64,000 nt of DNA from assembly GCF_002153425.1 (NCBI RefSeq), contig NZ_KZ119600.1, positions 2,531,920 through 2,595,919 on the forward strand, written 5' to 3'. The DNA is from Litchfieldia alkalitelluris. GTDB taxonomy: Bacteria; Bacillota; Bacilli; Bacillales; Salisediminibacteriaceae. Within the stretch, counting starts at the first letter, position 1. Every line of letters begins with the position of its first letter. The position numbers and the translations under genes are program-made. Shown here one piece after another: positions 1-64,000 of the stretch. The notes beneath the pieces were generated by a model that had not been told where the DNA came from, did not search any database, and saw nothing but the letters and a program-made list of their open reading frames with translations.

Positions 1-72
1 AATTCTCCCTTTGTATTAAATATAAAAAATCTTTCGATTTAACCATGTAGTGCAAATACTCGAATCCGTTAT

Positions 73-112
73 TGGTGGACGCTTTCCGCGGGCACGGCCT
101 CAGCCGCCAACA
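73..112. repeat. Fragment of a Bacillaceae intergenic repeat
   Basis: GC-rich stretch containing the module CTTTCCGCGGGCACGGCCTC. Read on the minus strand it matches the module ending the repeat at 258-350, so the two fragments are in opposite orientation. I recognise this sequence family from memory as a common Bacillaceae intergenic repeat; I have no name for it. Confidence 0.5.
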
Positions 113-257
113 TTTAAGATTATTTACCTAGCATTTTCAATTAACTCATTATAAATTATAGATTTTAAGCTTGCGAAAAAATGTCACTTTTGTAAGGTTT
201 ATTTGGTATTTTCTAAAAACAAGAACTTAATAAGAACAGTGTTGATATGACAGGAAC

Positions 258-350
258 CTGCGAGACTCCTGCAGGAAAAGCAAGAGCTGAAGATCCCGCA
301 GGGTGCTTTTCCCGAGGAAGCTGAAGCCTTGCCCGCGGAAATCGAGCTGG
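258..350. repeat. Bacillaceae intergenic repeat copy
   Basis: Contains the modules GCGAGACTCCTGCAGGAA, GAAGATCCCGCAGG and GCTGAAGCCTTGCCCGCGGA, which recur between genes in many Bacillaceae genomes. It does not code. With the fragment at 73-112 it fills most of the gene-free first 467 bases, where I see nothing else. Confidence 0.55.
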
Positions 351-467
351 TGGTTGGCATATCCACAGCACTTATCAAGGATTCAGGAGTATCACATTTT
401 TACAATTCCTTGGAAGATTATTGAGGGATCTGTACATTTGTTTATCTAACTTCTATATGAAAAATAA

Positions 468-512
468 CCACACCTACGATTATTAGTAATAGACTAATAA
501 TCGTAGGTGTGG
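468..512 (-). terminator. Intrinsic terminator after the P-loop protein gene
   Basis: Perfect 20-bp inverted repeat (468-487 with 493-512) with a 5-base loop. It lies 43 bases past the stop of the minus-strand gene at 556-1635 and is followed on that strand by a T-rich tract. Confidence 0.75.
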
Positions 513-555
513 CTTAAATCCATTTTATTTCACATTAAAATGACCGCCTAAAGAA

Positions 556-1635
556 TTATATATACTTCTTTACTAGACGAATTGTTTCATCCACAACATT
601 TTTATACTCTTCTTCTACTGTAGCGTCACTGTAAATTTTGTGGACTAACTCTCCTATTTCGTCTGCCCGCTGTAGATGCTGTGTACCTTTTTTCATAATT
701 TCTTTGTATTGTCTTGAAATTTCTTCTAACCGATCACTATATTTCTCTTCAATACTTGGATCAATACAGCGCTCATACATATCCACGATTTCGTCGCCCT
801 CTCGTGTTGCATCTATTACATGAGGTGCTGTTCCATCCAAGATTGCCTTGTTCAATGCAGGAATGACAACCATGTCAATACTATCTGGGTCTAGGGCGCA
901 AGGGTAATAATCAACAGATAAGAATCTCTTTTCTGCTTCCCAACCGATCTTTCGCATGAGTGTTGACTTCCCGCTACCTGATCTCCCCTTAATAATTAAC
1001 CTGTGATCTAAATCCTCTGTTATTGAATCAATAAAATTAATCGGGCCATATGAGGTACCTGCTCCAAAAAAGTGTCTAGAAGTTTTTGGGTTCTCTTCTC
1101 CTTGAATCGATTCCGTAAACCAATTGGTTATAATTTCATTTGCTACTTTATCTGCTTCACTAAAGTCCATCGCACTTAAATAGATTGCCTCTTTTTGTTC
1201 ATGGACAGCTACACCATTCCCGAAGCAAGCTGTAGCTAACTTCCTCTGTTTATCCATTTCTTCATTTAATTGTACTAATTTTACTTTGTTTTTTCGAAGA
1301 TCAGTAGAATTTAAACAATTGTTTAAATTGATGCAACCATCTGTTACAGTCGATAATCTGCTTGATAAGGATAATGGACTATTGTCCGCGATCAAGAGTA
1401 GCTCAGATGCAGGCAAATATAAGCTCTCCATTATCTCTCCATTATCTGGATGCATATTCACTTCGACAGTTACATTCTCTTTCTTTAAGAATGCTAATAC
1501 TTCAGCTAAAAGCTTACCGCGTGCCTTATCACTACTACCTTTAATTACATATACTTTCGTATTCTCTTTCCAATAATCACTTAGTAAGCTATGAAAGCCT
1601 TGACTTGTATGGGCATGCATAAAATATTTTTTCAC
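556..1635 (-). CDS. P-loop ATPase-like protein (PRK06851 type)
   Basis: Protein of about 359 residues with two P-loop-like regions. The first (IKGSSDKARGK, near residue 32) is degenerate. The second (GRSGSGKST, near residue 220) is a full Walker A. The layout resembles the conserved but uncharacterised PRK06851 family of Bacillaceae, so nucleotide binding is supported and the substrate is unknown. I chose the GTG at 1635 because AAGGAGGGG sits about 8 bases upstream; an upstream ATG at 1662 has no ribosome site. The gene stands alone, ends at the terminator at 468-512, and starts next to a repeat-bearing spacer. Confidence 0.75.
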   Translation of the reverse strand: MKKYFMHAHTSQGFHSLLSDYWKENTKVYVIKGSSDKARGKLLAEVLAFLKKENVTVEVNMHPDNGEIMESLYLPASELLLIADNSPLSLSSRLSTVTDGCINLNNCLNSTDLRKNKVKLVQLNEEMDKQRKLATACFGNGVAVHEQKEAIYLSAMDFSEADKVANEIITNWFTESIQGEENPKTSRHFFGAGTSYGPINFIDSITEDLDHRLIIKGRSGSGKSTLMRKIGWEAEKRFLSVDYYPCALDPDSIDMVVIPALNKAILDGTAPHVIDATREGDEIVDMYERCIDPSIEEKYSDRLEEISRQYKEIMKKGTQHLQRADEIGELVHKIYSDATVEEEYKNVVDETIRLVKKYI

Positions 1636-1884
1636 CGAAAGCTCCCCTCCTTCGCTCTCCATTTAATTTATTCCACCTTTGCCTATTTTGTGAATAAAAA
1701 TGATGGCGGTATAAGGGGCATGAGTTGACCGAAAAACTAGGGGAATTGGACTAAATCTACCAAGGCCTACACTTTGGTCCGCAGTTCTGGTTCATCTCTC
1801 ACGCTATTCTTGGTCGCATTCTTTAGAGATATGGAAAAAATTTACGCTTAATCAATACATATAGAAACTTATTATAATGAAAGT

Positions 1885-1921
1885 GGACGGTTCTCCCGTT
1901 TTATAAACGGGAGAACCGTCC
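1885..1921. terminator. Perfect inverted repeat, terminator-like
   Basis: 17-bp perfect arms (1885-1901 and 1905-1921, core GGACGGTTCTCCCG) with a 3-base loop, just past the stop of the PHP gene. It may end that transcript, although the following minus-strand sequence is only weakly T-rich. Similar GGGACGGTTC palindromes are scattered through Bacillaceae genomes (from memory). Confidence 0.55.
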
Positions 1922-1927
1922 CTACGT

Positions 1928-2809
1928 TCACAATCTCTTGAGCAGTTTTTCAGCTTCATAGAATGGTAATTTAGTTTGGCCGATTTGTTCTCCTTCACGG
2001 CCGAATGACTCATGATGGAAATCGGAACCACCTGTTTTTAACACGAAAGCTCCCCTTGCTTCTTCTGCCTTTACAGCCAAGGTCAAAAATCGCTGTACAG
2101 CTTGTTCATCATGATCCCTATGATACACTTCGATGCCATCTAATCCATCTTCTGTTAACCATTTATAAATGGAATTATCCAACTCATAAAAAATAGGGTG
2201 GGCAACCACTGCGACTCCGCCCGCTTGATGTATGAGTTCAATAGCTTCTTTCGGGCTCATGTCCTTTTCTTTTGGAACATAGCAAGGCTTATTTTGACCT
2301 AAATAAAGGTCAAAGGCTTCCTTCACGGTTTTCACATAGCCTTTATCCACTAACACTTTCGCTAAATGAGGCCTAGAGTATGTGTCACCTTTGGCATATT
2401 TTTTGACCTCTTCAAAATCTACATCTAGATTGTGCTGTTGGCAATGGTCTATCATTTTTTCCATTCTGCCTATTCGCATATTTTGGTGAAATTCCAACGT
2501 TTGCAATAACATCTCATCAGCAGGATTTATTCCATAGCCAAGAATGTCTACCCCTGTACCAGTAACATCTCTCGTTGATAACTCTATACCTGGGATGAAT
2601 TCCATTTTATGCTGTTTAGCAACTTCCTTTGCCCTTTCTAGACCCTTTGTTGTGTCATGGTCAGTAAGAGATACGATATGAAGACCTGCAGCTGCACATT
2701 TTCTCATCAAATCTTCAGGGGGATAACCCCCATCTGACATGGTAGAATGCATATGTAAATCCGCTTTTTTACCATCGCGCTTTGGCCCTATATCCATTAC
2801 TTTATCCAT
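1928..2809 (-). CDS. PHP-domain phosphoesterase (RNase AM / YciV type)
   Basis: About 293 residues. The N-terminal DLHMHSTMSDG and SLTDHDT motifs are the metal-binding signature of the PHP superfamily, with further ligands in VVAHPIF and GGSDFHHE. Family members of this size hydrolyse 3',5'-nucleoside bisphosphates or trim RNA 5' ends (established for YciV/TrpH); the substrate here is inferred. The ATG at 2809 is preferred because ATGGAGGAAATTCA precedes it; the earlier ATG at 2842 overlaps nadE and lacks a site. It lies 13 bases after nadE on the same strand, so the two are probably cotranscribed. Confidence 0.85.
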   Translation of the reverse strand: MDKVMDIGPKRDGKKADLHMHSTMSDGGYPPEDLMRKCAAAGLHIVSLTDHDTTKGLERAKEVAKQHKMEFIPGIELSTRDVTGTGVDILGYGINPADEMLLQTLEFHQNMRIGRMEKMIDHCQQHNLDVDFEEVKKYAKGDTYSRPHLAKVLVDKGYVKTVKEAFDLYLGQNKPCYVPKEKDMSPKEAIELIHQAGGVAVVAHPIFYELDNSIYKWLTEDGLDGIEVYHRDHDEQAVQRFLTLAVKAEEARGAFVLKTGGSDFHHESFGREGEQIGQTKLPFYEAEKLLKRL

Positions 2810-2822
2810 TGAATTTCCTCCA

Positions 2823-3647
2823 TTATTTCCACCACTGGTCATAAAGTGTAACAGGAAGTTGTCGTTTATGTTCTGTCATCAGATAACGTCGCTCGACATT
2901 TGCCTTCACGTCTGGATCTACAGTTTTCCCTTCGAGATAATCATCAATTTGATCATACGTCATACCTAAAGAATCTTCGTCAGGCTTAGATGGCACATCA
3001 TCTTCCAAATCTGCTGTAGGGATTTTTGTAAAAATAAAGTCTGGTGCACCTAATTCTTTGAGTAATTCCTTCCCTTGTCGCTTATTTAAGCCAAAGATCG
3101 GAGCGATATCACAGGCACCATCACCAAACTTCGTGTAAAAACCTGTAACTGCTTCAGCAGCATGATCCGTTCCAACAACAAGACAGCCAAAATGAGCTCC
3201 AATTTCATATTGCGCCTTCATTCTCTCCCTCGCCTTTGTATTGCCTTTCACGAAATCAGAAAGTTCCTGCCCAGTTGCCTGTTTAAATTGATCATAGGCA
3301 GCGTCCACTGCAGGTTGAATATTTACCGTTAAGCGATGATATGGTTTAATAAAATCCATTGCCTTTTGGGCATCGTCTTCATCTGCTTGAACACCATAAG
3401 GGAGACGGACTGCATAGAAAGTATACTTATTTGCTCCCTCTTCTTTATTTAACTCCTCCATAGCTAGTTGAATTAAGCGACCAGCTAGAGTGGAATCTTG
3501 TCCACCAGAGATCCCAAGTACGTAGCCATTCGTCCCAGTTTTTTTTACATAATCCTTTAACAACTGTTTACGTGCTGTTATTTCCTCCACTACATTGATC
3601 GCAGGCTTTACTTGTAGAGCTGAAATAATTTTTTGTTGTAATGTCAT
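2823..3647 (-). CDS. nadE: NH3-dependent NAD+ synthetase
   Basis: 274 residues, the usual length of the ammonia-dependent enzyme (E. coli NadE is 275). It catalyses the last step of NAD synthesis, converting deamido-NAD to NAD with ATP and ammonia in the cytosol. The ATP pyrophosphatase loop SGGQDSTL is visible near residue 47, as are GTDHAAEA and the C-terminal region PDEDSLG typical of NadE. No glutaminase domain is present. Its ATG overlaps the stop of the upstream 106-residue gene (ATGA), so translation is probably coupled. The PHP gene follows 13 bases downstream. Confidence 0.95.
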
Positions 3648-3964
3648 ATTCCTTTGCCTTCCCTTCTTTTTTCTAGCTTAAGAAGTTGATTATATAAACC
3701 TTCCTTCTTTAATATTTCCCTCTGCCACTCCCCTAACAAATCAAAATGGGGAAAATGATCCCTGTCATGGATCCATTCAGGCTTCAAGCCATATTGCTTA
3801 CCCCATGTATATAAACGATCTTTGTTACTGCACGCCACCTTTGTCACTGTATATGTATTCGGAAATCTATCATCTAGCCAATAGTGGGTTAAAAAAGCGA
3901 TTTCACCATTGTTGGCTTTCTCCTTCCAGTCACGAAGGTCTTCTTTAGTAATACCAAACGCCAT
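3644..3964 (-). CDS. Conserved hypothetical protein upstream of nadE
   Basis: 106 residues, soluble and charged. I do not recognise a domain. It contains aromatic-rich segments ([22 protein letters not shown]) with several His and Asp residues that could bind metal, though no known motif is complete. The start at 3964 follows AAGGGAG at normal spacing; an in-frame start at 3982 lacks one. Overlap of four bases with nadE suggests a shared operon, so a link to NAD metabolism is possible but only by position. Confidence 0.65.
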
Positions 3965-4114
3965 AATATGTACTCCCTTCACACTTCTTATTTAACTAGA
4001 AATTTAGAAGTGATTCAACTGAAAACCCATGATATGTAAAATAATCTCCCATATTTTTTGTGAAATTCCAAATAAAAAAAGGTAAGAACATGGTAAGCTC
4101 CTACCTTCTTTTAA

Positions 4115-4342
4115 TTATACGCGGCCGTTTTCTCTGTCCTGTTTTTCGTCTGCAATTTCAGCTTTGAAGCTTTCAATGCTTTCTTGACGACGGTGATTCT
4201 TGTCTTCGATCGCCTGTTTATCAGCTGCAGATAAATGCTCATTATGCATCGTTTCTTCAGCTGCTTCCATATTTCCCTTCGTATTCTCCACCATTTTTTC
4301 TAAACGCTCCACATTGTTTTTACGATTATCTGGTTTAGCCAT
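4115..4342 (-). CDS. tlp: Small acid-soluble spore protein Tlp
   Basis: 75 residues, highly hydrophilic and helical. It begins MAKPDNRKNNVERLEKMV and has the NTKGNMEAAEETM stretch typical of Tlp, a minor spore-core protein made in the forespore under sigma-G in Bacillus. A strong AAAGGAGGT site precedes the ATG. The gene sits downstream of the thioesterase gene, the tlp-yneP pairing known in B. subtilis, but a 156-base spacer suggests its own promoter. The identification rests on sequence recognition. Confidence 0.88.
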   Translation of the reverse strand: MAKPDNRKNNVERLEKMVENTKGNMEAAEETMHNEHLSAADKQAIEDKNHRRQESIESFKAEIADEKQDRENGRV

Positions 4343-4498
4343 GTAAAAACCTCCTTTTTCGAAATATACAAAAATAGTTTGTACTTAAAAGGAGGTTTTA
4401 TGCTTTTATTAATCACCATCATTTGTCCTGAACTATAAAAATTTGCGTTGGTGTTCGCTACAGTCCATTCGCTTTCCAAGGGCGGCTGGTGACCTTTT

Positions 4499-4918
4499 CT
4501 AACTTTTCTTATTTGCATCGTAAACTTTATGCCAATCAGGAAAATGCTTTTTGATTGACACAGGTCGAAATGTTTCCTTATTGACTAATACATGCTCACT
4601 CGTGCCTGTTAAGCACGTTTCACCTGCACTGTTATAGATTTCGTAGCCGTACGTTACGCGTATGCCATTATATTTCTCAATCCATGTTTCAATCATGACC
4701 TTTTCACCGTATTTGGCAGGAGATTTATAGTTCATTTGTAGACTGGTTACAGGGGATAAAATTCCCTCTTTCTCCATATCGGCGTACTTAAATCCTAAAT
4801 CCTCAATTAACTTCGTACGTCCAATTTCACACCAAACTAAGTAATTCGCATGATAAACAACACCCATTTGATCCGTTTCTGCATATCTTACTGGAATCAT
4901 TTCAGATGAGACGAGCAC
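4499..4918 (-). CDS. yneP: Acyl-CoA thioesterase, YbgC/4HBT hotdog fold (YneP-like)
   Basis: 139 residues, normal for a single hotdog-fold thioesterase. The N-terminal RYAETDQMGVVYHANYLVW is the 4-hydroxybenzoyl-CoA thioesterase signature with the catalytic Asp (D in ETDQMG). It hydrolyses acyl-CoA thioesters in the cytosol; the natural substrate is not evident. It lies 9 bases downstream of the double AAA+ gene and next to tlp, as for yneP in B. subtilis, which supports the symbol. Confidence 0.85.
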   Translation of the reverse strand: MLVSSEMIPVRYAETDQMGVVYHANYLVWCEIGRTKLIEDLGFKYADMEKEGILSPVTSLQMNYKSPAKYGEKVMIETWIEKYNGIRVTYGYEIYNSAGETCLTGTSEHVLVNKETFRPVSIKKHFPDWHKVYDANKKS

Positions 4919-4927
4919 GATACCACC

Positions 4928-7303
4928 TCACTTAAGAATTAAAAAGTCGTCCTTTTTCAATTTCGTGATTGCCTCATCATTTCCCTTCTTTTCTGAGTTC
5001 ATTATTCGGTAGGCTTGGCGTTGAATAGCCTCCTCAGCCAGATCCTTCATTGCCCTAGCATTCCCTGTTGGTTTATTTTGTTGGAAAACTTGTCTTAATG
5101 AATCTAACGTGTCCGCTCCTACCTCATATCCAAATTGAGAAATGTAGAACTGAAGAATCTGAATTAATTCTTCCGTTGCATACGATGGGAAATGTATCGT
5201 CTTTTTAAATCTAGAAGTAAGTCCTGGATTACTTTTCATAAGAATATTCATGTTATCGGAATACCCTGCAAGAATAACAACAAGGTTTTCGTTATGTTTC
5301 GTCATTTCTTCAACCAAGGTATCAATGGCTTCTTTCCCGAAATCTTGATTACTGGATACGAGTGAATACGCCTCATCAATAAAAAGGACACCGCCAAGGG
5401 CCTCTTTTATTTTCTTTTTTGTTTTTAATGCCGTCTGACCTACGTAGCCTGCAACTAAGTCACTTCGTCCAGCGACGACTAAATGTCCTCTCTTAAGTAA
5501 ATCAAGTTCATATAGGATTCTCCCATATATCTTGGCAACTGTTGTTTTCCCAGTGCCTGGTTCCCCTGTAAAAATAGCGTGTAATTGAATCGGCACAGTT
5601 GGGAAACCTTTCTGTTCACGTAGCTTTTGGACTTCCACAAAGGAGGCTAGCATTTTCACTTGCTCCTTTACTTCCTTGAGACCAATAAGTTCATTTAGCT
5701 CTTCTTCAGCAGATTTACCAATTGTTTTTGAAGGGGAGGAATCTTTATAAAATGCTTCATGATCTAAAAGAGTAAAGTCCTTCGCTGTATACTCTTTTCC
5801 TTGTGCAACGGATGCCCCTTTTTTAAAGATAGCATCAAGAACAATATTTTTAACCGTTCTCGCGTTTCCAAAGGTTTCGTCTACCCGTTCTTGTTCTATA
5901 CGATTACGTAATTCCCTAACCCCTTCTTCAGTGATTGTAAAGTCGTTTTCTAGTGCTACTTGCTCCCCAATATCAAGGAGTTCTTCTACTGTATAATCAG
6001 GAAGATAAATGTGATTGCTTTCTGGAAAACGGCTCCTTAGACCAGGGTTGCTCCAAAGAAAATTTCGCATTTCCTCTGGGTACCCAGCTAAGATGACTGC
6101 AAATTTCCCAGCATATTCACCACTCGTCATGGCCGAAACTAGTGTATCAATGGCAGCCTGACCATAATCGCTTCCACTAGCCCCATCTCGCTTCAAGCTG
6201 TAAGCTTCATCGATGAACAGAACTCCTCCTACAGCATTTGCAATGACATTCATCGTTTTCTCTTCCGTTTGTCCAACATAAGCACCGACCAGTTGGGAGC
6301 GGTCCACTTCTATTATTTCCTGACGTGGTAAAACACCAAGCTCATGATAAATCTTAGCTAAAAGTCGCGCTAGCTCTGTCTTCCCAGTCCCTGGATTTCC
6401 CGTCAAGATCATGTTAAGACTTTGTTCATTCTGTAAATGATAGCCTCGCTTTTTCCGTTCCTGCTCATAAACGAGGTAATGATAATACTGCTGTACTTTG
6501 GCCTTAACCTCACTTAACCCTATCATCGCGTTAAGCTTCTTTAACGGGTTATCTTCTTCATCTCTAATCGATTGAACCCAACTATCCCATTTTTCAGCTA
6601 GCTCTATTGCTTCCTTGATTGTTTCTTGGAAAACAAGGTGTTTTTCCTTAGAAAAATATATTCCACTAATCGTTTCTTTATATTCCCGAGCAGCCCTCAT
6701 ACTACTAGCGGTTAGATCCCTAAGCTGCAGTAATATCTGTTCCCCGTCATCAGCCTTATCTTGAAAATTAGTTTCGTTAGTTAACATTGCCGCCTTTTTA
6801 AGCCGCTGAATCTTTCTAACTGTTTTATCTGTACTTTCGAAGATCTCTTCCATTTTAACAACAATATCCTCGATAGCCTTTTTCTTACCTTGGCTATGAT
6901 CCGTTTCCCTGATCCTTGGTAGTGACTCACTTAAGGTCGTATCATTTGAAGCAAATCGCTTTAGGGACAACGGATAGACCTCCAATATGACCTTGGCCAC
7001 ATAGTTCTCCTCATTTGCAAGATCCCAGGCTTCTGAGAGGCGTCCTTCTACCTTCTCATCTACTGACTGCGTCCTTGAAAACCGAGCTACTGCAGCCATA
7101 GCTAATAAAATTCCTTTTACTTGGTTAAATTCCTGGAATGCTTTTTCATCTTCAATCTGTGTAAGACATCGAACAACATCTGCTTCACGAAGGGTTGAAA
7201 ATGGCTGGTTTATCCACTTATCAACCTTTCCTTTTATTTGTATTCCATTGTTTATCTTGCCTTGATTTATTTGATTCCTTGCGTTTAAATTATTTTCATC
7301 CAT
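4928..7303 (-). CDS. Double AAA+ ATPase with two CbbX/SpoVK-type modules
   Basis: 791 residues. After about 250 helical residues come two AAA+ modules of the CbxX/CfqX class. Walker A sequences are GNPGTGKT near 302 and GEPGTGKT near 580; Walker B sequences are VLFIDEAYSL in both. Each module keeps the AGY(P/S) and RFP/RFK sensor and arginine-finger regions. SpoVK of B. subtilis has one such module, so this is a tandem relative, not SpoVK itself. The family remodels proteins in ATP-driven hexamers; the target is unknown. The thioesterase gene follows after 9 bases. Confidence 0.85.
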   Translation of the reverse strand: MDENNLNARNQINQGKINNGIQIKGKVDKWINQPFSTLREADVVRCLTQIEDEKAFQEFNQVKGILLAMAAVARFSRTQSVDEKVEGRLSEAWDLANEENYVAKVILEVYPLSLKRFASNDTTLSESLPRIRETDHSQGKKKAIEDIVVKMEEIFESTDKTVRKIQRLKKAAMLTNETNFQDKADDGEQILLQLRDLTASSMRAAREYKETISGIYFSKEKHLVFQETIKEAIELAEKWDSWVQSIRDEEDNPLKKLNAMIGLSEVKAKVQQYYHYLVYEQERKKRGYHLQNEQSLNMILTGNPGTGKTELARLLAKIYHELGVLPRQEIIEVDRSQLVGAYVGQTEEKTMNVIANAVGGVLFIDEAYSLKRDGASGSDYGQAAIDTLVSAMTSGEYAGKFAVILAGYPEEMRNFLWSNPGLRSRFPESNHIYLPDYTVEELLDIGEQVALENDFTITEEGVRELRNRIEQERVDETFGNARTVKNIVLDAIFKKGASVAQGKEYTAKDFTLLDHEAFYKDSSPSKTIGKSAEEELNELIGLKEVKEQVKMLASFVEVQKLREQKGFPTVPIQLHAIFTGEPGTGKTTVAKIYGRILYELDLLKRGHLVVAGRSDLVAGYVGQTALKTKKKIKEALGGVLFIDEAYSLVSSNQDFGKEAIDTLVEEMTKHNENLVVILAGYSDNMNILMKSNPGLTSRFKKTIHFPSYATEELIQILQFYISQFGYEVGADTLDSLRQVFQQNKPTGNARAMKDLAEEAIQRQAYRIMNSEKKGNDEAITKLKKDDFLILK

Positions 7304-7528
7304 CTTTGATCCCCGCTTCCTTATCCAGTTATTTTATCATTTTAGGGGATTAGTGAAAAATATTATGAAATGCTTTTGATTTTTAACCATTAGTACGGTC
7401 TCGAGGGATTCATTTCATTAATAGTGGGCTTGTCCGTTACAGGGGCAGGATGAGGAGTGTTGAAAAGGATGATGAGGAGTATCATTAGTGAATGGCGTAG
7501 CGGGGGTGAGATGGGGTAGGGGGAAAAT

Positions 7529-7753
7529 TTATAACCGAATCGTGCGGATGTAATGACGTATTTCTTTCAAATAGACCGCCTTTTCATCAACAGTTTCGTC
7601 CCCTATACTCCTTCGTTTCATTTCGTCATGAATTAATTGAAGCTCTTCTTTGAGCCCATCTACACGAAAACCTTTTTCAATATAGGACCTCACCCATAAA
7701 TAATAATTAATTAGCTCATGATCTAGAAGCTCTCTGTAATCTTTCGTTGCCAT
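7529..7753 (-). CDS. Small hypothetical protein, 74 residues
   Basis: Begins MATKDYRELLDHELINYY and is helical and charged; no domain recognised. The ATG at 7753 follows GGAGGGG with 8 bases between; the GTG at 7762 in the same frame lies inside the ribosome site. It stands alone between the AAA+ gene and a group of small membrane proteins. Confidence 0.6.
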   Translation of the reverse strand: MATKDYRELLDHELINYYLWVRSYIEKGFRVDGLKEELQLIHDEMKRRSIGDETVDEKAVYLKEIRHYIRTIRL

Positions 7754-7854
7754 AATTCGCACCCCTCCTCTAATTCTATTTTACTAATATATTCATTAGG
7801 GAGAAGGATTGTGCATGCATCATTATTGAAAACACTAGTCTTGACTTGCATCCA

Positions 7855-8142
7855 TTAGCTAGCTACTCTATTTTTTATACGGAAAATGTAAATTGTTAGA
7901 ATGATAGAAATAAGAATGGACGCGGTAAAAAACGGATTGATCCACCAAGGACCACTGTTTGCAACGCCAAAACTAACCTCATTTGACAACGCACCTGCTT
8001 GCTCATAGGCGCTAGCTATATCAGGTACATTTCTAATGGTTAATACGTAACCAGAAACGACTTGAGAAGCTAAAAAGATAATATTTAGTAATAGTAATGA
8101 CACGGAAAAAATTGTGGCTACTTGAATCGTTTTCTTTTTCAT
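7855..8142 (-). CDS. Small membrane protein, two predicted segments
   Basis: 95 residues. An N-terminal hydrophobic segment (about 8-32) and a C-terminal one (about 68-88, ending in basic IKNRVAS) flank a 35-residue middle part that is probably outside the cell. No family recognised. It lies 19 bases downstream of another small membrane protein gene, so the two are likely one operon. Confidence 0.6.
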   Translation of the reverse strand: MKKKTIQVATIFSVSLLLLNIIFLASQVVSGYVLTIRNVPDIASAYEQAGALSNEVSFGVANSGPWWINPFFTASILISIILTIYIFRIKNRVAS

Positions 8143-8161
8143 CGAATCACTCCTTATGTTA

Positions 8162-8344
8162 TTATGCTTTCCCCTTAACTACACTCAATATCTCTGAAAT
8201 TCCCATTGCAATACAAGCATTCAGCATACCAAACACAGTCCAAAGTAACGTCAATCCCTCATACTCTGTGACAAAATTCATTACAAAGAAAATGAAACAA
8301 AATGCAAAAACGATTAGTCCAAAAATAAATAAAAATCTCTCCAA
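8162..8344 (-). CDS. Small membrane protein, 60 residues
   Basis: Two hydrophobic segments (about 4-24 and 30-52) joined by a short NFVTEYEG turn, ending with the basic tail VVKGKA. A GGAGGAATT site precedes the ATG. No family recognised. It is the upstream partner of the 95-residue membrane protein gene. Confidence 0.6.
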   Translation of the reverse strand: MERFLFIFGLIVFAFCFIFFVMNFVTEYEGLTLLWTVFGMLNACIAMGISEILSVVKGKA

Positions 8345-8448
8345 ATTAATTCCTCCATTAAATCCTAAATCTAAGTTAGTCTTAGTCTAACATAATTAGC
8401 CAAATATCTTAAACGATCAAAAACAAGAACCAATCATCCATTAATCAT

Positions 8449-8829
8449 CTAACCTTCTAACAAAGCAATATATAAAATGTCAACCTCATCTACAGTTGCA
8501 ATAATTGTAAAATGGGAATCAGTTTGTTCTTCCGTTGTAGAATACAGTGGTGTTCCAATTGGGAGAACAGTAGAAGTGAAATCTTTGAATCTCTTCGACT
8601 TATCTGTTGTTTCCTTTATTTCTCCTAGCACGTTCCCTTTTTCAGAGTGATCTAATTGATAGTATGGCAAATCACTTGCATTTGAAAACACGATCCCATC
8701 ATAGACAAAGATATCTGCATCAGGATTATTTTCTAATATTTCCTTTGATGTCGGGTTCTCTATAGCGCCACTTCCACATGCAGCAGCTAAGAGGACAAAA
8801 CATACTAGAAACAATAAATTCTTATGCAC
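8449..8829 (-). CDS. Putative lipoprotein
   Basis: 126 residues with a type II signal peptide: basic MHKN, a hydrophobic core, then the lipobox LAAAC with Cys at 18. The mature part is acidic and contains repeated TV/IATVDE-like beta segments; no domain recognised. Probably anchored to the outer face of the membrane. Its position between small membrane proteins and the MFS gene gives no functional clue. Confidence 0.7.
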   Translation of the reverse strand: MHKNLLFLVCFVLLAAACGSGAIENPTSKEILENNPDADIFVYDGIVFSNASDLPYYQLDHSEKGNVLGEIKETTDKSKRFKDFTSTVLPIGTPLYSTTEEQTDSHFTIIATVDEVDILYIALLEG

Positions 8830-8903
8830 GAAATGACCTCCCTCTTTAAGTTCTCTACAACTTACGACGTTTTAAGCCCAAAACAGTTACAATAATTAAT
8901 CTA

Positions 8904-10220
8904 TTATCCAACCTCAACTGCTTTAGAAGGGGTTTCACGCCCTTTAGACTCTACTGTGTTTTTGGTTGACCATAATTTTTTCTGAAACAAAATTCCAATG
9001 CATCCAATAGCAACAACTACAAGACCTATTAATTTAAAGACTGTAAATACGTTCACCCACTGTACTAGGGCTCCTCCTAATATTGGTGCACTTAGTAGAA
9101 TGAAGCCTGAGAGTGAATTATACATCCCAGACATTTGTCCAACCTTCCCTTCCGGACTCTCTTTCTGTAAGATATAGCTATGAATGACGCTAAATATCCC
9201 CACACCAACACCAACTAGAAGAGAAGCGCTAATAGGCCATACCACTGGTGCCCCTGTTGCCATCATTCCATTTAATGTAAACCCTATACCAATGAACAGA
9301 ACAGAACCTCCCAAATACCAACCGTAGCTCTTTACTTCCTTCATTTTATTTAGAAAGAAAATAATAAGAACAGCACCAATTCCTGTTGAAGACATGGCCC
9401 AACCTAGAATGGACGGTTGGCTTGGATATACTTCCCGAAATAATACGGCATATTGTACATCAACTAATTGGATAGCTGTAAAAGCTAGTAATGTGAAGAG
9501 AAAACTTGAAAGTAATATTTTCTTCTGAAACAATAATTGCCAGCCTTCCCGCCATGTTTTCCAAATAGAATCGGAGGTGTTCTCTCCTTCCTCTTCCAGT
9601 GAAACAGTACTGTCGTCCACATGACGAACGGTCATTAATAATACTACTGAAATTAGAAGTGCGCTGACATAAACTAGGAAACTTATTTTAGGGGAAAAAG
9701 CAGCTGCTAAGGAGGCACCAAGGAATGGGCCAATAATCTTCGAAAGTTGATTTACCGTGCCATTTAACGTCACTGCTTTCATGATTAAATCTGGTGCTAC
9801 GATCTTTTGAATGATTGCCTGCTGTGCTGGAAAATGAACAATTGTACATGTGGACCTTAATAAAAGAACTATTAAAGCGAACCAAGGAGTCCCTACAAAG
9901 AACAACATTAATGTAAAAATTGCTGTAAGGAGATCTGCACATAGCATGATTTTTACTTTATTATACCTATCTACATATATACCTGCTATCTGGCTAAATA
10001 GAGCATGAGGGAATGCATACACGACTGGAACCAAGGCGATAACCCATGGTTCAACTTGCCAAACATAACTAAATAATAGGATAACAGCCATCATGTCAAA
10101 AAAACGACCAAATGTTGAAATCCCATATGAGGCAAACAGTTTTACAAAAGTTATATTCTTCCAAATACTACTGTTTTCGATCGTGGCATTTCTAAAATTA
10201 TCTTGTGGATTCACATTCAT
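8904..10220 (-). CDS. MFS exporter, DHA3 (macrolide-efflux-like) type
   Basis: About 438 residues with roughly 12 membrane segments. The N-terminal half has the MFS motif region DRYNKVKIM after the second segment. The MefA/DHA3-like layout (FQ/FW...FGTPWFALIVLLLRS, then HFPAQQAIIQKIV) points to a proton-driven drug or metabolite exporter. The ATG at 10220 lies just after GTAAGGTG. The gene follows a winged-helix/TPR-like regulator on the same strand with a 53-base gap, so that regulator may control it. The substrate cannot be read from the sequence. Confidence 0.8.
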   Translation of the reverse strand: MNVNPQDNFRNATIENSSIWKNITFVKLFASYGISTFGRFFDMMAVILLFSYVWQVEPWVIALVPVVYAFPHALFSQIAGIYVDRYNKVKIMLCADLLTAIFTLMLFFVGTPWFALIVLLLRSTCTIVHFPAQQAIIQKIVAPDLIMKAVTLNGTVNQLSKIIGPFLGASLAAAFSPKISFLVYVSALLISVVLLMTVRHVDDSTVSLEEEGENTSDSIWKTWREGWQLLFQKKILLSSFLFTLLAFTAIQLVDVQYAVLFREVYPSQPSILGWAMSSTGIGAVLIIFFLNKMKEVKSYGWYLGGSVLFIGIGFTLNGMMATGAPVVWPISASLLVGVGVGIFSVIHSYILQKESPEGKVGQMSGMYNSLSGFILLSAPILGGALVQWVNVFTVFKLIGLVVVAIGCIGILFQKKLWSTKNTVESKGRETPSKAVEVG

Positions 10221-10273
10221 CACCTTACCTTATTGTTTTGATAAAAGTATAGGTGATGAATGTCAGAGCAATA

Positions 10274-11401
10274 TCAGAGGAAGTTCTGAATATGTTCCAT
10301 AATCTTTCTTTTTAATTTAAGGAGATTCGTTTGTTTATAATAGTACTTTTTTTCTTTATCATAGAAAGCAGCGATATTTTTATCCGCTTTAGCTTTTGGC
10401 AATAACGTATCAAGAATGCTATAAATAAATAAAAAGTAATAAGAATGACCAGAATCATTGATGATTGATCTACCGTTTTCTATCCACTCTTTCGCCTGCT
10501 CCGTATCCCCAGTGGCCATAATCAATAACCCTTTGATCACATGAAGGGCGCCTAACTCTCGCTGGTACGGGAGGTCTTTAAGAAGAATTTCAAGCATATC
10601 AATTTCTGCTTCCGCCTTCTCCATTTCATTATTATAAAAATGGACGATACTCTTCATTATTTTAAGCAAGGGATAAAAACCATGTTTTTCATCAGATCTA
10701 ATATACGCTAGTCCTTTTTTAACCATTTTCATCGCTTCGGCTGGCTTGTCTATTTTCAAATACAGCATAGGAAGACCACCGTACTGGACATCCATTTCCT
10801 CTTTTTCCACTAAAACTTTGCTCTTGACCACTTTCTCATATGTAGAAATAACTTTTTTGGGGTCCTGCTCAACTTGAGCATACAAGTAAAGTGGAATAAA
10901 TTTGTTATCATGTGAACTGATACTATTTAATAAATGCTCAAACTCACTCTGTAGCAAATGAAGGGTAGCTTGATGATCAGCTTTAAGGGAAAAACCAAGT
11001 TCTTTATTTGTTAATAATGCTTTTAGTGCTTTCCCATGACCATATTTGTAATACATATTAAATAGCTGATTTGCCTGATTTGATAATTCTTCAGGAATAG
11101 GTAATGCTGCCTCTATTTGGGGCTCCTCTTGTACTTCAAGGAGATAACCATAGCCTTTTACTGTTTTAATAGTCATTGTATGAGTAAAAGGGGAAAGTTT
11201 TTTTCGTAAACGATAGACATGATCGTCTACTGTCCTGTCTGTCGGTTCTTCCATTGACCAGACAGCATTCAATAATTCCTCCCTAGAAAATACTCGACCT
11301 TTATTTTTATATAAATAGGAAAGTAGTAAGTATTCCTTCCTAAGCAGTTTTACCTTTTCTTCTCCATCTGTAACGGAATAGTCTTCTAAAGAGAATAACA
11401 T
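10274..11401 (-). CDS. Transcriptional regulator: OmpR-type winged helix plus TPR-like repeats
   Basis: About 375 residues. The N-terminal 95 residues form a Trans_reg_C winged helix (KEYLLLSYLYKNKGRVFSREELLNA..., DDHVYRLRKKL, KTVKGYGYLL). There is no receiver domain. The rest is helical with TPR-like pairs, similar to AfsR/SARP-type regulators, where the repeats bind partners or signals. The ATG at 11401 follows GGAGGGG at 6 bases; an upstream in-frame ATG at 11419 is less likely. It probably controls the adjacent exporter; this is inference from position. Confidence 0.78.
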   Translation of the reverse strand: MLFSLEDYSVTDGEEKVKLLRKEYLLLSYLYKNKGRVFSREELLNAVWSMEEPTDRTVDDHVYRLRKKLSPFTHTMTIKTVKGYGYLLEVQEEPQIEAALPIPEELSNQANQLFNMYYKYGHGKALKALLTNKELGFSLKADHQATLHLLQSEFEHLLNSISSHDNKFIPLYLYAQVEQDPKKVISTYEKVVKSKVLVEKEEMDVQYGGLPMLYLKIDKPAEAMKMVKKGLAYIRSDEKHGFYPLLKIMKSIVHFYNNEMEKAEAEIDMLEILLKDLPYQRELGALHVIKGLLIMATGDTEQAKEWIENGRSIINDSGHSYYFLFIYSILDTLLPKAKADKNIAAFYDKEKKYYYKQTNLLKLKRKIMEHIQNFL

Positions 11402-11580
11402 TGCCGTCCCCTCCATCATTAGAACATTCTATCATCTTAATTATAATAGCAACGGCGCTTATTTCCACATGGTTAGAGTTTAAATTATGAGGAAAAATAG
11501 AAATAACAGGATTGACATTAGGATGTAAAAAATGTTTGGAATTTAATTTTAGTAATTCTTCTTTTTTAGGGTGTGAAAGT

Positions 11581-11715
11581 ATGGACGAGTCTATATTAAG
11601 TGAAAATGAGTTGATAGCTAAAAACCATTTGGAAGAAAAAGGGTGTGAGATTGTCTCAAATATGGGCGAATCATCATGGCTTCTGGAACTTGAATTTTTT
11701 GCACCAAAGAGGTAA
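11581..11715 (+). CDS. Possible small protein, 44 residues
   Basis: Begins MDESILSENELIAKN; acidic N-terminus, then a hydrophobic SSWLLELEFF end. AGGGTG lies 7 bases before the ATG, a weak site. No family recognised. It could be non-coding spacer. Confidence 0.3.
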   Translation: MDESILSENELIAKNHLEEKGCEIVSNMGESSWLLELEFFAPKR

Positions 11716-11858
11716 TTATTTCATACCGACATTCCTTTTGTGTGCGGCTTAATACTAGGCACTTTTGAAAATTAGTTTAGTGTTCAAGTAAGTGTATTTT
11801 TTGTTAACATATACTAATGATATAATGAACTATTAAATTAGAATTATTTGGAGGAACT

Positions 11859-12353
11859 ATGCTTACATTTGATCAAAAACTTGCAATTATCGAGTCTTTC
11901 CCAGAATTAGAACGCCGCGATGTATCGCTAAATCGTGTTAATTTTCATTATGTGAGAGGCGACAGTGATAAAAAAAATGTCGTATACCATTTGCATCCAA
12001 ACGGAAATGGGTTTGTTTATGCTGCAAAACTTAAAGTGCCTAAAAAAGATCCTAAAGGGATGGTTAATATCCGTGATTTTTCAGAAGAAGAATTACGTTC
12101 GATCATTGAAAGTTCAATTAACTCACTACAATCAAACGAAGTTAGTGAAGTAGTGGAAACTCGTCAGGATATTGATGAAATATGGATGGACAAAGAAGGA
12201 CATAAGCTTACTATTATTATTGAAGATGACATGTGGAACGTCTATGCAGGTGAACTTCTAGACGGAACGTTTCTATCGTATAATGAAGCGAAGCAATATT
12301 TACTTGAAGAAGGATTTAAGCCGAAGCGGAAGTTTGATAAAAAAATGAATTAA
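11859..12353 (+). CDS. Conserved hypothetical protein, 164 residues
   Basis: Soluble protein with an apparent two-part layout: residues 1-80 (MLTFDQKLAIIESFPEL..., with YVRGDSDKKNVVYHLHPNG) and 105-160 (beta-rich, KLTIIIEDDMWNVYAG...). A GGAGGAACT site precedes the ATG. I do not recognise the family beyond its Bacillaceae appearance. The gene is alone on the plus strand, with a terminator about 125 bases downstream. Confidence 0.7.
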   Translation: MLTFDQKLAIIESFPELERRDVSLNRVNFHYVRGDSDKKNVVYHLHPNGNGFVYAAKLKVPKKDPKGMVNIRDFSEEELRSIIESSINSLQSNEVSEVVETRQDIDEIWMDKEGHKLTIIIEDDMWNVYAGELLDGTFLSYNEAKQYLLEEGFKPKRKFDKKMN

Positions 12354-12478
12354 TCAATATTATTTACAAAAAAGAGAGCGCCTGCAATGTGACCATCTCT
12401 TCCGCCCTTACTCATTTATTAGAATGACTATATTAAACTAACGAAGACTTTTACTTAAATCATTATATACACACTTTT

Positions 12479-12506
12479 AAAGGGACGACAGCTTCGTCCC
12501 TTTTTT
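12479..12506 (+). terminator. Intrinsic terminator
   Basis: Stem AAAGGGACGA with TCGTCCCTTT around a 5-base loop, followed by a T run on the plus strand. It serves the gene at 11859-12353. Confidence 0.75.
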
Positions 12507-12540
12507 CATTCAATCTAGTTTATTTATGCGACTAAAACAG

Positions 12541-13500
12541 TTAAGATGTTTGTTCCTTGACTGACGAATTTCCACTGTTCAATTTATCCGACTTAAGTTT
12601 TCCCAAACGTCCCTTCTTCGCTCGAGTTCCAACTGTCACACCTGTCAGTACAAGAATGGCTCCTAGGATATGGATCGGCAACAGTGGTTCACCTAATAAA
12701 ACGATAGCCAAGATGACCGCAGATAATGGCATGAAGTTAATAAAAATCGATGCTTTCCCTGCTCCGATCATTTTGATTCCTTGGTAGTACATGATAAAGC
12801 TGACCACGGAAACGATTACGCTCATATGTAAGATGGATCCCCATGTTAATGCACTTGCTGACGTCACCTGTTCCCATGTTAGGTCCATGACAGCAAAGGG
12901 CATAAGCATTAGAGTGCCAAACACAACAGCATAAGTTGTGCTTACTAAGGAACTGAAGGTTTGTAGAACAACTTTGCCTATGACGCTATATAATGCCCAA
13001 CAAATTAATGCAATAAATAACACGAAGTCTATTGGTTCAAAACCAGTTCGAACGACTCCCATGAAGTTCCCTTCCGTAATAATAACTGCTGCTCCACTTA
13101 AAGCTAATGCAAGACCAATTATATTTCTTCTCGTGATTTTTTCCTTTAAAAATAGGGCGGACATTACAATGATAAGTACCGGATTAGATGCAATAAATAA
13201 AGAACTCTTTACAATAGGTGCTTCTCGTGCTGCGATAAAGAAGCAGATATTGTACAGTGCAATACCCGTGAGTCCCAGTAATGCAAAACGTAACCAATCT
13301 TTTCCACTAGGACGTGGGCGGTCCTTCTCTCTTATCCACATCAGAGGTAGGAGAATGATCGCTGCGAAGAAAAATCGAAAGAATGCTACCGTAATAGGTG
13401 AAAAATCTTGTGTTGCATAATTTCCTGCAATAAAAGCGCTTCCCCAGCTACTTGTTGCAAGGGCGAGCATAACATAGACGAGCCATGGATACTTTGACAA
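12541..13500 (-). CDS. EamA/DMT-family transporter
   Basis: 319 residues with ten predicted membrane segments in two EamA repeats. Visible signatures are SSWGSAFIAG in segment 1, FFRFFFAA in segment 2 and the repeat-end EKITRRNIIGLALALSGA. The C-terminal 30 residues are hydrophilic and basic. Drug/metabolite transporters of this type export amino acids or small metabolites; the substrate is unknown. The gene is monocistronic. Confidence 0.85.
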   Translation of the reverse strand: MSKYPWLVYVMLALATSSWGSAFIAGNYATQDFSPITVAFFRFFFAAIILLPLMWIREKDRPRPSGKDWLRFALLGLTGIALYNICFFIAAREAPIVKSSLFIASNPVLIIVMSALFLKEKITRRNIIGLALALSGAAVIITEGNFMGVVRTGFEPIDFVLFIALICWALYSVIGKVVLQTFSSLVSTTYAVVFGTLMLMPFAVMDLTWEQVTSASALTWGSILHMSVIVSVVSFIMYYQGIKMIGAGKASIFINFMPLSAVILAIVLLGEPLLPIHILGAILVLTGVTVGTRAKKGRLGKLKSDKLNSGNSSVKEQTS

Positions 13501-13684
13501 TTTTGTCCCACCGACCTTTGCATTTTGTTTCTTATTGTTTCGTTATACGAAATAATACACGATTAGGCCGGAATTTACTAGTATTTTTTATTGAAATGGA
13601 GGACTCATTACACTCGGTACTTGGTTCAGTCTCAATTCTAAGGAAATACAAGACTCATATAAGTGCGAAAACTTGTTTCAGTCT

Positions 13685-13725
13685 CAAAAAGGGTACCATC
13701 AAAAGTTATACTTGTTGATGGTACC
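13685..13725 (-). terminator. Intrinsic terminator after the spore hydrolase gene
   Basis: 11-bp arms GGTACCATCAA and TTGATGGTACC (13692-13702, 13715-13725); on the minus strand a T run follows. It lies 33 bases past the stop at 13758. Confidence 0.75.
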
Positions 13726-13757
13726 ATTCCTGTCTAACTATTTAGTTCATTTTTTCA

Positions 13758-15044
13758 TTAAAACTTTCTGATATCAAACTGGTCGTTTAATAAGAGCCAA
13801 TTTTGAGTAAATGGTAAGCCTAGTTTCCAGTAGCTAATCCCCCTTAAACCCAGTTCTTTAATCAAATCAAATTTAGCCTGAATACTTCTAGCATCTTCAA
13901 ACCAGACGACATGCTCTGCACCTGCATCATCAACATACTCGAAGAACGGTGCCTGCGACTCTGAATCGTATTGTATCGGTACATTTTGTTGGAACGCTAA
14001 CTCTACTGCGCGATTAGGGCTCAACGCTTTTGCATAGTCCCCACCAGGTTCGAATGGAAGAGTCCAGTCATATCCATATAAATTTTGCCCCATCATAATT
14101 TTTTCCCCTGGCATTTCTGTAAGGGCGTACTCAATGACTTCCCTCACTGGACCTATCGGCGAAACTGCCATCGGAGGCCCTCCACTATATCCCCACTCAT
14201 ATGTCATTAAAACAACGAAATCAACAATTTCTCCATGTGCACGATAATCATGAGCTTCATACCACTGACCAGGCTGATCAGCACTCGTTTTCGGTGCAAG
14301 GGCTGTTGATATCAACAATCCTTCTGCTTTTAACCTGTCTGCCGCTTTTCGCAAAAATTGATTATACGGCTCTTTATCTTCTACTCTTAAATATTCAAAG
14401 TCAAAGTGTACATCACGGTAACCAACCTCATTGGTAATTCGTACGATTTCATTAAGCAACGTATCTTGAGCTGCCTCATTGTTTAAAACAGCAGCCCCTA
14501 CTTCTTCACTAAAGGCACCTTCTTCTAAATTTGTAATTGTCATCATCAAACCTGCGTTGTTTGCTTCAGCAATTTCCGCAAAAGCGTTCAATGGCGGTGC
14601 GGACATTGTCCCATCTCGATTCAATTGATAACTGAAAGGAGCGAGATATGTTAAGTATGGCGCCCTTGCACGTGCGGAAGCATCTAACGCTTCTGAGACT
14701 GTTCCTCCAATGGGCTCGACATAGGCGTTAGACTCTAACGTTGTTTTTGGCCGCTGAGGAATGTAGAGCCTAGTCCCTACCTGGAGAGGTGCTTCCAAAG
14801 CAATTTGATTAACGCGTGCCAATTCTTGAGCGGGAACACCAAGCCGTTGACCAATACTATATATGCTGTCCCCTTCCCTTACCCAATAAAAGGAGCCAAC
14901 GATTGGAATCACCAAACTCTGTCCGACAGAAACACGACTGGCATCTGGCAATTCATTAGCCTGAACAATCTCATCTGCAGTTGTCGAATAGGCTTGTGCG
15001 ATTCCAAATATTGTCTGACCTTCTTGAACCACATGTATTTGCAT
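13758..15044 (-). CDS. sleL: LysM-GH18 spore cortex-lytic enzyme (SleL/YaaH type)
   Basis: 428 residues. Two LysM domains lie at about 2-48 (IHVVQEGQTIFGIAQAYSTT) and 52-97 (YWVREGDSIYSIGQRL). A glycoside hydrolase 18 domain follows; its catalytic motif reads FDFEY (Glu as proton donor) near 220. SleL/YaaH proteins are spore-bound N-acetylglucosaminidases that degrade cortex muropeptides during germination. There is no signal peptide, as usual for this group, which is deposited from the mother cell. A paralogue such as YdhD cannot be excluded. The gene is monocistronic. Confidence 0.85.
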   Translation of the reverse strand: MQIHVVQEGQTIFGIAQAYSTTADEIVQANELPDASRVSVGQSLVIPIVGSFYWVREGDSIYSIGQRLGVPAQELARVNQIALEAPLQVGTRLYIPQRPKTTLESNAYVEPIGGTVSEALDASARARAPYLTYLAPFSYQLNRDGTMSAPPLNAFAEIAEANNAGLMMTITNLEEGAFSEEVGAAVLNNEAAQDTLLNEIVRITNEVGYRDVHFDFEYLRVEDKEPYNQFLRKAADRLKAEGLLISTALAPKTSADQPGQWYEAHDYRAHGEIVDFVVLMTYEWGYSGGPPMAVSPIGPVREVIEYALTEMPGEKIMMGQNLYGYDWTLPFEPGGDYAKALSPNRAVELAFQQNVPIQYDSESQAPFFEYVDDAGAEHVVWFEDARSIQAKFDLIKELGLRGISYWKLGLPFTQNWLLLNDQFDIRKF

Positions 15045-15212
15045 AATTCCACCCCTTATACGGATTCATCGTTGTATCTTACTCATTGGGGGAATGTCCC
15101 GTGAATACAGTGGGGTAATTTTTCCACATTGATTTAAACCTATTGCATGTACACCTTTCTCAATATTGTTGTATAATCAATATTGTTACTATTTTAAAGG
15201 AGTTTTTTAAAT

Positions 15213-15878
15213 ATGCTTCGTAAAACGCTTGTATTATTAGGTGCAGTTGGAATCGTACTTTTCTTATTTTTTTACCATGAATCCCTTCTTCAGTGGGTTC
15301 AGAGTACAGAAAACGATTATGTCGTTTTGACAACTATCATCGCTACCCTAATGTCATTATTTCCCGTTATTCCATATCCTTTAGTCGGTGGAGTGGTTGG
15401 TGCAGCATATGGACCAGTGCTAGGAGCATTCGTTATCTGGATGGGGTCCACATTCGCTTCAATTATCTTCTTTTCCATGGTACGATACGGAGGTTTTCAT
15501 AAACTCGGTTCAAAGATTTTATTAAAGTATGCAGCGACAAAAAAAGTAACACTGTTATTTGAACGTAATGCATTCTTATCCATTACAATCTTAAGAATGA
15601 TTCCAGTCATTCCATCGATCTTAATAAATGCTTACGCAGCCTTAAGTCGTGTTTCATTTCTATCCTACGCAGTTGCGTCTGGATTGGGTAAAATACCTGC
15701 TATGACACTCTTTGCACTAGTTGGACACACGATCGTGACAAATCCAATAGAAATCGTTTATATGATTGTCATTTACGGAATTTTTCTAGCCATCATTTAC
15801 ACAGGCTACAGATTATGGACGAAAAATATCGAAGCGAAAACAGTCATAAACAAAGAAAAGCATCCATCACAAGTGTGA
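15213..15878 (+). CDS. DedA/VTT-family membrane protein (TVP38/TMEM64 type)
   Basis: 221 residues with about five hydrophobic segments. It carries the VTT signature: a glycine-rich VGGVVGAAYGPVLGAFVIWMG and, later, LRMIPVIPSILINAYAALSRVS. Such proteins are thought to move or scramble lipids such as undecaprenyl phosphate (DedA branch); the role here is unproven. AAAGGAGT lies 9 bases upstream of the ATG. Single gene ending in a terminator that overlaps its stop. Confidence 0.82.
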   Translation: MLRKTLVLLGAVGIVLFLFFYHESLLQWVQSTENDYVVLTTIIATLMSLFPVIPYPLVGGVVGAAYGPVLGAFVIWMGSTFASIIFFSMVRYGGFHKLGSKILLKYAATKKVTLLFERNAFLSITILRMIPVIPSILINAYAALSRVSFLSYAVASGLGKIPAMTLFALVGHTIVTNPIEIVYMIVIYGIFLAIIYTGYRLWTKNIEAKTVINKEKHPSQV

Positions 15879-15895
15879 TTGGACGCTTGCTTTTT
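15860..15895 (+). terminator. Terminator overlapping the stop of the VTT-family gene
   Basis: GCATCC...TCACAAGTGTGA...GGACGC hairpin with one bulge and one mismatch, followed by CTTTTT. Confidence 0.5.
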
Positions 15896-15903
15896 AACCA
15901 GCT

Positions 15904-16383
15904 TTACTTTGTTACCGCACGGACGAAACGGTAGAAAAGAACACCTAATAGTGCACCAGTTGTGTTCAAAATAATATCATCGATGTTAGCAACACGATTA
16001 GTGAAAACAAATTGATTCACTTCAATCATAAATGAAAAAACCATTCCTAAAAACACTACTGGCATAATTCTAACCGCTTTGTTGGATTTTTTAAAGTATT
16101 CAACGGTAAGCGGTAATAGTATGCCAAAGGGAATAAACATGATGATATTTCCGTAGATGATTGTAAAAATCATTTGCGGGCTTCCATACTGGTGAATTGT
16201 CCTTATACTGAGCAGTGGATCTAAATTATAATTTCGTCCACCTGGTCCCATTTCTCCTAGTGAAGCACCGTAATTCCAGGCAAAGAAAGTAACATAAATA
16301 ACCATTGACAGATAAATAAATAGAAGCAGTGGCGCTAATGGATACCTTACCTTCTCTTTACTTTTTTTCTCTTTATTCCCCAA
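15904..16383 (-). CDS. VanZ-family membrane protein
   Basis: About 159 residues with four hydrophobic segments and the VanZ features GNIIMFIPFG and NxxDIILNTTGALLG near the end. VanZ homologues are linked to teicoplanin resistance but most have unknown roles. I chose the TTG at 16383, after CGGGGTGTC, because the open frame further upstream runs through the sspN terminator (16488-16511) and so is not coding. No ATG lies in a suitable place. Confidence 0.72.
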   Translation of the reverse strand: MGNKEKKSKEKVRYPLAPLLLFIYLSMVIYVTFFAWNYGASLGEMGPGGRNYNLDPLLSIRTIHQYGSPQMIFTIIYGNIIMFIPFGILLPLTVEYFKKSNKAVRIMPVVFLGMVFSFMIEVNQFVFTNRVANIDDIILNTTGALLGVLFYRFVRAVTK

Positions 16384-16487
16384 CGTTCTGACACCCCGAA
16401 TCTCCTTAATATAAGATAGTTTTATTATCGTACGTATGATGGAATTTGACAAGCTATAGTTAACAATTAATGATTGCAAAAATAAAA

Positions 16488-16511
16488 TGGGTGTCCGTAT
16501 AGAGACACCCA
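16488..16511 (-). terminator. sspN terminator
   Basis: 8-bp perfect stem TGGGTGTC / GACACCCA followed on the minus strand by TTTTATTTTT, 19 bases past the sspN stop. Confidence 0.75.
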
Positions 16512-16529
16512 TTCCCAACGCATTTATCA

Positions 16530-16679
16530 TTAATGATTTTTACCTTTTGTGGGAACGTAATCTGGATTTTCATTCCCCTTCATGTTCATCTTTTTACCTT
16601 TGTTTGAATCACTCTTACGTGGTTGTGTACCAAGTTTATTTGGACGAAACTGCTGAAAATCTTTAAAGTCGGAAGCCAT
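16530..16679 (-). CDS. sspN: Small acid-soluble spore protein N
   Basis: 49 residues, very basic and hydrophilic. The sequence has QQFRPNKLGTQPR and, later, KKMNMKGNENPDYVP, which match the SspN family. It is a minor forespore protein made late in sporulation. A GGAAGGGGGG-type site precedes the ATG. In B. subtilis sspN lies near citB and tlp; here it is near both but separated by several kilobases. Confidence 0.85.
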   Translation of the reverse strand: MASDFKDFQQFRPNKLGTQPRKSDSNKGKKMNMKGNENPDYVPTKGKNH

Positions 16680-16745
16680 GCTTCTCCCCCCTTCCCTCTG
16701 TAGTTATAATATTTCCTGAGAGAAGGTAACTATTCTAGGAAAGAC

Positions 16746-16880
16746 TTAGGATGGCAACCTGCTTTGATGCTTTTTCTCAAGCTTTTTTTCGATTCGTTCC
16801 ATCTCTTGTGGATCTTGAAGTAAAGCTTGTTTATTTTCTTGAATTAATTCTTCAAAGCGCATTTTTTTCTTAGCCTTCAT
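16746..16880 (-). CDS. FbpB-family small basic protein
   Basis: 44 residues: MKAKKKMRFEELIQENK then QALLQDPQEMERIEKK and a basic tail. This is the pattern of the FbpB/FbpC family of Fur-regulated basic proteins, thought to help the sRNA FsrA during iron sparing. I see no clear Fur box. It lies 66 bases upstream of sspN on the same strand. Confidence 0.75.
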   Translation of the reverse strand: MKAKKKMRFEELIQENKQALLQDPQEMERIEKKLEKKHQSRLPS

Positions 16881-16956
16881 CAGCATTCACCTCATTGTTA
16901 TTTACTTTCCAGTATGAACCAAAGGTGAACCAATCTATACATGACTTATACAAATT

Positions 16957-17685
16957 TTATACAGATTGTCTTGTTTTCATTGGACTGATAAAGACTTTTT
17001 CCGTATCATCGACTGTCATTAAGAATACTTCCTTCGCATCATTATACCCATAATTACTCAATGTATTTTTCAACCAAGTTAAATCAGCAAATTTTCTTAG
17101 ATTAGCATGAATAATTCGTCCGTCCTGTATGACAACCTTAGGGTAACCTTTCGTATCAGGGTTTTGTCCCATATCTGTAGGCGTTAAAGCATCGAACTTC
17201 GACTTTTTAATTACACTGATTTGACCGTTAGATTCTAAGATGGCGTAATCAACTTCAGATAAATCAATTGCACTCTGTATACGCAAATCCATTAATAATG
17301 CTTCAACTGTAACTTTTGCTTTTCTCATTTCTTCATGCAGTATTTTTCCCTTTTCTACCAATATCAAAGGTTCATCTTCAATAACACGACGAAACCTTGG
17401 TAATTTAAGGGCGTAATAGGATAAAAATAAGTGAAGTCCCCCTATTAATGAAGCTGCAGCTAATGGCCCTCCGAGTTCTGTGCTTCCATCTGCCAATGGT
17501 TCCCCAACTACATCACCTATGATTACTCCGAAAAGGAAGTCGATGGGGCTCACTGCCATCATAGATCTTTGACCAAGAATTTTGATCAGTAAAAAGACAT
17601 AGACATAAACGATGACCGCACGTATCAGAAACCCATATATGGGTAATTCCTCTGCACCCGTCCAAAATTCAAACAATGTCTCCAC
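16957..17685 (-). CDS. DUF421 (YetF/YcaP-type) membrane protein
   Basis: 242 residues: three N-terminal membrane segments (to about 90), then a soluble domain with LILVEKGKILHEEMRKAKVTV and DLRIQSAIDLSEVDYAILE, the DUF421 signature. Spore-associated relatives exist in Bacillus. Function is unknown. Single gene. Confidence 0.85.
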   Translation of the reverse strand: METLFEFWTGAEELPIYGFLIRAVIVYVYVFLLIKILGQRSMMAVSPIDFLFGVIIGDVVGEPLADGSTELGGPLAAASLIGGLHLFLSYYALKLPRFRRVIEDEPLILVEKGKILHEEMRKAKVTVEALLMDLRIQSAIDLSEVDYAILESNGQISVIKKSKFDALTPTDMGQNPDTKGYPKVVIQDGRIIHANLRKFADLTWLKNTLSNYGYNDAKEVFLMTVDDTEKVFISPMKTRQSV

Positions 17686-17874
17686 CTACTTTAAGTATTC
17701 TTATTGCTGATAATCCCTTTGGTCAGAATGAATCGGTATTATCGTTACTCAAAATGTTGAGCATACTCGGATTTGAGAGGTTAGTCACAGATACTTGGTT
17801 TGTATTAGAGCTAACCTAGAACTCCGATATTATCAATGATTACTAACCTCTGTGCCAAAGGGATACTTTCTGTC

Positions 17875-18006
17875 TTATTTATTTCGCATCTTCTTTGCTT
17901 CATATTCTGCAAAAGTCTCTAATTCAGAAGCATGGTTCTCTTTTCCTTGCTTCTTTTTGTTTTCATTTCTTTGTGCATTTGCATTTCCTTTCTTCTGTCT
18001 ACCCAC
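17875..18006 (-). CDS. Small basic hydrophilic protein, possibly spore-associated
   Basis: 43 residues rich in Lys, Asn and Glu: GRQKKGNANAQRNENKK then ASELETFAEYEAKKM. I do not recognise the family. Size and composition resemble small spore proteins, and similar genes lie nearby, but this is only suggestive. The GTG at 18006 has AAAGG 9 bases upstream; an ATG six bases earlier is too close to it. Confidence 0.55.
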   Translation of the reverse strand: MGRQKKGNANAQRNENKKKQGKENHASELETFAEYEAKKMRNK

Positions 18007-18012
18007 GTTCAT

Positions 18013-18379
18013 CATCCTTTCAATAGCTGTTATTATCTCTGTTAGGTGACATTTCCATTGGTGTCCTTATATTTTGTGGTATACCCCTACTGGAAGTAGC
18101 GGGCAAAATCCGTGAACTTGCAGGTTGCTAATTGCTTTGTTAGTCACGGTTTGTCCGCTGAATGGTAGTGATATTAGAACTAATTTAGATTGTTCAACTA
18201 ACAGAGCTTTTTATTAAACCAATATTAGTATGTGTTGGTAACCCGTTTCTATGTAGGCTGGAAAAAAAGGAAAAAAGGTGGTCACGTGATGATGTTTTAT
18301 CTGACACAAGATGTTTCATTGATCGAAACTGTCGTGTTGCAAAGCTCGTTATGGGTAATTAAACTTGGTTTATTTGACC
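18013..18379. other. Gene-free spacer
   Basis: AT-rich stretch between a small gene and the 82-bp array. I see no open frame with a ribosome site, no hairpin of note and no RNA gene. Confidence 0.5.
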
Positions 18380-19435
18380 GATGCTGTGAAATCCGCGTGT
18401 AGAACCCCGAATCTGGCCTGTAGAACAGCAAAACCCGCGCGTAGAACCGCTGCTCCCGTTTCAAAATGTGGCATCGGCGTGAACAACCTTGAATCTGGCG
18501 CGTAGAACAGCGAAACCCGCGCGTAAAACCGCAAAATCGGCGCGTAGAACAGCAAAACCCGCGCGTAGGACTGCAAAATCGGCGCGTGGAACCACTGCTC
18601 CCGTTTCAAAATGTGAAATCGGCGTGAACAACCTTGAATCTGGCCTGTAGAACAGCGAAACCCGCGCGTGGAACCACCGCTCCCGTTTCAAAATGTGACA
18701 TCGGCGTGAACAACCTTGAATCTGGCGCGTAGAAGAGCGAAACCCGCGCGTAAAACCGCAAAATCGGCGCGTAGAACCACAAAACCCGCGCGTAAAACCG
18801 CAAAATCGGCGCGTAGATCCACCGATCCCGCTTCAAAATGTGACATCGGCGTGAACAACCGTGAATCTGGCCTGTAGAACAGCGAAGCCCGCGCGTGGAA
18901 CCACCGCTCCCGTGTCAAAATGTGACATCGGCGTGAACAACCGTGAATCTGGCCTGTAGAACAGCGAAGCCCGCGCGTGGAACCACCGCTCCCGTGTCAA
19001 AATGTGACATCGGCGTGAACAACCGTGAATCTGGCCTGTAGAACAGCGAAGCCCGCGCGTGGAACCACCGCTCCCGTGTCAAAATGTGACATCGGCGTGA
19101 ACAACCGTGAATCTGGCCTGTAGAACAGCGAAGCCCGCGCGTGGAACCACCGCTCCCGTGTCAAAATGTGACATCGGCGTGAACAACCGTGAATCTGGCC
19201 TGTAGAACAGCGAAGCCCGCGCGTGGAACCACCGCTCCCGTTTCAAAATGTGACATCGGCGTGAACAACCTTGAATCTGGCGCGTAGAACAGCGAAACCC
19301 GCGCGTAAAACTGCAAAATCGGCGCGTGGAACCACCGCTCCCGTTTCAAAATGTGACATCGGCGTGAACAACCTTGATTCTGGCGCGTAGAACAGCGAAA
19401 CCCGCGCGTAAAACTGCAAAATCGGCGCGTAGATC
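18380..19435. repeat. GC-rich tandem array with 82-bp unit
   Basis: The marker CATCGGCGTGAACAACC recurs at about 18472, 18617, 18699, 18844, 18926, 19008, 19090, 19172, 19254 and 19367. Spacings are 145, 82, 145, 82, 82, 82, 82, 82 and 113 bases. Longer spacings are 82 plus one or two extra subunits of about 31 bases (CGCGTAGAAC...AACCCGCGCG). Five consecutive 82-bp copies are almost identical, so recent amplification is likely. Minus-strand open frames exist but change frame between copies. Confidence 0.9.
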
Positions 19436-19584
19436 ACCGTACACTCCCTCCCAAAGGGATATTAAACTCGAATTATACGACCGTAGCACCGACGCAACCT
19501 CTACAAAGTGAAATAAACTCTACTTTATAATGCATTCACCAAGTCAATTCTTTTAAGCAACCCGTCCAAAAGCTCACAACAAAA

Positions 19585-19609
19585 AAAGCCCACAAAAAGT
19601 GTGGGCTTT
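19585..19609 (-). terminator. citB terminator
   Basis: 10-bp stem AAAGCCCACA / TGTGGGCTTT with a long T run on the minus strand, 30 bases past the citB stop. Confidence 0.85.
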
Positions 19610-19638
19610 CTTTTCATTTAATTAAACCAATTTTCACA

Positions 19639-22362
19639 TTAATTTTTAGCTTCAGCTAATGCGTTTCGAAGGACCATTTGTAAAATACCGCCATGACGAT
19701 AGTAGTCAATCTCCACTTCACTATCAAAGCGAGCTAATACTTCAAAAGTTGTTTTCTTACCTGATTCAGGATCAGTTGCAACAACAGTAACGTGCTCTCT
19801 TGGCTTAATATCATTTGTAATTTGTACATCAAACTCTTCTTTACCTGTTAATCCTAGTGTATCAGCGTTTTCTCCATCTTTAAATTGTAGTGGAAGAACA
19901 CCCATTAACACAAGGTTGCTTCGGTGAATTCTTTCGAAGCTAGCTGCAATAACTGTTTTAATACCTAGAAGGTTCGTACCTTTTGCTGCCCAGTCACGGG
20001 AGCTTCCCATACCGTAGTCGTTACCAGCAAGGACAACAAGACCAGTGCCTTGTTCTTTATATTTCATACAAGCATCATAAATAGCCATTACTTCTCCATT
20101 TGGCCAGTAAGTAGTGTATCCACCCTCTGTACCTGGAGCAAGTTGGTTTTTGATTCTGATGTTTGCAAAAGTACCACGCATCATTACTTCATGGTTACCA
20201 CGGCGAGAACCATAAGAGTTAAACTCGATTGGTTTCAAGCCTTTTTCCATTAGATACTTCCCTGCTGGGCTATCTTTCGCAATAGAACCAGCTGGTGAAA
20301 TATGGTCAGTTGTAACAGAGTCACCAAGCTTTGCAACAGCGCGCAGACCAGTAAGTTCTTCCACGTCTTTTGGCTCTGGAGAAAGGTCTTCAAAGAATGG
20401 TGGGTTCTGAATGTACGTAGAATCTGAATCCCAAGAATAGAGATCCTCATCTGTAGTTTCTAGATTATTCCACTCTTCATTGTCGTCAAATACACGCTCA
20501 TATTCTTTCTTAAATAGCTCAGGTGTAACAGCTTTTTCCATAGCTGCTTGAATTTCTGCATGGCTAGGCCAGATGTCTTTAAAGAAGACATCATTTCCGT
20601 CTTTATCTTGACCGATTGGGTCTTTATATACATCAATATCCACTGTACCCGCTAATGCATAAGCAACAACTAGCGGTGGTGAAGCTAAGTAGTTTGCTTT
20701 CACTAATGGGTGAATACGACCTTCAAAGTTACGGTTACCACTTAGTACAGAAGCAACAGTTAAATCATTTTCAGCAATCGCTGCTTCAATTTCCTCTGGT
20801 AATGGACCACTGTTACCGATACAAGTCGTACAACCATAACCAACAAGGTTAAAACCTAATTGATCAAGATAAGTAGTAAGGCCTGCACCATCTAAGTATC
20901 CTGTAACTACTTTAGATCCTGGAGCTAAACTTGTTTTTACATACTCAGGAACTTCGAGTCCTTTTTCCACAGCATTTTTCGCAACGAGACCAGCACCAAC
21001 CATAACATGAGGGTTAGATGTGTTCGTACAACTCGTAATTGCCGCGATAGTGACAGCACCTGTTTTTAACTTAGACTCTTTACCATTTGGGTGCTTCACT
21101 GTAACTTCTTTATTAACCTCATCTGAAGATAATCCAAAGCCTTGGTTACCAACAGGTGCAGTTAATGCTTTTCTCCACTCATCTTTCATTGAAGAAAGTG
21201 GAATTAAGTCTTGTGGACGTTTTGGTCCAGAAAGGTTTGGTTCGATTGCTGACAGATCCACTTCAACTACATCAGTAAATGTCGGCTCATCTTCACCTGG
21301 AGTATAGAACATTCCGTTTGCTTTACAGTATTTCTCTACTAGGGTCACAAGCTCTTCGCTTCGACCTGTAAAACGTAGGTAATTTAATGTTTCATCGTCT
21401 ACTGGGAAGAATCCACAAGTAGCCCCGTATTCAGGTGCCATATTAGCAATCGTCGCACGGTCAGCTAGTGTCATTTCAGCAAGTCCTGGACCGAAGTACT
21501 CCACAAACTTACCTACTACCTTCTTCTCACGTAAAACTTGAGTTACTTTTAATGCTAAGTCTGTAGCTGTTGCGCCCTCAGGCATAGCTCCAACGAGTCT
21601 TACACCAATAACCTCTGGTACTGGGAAGTAAGATGGCTGCTTCAACATTCCAGCTTCTGCCTCAATTCCACCAACACCCCATCCTAATACACCAAGACCA
21701 TTAATCATAGTAGTATGGGAATCTGTACCAACTAGGGAGTCTGGAAATGCTATAAGTTCACCATCTTTTTCTTCATGTTGTACAACATTCGCCAAGTACT
21801 CTAAGTTAACTTGGTGAACGATACCAGTTGCAGGTGGAACAGCACGGTAGTTATCAAAAGACTTTTGTGCCCAGCTTAAAAACTTGTATCTTTCTTCGTT
21901 TCTCTTAAACTCTAATTCCATATTGCGAAGGAGCGAGTTTGCTGCCCCAAATTCATCAACCTGTACAGAGTGGTCTACTACAAGATCCACTGGAATCGCA
22001 GGATTAATCTCATTAGGATCGCCACCGAAATCTGCCATAGCTTTCCTTAGTGAAGCTAAATCAACGACAGCAGGCACCCCTGTGAAGTCCTGTAGAATGA
22101 CACGGGATGGCTTAAATGGTACATCAATTGATTTTACGTCATCAGTTCCCCATTTTGCTAGATTTTCAACATGCTCTTCCTTAATTACTTTGCCATCATA
22201 TTGACGCAATACTGATTCCAATAATACCTTGATGGAATATGGTAGTTTCGCTACGTTAGCAACTCCTGCTTCGTCAATGGCTTTCAGATCATAATAGCTA
22301 TACGTTTTCCCATTTGCTTCAAACGACCGTTTAGAATTGTAAAGTTGTTTTTCTTTAGACAT
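19639..22362 (-). CDS. citB: Aconitate hydratase
   Basis: 907 residues, as for Bacillus CitB (909). It isomerises citrate to isocitrate in the TCA cycle and acts as an RNA-binding regulator in B. subtilis when the cluster is lost. Fe-S ligands are visible in TSCTNTSNP and [12 protein letters not shown]; the C-terminal swivel domain has SSRDWAAKG. The ATG at 22362 follows GGAGGGAATATTACAT; an earlier ATG (22383) lacks a site. A promoter is visible upstream. The sspO-sspP genes lie upstream in the divergent orientation, as in B. subtilis. Confidence 0.96.
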
Positions 22363-22388
22363 ATGTAATATTCCCTCCTTCAAACTCT

Positions 22389-22417
22389 ATCATATAACAC
22401 ATATTCAAAATTGTCTA
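22389..22417 (-). promoter_or_regulatory. Putative sigma-A promoter of citB
   Basis: TAGACA (22412-22417) and TATGAT (22389-22394) with a 17-base spacer on the minus strand, about 30 bases before the citB start codon. CcpC control is known for B. subtilis citB; I could not define its operator here. Confidence 0.5.
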
Positions 22418-22611
22418 AAACCTTTATTCGGAAATTTGTCAAAATTTATATTCGCACCATAATTTTAAATGTGATATAATACAGCGCTTTAAAAAGGACA
22501 ATGCGCAAGGATAGTGTCCTCCATTTTGACGGCACTTTGTATTTTAATACAAAAAAGTATTTTTATAAATTATTATGCATTGAACACACTAACATTTGGA
22601 GGTGTTCAATC

Positions 22612-22761
22612 ATGACAAAAAGTAGAGCAAACCACATTCGACCTGGCATGAACGATGCAAAGGCGCAAGGAAAAGGTGCTGGTTATCAGGAAGGAAATGG
22701 CAACGAGCCACTTTCTGCCGAAGAACGTCAATTCAATAAAAAAACAAAGAAGCGACAGTAG
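22612..22761 (+). CDS. sspO: Small acid-soluble spore protein O
   Basis: 49 residues: [33 protein letters not shown] and a basic tail. This matches SspO (CotK), a forespore minor SASP. The ATG at 22612 follows TTTGGAGGTG; upstream in-frame codons are not preceded by a site. It is divergent from citB, and sspP lies about 900 bases downstream, as in the sspO-sspP pair of B. subtilis but here separated by repeats. Confidence 0.9.
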
Positions 22762-22763
22762 TA

Positions 22764-23207
22764 AGAAAAGCGCAGGCGCCTTGGTCATCGGCCACAAAAA
22801 CTGCCTCTTCCTCTACTAGTAAAGCTCTGTAGCGTATCCGTCGAGGCAACTCGAAGCATATTCGTGATGTAAACGCTCGTTGGAGGAGCTAATTCGAAGA
22901 AGCTATCGTGAGATAAAGGAAACACAACGAACGGAGTGAGTTGATGTTGACTTATCGTAGACGAGTTGAAGGAAGTTTCTTGGGCCGATAGGCGCTGAAG
23001 CTAGACAAAGAAAAGCGCAGGCGCCTTGGTCATCGGCCACAAAAACTGGACTGAGCCGAGTGAGATAAAGGAAACACAACGAACGGAGTGAGTTGATGTT
23101 GACTTATCGTAGACGAGGTGAAGGAAGTTTCTTGGGCCGATAGGCGCTGAAGCTAGACAATGAAAAGCGCATGCGCCTTGGTAGTCGGCCACAAAAACTG
23201 GACAGAA
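22764..23207. repeat. Cluster of Bacillus-type intergenic repeats between sspO and sspP
   Basis: The module AAAAGCGCAGGCGCCTTGG then CATCGGCCACAAAAACTG occurs at about 22767, 23011 and, with changes, 23163. A second module of about 100 bases (GAGATAAAGGAAACACAACG ... GCCGATAGGCGCTGAAGC) occurs at about 22911-23007 and 23060-23159. The ends GGCGCC...CGGCC and GGCCGATAGGCGC are inverted relative to each other, so each copy can fold. The element has split the sspO-sspP neighbourhood. Confidence 0.7.
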
Positions 23208-23209
23208 AG

Positions 23210-23236
23210 AAGCCTTGATCCATTTGATCAAGGCTT
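23210..23236 (-). terminator. Terminator-like hairpin
   Basis: 11-bp perfect stem AAGCCTTGATC / GATCAAGGCTT just past the stop of the minus-strand gene at 23250; the T tract after it is short. Confidence 0.6.
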
Positions 23237-23249
23237 TCACTTCACTCAT

Positions 23250-23504
23250 CTATTCCATTAATTCTTGTTTATATCTTTCAATTTCCCTCGAGTACATTTC
23301 CAACTGCTTTCGCTGATGTTCTGAAGCATTCATATGTGCTTTTTGAATGACTTGTATTGCTTCGTCTAATTCTTGTTCAGCAATCTTAAACTGGTGACCA
23401 TAGTCTGAATCTTCTGGATGTAAATTCTCAAATGCCTCCTGAAACTGAACGTACGCCTGCTGTGCAGCTTCGAATCCTTGACGTTTATTCTTATGATATG
23501 GCAT
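23250..23504 (-). CDS. Small coiled-coil-like protein, 84 residues
   Basis: Begins MPYHKNKRQGFEAAQQAYV and is almost entirely helical and charged. It may belong to DUF2564, but I am not sure. The ATG at 23504 lies 4 bases after GGGGGAG; an upstream start at 23534 is less likely. It is divergent from sspP. Confidence 0.6.
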   Translation of the reverse strand: MPYHKNKRQGFEAAQQAYVQFQEAFENLHPEDSDYGHQFKIAEQELDEAIQVIQKAHMNASEHQRKQLEMYSREIERYKQELME

Positions 23505-23633
23505 GGTTCTCCCCCTTATCTTAAATACAATCAATTATATTGTTTATCACTAGATGGTGTTTATGCATGCCATGTTTTGCTCGAATGAAATTACTATTAG
23601 GCGGTAAAAATAAAAGTCGAGGGGGAATACAAA

Positions 23634-23771
23634 ATGACTGAAAAAAACACACATAAGGATCAACGAAGAAACTCACCAAAAAATCAAAGAAGTGGCCAAC
23701 CTGAGCCTTTATCTGGTTCGAAAAAAGTGAAAAAACGTAATCAAGTCCCTCAAACGGATGCAGAAGGTTAA
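23634..23771 (+). CDS. sspP: Small acid-soluble spore protein P
   Basis: 45 residues: [35 protein letters not shown] and the tail VPQTDAEG. This is the SspP (CotL) pattern. GAGGGGGAAT precedes the ATG. Expected to be expressed in the forespore. It ends in a strong terminator. Confidence 0.88.
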
Positions 23772-23786
23772 TCAGGATTGCATCGT

Positions 23787-23825
23787 AAATTACCGGACGA
23801 TACAACTTCGTCCGGTAATTTTTGT
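23787..23825 (+). terminator. sspP terminator
   Basis: 14-bp perfect stem (AAATTACCGGACGA / TCGTCCGGTAATTT), 7-base loop, T run on the plus strand. Confidence 0.85.
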
Positions 23826-23883
23826 ATTTGACTTGATTCATGAATTAGTACACAAACATAAAAACTTATCTGACGTGCTAAAA

Positions 23884-25341
23884 TTAAGCTTTCCCTACTT
23901 CGATTATATTTTTTACAAGCAATGAAATTTCGTCTTCAGCAATTGTTCGGAAATCAATAAAAACGTGCTCCCCTTTCACACGGCAAATGACCGGGATTTT
24001 CAATGTTCGTAACAACTTCTCCAAACCGTTGGGGCTATAGTCTAACTTCGATAAAGTAATCCCCACTGTTGGCCTTTCTACAGTTGGCATTGTACCTCCC
24101 CCGATCAAAGAGGTTTCCTTTATTTTTCCAACAGTAATGGATTCGGTCCCAAGAGCTCCAAACAACTTCTCCAATTCCCCTAAGAAATTGTCCACCTTCC
24201 TTTCAATTTCCTCTTCCGTCTGGAGAATGTCACGGACAGTTGGATTTTCCTTTTCAACCTCATTACTGTATACAAAGGTATGTAAAGTTGCTTCTAGTGC
24301 TGCAAGGGTCATTTTATCTACACGCAACACTCTTGCTAACGGGTGCTTTTTTAATCGGTCAATCAACGCTTTTTTACCAACAATAATACCTGCTTGTGGA
24401 CCTCCAAGTAATTTATCTCCACTAAAGGAAATGATATCTGCACCTGATTGCAGTGATTCTTTGACCACTGGCTCCTCGCCAATTCCATCATGGCGGAAAG
24501 GATATAAAGATCCGCTTCCTAAATCTTCATATACTATGATGTTTTCGCCATTCCCGTTGGAGTTGGTATTGGCAATTTCCTTTAATTCACCTGAAGATAC
24601 CTCTTTCGTAAAGCCTACTGTCTTAAAATTACTCGTATGCACTTTCATCAACATACCAGTCTGTTCCGTAATGGCATCCTTATAATCATAAGCGTGTGTC
24701 TTGTTCGTCGTCCCAACTTCAATCAAAGTAGCGTCACTCTCTTCCATAATAGTGGAAACGCGAAAGGAACCACCAATTTCCACCAACTCCCCCCTTGAAA
24801 CAATTACTTCCTTCCCACGACAAAGACCACGGAGAATAAGGTAAACAGCGGCCGCATTGTTATTCACAACCATCGCCGCTTCGCCACCTGTTGCTTTCAG
24901 AAGTAAATCCTGCAAAATATCATGCCTCGAGCCACGCTCACCTGCGTCAATATTATACTCCAATGTGCTATAATGCTTGGCAGTTTCTACAACACGTTCG
25001 ACTGCAAGTTCACTTAATCGTGCCCTACCAATATTCGTATGGAGTACAGTTCCCGTACCATTGATTACGCGTTGTAGCTTGAAAGGTCGGTATGATTTCA
25101 TATCCTTTATTATTTTTTGAAAAATGTTTTGCTGTAGTTCTTCCTTGGTCACTCCTTCAAATGAAGATGGCTTGTCCAGAATATCTGAACGCAACTCTTC
25201 TAAATGCTGTTGCACCCATTCCTTTATGACGTCCTTTGGAATGTGTTGGCCGCCGATCCCCTCATATTGGCCTTCTATACACTTGTCCATCTCTTCCATA
25301 ATTGTATGTACTGCAGGTAATTGCCGCATTGGGTTTGACAT
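23884..25341 (-). CDS. selA: L-seryl-tRNA(Sec) selenium transferase
   Basis: 485 residues. The PLP enzyme converts Ser-tRNA(Sec) to Sec-tRNA(Sec) with selenophosphate in a large cytosolic ring. The N-terminal domain is about 1-90; the substrate loop NGTGTVLHTNIGRA and the PLP-binding stretch SFSGDKLLGGPQAG (Lys as Schiff base) are intact. GGAGCGATAAAGA precedes the ATG. It is on the minus strand, in a cluster with a small membrane gene, a selenoprotein gene and divergent selD; selB and tRNA-Sec lie 13-16 kb away. The system is complete. Confidence 0.95.
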   Translation of the reverse strand: MSNPMRQLPAVHTIMEEMDKCIEGQYEGIGGQHIPKDVIKEWVQQHLEELRSDILDKPSSFEGVTKEELQQNIFQKIIKDMKSYRPFKLQRVINGTGTVLHTNIGRARLSELAVERVVETAKHYSTLEYNIDAGERGSRHDILQDLLLKATGGEAAMVVNNNAAAVYLILRGLCRGKEVIVSRGELVEIGGSFRVSTIMEESDATLIEVGTTNKTHAYDYKDAITEQTGMLMKVHTSNFKTVGFTKEVSSGELKEIANTNSNGNGENIIVYEDLGSGSLYPFRHDGIGEEPVVKESLQSGADIISFSGDKLLGGPQAGIIVGKKALIDRLKKHPLARVLRVDKMTLAALEATLHTFVYSNEVEKENPTVRDILQTEEEIERKVDNFLGELEKLFGALGTESITVGKIKETSLIGGGTMPTVERPTVGITLSKLDYSPNGLEKLLRTLKIPVICRVKGEHVFIDFRTIAEDEISLLVKNIIEVGKA

Positions 25342-25614
25342 TCTTTATCGCTCCAGTTCGTAAATCTATATTTTTCCATAAATAATACCAGGCATTTCGG
25401 TCATCATATATAGTGAAGAGGGAGTCAATCGATTCTTTCTTCAAAATGAGAAGATACAGTTTGAAAAGGGTTTCGACGTAATAAACCTTGAGGGGTGGTT
25501 CGCTTGTACTTGTAACAAGCAATAAACGCATCAAGGAAAAAAAACGATCGAAAAATGAGGTGTTTCCGAAAGACAAACATCGCCAGTACCCCAGACGGTC
25601 TGTATCACTCTAGG
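25342..25614. other. Spacer upstream of selA
   Basis: About 270 bases between selA and a terminator. I see no open frame with a ribosome site and no clear structured RNA; a short hairpin GCTTGTTACAAGTACAAGC-like lies at about 25510-25530. Confidence 0.4.
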
Positions 25615-25646
25615 AAAAAGGTGGTCCTATTCGGCCACCTTTTTTC
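25615..25646 (-). terminator. Terminator after the small membrane protein gene
   Basis: A5-GGTGG ... CCACC-T6 hairpin, able to act in both directions; it lies 23 bases after the stop at 25669. Confidence 0.7.
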
Positions 25647-25668
25647 CGTTCTACTCATATTATGTTGC

Positions 25669-25806
25669 TTATTCTCCAGTTCCAAACGTATCTCGTTCTT
25701 TTCTGACTCTCTCCGTTTCTTTATTTTCCTTATAAACACTTAGGAAATAAAAAGCTAGTCCAATTCCTATACCGACCCCTGCACCCTTCCAAAACTTACT
25801 TTTCAA
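25669..25806 (-). CDS. Small single-pass membrane protein, 45 residues
   Basis: Starts with TTG at 25806, preceded by GGGGAGTGGGG. The protein reads MKSKFWKGAGVGIGIGLAFY, then a membrane segment ends and a charged tail (ENKETERVRKERDTFGTGE) follows. No family recognised. It sits between selA and the SelW-like gene on the same strand and ends in its own terminator, so a link with selenium use is only positional. Confidence 0.6.
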   Translation of the reverse strand: MKSKFWKGAGVGIGIGLAFYFLSVYKENKETERVRKERDTFGTGE

Positions 25807-25932
25807 TGTTCCCCACTCCCCTTATAAAATGAAATAATGAAAATGAAAATTTTTCCTCTATACTTATTATACAAAATTTACAAGCTAAGTTAAAAAGGAT
25901 TTCAATGTTAGTTCTGTTTTCTTTAGATACAA

Positions 25933-25972
25933 TAACAGCCATTCTCCATGTAAAAAAAGAGAATGGCTGTTA
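25933..25972. terminator. 14-bp hairpin, possible terminator of the SelW-like gene
   Basis: Arms TAACAGCCATTCTC and GAGAATGGCTGTTA with a 12-base loop, 94 bases after the stop at 26066. The flanking T tract is poor, so the role is uncertain. Confidence 0.5.
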
Positions 25973-26065
25973 CACTACCAGTGGCCAATGTTATTTGATG
26001 ATTCCTTTGGCCATCATATATTTTTAAGGTTTCATAAGTTCCTGTCCTGATGTTATATATTTGTA

Positions 26066-26302
26066 CTAAAGTGACTCCATCTTTTTAATAATCTCTTGTG
26101 TGTCAGGGAATTCTCCCTTTTCTAACTTCGAATAAATTTTTTCCCCATTCACGGTCACTTCAAAAGCTCCCCCTGAACTGGCGATTAAATTCAAATTCTC
26201 AATATTAGCTCGGAAATGATTAAATAGTTCTTCTGCGAAACTCGCAGCTTTTGGCGCGTAGTTTCACTGCTGGCAAAACTCGACTGAAATTTTGTAACTC
26301 AT
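26066..26302 (-). CDS. Selenoprotein of the SelT/SelW/SelH (Rdx) family with CxxU
   Basis: Reading through one in-frame TGA (26264-26266) gives 78 residues: MSYKISVEFCQQ, Sec, then NYAPKAASFAEE, with SGGAFEVTVNG and GEFPDTQEIIKKME later. The Cys10-Gln-Gln-Sec13 motif lies after the first beta strand, exactly where CxxC or CxxU stands in the Rdx thioredoxin-like family. The C-terminal GAFEV...PD features fit too. It is probably a cytosolic thiol oxidoreductase. Length is normal for the family, and the frame on both sides of the TGA is open and conserved in character. A perfect hairpin follows the TGA (26233-26247). The gene is divergent from selD and in the selA cluster. Conventional calling would miss or truncate it. 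Confidence 0.9.
26233..26247 (-). promoter_or_regulatory. SECIS-like hairpin of the SelW-like gene
   Basis: On the minus strand CTGCGA-GTT-TCGCAG, a perfect 6-bp stem with a 3-base loop starting with G. The stem begins 16 bases, and the loop 22 bases, after the TGA. This fits the bacterial SECIS pattern recognised by SelB. Confidence 0.8.
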
Positions 26303-26413
26303 AGAACATACCCCTTTTCCATGAAAATTTTGTTAAATATACAATTACATTTTATAATAGTGTTTGTGATGATTCAAAAATCATGCTTAGATGGAATGTA
26401 GGAGGTGCTACGG
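26303..26413. other. Divergent promoter region of the SelW-like gene and selD
   Basis: 111 AT-rich bases between the two divergent UGA-containing genes. AGGAGGTGCTACGG before 26414 is the selD ribosome site. I could not define promoter boxes with confidence. Confidence 0.4.
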
Positions 26414-27475
26414 ATGGAAGGACAAGGGAAAGAACAGGAATTTAGACTTACAGCCATGTCATCAAAAGCTGGCTGAGGATGCAAAATTGGTCCTAGTGAC
26501 CTAGCGCAGGTGCTGCGTCATTTACCTCAAACATCGAAAAATGAAAGACTCCTTGTTGGACACGATACTTCTGATGATGGAGGAGTATACAAGCTAACTG
26601 ATGAAATCGCCTTGATTCAAACCGTTGATTACTTCACACCGATTGTTGATGATCCATATATGTTCGGACAAATTGCGGCAGCAAATGCCTTAAGTGATGT
26701 TTACGCCATGGGCGGAGAACCGACAACCGTTTTAAATATCGTGGGATTCCCAATTAAGAAACTACCACATGAAATGCTAGCAGAGATTTTAAAGGGTGCT
26801 GCAGATAAAGTGGACGAGGCTGGTGCTGTGATTGCTGGTGGGCACTCCATCGATGATGCGGAACCAAAATTTGGACTTAGCGTAACAGGCGTCGTTCATC
26901 CAGACCGTATATTTAAAAACGTAGGCGCACAGCCCGGTGATAAATTAGTACTTACAAAGCCTATCGGCGTAGGTATTTTAACGACGGGCATCAAGCGGGA
27001 TAAAACTTCAAAGGAGCAAGCTGCATTGGTAACGAAAACGATGGCCGCTTTAAATCGAACAGCTTGTGAAGCACTTAAAGACTTCTCCCCTAACGCTGTT
27101 ACTGATGTCACTGGCTTCGGCCTTATGGGGCACGGTTTTGAAATGGCCAAAGGTAGTGATGTAAGCTTTAAAATAAGTCTTTCTGATGTTCCTATGCTCG
27201 ATGGAACGAAGGAATTGGCTGAGCAAGGCGTTGTTCCTGGTGGATCCAAATCGAATCATAAATGGCTTGAAAATGTAGTAGAATACGGGGAATCCGTTAG
27301 TGATGTAGATCAGCTTATTCTATGCGATGCTATCACCTCTGGCGGCCTTCTTGTTAGTTTACCTGAAACTGATTCCATACGGTACGTGAAATATCTAGAA
27401 GAGCTTGGTATTTCTGAAGCAAAGATTATTGGAAGTGTCGTGGAGAAGCGGGAAAAAGCAATTTATGTTGATTAA
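26414..27475 (+). CDS. selD: Selenide, water dikinase, itself a selenoprotein
   Basis: 353 residues reading through an in-frame TGA (codon 21, 26474-26476). The N-terminus reads TAMSSKAG, Sec, GCKIGPSDLAQVL, exactly the SelD active-site loop in which the catalytic residue is Cys or Sec followed by GCK(I)GP. SelD makes selenophosphate from selenide and ATP for SelA. Further conserved regions are GHDTSDDGGVYKL, DVYAMGGEP, AGGHSIDD and DVTGFGLMGHG. AGGAGGTG lies before the ATG at 26414. A start after the TGA would delete the catalytic loop. Sec in SelD makes its own supply depend on the pathway. Confidence 0.95.
26505..26517 (+). promoter_or_regulatory. SECIS-like hairpin in selD
   Basis: CGCAG-GTG-CTGCG, a 5-bp stem with a G-first loop 33 bases after the TGA. 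A second candidate, GGTC-CTAGT-GACC at 26489-26501, starts 12 bases after the TGA. One of these probably recruits SelB; I favour the first because it resembles the hairpin of the neighbouring selenoprotein. Confidence 0.6.
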
Positions 27476-27524
27476 ATGAGTTTGATTTTTGTTTGAAGTT
27501 TCATTTAAGTTTATTCATTTGTAG

Positions 27525-27850
27525 GCGATTGCCGGCTTATCGAACGCGAGTTTTGGCTTTTTAGCTAATCTCGCGTGCGATTGCTAGCTTATCGAACGCG
27601 AGTTTTTGCTTTTTAGCTATTTTCGCGTGCGATTGCTGGCTTATCGAACGCGAGTTTTGGCTTTTTAGCTAATTTCGTGTGCGATTGCTGGCCTATCGAA
27701 CGCGAGTTTTGGCTTTTTAGCTATTTTCACGTGCGATTGCTACCTTATCGAACGCGAGTTTCGGCTTTTTAGCTATTTTCACGTGCGATTGCCGGCTTAT
27801 CGCACGTGAGTTTTGGCTTTTTAGCTATTTTCGCGTTCGTTCACACCTCA
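27525..27850. repeat. 52-bp tandem array downstream of selD
   Basis: The marker GCGATTGC recurs at about 27525, 27577, 27629, 27681, 27733 and 27785, an exact 52-base period. Each unit carries GCTTATCGAACGCGAG and GGCTTTTTAGCTA, and a partial copy ends near 27850. Units differ at only a few positions. 52 is not a multiple of three and no frame with a ribosome site crosses it, so it is non-coding. Confidence 0.92.
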
Positions 27851-28036
27851 ATCAAGCGTGAGTTCTTCCTTTTTCCCACTTTTCGAGACCGTTGGACCAG
27901 CCACCTCTATCTATTTAACCTCTCCCCAACCAGTTGCCTGTTCACTCATATCTATAAACTAAGTCACACATCGATTGGATGCATATCATCATCTGACTCA
28001 TTTCCGGCATATTCAATAAGACTAAATTAGTTTTTA

Positions 28037-29458
28037 TCAAGATTGAAAGAAAAGCTCTGGTGCCTGCCAGCCTTCCATTCTTTCTTCTAAGAATTCTGCC
28101 ACTAATAAGGCGATATCCTCCCGCCAATGCTTCGCAACTACTTGTACTCCGATTGGTAAACCGTCATCAGACTGGCCACCTCGAAAGACAACAGAGGGAA
28201 ATCCTAACCAGTTATATGGACGGGTGTAGTTAAAGGAATGCTCTGTGGTTGGATCTAGAGATGAACCATGTGGGATGGCTGGACCTGCACAAACGGGACA
28301 TATGATGACATCATATTGTGATAAATCTTGAATCAGTTTACTTCGAAGAACATCAACTTTCGTATTCAAAAGAAATAGTTCACTTGCGGACATATATTTA
28401 TTACTTTTGTCAATATCAAGGCGATCTAGCCAAGTATCTATAAGATTGACATCATCAAAAGAAAGATCTTTATTAGAATAGATCTCTTGCATGACTGGAA
28501 TGGTGTCATTGAAATGATCTTTAATAACAGAATTTAAACTATAAAACTCATTTAACATCTCTGGAAAATACTCCTCTACGTCTATTCCTTCTTCTTCCAA
28601 AAGATTAACAGCCTTCTCGATCACTCCCACTGTTTCTGGTGTAGGCGGATATAATTGATTATTTGTGTAAATAGCTATTTTCATTGACTCCATAGTTTTT
28701 TGTCCGACTGAGGAAGGTATAAAGGTACATGTGGGATCCTTTGAATCTGTTCCCTCAATAATTGCAAGGGAAGTCCTTAGGTCTTTCACATACCTAGCAA
28801 GTGGTCCAACTTCATTGGAAAAACCTAATCCTGGTGGAATATGCCCTGTTTCTGGCACTCTTCCCCTCGTTGGTTTTAACCCAGCAATTCCGCAATAGTG
28901 ACTTGGAAGTCGAATGCTCCCCGATGCATCGCTACCAATTCCAAGGGGGGAACCACCAGCTGCAATAATCGCAGCTTCCCCACCTGAGCTCCCACCTGGA
29001 GTTTTTGTTAAATCATATGGATTATTTGTGCGACCGAAAATATTATTATTGCTCTCAAAAGTCATACATAACTCTGGCAAATTGGTTTTGCCAAGAATGA
29101 TTGCACCTGCATCACGTAAACGAGCAACAACTGTTGCATCCACCTTTGGCATATATGCAGACCGTGATTCTACTCCATATGTAGTAATGTAATCTTTTGT
29201 ATCAATTGCATCCTTGATCGTTACAGGAACACCATGAAGTTCTCCCCTAATGACACCATTTTCTAAATCCTCGTCAGCTTTTTGCGCTAATTGCAAGGCA
29301 TGCTCACGGTTATATTGAACTACTGCATTTATGTATGGATTAACCCTTTCAATTTGATCAAGATAAGCTTCTACTACTTCAACAGACGTCAATATTTTAT
29401 TACGAATCATTAATGCCAATTCCGTTGCAGACATAGTACATATTTCTGAAAAATTCAT
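28037..29458 (-). CDS. Amidase, amidase-signature family
   Basis: 473 residues. It carries the Ser-cisSer-Lys triad: Lys in VTIKDAID (near 77), cis-Ser in PGGSSGGEAA and the nucleophile in GIGSDASGSIR. The family includes GatA and many amide hydrolases; lack of gatB/gatC partners suggests a free-standing amidase of unknown substrate. The ATG at 29458 follows GGGGGAGAGGGAT; an earlier TTG start is unlikely. Single gene. Confidence 0.88.
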   Translation of the reverse strand: MNFSEICTMSATELALMIRNKILTSVEVVEAYLDQIERVNPYINAVVQYNREHALQLAQKADEDLENGVIRGELHGVPVTIKDAIDTKDYITTYGVESRSAYMPKVDATVVARLRDAGAIILGKTNLPELCMTFESNNNIFGRTNNPYDLTKTPGGSSGGEAAIIAAGGSPLGIGSDASGSIRLPSHYCGIAGLKPTRGRVPETGHIPPGLGFSNEVGPLARYVKDLRTSLAIIEGTDSKDPTCTFIPSSVGQKTMESMKIAIYTNNQLYPPTPETVGVIEKAVNLLEEEGIDVEEYFPEMLNEFYSLNSVIKDHFNDTIPVMQEIYSNKDLSFDDVNLIDTWLDRLDIDKSNKYMSASELFLLNTKVDVLRSKLIQDLSQYDVIICPVCAGPAIPHGSSLDPTTEHSFNYTRPYNWLGFPSVVFRGGQSDDGLPIGVQVVAKHWREDIALLVAEFLEERMEGWQAPELFFQS

Positions 29459-29768
29459 ATCCCTCTCCCCCAAAGTTAACTTTTATTTATCTCTCATTAT
29501 AAGAGTCACATATCCTTTTCATCTTTATGTAAAAGTATATCATTAACTTTGATTGAAAATTATGTATATTTATAACATTTACTTAAACGAGCTAATTATA
29601 TATGATCGTCACGATACAATGCAGGAAGATCTCATATAATTAGAGAATTTAACTATATAGAATAGATAATTAATAGATTCTAGTTCTGCTAATAACTTAA
29701 ATTCAACTATGTCTATAGCAGCTGACATTACCAAAAGACATAACACTACTTGTGAAATAGGTGGATAT
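29459..29768. other. Divergent intergenic region
   Basis: About 310 AT-rich bases between the amidase and the SDR gene, presumably holding both promoters. I see no gene or hairpin worth naming. Confidence 0.4.
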
Positions 29769-30614
29769 ATGAAAAAATATCGTTTACTCGAATCATGCTT
29801 ATTTTTACCTACTTATTTAAATAAAAGAAAGTTAAACCGACAACTAGAAGGGAAATCAATTCTCATTACTGGTGCGAGTTCAGGGATTGGTAAGGAACTC
29901 ACATATGAGTTGGCTGATATTTCTTGTAATTTAATTGTAGTTGCGAGACGGAGAGACATGCTTGCACAGATAAAAAAGGAATTAAAAGGAAAAAAAGCTA
30001 ACGTATATATCTTTCAAGCTGACTTAAGAAATGAGGGGGAAAGAGAAACTTTCCTTACTTTTTTACATGAGCTTCCAAATGGGGCAAATAGCATTGATAT
30101 TGTTGTAAGTAATGCAGGGCTTTCCATTAGAAGGTCCATCTTCCACTCATTAGATCGCTATCATGATTTTACCCGAACGATGGCCATTAATTATTTCGCA
30201 CCAGTCCACATACTCCTATCACTTCTTCCCCACCTCAAGAAAAATTGTGGGCAAATTATTAATATATCGACAGTGAACGCCTTACTGGCACCTGTCCCTG
30301 ATTTCGCCGCCTATCAAGCATCCAAGTCTGCACTGGACATGTGGCTTAGATCTGCTTCGACAGAGCTTAAGGAGGCCGGAATTAATGTAACTTCTATCTA
30401 TCTACCTTTAGTAAGAACACCTATGATTGAACCTACTACTGCTTATGGTAAAATGCCGGCCATGTCCCCTAAACATGTAGCAAGAATTATCTGTAAATCT
30501 ATGTACACTAAGAAAAAGAGGTACAAACCATGGTGGCTTATTTTTGGCCAAGTAGTTTCTATTTTTACAAATAGCTTTAGCAGTGTGTTTACTAAAGGAG
30601 GAAAGTCAGAATGA
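29769..30614 (+). CDS. Short-chain dehydrogenase/reductase
   Basis: 281 residues from the ATG at 29769, preceded by AGGTGGATAT; an open frame extends upstream to 29709 without a site. Rossmann motif TGASSGIG near 35, NAG near 116, catalytic YQASK near 188. The hydrophobic first 20 residues may tie it to the membrane. The stop overlaps the ATG of the AMP-ligase gene by four bases, so the pair is translationally coupled and likely acts on the same acyl or polyketide-like substrate (inference). Confidence 0.82.
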   Translation: MKKYRLLESCLFLPTYLNKRKLNRQLEGKSILITGASSGIGKELTYELADISCNLIVVARRRDMLAQIKKELKGKKANVYIFQADLRNEGERETFLTFLHELPNGANSIDIVVSNAGLSIRRSIFHSLDRYHDFTRTMAINYFAPVHILLSLLPHLKKNCGQIINISTVNALLAPVPDFAAYQASKSALDMWLRSASTELKEAGINVTSIYLPLVRTPMIEPTTAYGKMPAMSPKHVARIICKSMYTKKKRYKPWWLIFGQVVSIFTNSFSSVFTKGGKSE

Positions 30615-32143
30615 ACATATTTAAATTGCTATATGTTTTACATAACATTCATCTACTTTCCCCAATCAGCTTATACCGATTGGTTGTCGCTATTTATAAC
30701 AACGGTCTAAATATCATGACACTACTTCATTTTTCAAAAATGAAGTATGAGGACAAGATTGCCTTCATTGATGACGAGGAATCACTTACATATAAACAGC
30801 TTTATAATCAATCTATGAAGCTTGCAATTAAAATGAAGGAAAAATACCATCTGAAAAAAGGACAAAAGGTCGGTTTCGTGTGCAAAAATCACGCAACACT
30901 CATGAAAGCTATCTTTGCTGTTTCTAGAATAGGGGCAGATGTATATTTATTAAATGGGGAAACAAGTCAAACACAATTTAATCAACTCATTCAGCGCCAT
31001 GACTTCCATCTTCTCATTCATGACCATGAATTTCTAGATTTGATTGAACGATCCGATTACAATAATGCTACACTCTGTTCCTATCAAGATCAATTACCAG
31101 ACATCAACATTCACCAGGCCGAAATCACTATTGATAAAGAGAGCTTACAAAGAAGTTCCACTAGTAAGCTTGTTCTTCAAACAAGCGGTACGACAGGCGT
31201 TTCAAAAGATGCGGCTCATAAACCATCATTGTTTAACTATTTAAATCCATTTATCACATTTATTCAAAGACTAAAGATATTAAATTATAAAAATGCTTAT
31301 ATTGCGACTCCCATTAATCATGGATATGGAATCGCTGTTTTGCTATTATTTATTCCATTAGGGAAAAAAATAGTTGTTAGTAAGGGATTTAATGCAAACA
31401 ATGCTTGCAGAATTATACGGCAGAATCAAGTGGAAGTGGTGACAGTTGTTCCAAAAATGTTGCAAGATATACTTCAATCGAACCCTGATGACTTAAGATC
31501 CCTCTCCTGCATTGCTTCTGGTGGTGCGAGGCTTCCTGTAAAGCTTGTAGAGCGCACCTATGAAAAACTCGGGTTGGTTCTCTATAACTTGTATGGAACT
31601 TCCGAAGCAGGTTTAAATTTTATAGCCACGCCAGAAGATCTAAAGATCGCCCCTACTACAATTGGCAAAAAAATAGATGGCCTACAAATCAAAGTTATAG
31701 CTGATGACATGAATGAGGTAGAAAATGGCGTCGGACAGTTATGTGTAAAAAATGATTGGTCAATTACGAACCGAGGTAACCAGTGGATAAAAACTGGAGA
31801 CTTAGGCTATCGAGATGAAAAAGGTCTCTATTATTTATGTGGTCGAACCGATGACATGGTTATTTCAGGTGGTGAAAATGTGTATCCTATTGAAGTGGAG
31901 CAGGAGTTAATGAAACACCCTGCCATTACGGATGTAGCTGTCATTGGTATTCATGATGAACAGTTTGGCCAAAGGCTTAAAGCGTTTGTAGTCCTTGTAG
32001 AAAATGCTACTCTAAGTGAGGAGGAACTTCTACAGTGGTTACGCGAAAGAGTTGCTCGATTCCAAATACCAAAGGAAATAAAGTTTATTGATAATATGCC
32101 GTATTCCTCTTTAGGAAAACTGGATAAAAAACAGCTACAATGA
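30611..32143 (+). CDS. AMP-forming acyl-CoA synthetase / ligase
   Basis: 510 residues of the ANL superfamily. Visible motifs are LQTSGTTGVSKDA (A3 phosphate loop), NLYGTSEAG (A5), TGDLGYRDEKG (A7) and the C-terminal GKLDKK with the catalytic Lys. It adenylates a carboxylic acid, probably a fatty acid, and passes it to CoA. The A3 loop reads KDA where KPK is usual, a modest change. It shares an operon with the upstream SDR. GGAGGAAAGTCAG, inside the SDR end, is its ribosome site. Confidence 0.88.
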   Translation: MNIFKLLYVLHNIHLLSPISLYRLVVAIYNNGLNIMTLLHFSKMKYEDKIAFIDDEESLTYKQLYNQSMKLAIKMKEKYHLKKGQKVGFVCKNHATLMKAIFAVSRIGADVYLLNGETSQTQFNQLIQRHDFHLLIHDHEFLDLIERSDYNNATLCSYQDQLPDINIHQAEITIDKESLQRSSTSKLVLQTSGTTGVSKDAAHKPSLFNYLNPFITFIQRLKILNYKNAYIATPINHGYGIAVLLLFIPLGKKIVVSKGFNANNACRIIRQNQVEVVTVVPKMLQDILQSNPDDLRSLSCIASGGARLPVKLVERTYEKLGLVLYNLYGTSEAGLNFIATPEDLKIAPTTIGKKIDGLQIKVIADDMNEVENGVGQLCVKNDWSITNRGNQWIKTGDLGYRDEKGLYYLCGRTDDMVISGGENVYPIEVEQELMKHPAITDVAVIGIHDEQFGQRLKAFVVLVENATLSEEELLQWLRERVARFQIPKEIKFIDNMPYSSLGKLDKKQLQ

Positions 32144-32163
32144 GTGAGTTTGTAGCTGTTTTT
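32127..32163 (+). terminator. Terminator overlapping the ligase stop
   Basis: AAAACAGCTACAA / TTGTAGCTGTTTT stem with T run; ends the SDR-ligase operon. Confidence 0.8.
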
Positions 32164-32217
32164 AGAATAACTATTTATGCGTAAACTTATCTATGATACT
32201 TATGTAATTCTAGGAAA

Positions 32218-32793
32218 CTACACCTCAATTTTTTTAATTACTCTTGCAGGATTGCCACCAACGACTACATTTTCTGGAACATCCTTCACGACGACTGCTC
32301 CTGACGCAATCACAGCATTGTCCCCTATCGTTATCCCTGGATTTATAATGGCACCGCCACCGATCCACACATTATTTCCAATCGATATTGGTTTGGCAAA
32401 CTCCCTGCCTGAGTTTCTTTCAGTTGGATGAAGGGGGTGTGTTGCAGTGTAAATTTGTACATTAGGCGCAAGCATGCAATTGTCACCAATTCGAACTTCA
32501 CTGACATCTAAAATGGTACAGTCAAAATTCGCAAAAAAGTTTTCCCCTACATGAGTATTATAGCCATAATCAAATCTTATATTTGGCTCCATAAATACTG
32601 TTTTTCCAGACGAACCTAAAAGCTCTTTTAATATCCCTTCCCGCTTATCCCCTTCTGTTTCAAGTGTTGCATTGTACATTCTTACTAGTCTTCTCGCATT
32701 TTCTCGATCCTTCATCAAAACAAGATCTGCAGGGTTATACATTTCCCCAGCAATCATTTTTTCTTTTTCTGTTTTTATGATAATCGCCTCCAT
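32218..32793 (-). CDS. maa: Maltose O-acetyltransferase family protein
   Basis: 191 residues. It has the Maa N-terminal domain ([17 protein letters not shown]), then left-handed beta-helix hexapeptides ([52 protein letters not shown]). The catalytic His is in THPLH. It acetylates a sugar with acetyl-CoA. The first six residues (MEAIII) may be extra: a GGAGG lies inside them and points to an ATA codon (before KTEKEKM) as start, a non-standard choice. I kept the ATG at 32793. Confidence 0.85.
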
Positions 32794-32917
32794 CTACTAT
32801 CAAGCCCTCGTCTATACCATTGTAATATACATAATATCCTTTAAAAAATAATGGGAACCATTTTGATATTTAATACGTATATTTAGTTAAATATGTTTAA
32901 AACAAAGGAGGATAAAT

Positions 32918-33199
32918 GTGAAACACAAAGATTATCTGCTATCCGCAGTGTTATTTGGTTTCATGGGATACTTATGGGTCCTGTTCACGAATCATGTATT
33001 CCATATTTCTGATCAAATAAGCTTTGGCACCTTTGCAAGTATCATTTTGTTTATAATTGGATTCCTTCTATTTGGATCTATAATAAAAAGATTATCACCA
33101 CTTAATCACTTCAAGTTAAACCATCCCGTTAATTTAGTTGGATTTGCTTCTTTGTTAATAGTCGTCGCTATTAACTTAACTGCGTTTCAGTCCTTTTAA
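32918..33199 (+). CDS. Small membrane protein, 93 residues
   Basis: GTG start preceded by AAAGGAGGATAAAT. Three hydrophobic segments (about 6-26, 37-57 and 72-90) with short loops. No family recognised. Single gene with its own terminator. Confidence 0.6.
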   Translation: MKHKDYLLSAVLFGFMGYLWVLFTNHVFHISDQISFGTFASIILFIIGFLLFGSIIKRLSPLNHFKLNHPVNLVGFASLLIVVAINLTAFQSF

Positions 33200-33240
33200 T
33201 TAAATCAAGATTAAGTTACATTCATTGAAGAATGTGGAGA

Positions 33241-33278
33241 AACTGTCTGTACCTGTTATGGTCTCAGACAGTTTTTTG
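33241..33278 (+). terminator. Intrinsic terminator
   Basis: AACTGTCTG / CAGACAGTT stem followed by TTTTTTG; serves the gene at 32918-33199. Confidence 0.75.
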
Positions 33279-33383
33279 TTTAAAAAACGATTACGGACTT
33301 TATTCAATGTTTTTTCAAAAATTCATTAGACATTAGGAAAAAACAGACCTCAAACTGCTCAAAGTGCTTTCCATACAGGCCTC

Positions 33384-34328
33384 CTACATATCCTTCGAAA
33401 CTTCCAAGCACATTTCCCACAATTTATCTTGATTTTCTTTTTTATCTGCATAATTTGGATAAAATATGTTACTAGTTAATTGCTTTATTTGCAATCCAAT
33501 ACCAGGATTATCTTTTGAGCTTATCATGATTTCTTTTTTATCATTAATGTTTCGACCAGTAGTATTATTCCATTCACGAGAGGTACATAAGTAATAGTAT
33601 ATATCAGCCATTTTACTTGCAGGAGGAAAGAATAAATTTTGCATTCTTGCAACCAATCTCCAGCCGGGGGATACTTTCTTTAGGGTATCCTTTGACATTT
33701 TTGCACCGTTAATTTGGAGAGCATTTACCTTTATCCCATGCTCACTATATTCATCAGCCATTTTAAAGGTAAGCATAACAAGGGCCATTTTCGAGTGAGA
33801 ATACATTTTATAAACGCTAAACCCCTTCGTATCGTCCATTTCTCCAATTAACTTGTCAAAATCAATCTTACGTTTTTCATCAAAAAAATGTTTTACAATA
33901 TTACTTGAAGCATGAAGAATTCTAGGATCGTTTGACTTCTTAAGGTGTTCAAGTAAGGATTCAGTCATAACGAAAGGACCAAAAGTATTGGTGGCAAAGG
34001 TAAGCTCTAAGTTATCTGGGCTCAGTTTGAATTTCGAACCATGATTGAAATAAGCTGCATTGTGTATCAAAATGTCCAACCGATTGTATTTCTCTTTAAA
34101 CTCCGAACAGAATTGACGAATCGATGCAAAGGAGCTGATATCGAGCTCCATCAGATCCACGTTATCATTATTCGTTTCCTTCATCATTTCCTGTTGAACA
34201 ACCTTACTTTTTTCAAGGTTTCTACAGGCCATAATTACTACATGGCCTTCTTTAGCAAAGATATAAGTTGCTGCTCTTCCAATCCCTGAATTTGCACCTG
34301 TAATAATGACAATTTTTTCATCACCCAT
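33384..34328 (-). CDS. Short-chain dehydrogenase/reductase (retinol-dehydrogenase-like)
   Basis: 314 residues from the ATG at 34328, with AAAGGGG upstream; the 40 residues before it in the same frame are probably not translated. Cofactor motif TGANSGIGRAA near 11, NAAYFNHGSKF near 90, catalytic YSHSK near 170. The ACRNLEKSK stretch after beta 2 suggests NADP use, as in retinol dehydrogenase-like SDRs. Substrate unknown. It lies downstream of hisS, 245 bases apart, and is probably a separate transcript. Confidence 0.82.
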   Translation of the reverse strand: MGDEKIVIITGANSGIGRAATYIFAKEGHVVIMACRNLEKSKVVQQEMMKETNNDNVDLMELDISSFASIRQFCSEFKEKYNRLDILIHNAAYFNHGSKFKLSPDNLELTFATNTFGPFVMTESLLEHLKKSNDPRILHASSNIVKHFFDEKRKIDFDKLIGEMDDTKGFSVYKMYSHSKMALVMLTFKMADEYSEHGIKVNALQINGAKMSKDTLKKVSPGWRLVARMQNLFFPPASKMADIYYYLCTSREWNNTTGRNINDKKEIMISSKDNPGIGLQIKQLTSNIFYPNYADKKENQDKLWEMCLEVSKDM

Positions 34329-34573
34329 TATGACTATCCCCTTTACCACTTTATACAATCCCCTACAATTAGAAAACCTTGGCATCTGAATCAATAATAC
34401 ATGGTCGATTTTCCCAAGCGATTCTACCATTTCATTAAAGACAATCATCTATATTATTTAAATTGAGGATAGCAAAATTCCTATCAGGAAAACCTCAAGA
34501 TTTCAACTATCTTGTGAACAATTGAATTCGCCCTAAAACCTCCAGATAATTACAAGGAAATTAACTTACCAGC

Positions 34574-35863
34574 CTAACCTTTCTGAAATGGAAACGACTC
34601 TATTTTTTCCTCACCAGAAAACATATCTTTGATTTTAATCTCATTATTTTCCACTTCATACTCCCCAATAATAATGACGTTACGATACCCTTCTTTGTTT
34701 GCTTTATCTAATGCTTTTCCAATTTTTTTATTACTCATTTCATATTCAACCTTAAAACCTTTATTCCTATAAGCATTTGCAACAAGTAAAGATTCCTTTT
34801 GTGTCCCTAAAGGAACAATATAATAATCGACGTTTGGATTTTCGTTTACTTCTTTCTTAGACATACTTATTGCTGTATAAATGACATCTAACCCGAAAGA
34901 GATTCCTACAGTAGAAAAAGTATCGTTAGTTCCGATAAGACCTCCGATTGCATTGTCATATCTTCCCCCACTTCCAATGCTTGACTTTACAGATTCGTTT
35001 GACAGAAATATTTCATAGATCGTCCCAGTATAAATCTCTAATCCCCTTGCCAAAAATGGGTTAAATACACATTCCTTACTTACACCAAGATAGTTTAAAT
35101 AGGATTCTAACTCCCTTAATTCCTCCAAGCCTTGCTTTACTAGTTCATCTTGTTCTGAAAAAGATTCAAAGTAATCAAACCTTGTATTTTCTTTATCGGT
35201 TAAAAATTGTTTTACCCTATTGATCGTATCATCTGATAGATCTTGTTCCTTCAGCTCAGATAAAACTGCATCAACCCCAACCTTTTCCAACTTATCTAGT
35301 ACGAGAACAACTTTATTAATCTTCTCTTCTTCTGTACCAAACACTTTAAGCATTCCAGTTAATAATTTTCGATTGTTATATTGAATGGTCACCTTTAACT
35401 CAAGCTTACGAAATGCATCTAATGCCATGACCATTAATTCTGCTTCTGCAATTTGGGACTCGACTCCTACAATATCTACATCACATTGGGTGAATTCTCG
35501 AAATCTTCCCGTCTTAATTGGTCCATCTCGAAATACTTTTCCAATTTCATATCTTTTAAAAGGCATTCTCAGTGTCGGATTCATTGCAACTACTTTCGCA
35601 AACGGAATGGTAAGATCATATCGTAAAGCTAAATCGCGATCTCCCCTATCCGTTAACGTGTACATCTCTTCTAGTATCTCAGCCCCACCACCGTATTTCG
35701 AAGCAAGTAATTCTGTGTAGTTTAAGATTGGCGTTTCTAGTGGTTTGCATCCGTATTGAATGAATACATCTTCTAGCTTTCTTCTAATATCTCTTCTAAC
35801 GACTTCTGCATTTGGTAAAAAATCTTGTGTTCCTTTTACATTTTGATAATCCATCTTCTTCAT
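34574..35863 (-). CDS. hisS: Histidyl-tRNA synthetase, probably an accessory copy
   Basis: 429 residues, full length for class II HisRS. Motif 1 region near 15-45, motif 2 (KRYEIGKVFRDGPIKTGRFREF), HisA (GLEIYTGTIYEIF) and motif 3 (GISFGLDVI) are visible; the C-terminal anticodon domain follows. GGAGGTTAAGAAA precedes the ATG. In Bacillus the main hisS usually lies beside aspS; it is alone here, so this may be a second copy (inference). A leader peptide with three His codons and a terminator lie upstream, so expression probably responds to charged tRNA-His. Confidence 0.88.
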   Translation of the reverse strand: MKKMDYQNVKGTQDFLPNAEVVRRDIRRKLEDVFIQYGCKPLETPILNYTELLASKYGGGAEILEEMYTLTDRGDRDLALRYDLTIPFAKVVAMNPTLRMPFKRYEIGKVFRDGPIKTGRFREFTQCDVDIVGVESQIAEAELMVMALDAFRKLELKVTIQYNNRKLLTGMLKVFGTEEEKINKVVLVLDKLEKVGVDAVLSELKEQDLSDDTINRVKQFLTDKENTRFDYFESFSEQDELVKQGLEELRELESYLNYLGVSKECVFNPFLARGLEIYTGTIYEIFLSNESVKSSIGSGGRYDNAIGGLIGTNDTFSTVGISFGLDVIYTAISMSKKEVNENPNVDYYIVPLGTQKESLLVANAYRNKGFKVEYEMSNKKIGKALDKANKEGYRNVIIIGEYEVENNEIKIKDMFSGEEKIESFPFQKG

Positions 35864-35885
35864 TTTCTTAACCTCCAGTTTTTTA

Positions 35886-35938
35886 TAAAAATAAAAAACC
35901 GCACCTGATTTATGTGTGTAACTAAATCAAATACGGTT
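35886..35938 (-). terminator. Attenuator terminator upstream of hisS
   Basis: 15-bp stem with GU pairs: AACCGTATTTGATTT (35938-35924) and AAATCAGGTGCGGTT (35911-35897), 12-base loop, then TTTTTTATTTTT (to 35886). It lies between the leader peptide and the hisS start and would stop transcription before hisS. A10-base stretch at 35958-35968 can pair with the upstream arm with one bulge, a possible antiterminator. Confidence 0.75.
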
Positions 35939-35993
35939 TAATGATAAATAGCCTTCCTATTTTGATTTTTTTCAAAAAAATCGTTTAGCAAGG

Positions 35994-36050
35994 CTACTTG
36001 ATATGATGATGTAATTGGAAAAACGGACTATCAAGTCTACATGAACCCAT
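35994..36050 (-). CDS. Leader peptide with three consecutive His codons
   Basis: 18 codons: MGSCRLDSPFFQLHHHIK then TAG. Three CAT codons stand at 36011-36003. AGAGGTG lies 6 bases before the ATG, a good site for so short a frame. It starts about 18 bases after a likely transcription start, and the attenuator terminator follows 56 bases after its stop. The composition matches the leader peptides that sense histidine in enteric his operons. TAGCCTT at its end (35996-35990) can pair with AAGGCTA (35955-35949). How stalling switches the structures is not resolved. Confidence 0.75.
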   Translation of the reverse strand: MGSCRLDSPFFQLHHHIK

Positions 36051-36074
36051 TTCTCTCACCTCTAATTTCCATTT

Positions 36075-36103
36075 AATGTATCACATCATGTTTTAGATAT
36101 CAA
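36075..36103 (-). promoter_or_regulatory. Putative promoter of the his leader-hisS transcript
   Basis: TTGATA (36103-36098), 17-base spacer, TACATT (36080-36075), about 25 bases before the leader start codon. Confidence 0.6.
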
Positions 36104-36193
36104 TAGATTTCTGGCCCACAAGCCCTATTTTTTAACTTGATAGTGTTGTATAGATAAGTTCCCAAAATTGATAAAACAAATAAAATGAACAAC

Positions 36194-36457
36194 CTAAATA
36201 TAAATACCATCTAAGTCTCTTCTTTCTGTAATTGCTGTATGTACTTGCCCCAAACCAAAGCCAAAATAGATTAAAATTAATGCACTAATGATCTCAATTG
36301 CATCTAGTCCAAGCATTCCTAAGATAATAGTGGAAATAAATGCAAAAACTAATAAGGTGGCAAGTATTCTATTTCCTGAGTGCCTAAAATCAATAGCTTT
36401 ATCGAAAGCTTCTGCTTCTTGTTTAGCCGCTTCAATTTGCTGTTTATTATATTGCAT
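36194..36457 (-). CDS. Small membrane protein, 87 residues
   Basis: Charged N-terminus (QQIEAAKQEAEAFDKAIDF), two hydrophobic segments (about 31-51 and 53-73), then a charged tail ending DLDGIYI. GGGAGGTAAGATAA precedes the ATG. No family recognised. It is upstream of the hisS leader on the same strand. Confidence 0.6.
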   Translation of the reverse strand: MQYNKQQIEAAKQEAEAFDKAIDFRHSGNRILATLLVFAFISTIILGMLGLDAIEIISALILIYFGFGLGQVHTAITERRDLDGIYI

Positions 36458-36670
36458 TTATCTTACCTCCCACCTCTTCCTACGCGACATTTAGTAAAAG
36501 GTTTCACCATTTCTTATAGAAAAAGTAATGAAGTGGAATAAAGCTTGTGAACAGGGTTGTAAGACAATGCTATAGTGCCCGAAGCTAACTGGGCTCGGGC
36601 TCGTCGGGTACTGTTTCTTCATGATAGTGCCAGATGCAATCAAATTAAAGTGTATTTTTTATCATATGTA

Positions 36671-36705
36671 AAAAGGCTAGGACAAAAGAAATATTCGCCC
36701 TAGCC
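36671..36705 (-). terminator. selB terminator
   Basis: GGCTAGG / CCTAGCC stem followed on the minus strand by CTTTTTAC, 30 bases past the selB stop. Confidence 0.7.
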
Positions 36706-36734
36706 ATCTAATTTTAATGTTATTTTTCCATTCC

Positions 36735-38621
36735 CTACTTCTGCCACACCCGCTCGTTCCCGTCACGTTTTGTCAGACCTAGTTTATCAAGGTGCTCCAT
36801 AAATGGTACCAAGTATTTTCTACTTAAGCCTAATACACTTTTTGCGTCTTGAAGGGTGAAACGAGTATCTGTCTTTTCAAATAATTGTTTAACACCTTGA
36901 TCAAAGGCTTCCTTTGTCATCACAAGCTTTTCATCTAACTCTACTGCTCGGTCAGACCGAATTAGGAAATGACGCAACTCCTCTTGCAAGTCTTTAGGAA
37001 TTCCTGCATCAACAGCAACCTCTTCATACGCAGCAACCTCAAGACCTTGTTTCTTAAGCGTTTCTTCCAGTTGCTCCATACGCTTTGACCATTGTTTTGG
37101 AAAACTCGGTTGGAATTGTGACAGTGCGATATACTGTCCGTTCTTTACGAAATCCTGACCACCTGTTACTACATCTATGACCAAATCAGCCAACTGCTTA
37201 CCATAAGACGTTAATGATTGCCTTATTTCTGCTTTATTTTTACCCTCACGTAGAGGATACGCTTCGTGAAATTCAGAGAGATCCTCCCTAATCAGCTCCA
37301 CCATTTCATCAAATACAGAAGTTAGGAGGAAATAATCGCCTAGCTTCATAACTTTTTCATCAGCTTCAAGTTTTGAAAGCAACAAGACACCTTCATCATT
37401 ATCCATTGCAGCTTCCTTCAGTAATTCATACTGTTTCAAACCCTTTTCTTTTTTGAGAATGTCAATAATTCTTTCTGATGGAGTCCCTTCTTTTTTACGG
37501 GCAAGCATATCTACGGTCGCTTGACCAAATTTATATTTTTCTCCATGGGGATCTATGACCTCGCCGCCACCAATTGTTTCAGCTGGAGTAGGGCGCCGCA
37601 CAATAAAGCGGTCTCCCCGCTTCGTAACCACTGGACTGTCGAGTCTCAGCTGGCACAACACATTTTTTCCATCCGTTAATTCATTACGGTCAAAAAAAAC
37701 AATCTTGCCATACACTTCCGCTGTTCCAAGATGGAGCTTAATATAGCCCCGTTGCTTTAATGGATGATCGAGGTTCTCCACCGTATCAAGGGAAATATCA
37801 ATCGTATCCGTAGTGCTGTAGTATTGGGTAGAAACAAGGACATCGCCACGCTTCATTTCATGCTTCGAAATACCACCTAAATTTATAGCTACACGTTGAC
37901 CTGCACGAGCAGAGGTCTGTGGTTCATGATGAACTTGCATTTGCCTAGACCGCACCTTTCTCCCTTGAGGAAGCAATTCAAGTACATCACCTTCGTTTAC
38001 CATTCCCTCATAAACCGTTCCTCGAACAACAGTACCTTGTCCGTGTACGGTAAAGACTTGATCGATTGGTAGACGAAAGGCCCCAGTCGCGTCCCGCATC
38101 GGAACATCCTTTAAGTATGCTTTTATTTTTTCCTTTAATTCTGGAATACCTTTTTTCGAGAGGCTGTCCACAAAAAGCAAGTCGGAACCTTCGAAAAATG
38201 TGCCTTCCACCTGTTCATAAATATCAGCTTCGATAAGTTCGATCATGTCGTCTTCCACTTGATCCATTTTTGTTACTACAATGAGTCCCTTATGTATTCC
38301 TAGAAGGTTTAAAATATCAAGATGTTCCACTGTCTGAGGCATAACCCCTTCGTCTGCTGCAACCACCAGTAAAACGAGGTCAATGCCAGCCACCCCAGCT
38401 ATCATCTGCCTTATAAATTTCTCGTGTCCTGGCACATCAATGATGGAGACATGAGATTCATCATCTAATTTTAAGGGAGCATATCCCAACTCAATGGAAA
38501 TGGCCCGCTCCTTTTCCTCTTTTAATCGATCTGTATCTATGTTTGTGAGTGCCTTTGTTAGGGTCGTTTTTCCATGGTCAATATGACCTGCCATGCCTAT
38601 TGTATAAAAAAGCTCAGCCAT
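36735..38621 (-). CDS. selB: Selenocysteine-specific translation elongation factor
   Basis: 628 residues, as usual for SelB. The EF-Tu-like GTPase domain has [18 protein letters not shown] and TKMD; domains II and III follow, and the C-terminal half is a string of winged helices ([15 protein letters not shown]..., [19 protein letters not shown]) that bind the SECIS hairpin. It delivers Sec-tRNA(Sec) to UGA codons. The ATG at 38621 follows AGGAGGAGACAACTC; an open frame further upstream runs through an inverted repeat and is not coding. selC lies 790 bases upstream on the other strand. Confidence 0.95.
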
Positions 38622-38686
38622 GAGTTGTCTCCTCCTAAAAAACAAATAAAATAAGTTCAGCCACTTTATGTACAGGTATATTTTAA

Positions 38687-38725
38687 CACAAAACATTCGG
38701 GGACCAGGTCCCCGAATGTTTTGTG
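38687..38725. repeat. Near-perfect 39-base palindrome upstream of selB
   Basis: 19-bp arms CACAAAACATTCGGGGACC and its complement around a single central base. I have seen this palindrome family (GGGGACC.GGTCCCC) in other Bacillaceae intergenic regions. It could be a terminator, a protein site or a repeat copy. Confidence 0.7.
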
Positions 38726-38785
38726 AACAGAAGAAAAGTGTCACAGAGGAAATTACGCTCTATGACACTTGAAAATCAAACTAAA

Positions 38786-39193
38786 CTATAATGAAAGAAG
38801 CTCTTTAAAGACTTCATTCAAGTAATTATCTATCGTATTAATCCTGAACGTTTCATTTGTTTTCGTACTGTATAACTCGCCGTTCCGCACTGCCAATAAA
38901 TCTAATTCTAAACTCTCATCATTCTCAAACTTAACGACAGAAATAGTATTTTTTTCCCCAGACGTATTGTCCGTATTGGTTTGAAATCGTAGCTCTACTC
39001 CCCCCATCTTAATATAGCTACGGGAAGTCGATGCATTGCATTGATAAGATGCATCCTTCACATTACCAATCTTCTGCCTCAACTCCGTGAAATAACCTGC
39101 AATATCCGTACTCCAAATTTTTATAACCTCGTCATCTGGAATTCGATTCAAATAAGCCTTTGCCCGCTGAGAAAACTTTTCCTTATAATCCAC
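38786..39193 (-). CDS. Hypothetical protein between selB and selC
   Basis: About 135 residues: an N-terminal helix (DYKEKFSQRAKAYLNRI), then beta-rich sequence (RSYIKMGGVELRFQTN). No domain recognised. Candidate starts are GTG at 39193, GTG at 39199 and TTG at 39211; GGGTGGGGGTG supports the first. It ends just before the selB palindrome; no sign of a selenium role beyond position. Confidence 0.55.
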   Translation of the reverse strand: MDYKEKFSQRAKAYLNRIPDDEVIKIWSTDIAGYFTELRQKIGNVKDASYQCNASTSRSYIKMGGVELRFQTNTDNTSGEKNTISVVKFENDESLELDLLAVRNGELYSTKTNETFRINTIDNYLNEVFKELLSL

Positions 39194-39362
39194 TATCACA
39201 CCCCCACCCAAATTAAGTAAAAAGTAAGTATAAATTCTGTTACCTTATTTATATTCCTATACTCGTCTCGTTATAATAGAATCTTTTACCTACTTTTTTA
39301 TAAATTATGAATCAAAGGATAAATATGGGGTTCTGGAAAGTGATTACAGAGAATCCCTTCAC

Positions 39363-39391
39363 TTGTCATGTAGTTATTATGAAGATATAAT
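39363..39391 (+). promoter_or_regulatory. Promoter of tRNA-Sec
   Basis: TTGTCA (39363-39368), 17-base spacer, TATAAT (39386-39391). The start would be about 12 bases before the tRNA. A second TATAAT is at 39399-39404. Confidence 0.75.
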
Positions 39392-39410
39392 GTATGAATA
39401 TAATCTATAT

Positions 39411-39507
39411 GGGGCCGGATGTGTAACTGGTGTTTGCCGAGGTCTTCAAAACCTTTTGGGAGGCGCGTGACGTCTCCGCTGGGTTCGATTCCCAGACGGT
39501 CCCGCCA
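39411..39507 (+). tRNA. selC: tRNA-Sec (anticodon UCA)
   Basis: 97 bases including CCA. Acceptor GGGGCCG pairs with CGGTCCC; anticodon arm GAGGT-CTTCAAA-ACCTT with UCA at 39446-39448; a 7-bp long variable arm (39459-39465 with 39471-39477); T arm CTGGG-TTCGATT-CCCAG; discriminator G then encoded CCA (39505-39507). The long variable arm and UCA anticodon are diagnostic for selenocysteine tRNA. A good promoter lies upstream. Its 3' end abuts the integrase end of a putative mobile element. Confidence 0.96.
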
Positions 39508-39582
39508 ACCCTTGATACATAAGGCTTTTTGTTGGTTATGCTTGGTAGGTAGTAGGTTGTAGCAAACCCACAATTTATGCTT

Positions 39583-39611
39583 GAGTGCCGTTGGAGTGCC
39601 ATAGGAGTGCC
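39583..39611. repeat. GAGTGCC repeats next to integrase
   Basis: Three GAGTGCC units at 39583, 39594 and 39605, an 11-base period, between tRNA-Sec and the integrase stop. Possible arm-type binding sites. Confidence 0.55.
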
Positions 39612-39625
39612 ATTTTTGTTTTTTT

Positions 39626-40867
39626 CTATTCATTATCAAATGCTGAATCGAATATGTCAGCAGCACTATCCTGCAAAGATGGAATTACGTGAGAATAAAG
39701 ATCCAGAGTAATTCCGATTTTAGAATGACCTAATCTTTCTGAAACAATTTTCGGATGGACATTTGCTTGAAGCAAAATGGTAGCATGCGAATGCCTCATG
39801 TCGTGAAAACGACTGTCTGGTAATTCCGCCTTCTTGACTGCTTTTTTGTACGCTAATCGTAATTCAGAAGGATGAACGTAGTTTCCAGCCGAATTAAAAA
39901 ATACTAAGTTATTTGGATTAAAAGATTTTCCTAAAACCTTTTTTTGATGATCACTTTTCCTTTTATGTTCTTCAAGAAAGTTTATTAAATTCTTCCCCAT
40001 GACAATATGACGCTCTTGTCCATTTTTGGTAGTATATTTAATTTTTACTCCTACTTTGCGAACGTCATAGGCCGTTTTACAAATAAAGAGCTTTTTATTC
40101 TTAAAGTCCACATCTTCCCATGTGAGAGCCCTTAATTCACCTAATCTCGCTCCAGTATAGGCAGCTGAATAAATAATGGGACCATAAACTTCATTAGATA
40201 CAGCGTGATTTAGAAGTAATTCTAACTCACCAGACGTATACGTTATAATTTTTAGTTTCTGAACTTTTGGCGGCTTTACCTTTTTAACTACATTCTTCTC
40301 GACAAATTCGAGATCTACTGCATCTGAAAGTGCCTTTGACAACACACGATGATGATGTTTAACCGATTGTGCAGATAGTAGACCATCATCCTCTTCCGAA
40401 TCCAACATATTTTCTGTTCTTACCTTCCTTGTATAATAATCCTGAATATCTCTAGGCTTTAATTTACTGAGTAAAATATCCCCTAATGCTGGTTTTATAT
40501 GAACCCGGATCATTCGCTCATATCCAAGAAAAGTATTATACGCCGTATTGGTCTCAACATAAGTCTTTAACCAATAGTCCAAATAATCTCCCAATTTTAT
40601 CTCTTCATTATCCTCTGATTCAGTTGATTTGTTTGAATCATTTGAAGCTACTTCATCATTAGCTACAGCTGTTACGTTAGATTCCGTTTTCTCAGGTTCG
40701 TTATTATATAGATCCGCTATTGCCGCAGTCATTGCTTTGCGCGCCTCGGTTCTATTTTTAAACCCTCTTCTTACGATTCGCTTCCTTTTACCAGTTTCAT
40801 CTTTTCCTAATTCAATTGTAAATAGGAAGTAATTTTTCTTTTTATCTTCTCGTACATTGCCAGTCAT
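39626..40867 (-). CDS. Tyrosine recombinase, phage/ICE-type integrase
   Basis: About 413 residues. An N-terminal AP2-like DNA-binding part (YFLFTIELGKDETGKRKR), a core-binding domain (about 80-190) and the catalytic domain. Catalytic residues are seen in TGARLGELRALTW (Arg), HDMRHSHAT (His-x-x-Arg), RLGHSKIGIT (His) and the nucleophile Tyr in DLYSHV. The ATG at 40867 follows AGGAGGAACGATA. The gene ends 119 bases from tRNA-Sec, the usual place for an integrase whose att site is a tRNA 3' end. An excisionase-like gene is upstream. Confidence 0.92.
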   Translation of the reverse strand: MTGNVREDKKKNYFLFTIELGKDETGKRKRIVRRGFKNRTEARKAMTAAIADLYNNEPEKTESNVTAVANDEVASNDSNKSTESEDNEEIKLGDYLDYWLKTYVETNTAYNTFLGYERMIRVHIKPALGDILLSKLKPRDIQDYYTRKVRTENMLDSEEDDGLLSAQSVKHHHRVLSKALSDAVDLEFVEKNVVKKVKPPKVQKLKIITYTSGELELLLNHAVSNEVYGPIIYSAAYTGARLGELRALTWEDVDFKNKKLFICKTAYDVRKVGVKIKYTTKNGQERHIVMGKNLINFLEEHKRKSDHQKKVLGKSFNPNNLVFFNSAGNYVHPSELRLAYKKAVKKAELPDSRFHDMRHSHATILLQANVHPKIVSERLGHSKIGITLDLYSHVIPSLQDSAADIFDSAFDNE

Positions 40868-40982
40868 TATCGTTCCTCCTACTTTAATAATTGACTGGGC
40901 CTCGTACATGACACTATATATATTATACTAAACTATTTTATTTAGATAAATATAGTAATATATGGCCCAGTCAGTTTGTTGT

Positions 40983-41171
40983 TCATTTATTTGTAATCCC
41001 TTCAAACCATTGCTCAAATGATTTTTTTGAAATTAATATCCTTGCTCCAATACGGACAATGCGAAAGTTTTGAGAATGTACTAACTCATACGCTTTCACC
41101 CTGCTAATACCCAAAATTTTCTCCACATCACGTACCGTCAAAACTTCTGGATAATCTATTAATCTACGCAT
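40983..41171 (-). CDS. Excisionase-family DNA-binding protein
   Basis: 62 residues forming a winged helix of the excisionase/MerR type: VLTVRDVEKILGISRVKAYE, then IGARILISKKSFEQWFEG. AGGAGGTGCAAA precedes the ATG. It lies upstream of the integrase gene on the same strand; it probably steers the integrase towards excision. Confidence 0.85.
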   Translation of the reverse strand: MRRLIDYPEVLTVRDVEKILGISRVKAYELVHSQNFRIVRIGARILISKKSFEQWFEGITNK

Positions 41172-41524
41172 TTTGCACCTCCTGCTGATTATTGAAATTT
41201 ATTTCTACCTAATTTAGGAGCTTAAGAACTACCACATTAGTTGAACTATCTTAAGATAATATTGAGAAAAGTAGTAATGTAAATCTTAAGGGCTAGGCTA
41301 ATACTATTCTTCTCGTTACTACCTTATCGGCACAGACTGTCAAAATTCGCATGGCAAAAAGACAAAAACTTTATTCCATTTCTGCTTGATTATGGAAGGT
41401 GATATACAGATTGTATTTTAAAAGAAAATGTCCCCTTTTAAATCATTCCAAGACTTTAGTTAAGGTATTTTTTGTCAATGCTTGTCCATACTAAGGTTAA
41501 ACTATTATAAAAAGGGAAAATGTT
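41172..41524. other. Divergent intergenic region
   Basis: About 350 AT-rich bases between the excisionase-like gene and the Mrr-like gene. No gene or structured element seen; CCTTATCGGCA at about 41323 recurs at about 48685. Confidence 0.4.
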
Positions 41525-42184
41525 ATGGCTAAAAGAAGAAGTTCACGCAAGAAAAAGAAAAAATTTTCAATTGAACGTTTAATTTATTTTTCTATTGTTG
41601 CCTTTGCAGTTATTGATACGATACAAGAGGAATATCCAGGACTTCTTTCATTACTTGTTAGTTGGACTGTGATCGTATTAATAATTGTAGGTATTAGCTA
41701 CATATTGTATAAAAATGGTGGTTACAGACTAAGCTTTGCAAGTAATCGCTTAAAAACATCGTTGATAAATGAAGTTGATTCTATGGATGGTCTTGAATTC
41801 GAACATTTCTTGAAACCTCTGTTTGAAGCGAAAGGTTTCCATGCAAAAGTAACTCAGGGATCCGGAGATTTTGGAGCTGACCTCAAATTAACAAAACAAG
41901 GGAGAACAACAGTAGTACAAGCTAAACGCTATTCCAATAGTATTGGTGTATCAGCTATTCAACAAGTAGTATCTGCGAAAGCAGTGTATAAAGCACAAGA
42001 TGCTATCGTTGTAACGAATCAGTTTTATACTCCAGCTGCAAAGAAACTTGCTAAAGTTAACCGTGTAAAATTAATTGATAGAAACGAATTAAAGGATATG
42101 ATTACTGACTATCACTCCACCAGCAGTTCAACTGTGTTATGTCGAATATTAAATCCGTTTGGATTGCGACTAGACCGTGATTAA
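41525..42184 (+). CDS. Membrane-anchored Mrr-type restriction endonuclease
   Basis: 219 residues. A very basic start (KRRSSRKKKKK) is followed by two membrane segments (about 20-38 and 42-62) and an Mrr_cat domain. The PD-(D/E)xK core is seen in GSGDFGADL and VVQAKRY, with the Mrr-type SAIQQVVSAKAVY helix. Mrr-type enzymes cut DNA, often modified DNA; a membrane form could act on incoming DNA. First plus-strand gene of the island. It is followed by a hairpin that overlaps the next gene's ribosome site. Confidence 0.82.
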   Translation: MAKRRSSRKKKKKFSIERLIYFSIVAFAVIDTIQEEYPGLLSLLVSWTVIVLIIVGISYILYKNGGYRLSFASNRLKTSLINEVDSMDGLEFEHFLKPLFEAKGFHAKVTQGSGDFGADLKLTKQGRTTVVQAKRYSNSIGVSAIQQVVSAKAVYKAQDAIVVTNQFYTPAAKKLAKVNRVKLIDRNELKDMITDYHSTSSSTVLCRILNPFGLRLDRD

Positions 42185-42209
42185 ATTAGATAACAAATTA
42201 GAATAACAA

Positions 42210-42249
42210 ACCTCCTAAAATAATATCTTCTCTTAGGAGGTGTTTTTTT
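42210..42249 (+). terminator. Terminator-like hairpin that pairs with the next ribosome site
   Basis: CCTCCTAA (42211-42218) pairs with TTAGGAGG (42233-42240), followed by TGTTTTTTT. The right arm is the ribosome site of the gene starting at the TTG at 42248. The structure can end transcription or hide the site. Confidence 0.7.
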
Positions 42250-42853
42250 GTATAAATTATTTAATAAACAAAGGTACAATAAACAAAGTGACCTTGTTAA
42301 GAAATATGGAAACTACTTTACTGTTGATGTTGGAATTCAAGAAATTAACCCTAAAGACATTACTGGTCTATCTTTACCCGAGAAAATTATCAAGAAAGAT
42401 AATAAAATGAAAGCATTACGCAAATCAGTTTTAGAAATAGGTTGGTTAGATAAATTTCCACAGACATTATGCTTAGAAAGATTGCCTACCGGAAAATATA
42501 CTGTTTCTTCTGGGGGAAATCATCGTAGTTATTTAGCTAACGAGTTAGGATTAGAAAGAATTGAAGCATTTATTTCTATTATTGTTCCTGAAAACATGCT
42601 TATAAAAGGTATGGGAGAAATAGAGGAACTTTTCGAAGAACAAACGCTTGTATCTAAAGAAGCGAAGAAAATAGGTGATTGGTTAAATTCTAAAGGTATC
42701 CACGCTGAAAATTACAAAAAGGAAAATGAATTGTTTGATAGTTTATGTAATCGAGAGCGAGAAATTTTTAAAGAAATTGACGATATTGTATATAAAGTGG
42801 CGAAAGAAAATAATTTAATTAAAGCTAGTGATCGTTATGACCGTTGCTTTTGA
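42248..42853 (+). CDS. ParB/Srx-like protein
   Basis: 201 residues starting with TTG, whose first T's belong to a T run after TTAGGAGG. The middle reads SSGGNHRSYLANELGLERIEAF, a ParB N-terminal-like GxHR box. The rest is charged and helical. ParB-type domains bind or hydrolyse nucleotides, and many have functions other than partition. No HTH domain is visible, so a partition role is doubtful. It lies 63 bases downstream of the Mrr-like gene. Confidence 0.6.
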   Translation: MYKLFNKQRYNKQSDLVKKYGNYFTVDVGIQEINPKDITGLSLPEKIIKKDNKMKALRKSVLEIGWLDKFPQTLCLERLPTGKYTVSSGGNHRSYLANELGLERIEAFISIIVPENMLIKGMGEIEELFEEQTLVSKEAKKIGDWLNSKGIHAENYKKENELFDSLCNREREIFKEIDDIVYKVAKENNLIKASDRYDRCF

Positions 42854-42866
42854 CGGTCTTTTATTT
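42839..42866 (+). terminator. Terminator overlapping the stop of the ParB-like gene
   Basis: GACCGT / ACGGTC stem then TTTTATTT. Confidence 0.6.
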
Positions 42867-43262
42867 GTATTTGTTTAAAAGAAGACTTTCATATAAGATA
42901 CGATACTACAATTAACTCTTCTACACACCTTCATAAGTTTTCTCTATATCCTTTTTAATTAGTAAACAAATATACAATCCTAGCTTTACCAAATCACTTA
43001 GTTTGATAAATATCCTTAATCAAGTAGAGATGGTTTCAATGCCAAGTTTCCAATTTGGCAATATAGGTAGGAAAAGACAATAGAAATTAAGCCAACAATG
43101 AGTACTGTTTCTATATACAGTCGAGTGTGTTGACTGAGTTAAAGTGATTGCTCCAGTAGGAATAAGTTAACATCAACTTCAATCAATCCTTAATAAAAAA
43201 GCACCATGGATCTTAAATCACGGAGAGCTTTTAGTGAAATAGAAGAAAGATCAAATCCTAAT
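42867..43262. other. Gene-free spacer
   Basis: Nearly 400 bases between convergent genes. I see no coding frame with a site and no conserved RNA. Confidence 0.4.
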
Positions 43263-43286
43263 AAAAAAGCCACTCTCTAGAGCAGC
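43263..43286 (-). terminator. Terminator of the 366-residue gene
   Basis: GCTGCTC / GAGTGGC stem (with GU pairs), TTTTTTATT on the minus strand. Confidence 0.65.
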
Positions 43287-43305
43287 CTAAAAATAATAAT
43301 ATCTC

Positions 43306-44406
43306 TTATTTTTGAAGTATCTTGCCGGCTTGATAATAAAAGAACATTTGATTCCCATTAATCGTAGAAGCTTTATCTCTATAATCTTTATAGGTTTTTA
43401 CTGCCTCAGTACTTATTGATAAAACTGTAGCAATCATAGTTTCAGTTAAACCTATAAATTCTGCTGTTGGTGATACTGCCATACCAAACAAAGAAGGTAC
43501 TGTTAACTTACTAGTTGCCACTCTATAAGATAACTCTTTTAAATAAATATTAGACTCACATTGTTCTTCAATTTCCAATACTGCTGGCTCTACCTCTTCC
43601 CTATACAATCGCTCAACCTCGTATAGAAAGTCATCACTCCATTGTTCATTGTTTATATTTTTAGAATATTTAAACATAGCTGACCTAAACCTAATTAGTT
43701 CTCTATTCAATTCCTTCCTTATATCTAAAACCTCACCTATCGTAGCTTTTTCGAAACAAGGTAGTCTTTGCATGGTATCAGCAGTAAACCCAGTATGCTT
43801 CATTTTCTCTGTAGTTGATCTATAGTTTTTAATTAGTCCCATCCCAAAGAAACTTCCAATTAATTTACTAACATGCTGATCATAAAGTGGGTAGGTATTG
43901 CCTTCTAGGGCGGAACTAGTTACTGACTCCATGAATTCATTTAGTACTTGCTCAAAATAATTTCCGTCATTTGGAGTATAGGTTTCTAACTCTAATACAC
44001 CATTTTCTATAATATTTTTAATTTGCTCAAACCCAGAATCATAAATTATTTTATTTGCAATCTCTTCGACTTTAGGTTTTGTGATGACAAATCCTTGACG
44101 GTACTTTTTCCTTAATGCTATTTCTTGTTTTGACAAAACTCTTTTACTTAAAATCTTATAGTATCTATCCATCAAATGAAAAAGGGTTTCATCTGATTGT
44201 CTCATCATTTCCCGATAAAAATACGCTTGATACTTTTCAGACATTTCACTCATTTTATCAAGACTAGCAATCATGGAAACACCAGGACTAGCAAGTTTCA
44301 CATTGTCAGCATAAACCAAACCAACCTTAACTAGACTTATATCTTTTGCAATGCTTAAATTTGTATTTGGTTGAGTACTAACAGTAATAGAGAAAGCTTT
44401 TTTCAC
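43306..44406 (-). CDS. Hypothetical protein, 366 residues
   Basis: I do not recognise the family. N-terminal part is beta-like (ISLVKVGLVYADNVKLASPG), followed by a long helical region with a positively charged ILSKRVLSKQEIALRKKYR and a C-terminal region with hydrophobic VPSLFGMAVSPTAEFIG. No signal peptide. It lies in the island near nucleases, so a defence or mobility role is possible but not shown. The ATG at 44406 is the only plausible start. Monocistronic, minus strand. Confidence 0.65.
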   Translation of the reverse strand: MKKAFSITVSTQPNTNLSIAKDISLVKVGLVYADNVKLASPGVSMIASLDKMSEMSEKYQAYFYREMMRQSDETLFHLMDRYYKILSKRVLSKQEIALRKKYRQGFVITKPKVEEIANKIIYDSGFEQIKNIIENGVLELETYTPNDGNYFEQVLNEFMESVTSSALEGNTYPLYDQHVSKLIGSFFGMGLIKNYRSTTEKMKHTGFTADTMQRLPCFEKATIGEVLDIRKELNRELIRFRSAMFKYSKNINNEQWSDDFLYEVERLYREEVEPAVLEIEEQCESNIYLKELSYRVATSKLTVPSLFGMAVSPTAEFIGLTETMIATVLSISTEAVKTYKDYRDKASTINGNQMFFYYQAGKILQK

Positions 44407-44893
44407 TTGTCATCACCACACTTTTTTTTAATTCTATCATATAATGAGAATTTCTCACATAATAAAAAGAACCTCATGAAGGATGCTACTGTAATCCTGA
44501 AAAGGGTATTAAATTATTTTTATTTCTTCTCTATCCCCCCCTCCTTCAACGTACCAAATCTCTATAATCTGCAACCTCCACAAGAATAACTTTAATTCCC
44601 TTTTTATCTATCATCTCAGTCGGCACAAGCAAGAATTACAACCTACCGCAGTATTAGGAAGGTAGTCCATTTACCTTAAAAAATTTTATACCCCCTAACG
44701 AATTTGGCTATTTTCCTTTCGTCTATTAATCTATGGTTATACAGGTTGAATTACTTTATTGGCCAATAAGTCTTTCGCATACATTATGGAGGTTCTTACC
44801 TTCTATCCTGTAAATCAACAAGTGCTTTTACTTCTAAGTAAGAGGAAATTCAATGATACACGAATTATAGCATCTAAGAAAAGAGGAAGCTAA
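44407..44893. other. Gene-free spacer
   Basis: Nearly 490 bases of AT-rich sequence between divergent genes. I see no gene. AAAGAGGAAGC before 44894 is a ribosome site. Confidence 0.4.
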
Positions 44894-45826
44894 ATGCCAT
44901 TAACAGCAGAACAAATAGATGAAATAAGAGCACAATCGTTTCTAAACCATATTGACAAGGTTTGGATTAAAGAAAACTATAATGTTTCGGTTAGAACTGC
45001 CGATAGAATTATTAAACGACTGGGATTAATACATGCCAAGCAAAGGACGATCCAGGTTATTAAAGGCTATCTTTCAGGTGATTCAACCAGGAAATTAGCT
45101 AAAACCTATAATATGAGTGCCCAAAACGTTAGACAACATCTTAGGGTTAGAGGCATAAAACTAAGAGAAGCACGGAACATGTATCAAGCAAATTTTAATT
45201 ACTTTTCAAAGATTGATAGTGAAGAAAAGGCGTACTTTTCGGGCTTCGTATACGCCGATGGATGCTTGACCAGAAAAGGGACATTGACGATTACAGTTTC
45301 AAAGAAAGATAGGGATATATTAGAAAAATTTAAGAAGGCAATGGAGGCAGAGCACCCTATAAGGCACCATGTAGCAAAAACTCGTGTTGGAGATTTTGAA
45401 GTTACATCATTTGATGTAACTTCTCCAATCTTAGAAAAGGACCTACAGAAAATAGGGGTTGTTCCTTGCAAAACTTTAAAGATTACATTCCCTAAAAATT
45501 TGAAGAAAAGTCTATATAAGCCCTTTATTAGAGGTTATTTAGACGGCGATGGTACATTTGGTCTTTATAAAAATGAACAATACTCTCTCGATTTGGAAGG
45601 AACAGTATCCTTTTTAGAGTCGGTACGTGAAATAATACAAAAAGAGGTGGATGTTCCAGCAACTGCAAAACTTTATGGCGCACATAAGTCCAAGAACATA
45701 CAACGTCTTCAATTGCGAGGAAAACACCAAGTCATGTCCGTGTTAGAATGGCTATACCAGGATTCTAAGATACACTTAGATAGGAAATATAATAGATTTC
45801 TAAAGATGTATAATATAAAAAAATAA
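44894..45826 (+). CDS. Free-standing LAGLIDADG homing endonuclease with N-terminal HTH
   Basis: 310 residues. The first 100 carry helix-turn-helix-like sequence (RKLAKTYNMSAQNVRQHLR). Two LAGLIDADG motifs follow: YFSGFVYADGC (near 115) and FIRGYLDGDGTF (near 212), with the catalytic acidic residues present, so one chain can form the active site. No intron or intein context is seen, so it may be an independent gene or act as a regulator. A perfect palindrome lies 31 bases past its stop. Confidence 0.8.
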   Translation: MPLTAEQIDEIRAQSFLNHIDKVWIKENYNVSVRTADRIIKRLGLIHAKQRTIQVIKGYLSGDSTRKLAKTYNMSAQNVRQHLRVRGIKLREARNMYQANFNYFSKIDSEEKAYFSGFVYADGCLTRKGTLTITVSKKDRDILEKFKKAMEAEHPIRHHVAKTRVGDFEVTSFDVTSPILEKDLQKIGVVPCKTLKITFPKNLKKSLYKPFIRGYLDGDGTFGLYKNEQYSLDLEGTVSFLESVREIIQKEVDVPATAKLYGAHKSKNIQRLQLRGKHQVMSVLEWLYQDSKIHLDRKYNRFLKMYNIKK

Positions 45827-45856
45827 ATTATAGTATGAAGAGTTTCATAAGTAAGT

Positions 45857-45888
45857 AGTAAATGGATGTCAATTGACATCCATTTACT
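45857..45888. repeat. Perfect 32-base palindrome
   Basis: AGTAAATGGATGTCAA then its exact complement, no spacer. It may be a protein site, since no T run follows. It lies between the LAGLIDADG gene and the convergent replication-relaxation gene. Confidence 0.75.
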
Positions 45889-45964
45889 TGTGAAAATTGC
45901 TCCAACAAAATATATCCTCTTACGCAATTATTGGGATAACGGAAAATCCCCCAAAAAATTTATT

Positions 45965-47142
45965 TTAATCATCAAAAAATAATAGCGGTACTTTTATTTT
46001 CTTTATTCGGGCGTCTATATTTGAATCAAAGTACTCATTAATTAACCGTTTCTTCTTCTCAGTATTTTCGACTCTTTCTCCACCTATAAATCCAAAATGT
46101 GCACCTATCACAATCGTTCGATTCTTTTCAGGGAGTTCATACCACTTTTTATGGGCTTCTTTATATAGCTCTTTCCTAATACGTTCTTCTTCTGCCTGAA
46201 CATATTTCTGGCGTTTTTCTTCCCAACTTGTTTCTGTTTTTTCTACAACTGGTTGTTGTATTGCTTCATTACTTTCTTTATAAGTCTCCACTTTGTCAAT
46301 CTCCATTGATGTTGCTCTTGAAGGGATGGGGATGTTATTATTCAGTAACAATTCTTGATTATTTTGAAGTAGCTGCATTAATCTGTATTCCCCAACTAAA
46401 ATATCCACCTCCCAACAATAATGCACTAGCCCAATTGAAGCAGCACTAAAAATACGTTTTAAGTTTGCATTTTTTTCCAATGGCACATCGTCTTGACTAG
46501 TTACAAATGTTATAGCAATCCATGGAATTGGTTGATTCTTATTTAAGCAGTGATCGAAAAAGTTTTTATAATTCTCAAATTTCCCCACCAGTTGACTTAG
46601 ACGCATTGAACCCGTATCAACTTCCACTGAAATAATTTCCCCATTCACCAATTGCAATTCTCCATCTGGGAGTAACTTGTTGTTCTCATAATTTTGTGGA
46701 CAATATAAATTATGTCGGACAAAATAACCATCTCGCTCTTTACGGATCGCATATTCTACAAACATCAAATGATGTTTAATTGTTTTTTTTATATCGGAGA
46801 GCCTTTTTGCAGTAAAATCACCATACACGCCACCGAAACCAGCAGTGGGATCTTGTTGGTCCACTTTTATATAACCCTTAACAAAATCCACACCTTTTTT
46901 TTTAATAAATGAATATCTTCCTTTGAATCATTGTCACTACTCTTTGAAGATATTAGCCCTTCTTCTTCACGAAGCCTCTTTATAGCCTTTGACACATACG
47001 TTTTTTTAGTATCAATACAAGAGTCTAAGTGGTTAAAAAGAATTAAAGCTAATAGTTTGTTCGTTAGAAAACGATACTTATAAATCTGTTCCAATATTCT
47101 TTTCTCTAGTTTTGTTATGCTGTTTCTTGACTTTCGTTTCAT
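45965..47142 (-). CDS. Replication-relaxation family protein, split by one frame change
   Basis: Two frames make one protein of about 392 residues. From the ATG at 47142 (GGAGAAATAACA upstream) the first frame gives a winged helix (ITKLEKRILEQIYKYRFL, SKAIKRLREEEGLI). At an A9 run (46902-46910) the frame changes by -1, and the second frame continues with the C-terminal domain (HHLMFVEYAI, PDGELQLV, VEVDTGSMRLSQLVGKFENY), ending KVPLLFFDD. The TTA AAA AAA AAG sequence could slip during transcription or translation; otherwise the gene is broken. The family is found in plasmids and integrative elements. Confidence 0.72.
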
Positions 47143-47283
47143 TGTTATTTCTCCTTCGAAAAAAAATTTTTTGAAAGCTTGATAAGGGGATATTGCAGAA
47201 ATCAATTCCACCTATTGTATATATTTTTGAAGGGCAGCTATGATGGATCTTTTTCTTCTCTTATCTCATCCCTTCCCCATATG

Positions 47284-47336
47284 AAAAAGCCCACTTGTAG
47301 ACATCTAGAGATAATGTCAACAAGCGGGCTTTTTTC
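47284..47336. terminator. Bidirectional terminator
   Basis: AAAAAGCCCACTTGT / ACAAGCGGGCTTTTTT stem with one mismatch and a T run on both strands. Confidence 0.7.
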
Positions 47337-47935
47337 CCTTTTAGAAATAAATAATAGAATTACTTACTTCTTACGATTATATTCTAAGTCATTTTTTCTA
47401 CAAAAATTGAAACGACTTAACAAACAATAGAATAGTTTTCCGCATTGCGCGGCACGATACATCCTATCCTCAGATAGAAATTAGAATAAAAGATTAACTT
47501 ATATTTTTATTATAGATAGCCTATTCGTTTCGGTAAACTGGTAAAAGAACCCATACCTTGTGGGTGATGTTCTGTTTATGGGATTATGTGAAACAAACAA
47601 AATTGCAATCAAGCGGCGAAATTTAAAGTGCAATTTAAGCTATATATTCACATAAGAAAATCAGCTCCTAAATGTAGCCCTAACCCTTGAATAAACAGGG
47701 TATTTGCAAACACAAAAAAATACACAGGTTATGCAATTAAAAATGCTACGACTAAATGAGCCACTGGCAAGTAAAAATATCCTACATCCCCAATAACACA
47801 AGGAAAATTGTTCCTTTTTTACCACCAATTATATGTGGAAACTTTGGAAAAAAAATAGTCCGGCATTCGTTTATCTTTTTGAAGAGAAGATTAAATCAGT
47901 AGAGAAGGCAAACAACTTTCTCCACTGCAGGTCAT
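47337..47935. other. Gene-free spacer
   Basis: Nearly 600 bases with no supported gene. A weak hairpin GAACCCA...TGGGT lies near 47547. It could hold an origin of transfer or replication for the element, but I see no known signature. Confidence 0.4.
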
Positions 47936-48565
47936 TTATTCATTTAAAATATGCTTGTTAACCAATTCACTAAAGTTGTCATTCACATAATTTTTAACGA
48001 ATTTGTCTCTTTCTAATGAATTATCTTTTTTGAAGATCTTCATCCACTTATATTTAACTTTATTATTTTCCTGCCAAGTATTTAGCGCTTTAACCTCTAA
48101 TGCAATAATTATATGGTGGAGGTCCCGAAGTTCTTTAATTCTTCCCTCTTTATCAATTTCCATATAAGTGGATCTAATCAATTCATGAATTTCTTGTTTA
48201 TATTTTTCCAATTCATCAGCTACCTTTTCCCATATTTCTGTATCTGTAAAACCTTGTTCAGATGGTATATCCATCATCAATAGTCCTTCCTCATTTTGGT
48301 CTACACCTATTCTTCTTAAATCAAAAAACATGTGTAGATTATCAAAGATATCGTCCAAGGGGATATTTTCTTCGGCACTCAATCTATTAATGTGAATTGC
48401 AATTTTTAAATCTAAACTATCATAAACCTTAGTATTTCTAGCTCCTACCTTTTTCGTATTTAAATGATGAATATTCCTTTGACTTAAGGAGTTAAACCAA
48501 TTATTTAAAGTATTCGCGTGAACTCCTACGTTATTCGCTACTTTGCTCACAGTTATTTGTTGCAC
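47936..48565 (-). CDS. HTH DNA-binding protein
   Basis: About 209 residues. The start QQITVSKVANNVGVHANTLNNW is a MerR/HTH-type helix-turn-helix, followed by a long charged helical part. The GTG at 48565 has GTGGAGG upstream at 8 bases; the extension to 48604 has none. No partner domain recognised. Could be the element's regulator. Confidence 0.68.
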   Translation of the reverse strand: MQQITVSKVANNVGVHANTLNNWFNSLSQRNIHHLNTKKVGARNTKVYDSLDLKIAIHINRLSAEENIPLDDIFDNLHMFFDLRRIGVDQNEEGLLMMDIPSEQGFTDTEIWEKVADELEKYKQEIHELIRSTYMEIDKEGRIKELRDLHHIIIALEVKALNTWQENNKVKYKWMKIFKKDNSLERDKFVKNYVNDNFSELVNKHILNE

Positions 48566-49182
48566 TTTGCTCGCCTCCACTATGGTTAGTAAAATTTTAC
48601 ACAAGTGCTAAACTAGCTTAGTAGTCAAAGCTTTTCCGTAAAAATGCTTTTACTCCAACTTGCTAATTTAGTCCGTACTAACCTTATCGGCAGATTCATG
48701 GCAATCTCGTGGATGTAATTTCTTCCATTAAGCAAGAAAAAAGACTAAGGTATTTTACCACCTTACTCTCCCTAAACATTTCTGTTTTCAGGACGTTATA
48801 TCAATACATAATTATTGCGTTAATTTCATCAATGCGTGAACAATATTGTTACAATGTTGGAACAACTTCTGCCATTAGATTGTAGTTTAGTACCAATGCA
48901 CGTTATGAATACTACAACAAAGCCTTCTCTACTTAAATATATAGTTAGTATAGATGTTTTATATATGTTGTATGTGTGTTGTATATACATTGTACATGTT
49001 TTCGGTATAAACTATGCCACATCATCTATCATTTGTTTCTCTCTACACTTCAATCAGACAGACTTTTTAATCTTCAATTCCTAATCCCTATAAACAGCTA
49101 TTAAGAATAAACTTAGATTAGTTTAGCACCCGTGGTTAATTGACATATCTTATACGTTGAGAAAAAACAATAATCCTGTAAA
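48566..49182. other. Gene-free spacer
   Basis: About 600 AT-rich bases. A plus-strand frame at 48836-49084 begins inside it, but I see no ribosome site and it is rich in Cys and hydrophobic residues, so I do not accept it. Confidence 0.4.
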
Positions 49183-49740
49183 CTACTTACACAATCCCTT
49201 TTCTATAAAATTTTCATAATCTTTATATCCCTTGTTTCGGTTACAGACAAAACAAGCGCAAACACAATTTTTTACTGTCTTCTTCCCACCCTTCGATCGA
49301 GGTAAAACATGATCAATAGTATTTCCAAACTCACCACAATAGTGACATGTATAATTATCACGATTGAAGATAAACTCCCTGAAAGTTTTCCTATTAAATA
49401 AGTTAAGTATAAGTTTCTCATGGACAACTCTAACATTGCCCTCGTTTACTAGAATACAAGCTACATCGTAATCGATCGCACTCTTGTATCGTTTTCCGCT
49501 ACTAGTCTTACCTTTTATATAAATTTGTTCACTATCACTTAGAATGCTGCTGTCATAACTGAATAATATATCCTCTACCTTATGTTCCTCTCTAAAAGGG
49601 GTACATTCTAAACAATAACCTCTTCGCTTTCCTTTACCGCCGCCTTTTGCTCTAAACTCCATGTAATATTTAACCTCTTTGCATATTCGGCATTTTTTAT
49701 AAATACGACAACAATTCCCTTTTACGACCGATATCTCCAT
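49183..49740 (-). CDS. HNH endonuclease
   Basis: 185 residues. An N-terminal CxxC zinc ribbon (CRICKEVKYYMEFR, CLECTP) precedes the HNH domain: RDNYTCHYCG, TIDHVLPRSKGG and ACFVCNRNKG, with the zinc cysteines and DH catalytic pair intact. Probably a DNA nickase or nuclease of a mobile element; phage or island homing is typical. Single gene. Confidence 0.85.
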   Translation of the reverse strand: MEISVVKGNCCRIYKKCRICKEVKYYMEFRAKGGGKGKRRGYCLECTPFREEHKVEDILFSYDSSILSDSEQIYIKGKTSSGKRYKSAIDYDVACILVNEGNVRVVHEKLILNLFNRKTFREFIFNRDNYTCHYCGEFGNTIDHVLPRSKGGKKTVKNCVCACFVCNRNKGYKDYENFIEKGLCK

Positions 49741-50062
49741 TTTACATTCACCCTTTTCTGTGTAGTAACACTCTACATTCCACTAAACTACTACCACAAC
49801 ATTCGTGTTTGAATAATTCTATAATTATTATTATGTTACTTATATATCTTTTCACGAAAAGAGACCCCTTAAAAACTCCTAAAATCAAATTTTTGAAACC
49901 CAAAGATGTTCAACTTCTTAATCCCTCTTCCTCGAAATGGAATGTTAATTAGGTGTAACCGGAGGTGTGTTTATTTAATTGGGTAAGGGGTGAGGTCAAA
50001 GCAATAACTAATCACCTCTTACCCCGAAGTGATCAGTAGTGCCACTCTATAAGAAATAGGCA
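49741..50062. other. Gene-free spacer
   Basis: About 320 bases. A hairpin pairs GGTAAGGGGT (about 49983) with ACCTCTTACC (about 50015), possibly a terminator. Nothing else seen. Confidence 0.4.
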
Positions 50063-50248
50063 CTAATCGTTTACTATGAACTGACGCATTTCTTCTTCGG
50101 ATAAATCCTTAGGTAATTTACCGTTTTGCTTACAGTATTCTGCCAGCGCTCTTGTCCTCACCTTTTGTTCGTTAGGACTAGGCGGAAAAGCAAAGACTCC
50201 ATCGGGAAAAGCATCATCAAATTCTTCTATCTTCTTTCGATTCACCAT
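50063..50248 (-). CDS. Small hypothetical protein, 61 residues
   Basis: Soluble: EFDDAFPDGVFAFPPSPNEQ then KVRTRALAEYCKQNGK. AGAGGGGGAGTAATTT precedes the ATG. No family recognised. Divergent from the 244-residue gene. Confidence 0.55.
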   Translation of the reverse strand: MVNRKKIEEFDDAFPDGVFAFPPSPNEQKVRTRALAEYCKQNGKLPKDLSEEEMRQFIVND

Positions 50249-50455
50249 AAATTACTCCCCCTCTAAAACATCATTATAGTTTCCAAAAAAGAACAAACGT
50301 TCTTTAATATTATATTAATACAACCTACGAAGCCATATCAAGATGATTTTAAGCTTCAATCGCTATTCCTTTGAAATAAAGTCAAACACAGGGCACACCT
50401 TAAATATGTTTTCGTTTCATTTCCTGTTATGATGGTTAAAAAGGAGGTGTTGGAT

Positions 50456-51190
50456 GTGGAAATTTCTGAGGGTAAAGCACAAGTCATTCATCTTTTAGTA
50501 ACACAGATTCAAGAAAATACTTCTATTGATTGTGTAACAAAATTCTCTCTATCGACTTATGCTACGCAATTGAAATTCAATAGTTACGTAGTAGGGATTT
50601 CACCGACTGATGACACGGTGTTTAGCAAAAACATCGACATCGAAAAGGTCCAATACCTAATGACTTATATCGTTGAATACCTTGTTAGCAACACACTAAG
50701 TGTTGAAAATTTTGCACTTACTAAGTATTACTTAGACTCACTGTACTTGCTCCTAACGGATCATGGGGCCCTTCATATTACATACCAACCATCCTTTTTA
50801 TTACGAAGCAGTGAATTGGGTGAGCAGTTAGGCGTTTCTCGAACGACTATCAAGAGTATGGTTAAAAATGGAATGGAGACTATTGAACAGGTAGGATATT
50901 CTTCTTTTCCGAAACATAACGAGTTTTACTGGAAGGATGGCATCTGGGCTTCGCGGATACAAAGCATACACCAACAACAAAAGATACGAAATCAAACGAA
51001 AGAAGATCTAATTAGAGAAATTGAACAGGATATTAATGATTTTACTAATCGCTACAACGGGGATTTTCATACTGTATTTGCTGATGTGTTAAGTGGAATA
51101 AAGAACAAATATGACCTAGCAGAACCAGATGACTTTGCAGATTGGAAGGGTTTATTAGAGGACTTAGAATTGTTAAAGAGGAATAGTTGA
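50456..51190 (+). CDS. Hypothetical protein with central HTH-like segment
   Basis: About 244 residues starting with GTG at 50456 after AAGGAGGTG. N-terminal mixed alpha-beta (TKFSLSTYATQLKFN), then LLRSSELGEQLGVSRTTIKS, a good helix-turn-helix, then SSFPKHNEFYWKDGIWASRI and a charged C-terminus. Function unknown; DNA binding is inferred. A decayed copy of its middle part lies at 62150-62398, near the far end of the island. Confidence 0.68.
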   Translation: MEISEGKAQVIHLLVTQIQENTSIDCVTKFSLSTYATQLKFNSYVVGISPTDDTVFSKNIDIEKVQYLMTYIVEYLVSNTLSVENFALTKYYLDSLYLLLTDHGALHITYQPSFLLRSSELGEQLGVSRTTIKSMVKNGMETIEQVGYSSFPKHNEFYWKDGIWASRIQSIHQQQKIRNQTKEDLIREIEQDINDFTNRYNGDFHTVFADVLSGIKNKYDLAEPDDFADWKGLLEDLELLKRNS

Positions 51191-51406
51191 TTTTCATCAT
51201 TAGTTTAGTGTTATACAATTACCGTTTATGAAAATAAACGATTGTTAATAAAAGATATATTGTTTTACTATCTGTACTCCTAGAACTTAACATCCCAATT
51301 ACTAAAAATCTCAGGAACAATTTTAAAATCTTAACTTTTATTCAGTCCCTTGATATAGTATAAGAACATACATTCATTAAAAATATAAAAGATAGCGGTG
51401 AAAAGT

Positions 51407-52051
51407 TTGATAAAAGAAAATGCAATACGATCAATACCACTTAAGGTAGACCCATCAAGTGGTGAATTTTTAGAGTATTTAGCACGGTATTATTTTATAC
51501 TCCCCTATTGTAAGGGACGAGTTTTAGACTTAGGTTGTGGGTTCGGATATGGAACTAAATTAGTGGCAAAAGCAAAGAAGAAGGTTATCACAGAATTAAG
51601 AGGAATGGATTTCAACAAAGAAGCTGTAGAACTTGCACATAAATATCACTATCATCCACTTCTATCTTTTCAACTAATTAATCCTAATAATTGTTTATTG
51701 GATAATAAAGACTTATATAATACAATCGTGTCTTTAGAACTTTTTTCAGTTATACAAAACCACAAAGAATTTTTAACAACAATATATCATTCCCTACACC
51801 CCGGTGGTATGCTTATTCTGTCTATTCCATTAAAGACCAAAAAGAAACAGCCCCAAAAGAGTCATGACCATTTATTTGGTTTAACCGAAAAGGAAATTTA
51901 TGATTTATTGTATAACGATGGATTGGGAATAGCATTCATTCAAGTAGAAATTTATTTCCAGCGAGGAGTTGTCATTGAGAAAAATAAACAAGACAATATG
52001 GCATATCCCAAAGCGATTGTTGTGGCAAGAAAGGATACTGCCATTTTGTAG
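51407..52051 (+). CDS. SAM-dependent methyltransferase (copy 1)
   Basis: About 214 residues. Class I fold: RVLDLGCGFGYGTKL is motif I; NTIVSLELFSVI is motif IV region; HPGGMLILSIPL is motif VI. TTG at 51407 is chosen because AGCGGTGA precedes it, the same site as in copy 2. It lies 320 bases upstream of a related methyltransferase. Substrate unknown. Confidence 0.72.
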   Translation: MIKENAIRSIPLKVDPSSGEFLEYLARYYFILPYCKGRVLDLGCGFGYGTKLVAKAKKKVITELRGMDFNKEAVELAHKYHYHPLLSFQLINPNNCLLDNKDLYNTIVSLELFSVIQNHKEFLTTIYHSLHPGGMLILSIPLKTKKKQPQKSHDHLFGLTEKEIYDLLYNDGLGIAFIQVEIYFQRGVVIEKNKQDNMAYPKAIVVARKDTAIL

Positions 52052-52379
52052 CTGAACATTGAATAATATTCTAAAAAACGATGTTCTTACTACAATCTAA
52101 CCACTCCCTGTGGTAATATGGTTTATAAGTCATAAGTAGTAGGCGATATCCAAATAAGATGATATTTTCGTTTTATGTAAGTCTTGTGCAGGAACAAAAA
52201 AACAAAAGACAAACGTTTCTCTTTGAAAAAATACTAGATTTTTTTAATTGTAATAATAAAGGAAGTGTTCAAAATTCCCTTAAAAGATTCCTCTCTATCC
52301 TCGGAACCCTCGTAACAAATCATTTTTCCACCAATCCGGTGAAAATTTAAAACAAAATAAAATAAGCGGTGATTATTTT
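52052..52379. other. Spacer between the two methyltransferases
   Basis: About 330 bases. AGCGGTGATTA near its end is the ribosome site for copy 2. A short frame here (52159-52350) has no site and is unlikely to be a gene. Confidence 0.4.
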
Positions 52380-52991
52380 ATGTTGGATTATACTGGAGAA
52401 CGGGTAATCCCAGAACAAATGAAGCCAGATAATGGACTCTTGTTAGAACACTGTGCCCGGTATTATTTTGCTAGCAGCCATGTTCATGGACGAGTCCTTG
52501 ATATAGCTTGTGGTGCTGGTTATGGTAGTAAAATGCTATTAGATTATTCTGTAAACAAAGTAACGGAAGTTGTGGGAGCAGACATTGACGAGAAAGCGAT
52601 AGCATATGCTAACATTCACTACCTGAATCCAAAAATGACTTTTACTACAGCTGATGTCATGGACAAAAACTTAAAAAGTAAGATTAATACGTTTGACTCG
52701 ATTGTTTCATTTGAAACTATTGAGCACGTTAAGGATGATCGTTACTTTATAAAACAAATGCTTTCATTACTTAATCCGAAAGGAACTTTAATTTTGTCCA
52801 CTCCTTTTGGAGAAGGTAGAGACTATCCATCTAAATGGCCATATCATTATTTTCAACTTACTCAGGAGGAATTTAAGGCACTCTTTAACGACTTTTCAAC
52901 TGTGGAGTTTTACTTCCAAAACGGAGTAATGTTCGAACCTCCACAAGAAAGTCGCCATTATCCTCTCGGTGTAGCTATTGCAACCAAATAA
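52380..52991 (+). CDS. SAM-dependent methyltransferase (copy 2)
   Basis: 203 residues. Motif I RVLDIACGAGYGSKM, acidic GADIDEKA, SIVSFETIEHV and PKGTLILSTPFG. The sequence LLEHCARYYF...HGRVLD is shared with copy 1 (YLARYYF...KGRVLD), so they are related by duplication. This class includes O-antigen or lipid-linked methyltransferases; substrate unknown. It ends in a plus-strand terminator. Confidence 0.8.
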   Translation: MLDYTGERVIPEQMKPDNGLLLEHCARYYFASSHVHGRVLDIACGAGYGSKMLLDYSVNKVTEVVGADIDEKAIAYANIHYLNPKMTFTTADVMDKNLKSKINTFDSIVSFETIEHVKDDRYFIKQMLSLLNPKGTLILSTPFGEGRDYPSKWPYHYFQLTQEEFKALFNDFSTVEFYFQNGVMFEPPQESRHYPLGVAIATK

Positions 52992-52997
52992 GAGTTG

Positions 52998-53047
52998 ATA
53001 AACCACTTTCTATCATTGGAATCGTGGTTTATTTTTATAACAAAAAA
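52998..53047 (+). terminator. Terminator after methyltransferase copy 2
   Basis: ATAAACCAC / GTGGTTTAT stem with a T run. Confidence 0.7.
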
Positions 53048-53056
53048 ACGTCCATG

Positions 53057-53260
53057 CTAATATTGCACATTAACGTTTTTTATAGGAATCCTAATAGTTT
53101 TTAAGGTGGCTAAGAATTCATTACCTGCAAAACCTTCTTTTGGAGTAATTTCTACTAGATCATCCTCCTTAAAACAGGAGATACCACGATAAAAACCCAC
53201 ATATAGCCTTACTTTTTCCTGCTCTTCTTGTGTCAATGAGCGTTGGAACTTAATTTCCAT
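53057..53260 (-). CDS. Small hypothetical protein, 67 residues
   Basis: MEIKFQRSLTQEEQEKVRLY, then a beta-rich second half. AAGGGGGGAATATAT precedes the ATG. No family recognised. It lies downstream of the sulP-usp pair on the same strand, but a terminator stands between. Confidence 0.55.
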   Translation of the reverse strand: MEIKFQRSLTQEEQEKVRLYVGFYRGISCFKEDDLVEITPKEGFAGNEFLATLKTIRIPIKNVNVQY

Positions 53261-53294
53261 ATATATTCCCCCCTTATTTCAAAGGAATCAAAAA

Positions 53295-53323
53295 TTGGAC
53301 CATACACATAAGTGTTGGTCCAA
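53295..53323 (-). terminator. Terminator of the sulP-usp operon (minus strand)
   Basis: TTGGACCA / TGGTCCAA stem, TTTTTG on the minus strand. Confidence 0.7.
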
Positions 53324-53329
53324 TCACTT

Positions 53330-53749
53330 TTATTTAACCATTAATACAGGCGCTTTTACGTACTTCATTACTTTATGACTAACACTTCCTAATATCATGG
53401 TTTGAACTCTACTTCTACCACGACTACCTAAAATCAAACAATCAAAATTGTTATCATTAACATGTTTGATGATCGTTTCAGCTGGAACTCCGTGGAGAAT
53501 CTTGATACTAGAAGGGATACCTTCCCCTGCTATTTTGTTGCTAAAAATGGATAACATCTCTTCCCGCTTTTTCGTGACAGTAGCTGTATCACCGTATTGC
53601 AATACGTCAGATTTGGATTTACTTCCATCTACCACGTAAATAATTTCAATACTTGCATTTCCAGATAACTTTGCTAGTTCAATAGCTTTGTCTGCTGCAC
53701 GATGGGAATGATCGGAACCATCGGTAGCCAATACTAGTTTCGAAAACAT
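53330..53749 (-). CDS. Universal stress protein (copy 1)
   Basis: 139 residues of the UspA family: VLATDGSDHSHRA at the N-terminus and the ATP-binding GSRGRSRVQTMILGSVS near the end. It probably binds ATP and responds to stress. It lies 57 bases downstream of SulP copy 1, and an analogous pair sits on the opposite strand at 56709-58589. GTAGGGGGCC precedes the ATG. Confidence 0.88.
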   Translation of the reverse strand: MFSKLVLATDGSDHSHRAADKAIELAKLSGNASIEIIYVVDGSKSKSDVLQYGDTATVTKKREEMLSIFSNKIAGEGIPSSIKILHGVPAETIIKHVNDNNFDCLILGSRGRSRVQTMILGSVSHKVMKYVKAPVLMVK

Positions 53750-53806
53750 GTCAAGGCCCCCTACTGCGCCATATAGTATTGACTCCCTTCCAATACTACT
53801 GACCCA

Positions 53807-55267
53807 TTAATGTCCTGAAGCTTTACTTAGGCCTCCGATTTTATCCATTAAGAGCGAGCTTTCCTTATTTAATCCTCGTATGACCACTTCTATTCCCTTT
53901 TGTTCATACTTCGATTCTATTTTATCCATTGCTCCAACGGCAGAGTCATCCCATAGATGTGCTCCAGATACATCTATTATAACCTTTTTTACATCATCAT
54001 TGAAGTTAAAAGATTCTAATAAATCTGTTACGGATGCAAAGAACAACTGCCCTCTTACGCGATAGACTTTTATAGTCTTTGATTCTAAAGAAGACTCCAC
54101 TTTCACCTTAGATATTTTCATAGCAAAGAAAATGGCACTTAAGACAACCCCAGCTAATACCCCTTTAGACAAATCATGGGTGTACACAACCGTACCAACC
54201 GTTACTACCATTACTGTTGCGTCTGTTCGAGGAATCTTATGAAGATTACGTAAGGAACTCCAATCAAATGTACCGATAGATACCATGATCATGACACCAG
54301 CAAGGGCTGCCATTGGGATTTGTACCACGACACTACCTAATACAATAATTAAGAACATCAGTACTACACCAGCTACAAGGGAAGATAACCGTCCACGTCC
54401 ACCAGATTTTACATTAATGACAGATTGCCCAATCATGGCACATCCTGCCATACCACCGAAACATCCAGTTACCATGTTTGCAATCCCTTGACCACGACTT
54501 TCTTTATTTTTATCACTTTCCGTATCGGTCATATCATCAACGATGGATGCCGTTAAAAGTGATTCCAATAAACCAACGATTGCAAGTGCTAATGCATACG
54601 GAAAGATAATCGCAAGTGTTTCAAAAGTCAGTGGAATATTAGGTAGCGCGAAGATTGGTAATGTTTGCGATAACGCCCCCATATCACCTACTGTACGAAC
54701 TCCTGCATTCATAAAGATAGCAATTGCTGTTACCACGACGATGGCAACAAGTGTTGACGGAACAGCTTTCGTAAAACGAGGTAAAATGTAAATAATTAAT
54801 AATGTTAATGCTACCAAGGAATACATAATCCACGTCTCACCAACAAAGTGCTGTAATTGGGAGGTGAAAATGAGAATTGCCAACGCATTAACAAAGCCAA
54901 TAAGCACCGACCTAGGAATGAATTTCATGAAGCTTGCCAATTTAAATACCCCAAATAATAATTGCAAGATACCAGTCAAAATGGTTGCTGCCAATAGATA
55001 CTCTAATCCGTGATCAGCAACTAATGTAATCATAAGGAGGGCCATCGCTCCTGTTGCCCCTGATATCATACCAGGACGTCCCCCAATAAAAGCAATTACA
55101 AGACAAATACAAAAGGATGCGTATAGACCTACCATAGGATCTACTCCAGCAATAATAGAGAAGGCAATAGCTTCTGGGATTAAGGCTAATGCAACCACAA
55201 TTCCTGCTAAGACATCTCCGCGAACATTCCCCAACCATTCCATATTTAGTTTTTGTGTTAAATTCAA
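53807..55267 (-). CDS. SulP-family anion transporter with STAS domain (copy 1)
   Basis: About 486 residues: about 10-14 membrane segments, [16 protein letters not shown] and the conserved [14 protein letters not shown], then a C-terminal STAS domain ([22 protein letters not shown]). SulP proteins carry sulfate, bicarbonate or other anions, in Gram-positive bacteria often bicarbonate in symport with sodium. The TTG at 55267 is preferred because AGAGGTG lies 6 bases upstream, giving an N-terminus like copy 2. Operon with the Usp gene. Confidence 0.85.
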
Positions 55268-55371
55268 TTGATGCACCTCTTTCATTTATTTTTATTTGTT
55301 TTTTGAACTCTCCCGCAGAAAGTTCGATCGGCAAGAACGTTTATGAGTGTACCATTTTGTCTCAAAAAACG

Positions 55372-55404
55372 AAAATAGGATGTAAGCGTTAGTCATCCTA
55401 TTTT
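55372..55404 (+). terminator. Orphan hairpin between divergent transcription units
   Basis: AAAATAGGATG / CATCCTATTTT with T run on the plus strand, about 105 bases upstream of SulP copy 1. It has the shape of a terminator, but I see no plus-strand gene before it. Confidence 0.5.
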
Positions 55405-55592
55405 TTCTTCAAATTTCTCTAAATTTCTCTTATTTACTATTTAAGTTCACAAAATGGACATATTTAAATATATCTATAATTCTCAATATTCAAACACACC
55501 CCCTTCATTATCTATTTCCTTCGCGAAAATATTTCTGCTCTCGAAATATTTATGTTAAACTTGTTATAGTAAAAAAATAAGGAGTTGAAAAC

Positions 55593-56509
55593 ATGTCTGA
55601 ACATTTAATTGTACTAAACAAAGACGAAGACACAATTTCTATTGTTAATTTAGACACAAAAGAAGTAGAAAAAACGATTGCAACGAGTCATAATCCCCAT
55701 GAAGTGGTTGTTACACAGGACGGCAAAAAAACGTATGTAGCCTGTTCCCTAGGCAACAAAGTAGATATTATCGATAATGATACGTTTGAAATCGTTAAAC
55801 GGATAGAACACCCCGATTTTAACTTCCCACACGGCGTTGGTCTTACAAAGGATGGGAAAAAGCTTTACTTAGCATCTACATACAGTGAGAAAGTATTTAT
55901 TATTAATACGGAAACGGATGAAATTGAGAAGGTTATCCCTACATACCAAGATAAATCTCACATGATTTCCTTTTCTCCTGATGGAAATACCGTTTATATC
56001 CCTAACATCGGAAGTAATAATATTACAATTATGGATGTTGAAAAAGAAGAAATCACAAACCACATTCCTGTTGGCCCTGGACCTGAAGGGGTTGCCGTAC
56101 ATCCAAACGGAAAACATCTTTATGTAGCGAACCAAGGGGACAATACTTATTTGTGATTGATACAGAATCGTATGAGGTTTTATTTAAGCGTCGTGTCGGT
56201 GGAATTCCAGTACGACTTGTATTTTCACCAGACGGTAAGTATGCCTTAATTGCTAATCGCGAATCGGGAGATGTTTCTATCATTGAAACAGAACAGCAAA
56301 TAAATGGACAAGTCCGGCCGTGGGAAATTAAACGACTTCCTGTAGGTGTTTGGGCTGGAGGAATTGTATTCAATGATGAGGGGTCTTTTGCTTACGTGGC
56401 CAATAATAAAACAAACGATGTATCCATTATTGATATGAGTACATTAAAAGAAGCAGGTCGCATTGATGTTGGCATTCACCCTGATGGGATCGCTTATTTA
56501 AAACGTTAA
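55593..56509 (+). pseudogene. YVTN beta-propeller protein, frame broken near 56150
   Basis: Two frames give one 7-bladed-type propeller with repeats such as HEVVVTQDGKKTYVACSLGN, HGVGLTKDGKKLYLA, PEGVAVHPNGKHLYVANQGD and FAYVANNKTNDVSIIDM. The first frame ends at 56156; the second goes on from 56153. A missing base near 56148 (ACT-TATTTGTG) explains it. No slippery run is there. It may be a real mutation or a sequencing error. GGAGTTGAAAAC precedes the ATG. It lies between the two sulP-usp pairs. Confidence 0.75.
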
Positions 56510-56527
56510 TAAAATAATTTTTTTACG

Positions 56528-56565
56528 AAAATGCCTGAAGAAAAAATTTTTAGGCATTTTTCATT
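56528..56565 (+). terminator. Terminator of the propeller gene
   Basis: GAAAATGCCT / AGGCATTTTT stem, T-rich tail. Confidence 0.7.
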
Positions 56566-56647
56566 TTCCCCCACTCCATTTACCTCAGCTCAGGTTCCGT
56601 TTACTTTTATGTTATTAAACCCAAAGGTATATTCTACTATTTACCAA

Positions 56648-56708
56648 TTTAAACCTCCCTTTATTATCACATCCTTAAAGTAGGATTAAACAAAAAAGGA
56701 GGTTTAAA
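56648..56708 (+). promoter_or_regulatory. Hairpin that pairs with the ribosome site of SulP copy 2
   Basis: TTTAAACCTCC (56648-56658) is an exact complement of GGAGGTTTAAA (56698-56708), the ribosome site and spacer directly before the GTG at 56709. An inner hairpin ATCCT / AGGAT (56671-56686) completes a two-layer fold. The structure would block translation unless opened. Confidence 0.7.
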
Positions 56709-58157
56709 GTGAATACAGTAAAAGAACAATGGTTCGGAAACATTAGGGGCGATATTTTGTCAGGCATAGTTGTAGCGTTAGCATTAATTCCAGAAGCTAT
56801 CGCATTCTCTATTATTGCAGGAGTCGACCCTATGGTTGGTTTATATGCTTCGTTCCTAATACCAGTGGTTATCGCCTTTGTCGGTGGCAGACCGGGAATG
56901 ATTTCAGCTGCTACTGGTGCGATGGCCCTACTAATGATTGATCTTGTAGCGAGACACGGACTAGAGTATTTATTAGCGGCAACCATATTAACTGGCGTTT
57001 TACAAATCCTAGTTGGGCTCTTTAAATTAGCCCGATACATGAAATTCATCCCCCGTTCGGTTATGGTTGGATTCGTAAATGCTCTTGCCATTCTTATTTT
57101 TGAGGCACAAATCCCCCATTTATTTGGACAAGGTTGGCTTGTATTGGCTTTGGCCGCTGCCACATTAGCGATTATTTACCTTTTTCCGTATATTACTACT
57201 ATCATCCCTTCTACGCTGATAGCCATCGTTGCTCTTACGGCATATACCATGTTTTCGGGGACAAGCGTGTTTACGGTTGGAGATATGGGAACATTAACGC
57301 AAACGTTACCAGTATTTCTGCTGCCACAGGTACCGATTGCTTATGAAACATTGGCAATCATTTTTCCATACGCAATATCATTAACCATCGTTGGTATTCT
57401 CGAGTCGCTACTTACAGCTACCATTGTGGATGATATGACAGATACAGATAGTAATAAAAATAGAGAAAGTAGTGGACAAGGGGTTGCTAATATCGTTGCG
57501 GGCTGTTTTGGGGGAATGGCAGGATGTGCTATGATTGGACAATCGGTTATTAATGTTAAATCTGGAGGACGAGGTCGTCTTTCTACCCTCGTCGCCGGTA
57601 TTGTCCTTATCTTATTAATTATGGTACTTGGAAATATTGTCGTACAAATACCCATGGCAGCATTGGCTGGGGTAATGACAATGGTGTCCATTAGTACATT
57701 TGATTGGAACTCATTGCGGACGTTATTCATCGTTCCTGCCACCGATTCCATCGTAATGGTCGTAACCGTTGCTACAGTTGTCATTACTCATGACCTCTCT
57801 AAAGGGGTGTTTGCCGGAATTCTGTTAAGCGCCATCTTCTTTGTTTCCAAAATTTCTAAAGTGACGATTGAAAGTAAACTTGATGATAGGAAGAAAAAAC
57901 GGACGTATTTCATTACAGGGCAACTTTTTTTCGCTTCTGTCACGGAGCCAATCGCAGAATTTGATTTTAAAGAGGATTTGGATGAAGTGGTACTTGACTT
58001 TACTCATGCTCATATTTGGGATGACTCTGCTGTTGCAGCGATGGAAAAAATCATCACAAAATTTGAAGAAAACGGAACAGGTGTGGATGTTACAGGCCTA
58101 AATGAAGCCAGTACACTTTTAGTAAACAAACTGAGACATAAGTTAAGCAGTCATTGA
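56709..58157 (+). CDS. SulP-family anion transporter with STAS domain (copy 2)
   Basis: 482 residues, clearly paralogous to copy 1 ([38 protein letters not shown] with [13 protein letters not shown]). The GTG start has AAAGGAGG and an 11-base complementary arm upstream. About 18 bases after it lies a Usp gene, so the sulP-usp pair is duplicated in opposite orientation. Bicarbonate or sulfate transport is inferred. Confidence 0.88.
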
Positions 58158-58175
58158 TAAAAGGAGGGATTGCTA

Positions 58176-58589
58176 TTGTTCAAGAAAATATTATTAGCTT
58201 CTGACGGGTCTGAATATGCTGTACGAGCAACGGAAAAAGCCATCGAAGTGGCAAAATGTAACCCAGAAACGACCATACATGTTGTGTATGTTGCTGGAGA
58301 TTCAAAAGGAGATGTACTCCAAAATTGGAACACTCTAGGTGCCCAAGAGAAGCGAAAGGAAAAGATTAGTCCTAGTGTAGAAAAAATCGAAGCAGCAAAT
58401 GTTAAATATGAGGTTAAATACTTACATGGCGAACCAGGTCCAGCAATCGTTAAACACGCTAACGATAATGATTTCGATCTCGTCGTTGTGGGCAGTCGTG
58501 GCCGTAACCGTCTACAGGAATTAGTTCTCGGTAGTGTCAGTCATAAGGTTGCTAAAAGAGCTTGCTGCGCAGTGATGATTATTAAGTAA
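58176..58589 (+). CDS. Universal stress protein (copy 2)
   Basis: About 137 residues: FKKILLASDGSEYAVRA and GSRGRNRLQELVLGSVS. TTG at 58176 is favoured (7 bases after GGAGGG), giving the same N-terminus as copy 1; a TTG at 58170 is an alternative. Downstream of SulP copy 2, same operon. Confidence 0.86.
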   Translation: MFKKILLASDGSEYAVRATEKAIEVAKCNPETTIHVVYVAGDSKGDVLQNWNTLGAQEKRKEKISPSVEKIEAANVKYEVKYLHGEPGPAIVKHANDNDFDLVVVGSRGRNRLQELVLGSVSHKVAKRACCAVMIIK

Positions 58590-58701
58590 TATCACATTTT
58601 ATTTAAGAAAAATGTATCTTGATTACCGTCTTTTTTATTAACCGAAAATCTAGATCATGAATAGTATGATAATCAAGGTTCAAGATTGCCTTCTCACTAA
58701 T

Positions 58702-58740
58702 GAATCTCTTCCATTATACGAAGAGATTTCTTATTTTTTT
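58702..58740 (+). terminator. Terminator of the sulP-usp operon (plus strand)
   Basis: AATCTCTT / AAGAGATT stem, TTATTTTTTT tail. Confidence 0.7.
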
Positions 58741-58857
58741 AAGAGTATCATTTTCTTCCATCCTGAGTTCATGTTTACGTGCCTAAAGTTGTTTGGTATA
58801 TTATACATGGAGAAAATTTAGACAGTCTAAATACTTAAACAGCGTATGGAGGGAGAA

Positions 58858-60144
58858 ATGAAAGAGAAAAATGGTATTCCACTAAATCCACCTTTTTTCT
58901 ATGGGTGGATTATTGTTTTCTTGGCAGCGATGTCCGTGTTCTTCTCAGGGCCAGGCCAAACGTATTCCATTTCCATATTTATTGATGCTTATTTAAAACA
59001 TTTTGGATGGAGCAGCACGTTAGTCTCCACCATGTATTTATTTGCTACTGCTTTAGCTGGATTCCTTCTCTTTATCATTGGTAGATTAGTTGATAAGTAT
59101 GGTCAGAGAAGTATGACGGTAATGGTTGCATTATTATTGGCTGTAGCCTGTATTTTTAATAGTTTTATTATGAATCCCGCCATGTTGTTTATCGGATTCT
59201 TTATGCTCAGGTTATTTGGGCAGGGTTCCATGACACTAATCCCTGGTACACTAATTCCGCAATGGTTTGTAGGAAAAAGAGGTCGTGCTATGAGCTTCAT
59301 GGCATTCGGTAGCTTTACGAGTGCTGCTGCACTTCCGCCTTTAAACGCATGGTTAATTGATCAGCTTGGTTGGCAATTGTCATGGCTACTATGGGCTGGT
59401 TTACTCCTGTTGATTTTTGTTCCCCTAGCTTTTATTTTCATTCGCAATAAACCTGAAGATGTGGGGTTACTTCCAGATAATTTATCAAAAAAGGAAGTAA
59501 CAGAACAAGCCAAAGAGAAATCTTCCATTCATGAAGAAACTTGGACAGTGAAAGAAGCGATGAAAACAAAAGAGTTTTGGTTATTACTTTTTTGTGTCGC
59601 TGTTCCCTCTATGGTGAATACTGGAATTGTATTTCACTTTGTCCCTATATTAGGGGAAAGCGGTATTGAACGTACGCAAGCAGCATTTATTTTAAGTATC
59701 ATGGCGATGGTATCCTTCCCGATTACGTTCCTGGCAGGCTTTATTGTAGAACGAGTAAAAGTTAATTATATACTTGCTGTAACTTTTGCCGGACAAATTG
59801 GGATTATGTTTTTGCTCGTAGCGACGGAGTCCTATTCTGCAGCAGTTGTCTTCGGAGTGGCACGTGGTATTGTCGGGGGCTTTGAAGCAATCAGTCTAGG
59901 AATCGTTTGGCCAAACTATTTTGGTCGGTACAATATTGGAAGTATTAAAGGGGTTTCCTCTACCATTATGGTCATTGGGTCTGCTTTTGGCCCCCTACCA
60001 TTTGCCTTAGCCTACGATTATTTCCAAAGCTATCAAGAAATTATCTATCTCATGATGATTTTTCCCTTAGTCGCTATGATTTTTGCTGTTGTCTCAAAAA
60101 AACCAGTTAAAAATAAGGACAAAATTCGTAGCAATGCAGTTTAA
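58858..60144 (+). CDS. MFS transporter, OFA/monocarboxylate-like
   Basis: About 428 residues with 12 segments. PPFFYGWIIVFLAAMSVFFS at the N-terminus is typical of the oxalate:formate antiporter/MCT-like group, and VDKYGQRSMTV is the loop 2-3 motif. Substrate may be a monocarboxylate, but this is inferred. GGAGGGAGAA precedes the ATG at 58858. It shares a bidirectional terminator with the convergent RNase J gene. Confidence 0.82.
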   Translation: MKEKNGIPLNPPFFYGWIIVFLAAMSVFFSGPGQTYSISIFIDAYLKHFGWSSTLVSTMYLFATALAGFLLFIIGRLVDKYGQRSMTVMVALLLAVACIFNSFIMNPAMLFIGFFMLRLFGQGSMTLIPGTLIPQWFVGKRGRAMSFMAFGSFTSAAALPPLNAWLIDQLGWQLSWLLWAGLLLLIFVPLAFIFIRNKPEDVGLLPDNLSKKEVTEQAKEKSSIHEETWTVKEAMKTKEFWLLLFCVAVPSMVNTGIVFHFVPILGESGIERTQAAFILSIMAMVSFPITFLAGFIVERVKVNYILAVTFAGQIGIMFLLVATESYSAAVVFGVARGIVGGFEAISLGIVWPNYFGRYNIGSIKGVSSTIMVIGSAFGPLPFALAYDYFQSYQEIIYLMMIFPLVAMIFAVVSKKPVKNKDKIRSNAV

Positions 60145-60161
60145 TTAATATTATTGGCACA

Positions 60162-60188
60162 AAAAAACCGTCCTCGCGACGGTTTTTT
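60162..60188. terminator. Bidirectional terminator between MFS and RNase J genes
   Basis: AAAAAACCGTC / GACGGTTTTTT stem with loop of 5; A and T runs on both sides serve both strands. Confidence 0.85.
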
Positions 60189-60191
60189 CAT

Positions 60192-61856
60192 TTATACTTC
60201 CATAATAATTGGTAGAATCATTGGTTTACGTTTTGTTTTTGCATATAAAAATGGACCAAGGACATCGGTAATTTCATTCTTTATTTCAGACCATTGGGTT
60301 GTTTTGTTTACCATTAATTGACGGAGGTGTTCCTCCATTTTTTCTTGTGCTTCATTTATTAAGTCACTTGATTCTCGCATATAAACAAAGCCTCGTGAAA
60401 TGATATCCGGTCCTGCAGTCACCTGGAATTCCTTCATATTTAATGTAACTACAACCACGACAAGTCCTTCTTCCGAAAGAATTCGTCGGTCTCTTATGAC
60501 AATGTTTCCAATATCTCCGATTCCACTTCCATCCACATACACAGATGACGATGGTATTTTCCCAGCTAGTGACGCTTCCTTTTGATCTAAAGCTAAAACC
60601 TCACCATTTTCCATAATAAAACAATTTTCTTCTTTAACGCCACAGCTTTCAGCTAATTTAACATGATGCTTAAGCATACGATACTCACCGTGTATGGGAA
60701 GAAAATACGTTGGTTGTAATAGACGGAGCATTAGCTTTTGTTCTTCTTGTCCACCGTGACCAGAGGTATGAATATCATTTAATGGGCCATGGATCACTTC
60801 CGCACCAACGCGGTACAGTTGATTAATAATTTTGTTAACACTCAGCGTATTTCCCGGAATTGGAGAAGCTGAAAAAACAACAGTATCTCCTGGGATAATT
60901 TGAATTTTATTATGTCTCCCATTAGCAATTCGTGAAAGAGCTGCCATTGGTTCTCCTTGACTTCCTGTACATAAAATCATTACTTGATCACTGGAAAGCT
61001 TATTCAACTGTGCAGCATCAATAAAGGTGTTCTTCGGTACTTTTATATATCCTAAGTCTAAAGCCAAGTCTACTGCTCTTTCCATACTTCGGCCAAAAAC
61101 AGCCACTTTTCTTCCATATTTCACTGCCGCTTCAATTGCTTGCTGAAGTCGATAGATGTTAGATGCAAAGGTTGCAAAAATAATTCTTCCATCTACATTT
61201 CGAAAAATAGTATCGATGCTTTCCCCTACCTTACGTTCAGACATTGTAATTCCAGGCATTTCACTATTGGTACTGTCTGATAGAAGACATAAAACTCCCT
61301 CTTCTCCTATTTTGGCCATTTTCGTCAAATTTGCTGGTTCACCAACTGGTGTAAAATCAAATTTAAAATCCCCTGTGTGAACAATGTTTCCAGGTGGTGT
61401 TTTTATAACGATACCGTAGGAATCAGGGATACTGTGGGTTGTTCTAAAAAAAGAAACGGAGGTTTTTGTAAACCTTACTACGTCATCCTCTTGAAATTCG
61501 ATTAACTGGGCTTCCCTTAGTAAACCGTGTTCCTCTAAATGATTACGAATCAAGCCTAAGGCTAATTTCCCTCCATATATAGGAATATTTATTTGACGAA
61601 GTAAATAAGGAATCCCACCTATATGATCTAAATGCCCGTGGGTAATAAAAAGTCCTTTAATTTTATCTTTATTTTTCTCTAAGTACGTATAATCTGGAAT
61701 CACTAAATCAATTCCTAACAACTCATCTTCAGGAAATTTAAGTCCTGCATCGATAATTATAATCTCGTCTTGAAATTGTACAGCATACATATTCTTTCCG
61801 ATCTCCCCCATACCTCCGAGGGCAAATACGGCAACTTGATGATTTTTTACTTTCAT
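60192..61856 (-). CDS. RNase J1-like ribonuclease, probable extra copy
   Basis: 554 residues, as B. subtilis RNase J1 (555). Beta-CASP metallo-beta-lactamase: [10 protein letters not shown] (metal ligands), [15 protein letters not shown] and [10 protein letters not shown], then the C-terminal domain ending [13 protein letters not shown]. It is a 5' exonuclease and endonuclease of mRNA. It is very close to J1 rather than J2 and lies next to a mobile element, away from any known rnjA context, so it may be a third RNase J. ATG at 61856 follows TTGGAGAATAG. Confidence 0.88.
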
Positions 61857-62021
61857 TTTTCTATTCTCCAATATAAATTATTTTGGTTATGTCCAATACA
61901 TCCTTACTATGTAAACTCCGAAAACTTATCCTATTTTTTCCTATCCTTCCTACTCCAATATATCATAATAAACGGCACAAGAAAAAAAGTTGATGATATG
62001 TACCATCAACTTTAAAATCGT

Positions 62022-62040
62022 GAGTGCCATGCGAGTGCCC
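62022..62040. repeat. GAGTGCC repeats matching those near integrase
   Basis: Two GAGTGCC units at 62022 and 62033, same 11-base period and orientation as at 39583-39611, followed in both cases by ATTTT. Either the far end of the element or the remains of a similar one. Confidence 0.5.
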
Positions 62041-62149
62041 ATTTTAATAAATTTATTTGATACTAAAAATACTAGACGTCACAGAAACCTTATTATATAG
62101 CACTTTATAGCATTCTATGACACTATTTATCACGGTCAAATCTTTCGCA
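62041..62149. other. Spacer near the possible right boundary
   Basis: About 110 bases without a gene. No copy of the tRNA-Sec 3' end is seen. Confidence 0.4.
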
Positions 62150-62398
62150 TTACGGGGTACCTCAATTACATACCTACCGCCTTATTTAATACGAAGCATT
62201 GAATTAAGGGAGCAGTTTGGCGATTCTCTTTCAATGATCATGTGGGAAACCGTTGATAAGGTTGGACATTCTTACTTTCCAAAACATAACAAGTCATGTT
62301 GGAAGGGATGGCATCTGTCTTCACGTATACAAAGCTTGCACAAACAACGGAAACTAAGTAATCTAGCTAATTGTGAAATATCATTTTCTATTGAATAG
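62150..62398 (+). pseudogene. Decayed copy of the 50456-51190 gene
   Basis: Fragment related to the middle of that protein: ITYLPPYLIRSIELREQF matches ITYQPSFLLRSSELGEQL, and SYFPKHNKSCWKG plus SRIQSLHKQRKL match SSFPKHNEFYWKDG and SRIQSIHQQQKI. The HTH part is shortened. No proper start. Probably remains of a related element. Confidence 0.65.
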
Positions 62399-62500
62399 TA
62401 TATTTGTACTACGCAGTATATGGATCTATTGTTTTTTCGTCTTTCTTCTTCACTTTATTCTCCGAGAGAGTTGATAAAAGAGATTGTTTAACATTGTTAC

Positions 62501-62529
62501 AACCTAATAAAAGAAGTTAGGTTTTTTAT
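62501..62529 (+). terminator. Intrinsic terminator
   Basis: AACCTAA / TTAGGTT stem then TTTTTATC. Confidence 0.6.
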
Positions 62530-62605
62530 CTCCTAAACGGAACTCCTGAATATCCATTTTCTTTTCGCCTATTCTAATTAAATAGTCGTGAAAGGAGAAT
62601 ATATA

Positions 62606-62770
62606 ATGAATCTATATGATAAATGGGATATTGTTGAAGTAAAGTTAAAGTGTATCCGATTACTTAGTTTTTTAGAATATGATGAAATCTATACTAAAAA
62701 ACATGCTGCAAAAGAACTGAGAGAAATCATAACAATGTTAGACGAAATGGACGAAGAATTGTGTTTATGA
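62606..62770 (+). CDS. Small hypothetical protein, 54 residues
   Basis: MNLYDKWDIVEVKLKCIRLL then a charged helix ending DEMDEELCL. GGAGAATATATA lies before the ATG. No family recognised. Confidence 0.5.
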   Translation: MNLYDKWDIVEVKLKCIRLLSFLEYDEIYTKKHAAKELREIITMLDEMDEELCL

Positions 62771-62810
62771 TAAAAAGCAAATTCCCATAATTTTATTGGG
62801 GTAATTATTA

Positions 62811-63566
62811 AGAAGCCTGTATCGTAGAATACGTTCTTTGGTAGATGATGATGCAAGAGTAGGTCGGAAAAGTAAATCCCAAAGTTTCTATGGATACAAG
62901 ACTGAATTTGTCATGACAACAGAGGAGCGCATAATTACTTCTGTCCGAACAGCCGATGGTTCTTACATGGATGGTAACTATGCAAAAGAAATGTTAGAGG
63001 AGACAAAAGGTGCTGGAATTAAACTAGAAGAAGTGTTTGGAGATAAAGCTTATTTTAGAAAGTCCATTTTGGATGTGATAGAGGAAATAAAGGCAACGCC
63101 TTACGTACCAGTTAGCTCCTTAGTGTACAGAATCGTTGAAAGTAAATATACCTATAACAAAGATGCCGATGAGTGGCAGTGTGATCAAGGGAATAATACT
63201 GTAAACAAAAAGTATTTTTCAACAAATACAAAAAGTGGACAATTTCAAGGTTATAGATATTATTTTGAATTAAACCAATGTAAGGCATGTCCATTACATG
63301 ATGAATGTACTGGAAAAAGTGCTAGAAAAATTATGAAGGTTGGAAAAAATACAACCGAGTTCTATGAAATATCTCAATTTCAAAAATCAGAAGAGTTCAA
63401 AGAGAAATATAAGAAAAGAGCTTCGATTGAAGGGAAAAATGCAGAACTCAAAAGGTTTCATGGCCTATCTCGAGCCAAGGGGTATGGTCTATTAAGTGTG
63501 TCGAAACAATCAAAATTAGCTGTAATCGCAGTTAATTTAAAGAGAATAGCAGCACTGATATCATAA
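62811..63566 (+). pseudogene. 5'-truncated IS1182-family transposase
   Basis: The frame begins abruptly near 62811 (stop at 62802-62804) and lacks the N-terminal third to half. What remains has the DDE-type core: SLVDDDARVGRKS, VFGDKAYFRKS, the Cys-rich NQCKACPLHDECTG and KRASIEGKNAELKRFHGLS. No inverted ends recognised. It is a remnant. Confidence 0.75.
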
Positions 63567-63864
63567 AAAAAGAGAGAGGATACTAGCAATCCCCCCTCAC
63601 CTACCATATATATGGTAAAACTGACTTTTATAAAATTACTTTTGAGAATTTTTCTGTAATTACAGAAGGCGAAGAAATATAAATGGACTTTTTCACTAGT
63701 CTCGAACCGTCCCCGTTTGCCTCTATGTAACCAATTAAAACCCATTTAGTTTCCATTTCCCTCGAAGAAATCTGTTTATTTGTAATAATTATACAATAAT
63801 TGTTTTATTTTGGTAGTTTTCAATGTACAATTACTTTTATACTAATATATAGGAGAGATTAAAG
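63567..63864. other. Gene-free spacer
   Basis: About 300 bases between the transposase remnant and the last gene start. CCATATATATGG and an AT-rich promoter-like tract are seen, nothing more. Confidence 0.4.
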
Positions 63865-64000
63865 ATGAGAAAATTACAGACCGGAATTATTTTTGCAAAT
63901 TATTATTAGTAACTTCCTTTTTTACTTTTTTTGGCGAAAGTTCTGCGGAAAAAGATTTCACTACAGAGTACCTTGAAAGGTCAAATAGAGGTGTTAATCT
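63865..64000 (+). pseudogene. Start of a probable secreted protein with a frame break, cut by the window end
   Basis: AGGAGAGATTAAAG precedes the ATG. The first frame reads MRKLQTGIIFANYY then TAG; a one-base shift continues LLVTSFFTFFGESSAEKDFT with a signal-peptide core. The protein runs past 64000. Broken gene or sequencing error. Confidence 0.4.

Follow-up and report, generated by a model that had tools for sequence, protein, structure and literature searches.

The minus-strand frame between positions 26302 and 26066 of the Litchfieldia alkalitelluris DNA analysed here (a stretch of 64,000 nucleotides, called the window below) most probably encodes a small selenoprotein of the Rdx family, in which SelB and tRNA-Sec would decode an in-frame UGA as residue 13 with the help of a hairpin located shortly downstream, giving a product with a Cys10-x-x-Sec13 redox motif. 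We put the probability of this reading at about 0.93. It is carried by the family match, the motif, the conserved UGA codon, the covarying hairpin, the tie to the Sec machinery and the conserved locus. The first-pass annotation of this DNA had proposed a redox selenoprotein on the reading of UGA as selenocysteine, and that proposal is now supported by the family match, by SECIS-like covariation and by the way in which the gene tracks SelB across genomes.

Gene and family assignment

The selW-like gene (26066–26302, minus strand) comprises 78 codons plus a stop codon and is interrupted solely by the TGA at 26266–26264; the frame, its length, the position of the TGA and the CQQ-UGA motif had all been placed correctly to the base in the first-pass annotation. 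The read-through product has the sequence MSYKISVEFCQQ-U-NYAPKAASF..., with the motif Cys10-Gln-Gln-Sec13. The tetrapeptide CQQU conforms to the CxxU pattern of the family, and in an alignment of 32 sequences (the window and 31 of the 80 named loci described below) the Cys, whose codon lies at 26273–26275, and the Sec are both invariant. A likely ribosome-binding site, AAAAGGGG, can be read at 26311–26318 on the same strand, 8 nt 5' of the ATG, and a promoter-like site is suggested at 26349–26377 by a consensus match of 9/12.

The read-through protein matches the Pfam family Rdx (PF10262), to which it had been ascribed, with 84.7 bits against a cut-off of 22.6 (E = 5.1e-24; residues 4–75 on model positions 1–72 of 74) and TIGR02174 (CXXU_selWTH) with 71.6 bits against a cut-off of 34.2 (E = 5e-20), and is thus a member of both by their curated cut-offs. 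These scores, from matches that extend across the UGA, show that the frame is not a product of chance. SelW-like proteins are an established bacterial selenoprotein family and this gene is a member of it, so the protein is not of a new kind.

A thioredoxin-like fold is a trait of the Rdx/SelW family, and the sequence match to solved members supports such a fold as the predicted one for the selW-like protein. Eight distinct sequences of solved structures match it at E = 0.01 or better, among them 2fa8 (E = 2e-12), 2p0g and 3dex, with a weak match to 2npb, Selenoprotein W (E = 0.0024). The similarity covers about residues 3–75, but the deposited proteins have 105–107 residues (96 in 2npb) compared with 78 here. 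In three alignments the deposited sequences of 2fa8 (Atu0228), 2p0g and 3dex (SAV_2001) carry Cys where the selW-like gene has UGA, which bears out the earlier statement that members of the family may have Cys at this position.

Conservation of the UGA codon and constraint on the protein

Searching public genomes yielded 142 confirmed relatives of the gene, the best 80 of which were used as named loci; judging from their titles, they presumably belong mostly to genera of the Bacillaceae. All 80 carry Cys-x-x-UGA with UGA at the same codon as in the window (26264–26266), mostly as CMQU (as in locus L010) or CMMU. Every one of these frames continues through the UGA, and homologues ending there, which the first-pass annotation had named as a finding that would speak against its reading, do not occur among these best 80 of the 142 relatives.

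Whole genomes gave a similar picture. An Rdx match was found in 59 of 100 related genomes (the genome of the window included), with one match per genome and exactly one TGA inside each. In 30 genomes (the window's own and those of L083–L111) the codon was read, and each time this TGA proved to be the one of the CxxU motif; in the remaining 29 the TGA is known to lie inside the match, its codon position having been read separately just for the genome G006. Among 398 genomes sampled from the phylum, an Rdx match is present in 30, with one TGA in 28 of them and no stop in two, the TGA being located here to the match and not to the codon except in genomes shared with the set of 100; the six weakest of these matches (E = 7e-9 to 6e-6) sit in frames of 271–320 residues. 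The 80 named loci and the 100 genomes are not independent sets, since nine of the 28 unnamed loci that were compared have the same 150-nt sequence as a named locus.

The codons downstream of the UGA are under protein-level constraint. Between the window and the 80 relatives their mean pN is 0.163 and their mean pS 0.764, and pN is smaller than pS in all 3153 pairs compared out of 3160, pairs with few synonymous differences having been left out.

A covarying hairpin downstream of the UGA

Bacterial SECIS elements stand within a characteristic range of distances from the UGA. The hairpin at 26233–26247 (minus strand), present as the first-pass annotation had described it, lies 16 nt after the UGA and consists of a 6-bp stem and the loop GUU (CTGCGA-GTT-TCGCAG in the DNA); it therefore has the position soon after the UGA and the small apical loop with a G near its start that define a SECIS element, a G in a small apical loop being described for bacterial SECIS elements in passages of PMC1088965.

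The relatives were compared in an alignment of 60-nt stretches from the window and L003–L111, which after removal of duplicates left 91 distinct sequences; the positions of L028, L034 and L077 were set by hand, and L086 (motif CMQUSYAPQ) stood outside the alignment. RNAalifold chose exactly the hairpin of the first-pass annotation from these 91 stretches. Its pair cells are paired in 99.6% of 546 cases, compared with 94.8% in shuffles (0 of 500 as high), and the pairing drops to 18.5–65.4% when the partner is slid by 1–3 columns. Cells changed on both sides number 36 against 9.8 in shuffles (again 0 of 500 as high), these being counts of sequences and not of events, with 28 of the 36 belonging to one pair. 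Such double changes occur at three of the six pairs (C-G to U-A twice, G-C to A-U once), where shuffles give 1.4 on average and 8 of 500 reach three, and there is no excess of further pair types (5 against 5.4, reached by 500 of 500 shuffles), so that the support is weak by two of the five measures of covariation. In L086 the UGA is present as well and the stem is paired as CTGCGC-GGT-GCGCAG, with the innermost pair changed on both sides.

The "perfect SECIS hairpin" of the first-pass annotation is thus real and covaries, but its perfection in one sequence counts for little. Of 100000 synonymous recodings of the peptide, 6178 contain a perfect stem of 6 bp whose loop has G as its first or second base, and so do the sequences after 38 of the 2288 TGA triplets of the window; because such hairpins are not rare by chance, the SECIS claim rests on the relatives. 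The evidence that the hairpin gives is weak in a single sequence and strong across relatives. Its covariation is that expected of a SECIS element, which would be a target of SelB. A longer lowest-energy fold of the window sequence was rejected, since 90.3% of its cells are paired in the relatives, the same as in shuffles (90.3%), and no covariation was found.

The sel locus

The assignment of the gene to a selA-selD cluster holds. selA, encoding selenocysteine synthase, lies downstream on the same strand (23884–25341), and selD is the divergent upstream neighbor (26456–27475, plus strand, with the start codon chosen here), itself containing an in-frame UGA at 26474–26476 in the motif MSSKAGUGCK. 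The mechanical listing of open reading frames had started selD further downstream, at a GTG. Among 115 selD sequences read, 95 have the motif, 94 of them with UGA and one with Cys. The window also contains selB, the selenocysteine elongation factor gene (36735–38744, minus strand, as the open frame is listed; the true start is probably further in), and the tRNA-Sec gene selC (39411–39507, plus strand). In the DNA surrounding the best 80 of the 142 relatives, selA follows the selW-like gene on the same strand in 79 loci; 63 have a divergent selD, and 74 have an aconitase gene further along.

Co-occurrence with SelB

SelB exceeds its curated cut-off in 64 of the 100 related genomes. This cut-off was used because 99 of the 100 match at a loose E-value; among the matches listed, the lower-scoring ones cover about the first 262–345 of 581 positions, and partial-length matches of this kind are expected from other translation GTPases. 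Rdx was found in 59 of the 64 SelB-positive genomes and in none of the 36 SelB-negative ones (Fisher p = 4e-22), or in 58 of 64 (p = 3e-21) if the broken copy of G006 is counted as lacking, values that are not strict probabilities since the genomes are related. UGA-type formate dehydrogenase occurs in at least 18 of the 59 Rdx genomes, so that Rdx (59 of 64, one of them broken) tracks the Sec machinery more regularly than this enzyme does. In G005, an assembly 76% complete, UGA-type formate dehydrogenase is seen and neither SelB nor Rdx appears. What is new here is that, among SelB-bearing Bacillales, the SelW-like gene is nearly fixed and keeps its place in the sel locus. Together with the constraint and the covarying hairpin, these sequence patterns make the insertion of selenocysteine at codon 13 highly probable.

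The position that the gene keeps between selD and selA, and a co-occurrence with SelB closer than that of UGA-type formate dehydrogenase, are what a part in selenium handling would also produce, with the Bacillales protein acting as a carrier, reductant or sensor for SelD or SelA instead of as a general redox protein or antioxidant. Such a role, if true, would explain both the fixed place and the close tie to SelB, but co-location is expected of any Sec-dependent gene too. The SelB-positive genomes lacking Rdx are G034 (80% complete) and four that are near-complete (G042, G087, G078 and G093; loci L112–L115), and the latter keep selA beside a selD with UGA, with no rdx between them. rdx is therefore not essential for the pathway, and a role in selenium supply, possible as it is, is weakened to the point where we consider it unlikely. 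As to UGA-containing client genes in these four genomes, one TlpA-like UGA frame was seen, in G078 (L133).

In G006 (locus L116), a genome of the same genus as that of the window, the Rdx match is a fragment of an rdx broken at its 5' end, and the TGA in this fragment does not correspond to the Sec codon. The 5' part has been replaced by repeat-like sequence and SelD is of the Cys type, with selA and selB still there; a loss of Sec use in progress is possible in this genome.

Spacing between the selW-like gene and selA

Measured up to where the selA match begins, the gap after the selW-like gene is 56–175 nt in 26 of 79 loci, 257 nt in one, 382–883 nt in 51 and 4142 nt in one, and amounts to 724 nt in the window. 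This distribution bears on the idea that the UGA and hairpin act mainly as a regulatory switch, with termination when selenium is scarce and read-through when it is plentiful setting the expression of selA, and with the 78-residue protein of secondary importance. The order of the two genes on one strand in 79 of 80 loci and the gaps below 180 nt in 26 of 79 would suit a switch, but the 380–890 nt found in 51 loci and in the window, the gap of over 4 kb in one locus and the opposite-strand frame held by many of the long gaps would not, and neither would the conservation of the protein after the UGA at the level of residues; we regard the switch as very improbable. Least credible, and in our view strongly refuted, is a decayed or mis-sequenced Rdx gene with a dead frame and a TGA that is either a genuine stop codon or an error of assembly: an early UGA would look alike in a single genome, and G006 does combine a broken rdx with a Cys-type SelD, but decay or error is at odds with the same-codon UGA of 80 out of 80 named loci and the one TGA in all 59 matches, with the protein constraint after the UGA and the covarying hairpin, and with the lack of any Rdx match in the 36 SelB-negative genomes.

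The opposite-strand frame of the long gaps was taken, by its looks, for a small heat-shock protein. The gap of the window contains a small frame resembling a membrane protein, which in a search of gaps of 200–1500 nt had clear matches in L004 and L052, a weak one in L020 and none in L003 or L007. Between selA and the selW-like gene there is also a conserved element of about 130 nt on the plus strand (25474–25605; GAGGGGUGGUU...GCUUG...AAUGAGGUGUUUCC...ACAUCG...ACCCCA), present in 24 of the 100 related genomes and in two copies in six of them. It had no Rfam match at the gathering score and is a candidate for an unnamed structured RNA. A selenium-linked leader was considered and rejected, since the element occurs twice in six genomes and is also found in the SelB-negative G015, G017, G023, G027 and G031; the incomplete G005 contains it as well.

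Other predicted selenoproteins of the genome

Besides the selW-like gene and selD, the genome contains, outside the window, UGA frames for two peroxiredoxin-type proteins (motifs TPGU and FVUPTE), a TlpA-like lipoprotein (GVGUGTC) and a DsbA-like protein (SDYAUPFC; L130, L131, L132 and L144 in all), in each of which we take the UGA to stand at the position of the expected catalytic Cys. The names TlpA-like and lipoprotein are labels that we assume, the profile matches being to AhpC-TSA and DSBA. These frames exclude the selW-like gene as the sole Sec client, an idea prompted by the absence of in-frame stops from the genome's three formate dehydrogenase matches, all of those among the matches listed. 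A scan of SelD, both peroxiredoxin-type frames and the lipoprotein found, 3' of the UGA in each, a stem of 6 bp (G-U pairs counted) whose loop has G as its first or second base, a result with no chance control behind it. A search for GrdB/PrdB (PF07355) gave no match, and its control matched nowhere either. Few families were searched, so this list of selenoproteins is a lower bound.

Relation to known SelW proteins and predicted function

The bacterial SelW-like selenoproteins described in parts of PMC1088965, PMC1794560, PMC2398784 and PMC5029168 have the same CxxU motif, in-frame UGA and SECIS element with a small G-bearing apical loop. Passages of PMC1794560 (2006) report 10 SelW-like genes and three selenoproteins in Bacillales, with very few or no Cys homologues of SelW-like in Sec-containing organisms, and sections of PMC5029168 report 35 among over 5200 organisms. 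Compared with the 10 and 35 genes of these survey excerpts, the gene is here nearly fixed in SelB-positive relatives, with its place between selD and selA kept.

The SelW of Campylobacter jejuni (CJnc60) is 80–81 residues long and, according to portions of PMC11955535 and PMC4607533 and the entry NF041051, shares with the window protein the UGA-encoded Sec, a hairpin of 5/6 bp and the fate of being missed by annotation. Its full-length translation past the in-frame UGA is supported by Ribo-seq and proteomics in excerpts of PMC11955535. The two differ in that the window protein, at 83.5 bits, does not reach the cut-off of 88 of the Campylobacter equivalog (NF041051, SelTWH_Campy). Epsilonproteobacterial SelW genes are described as missed by annotation in passages of PMC4607533, and the selW-like gene is of this type.

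The selW-like gene would give a small protein with a thioredoxin fold, whose redox pair Cys10-x-x-Sec13 would form if SelB and charged tRNA-Sec place selenocysteine at UGA codon 13 with the assistance of the hairpin 16 nt 3' of it. The most likely role of this protein is that of a thiol/selenol oxidoreductase, reducing a disulfide or some oxidant of the cell and being regenerated by thioredoxin or a low-molecular-weight thiol. The function of bacterial SelW is called unclear in the portion of PMC1088965 consulted; no later answer was found in excerpts of the open-licence PMC literature, nor any work on SelW in Bacillaceae among the open-licence PMC papers listed as matches. A small gene with one match per Rdx genome is a convenient place to work this function out. 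The related genomes carrying it are, we assume, those of aerobic-type Bacillaceae relatives.

Other features of the window

At 39411–40909 an integrase gene adjoins the tRNA-Sec gene, and a copy of the last 28 bases of the tRNA gene, with a single mismatch, lies some 29.5 kb further on, outside the window (G000:C1:2600927-2600954, or about 69008 in window coordinates). An integrative element in the tRNA-Sec gene is likely. Similar short frames (FYAPILRFYARVSLFYAPDSRLFTP...) follow one another in series at 18370–19437 on the minus strand, giving this region the look of a tandem repeat.
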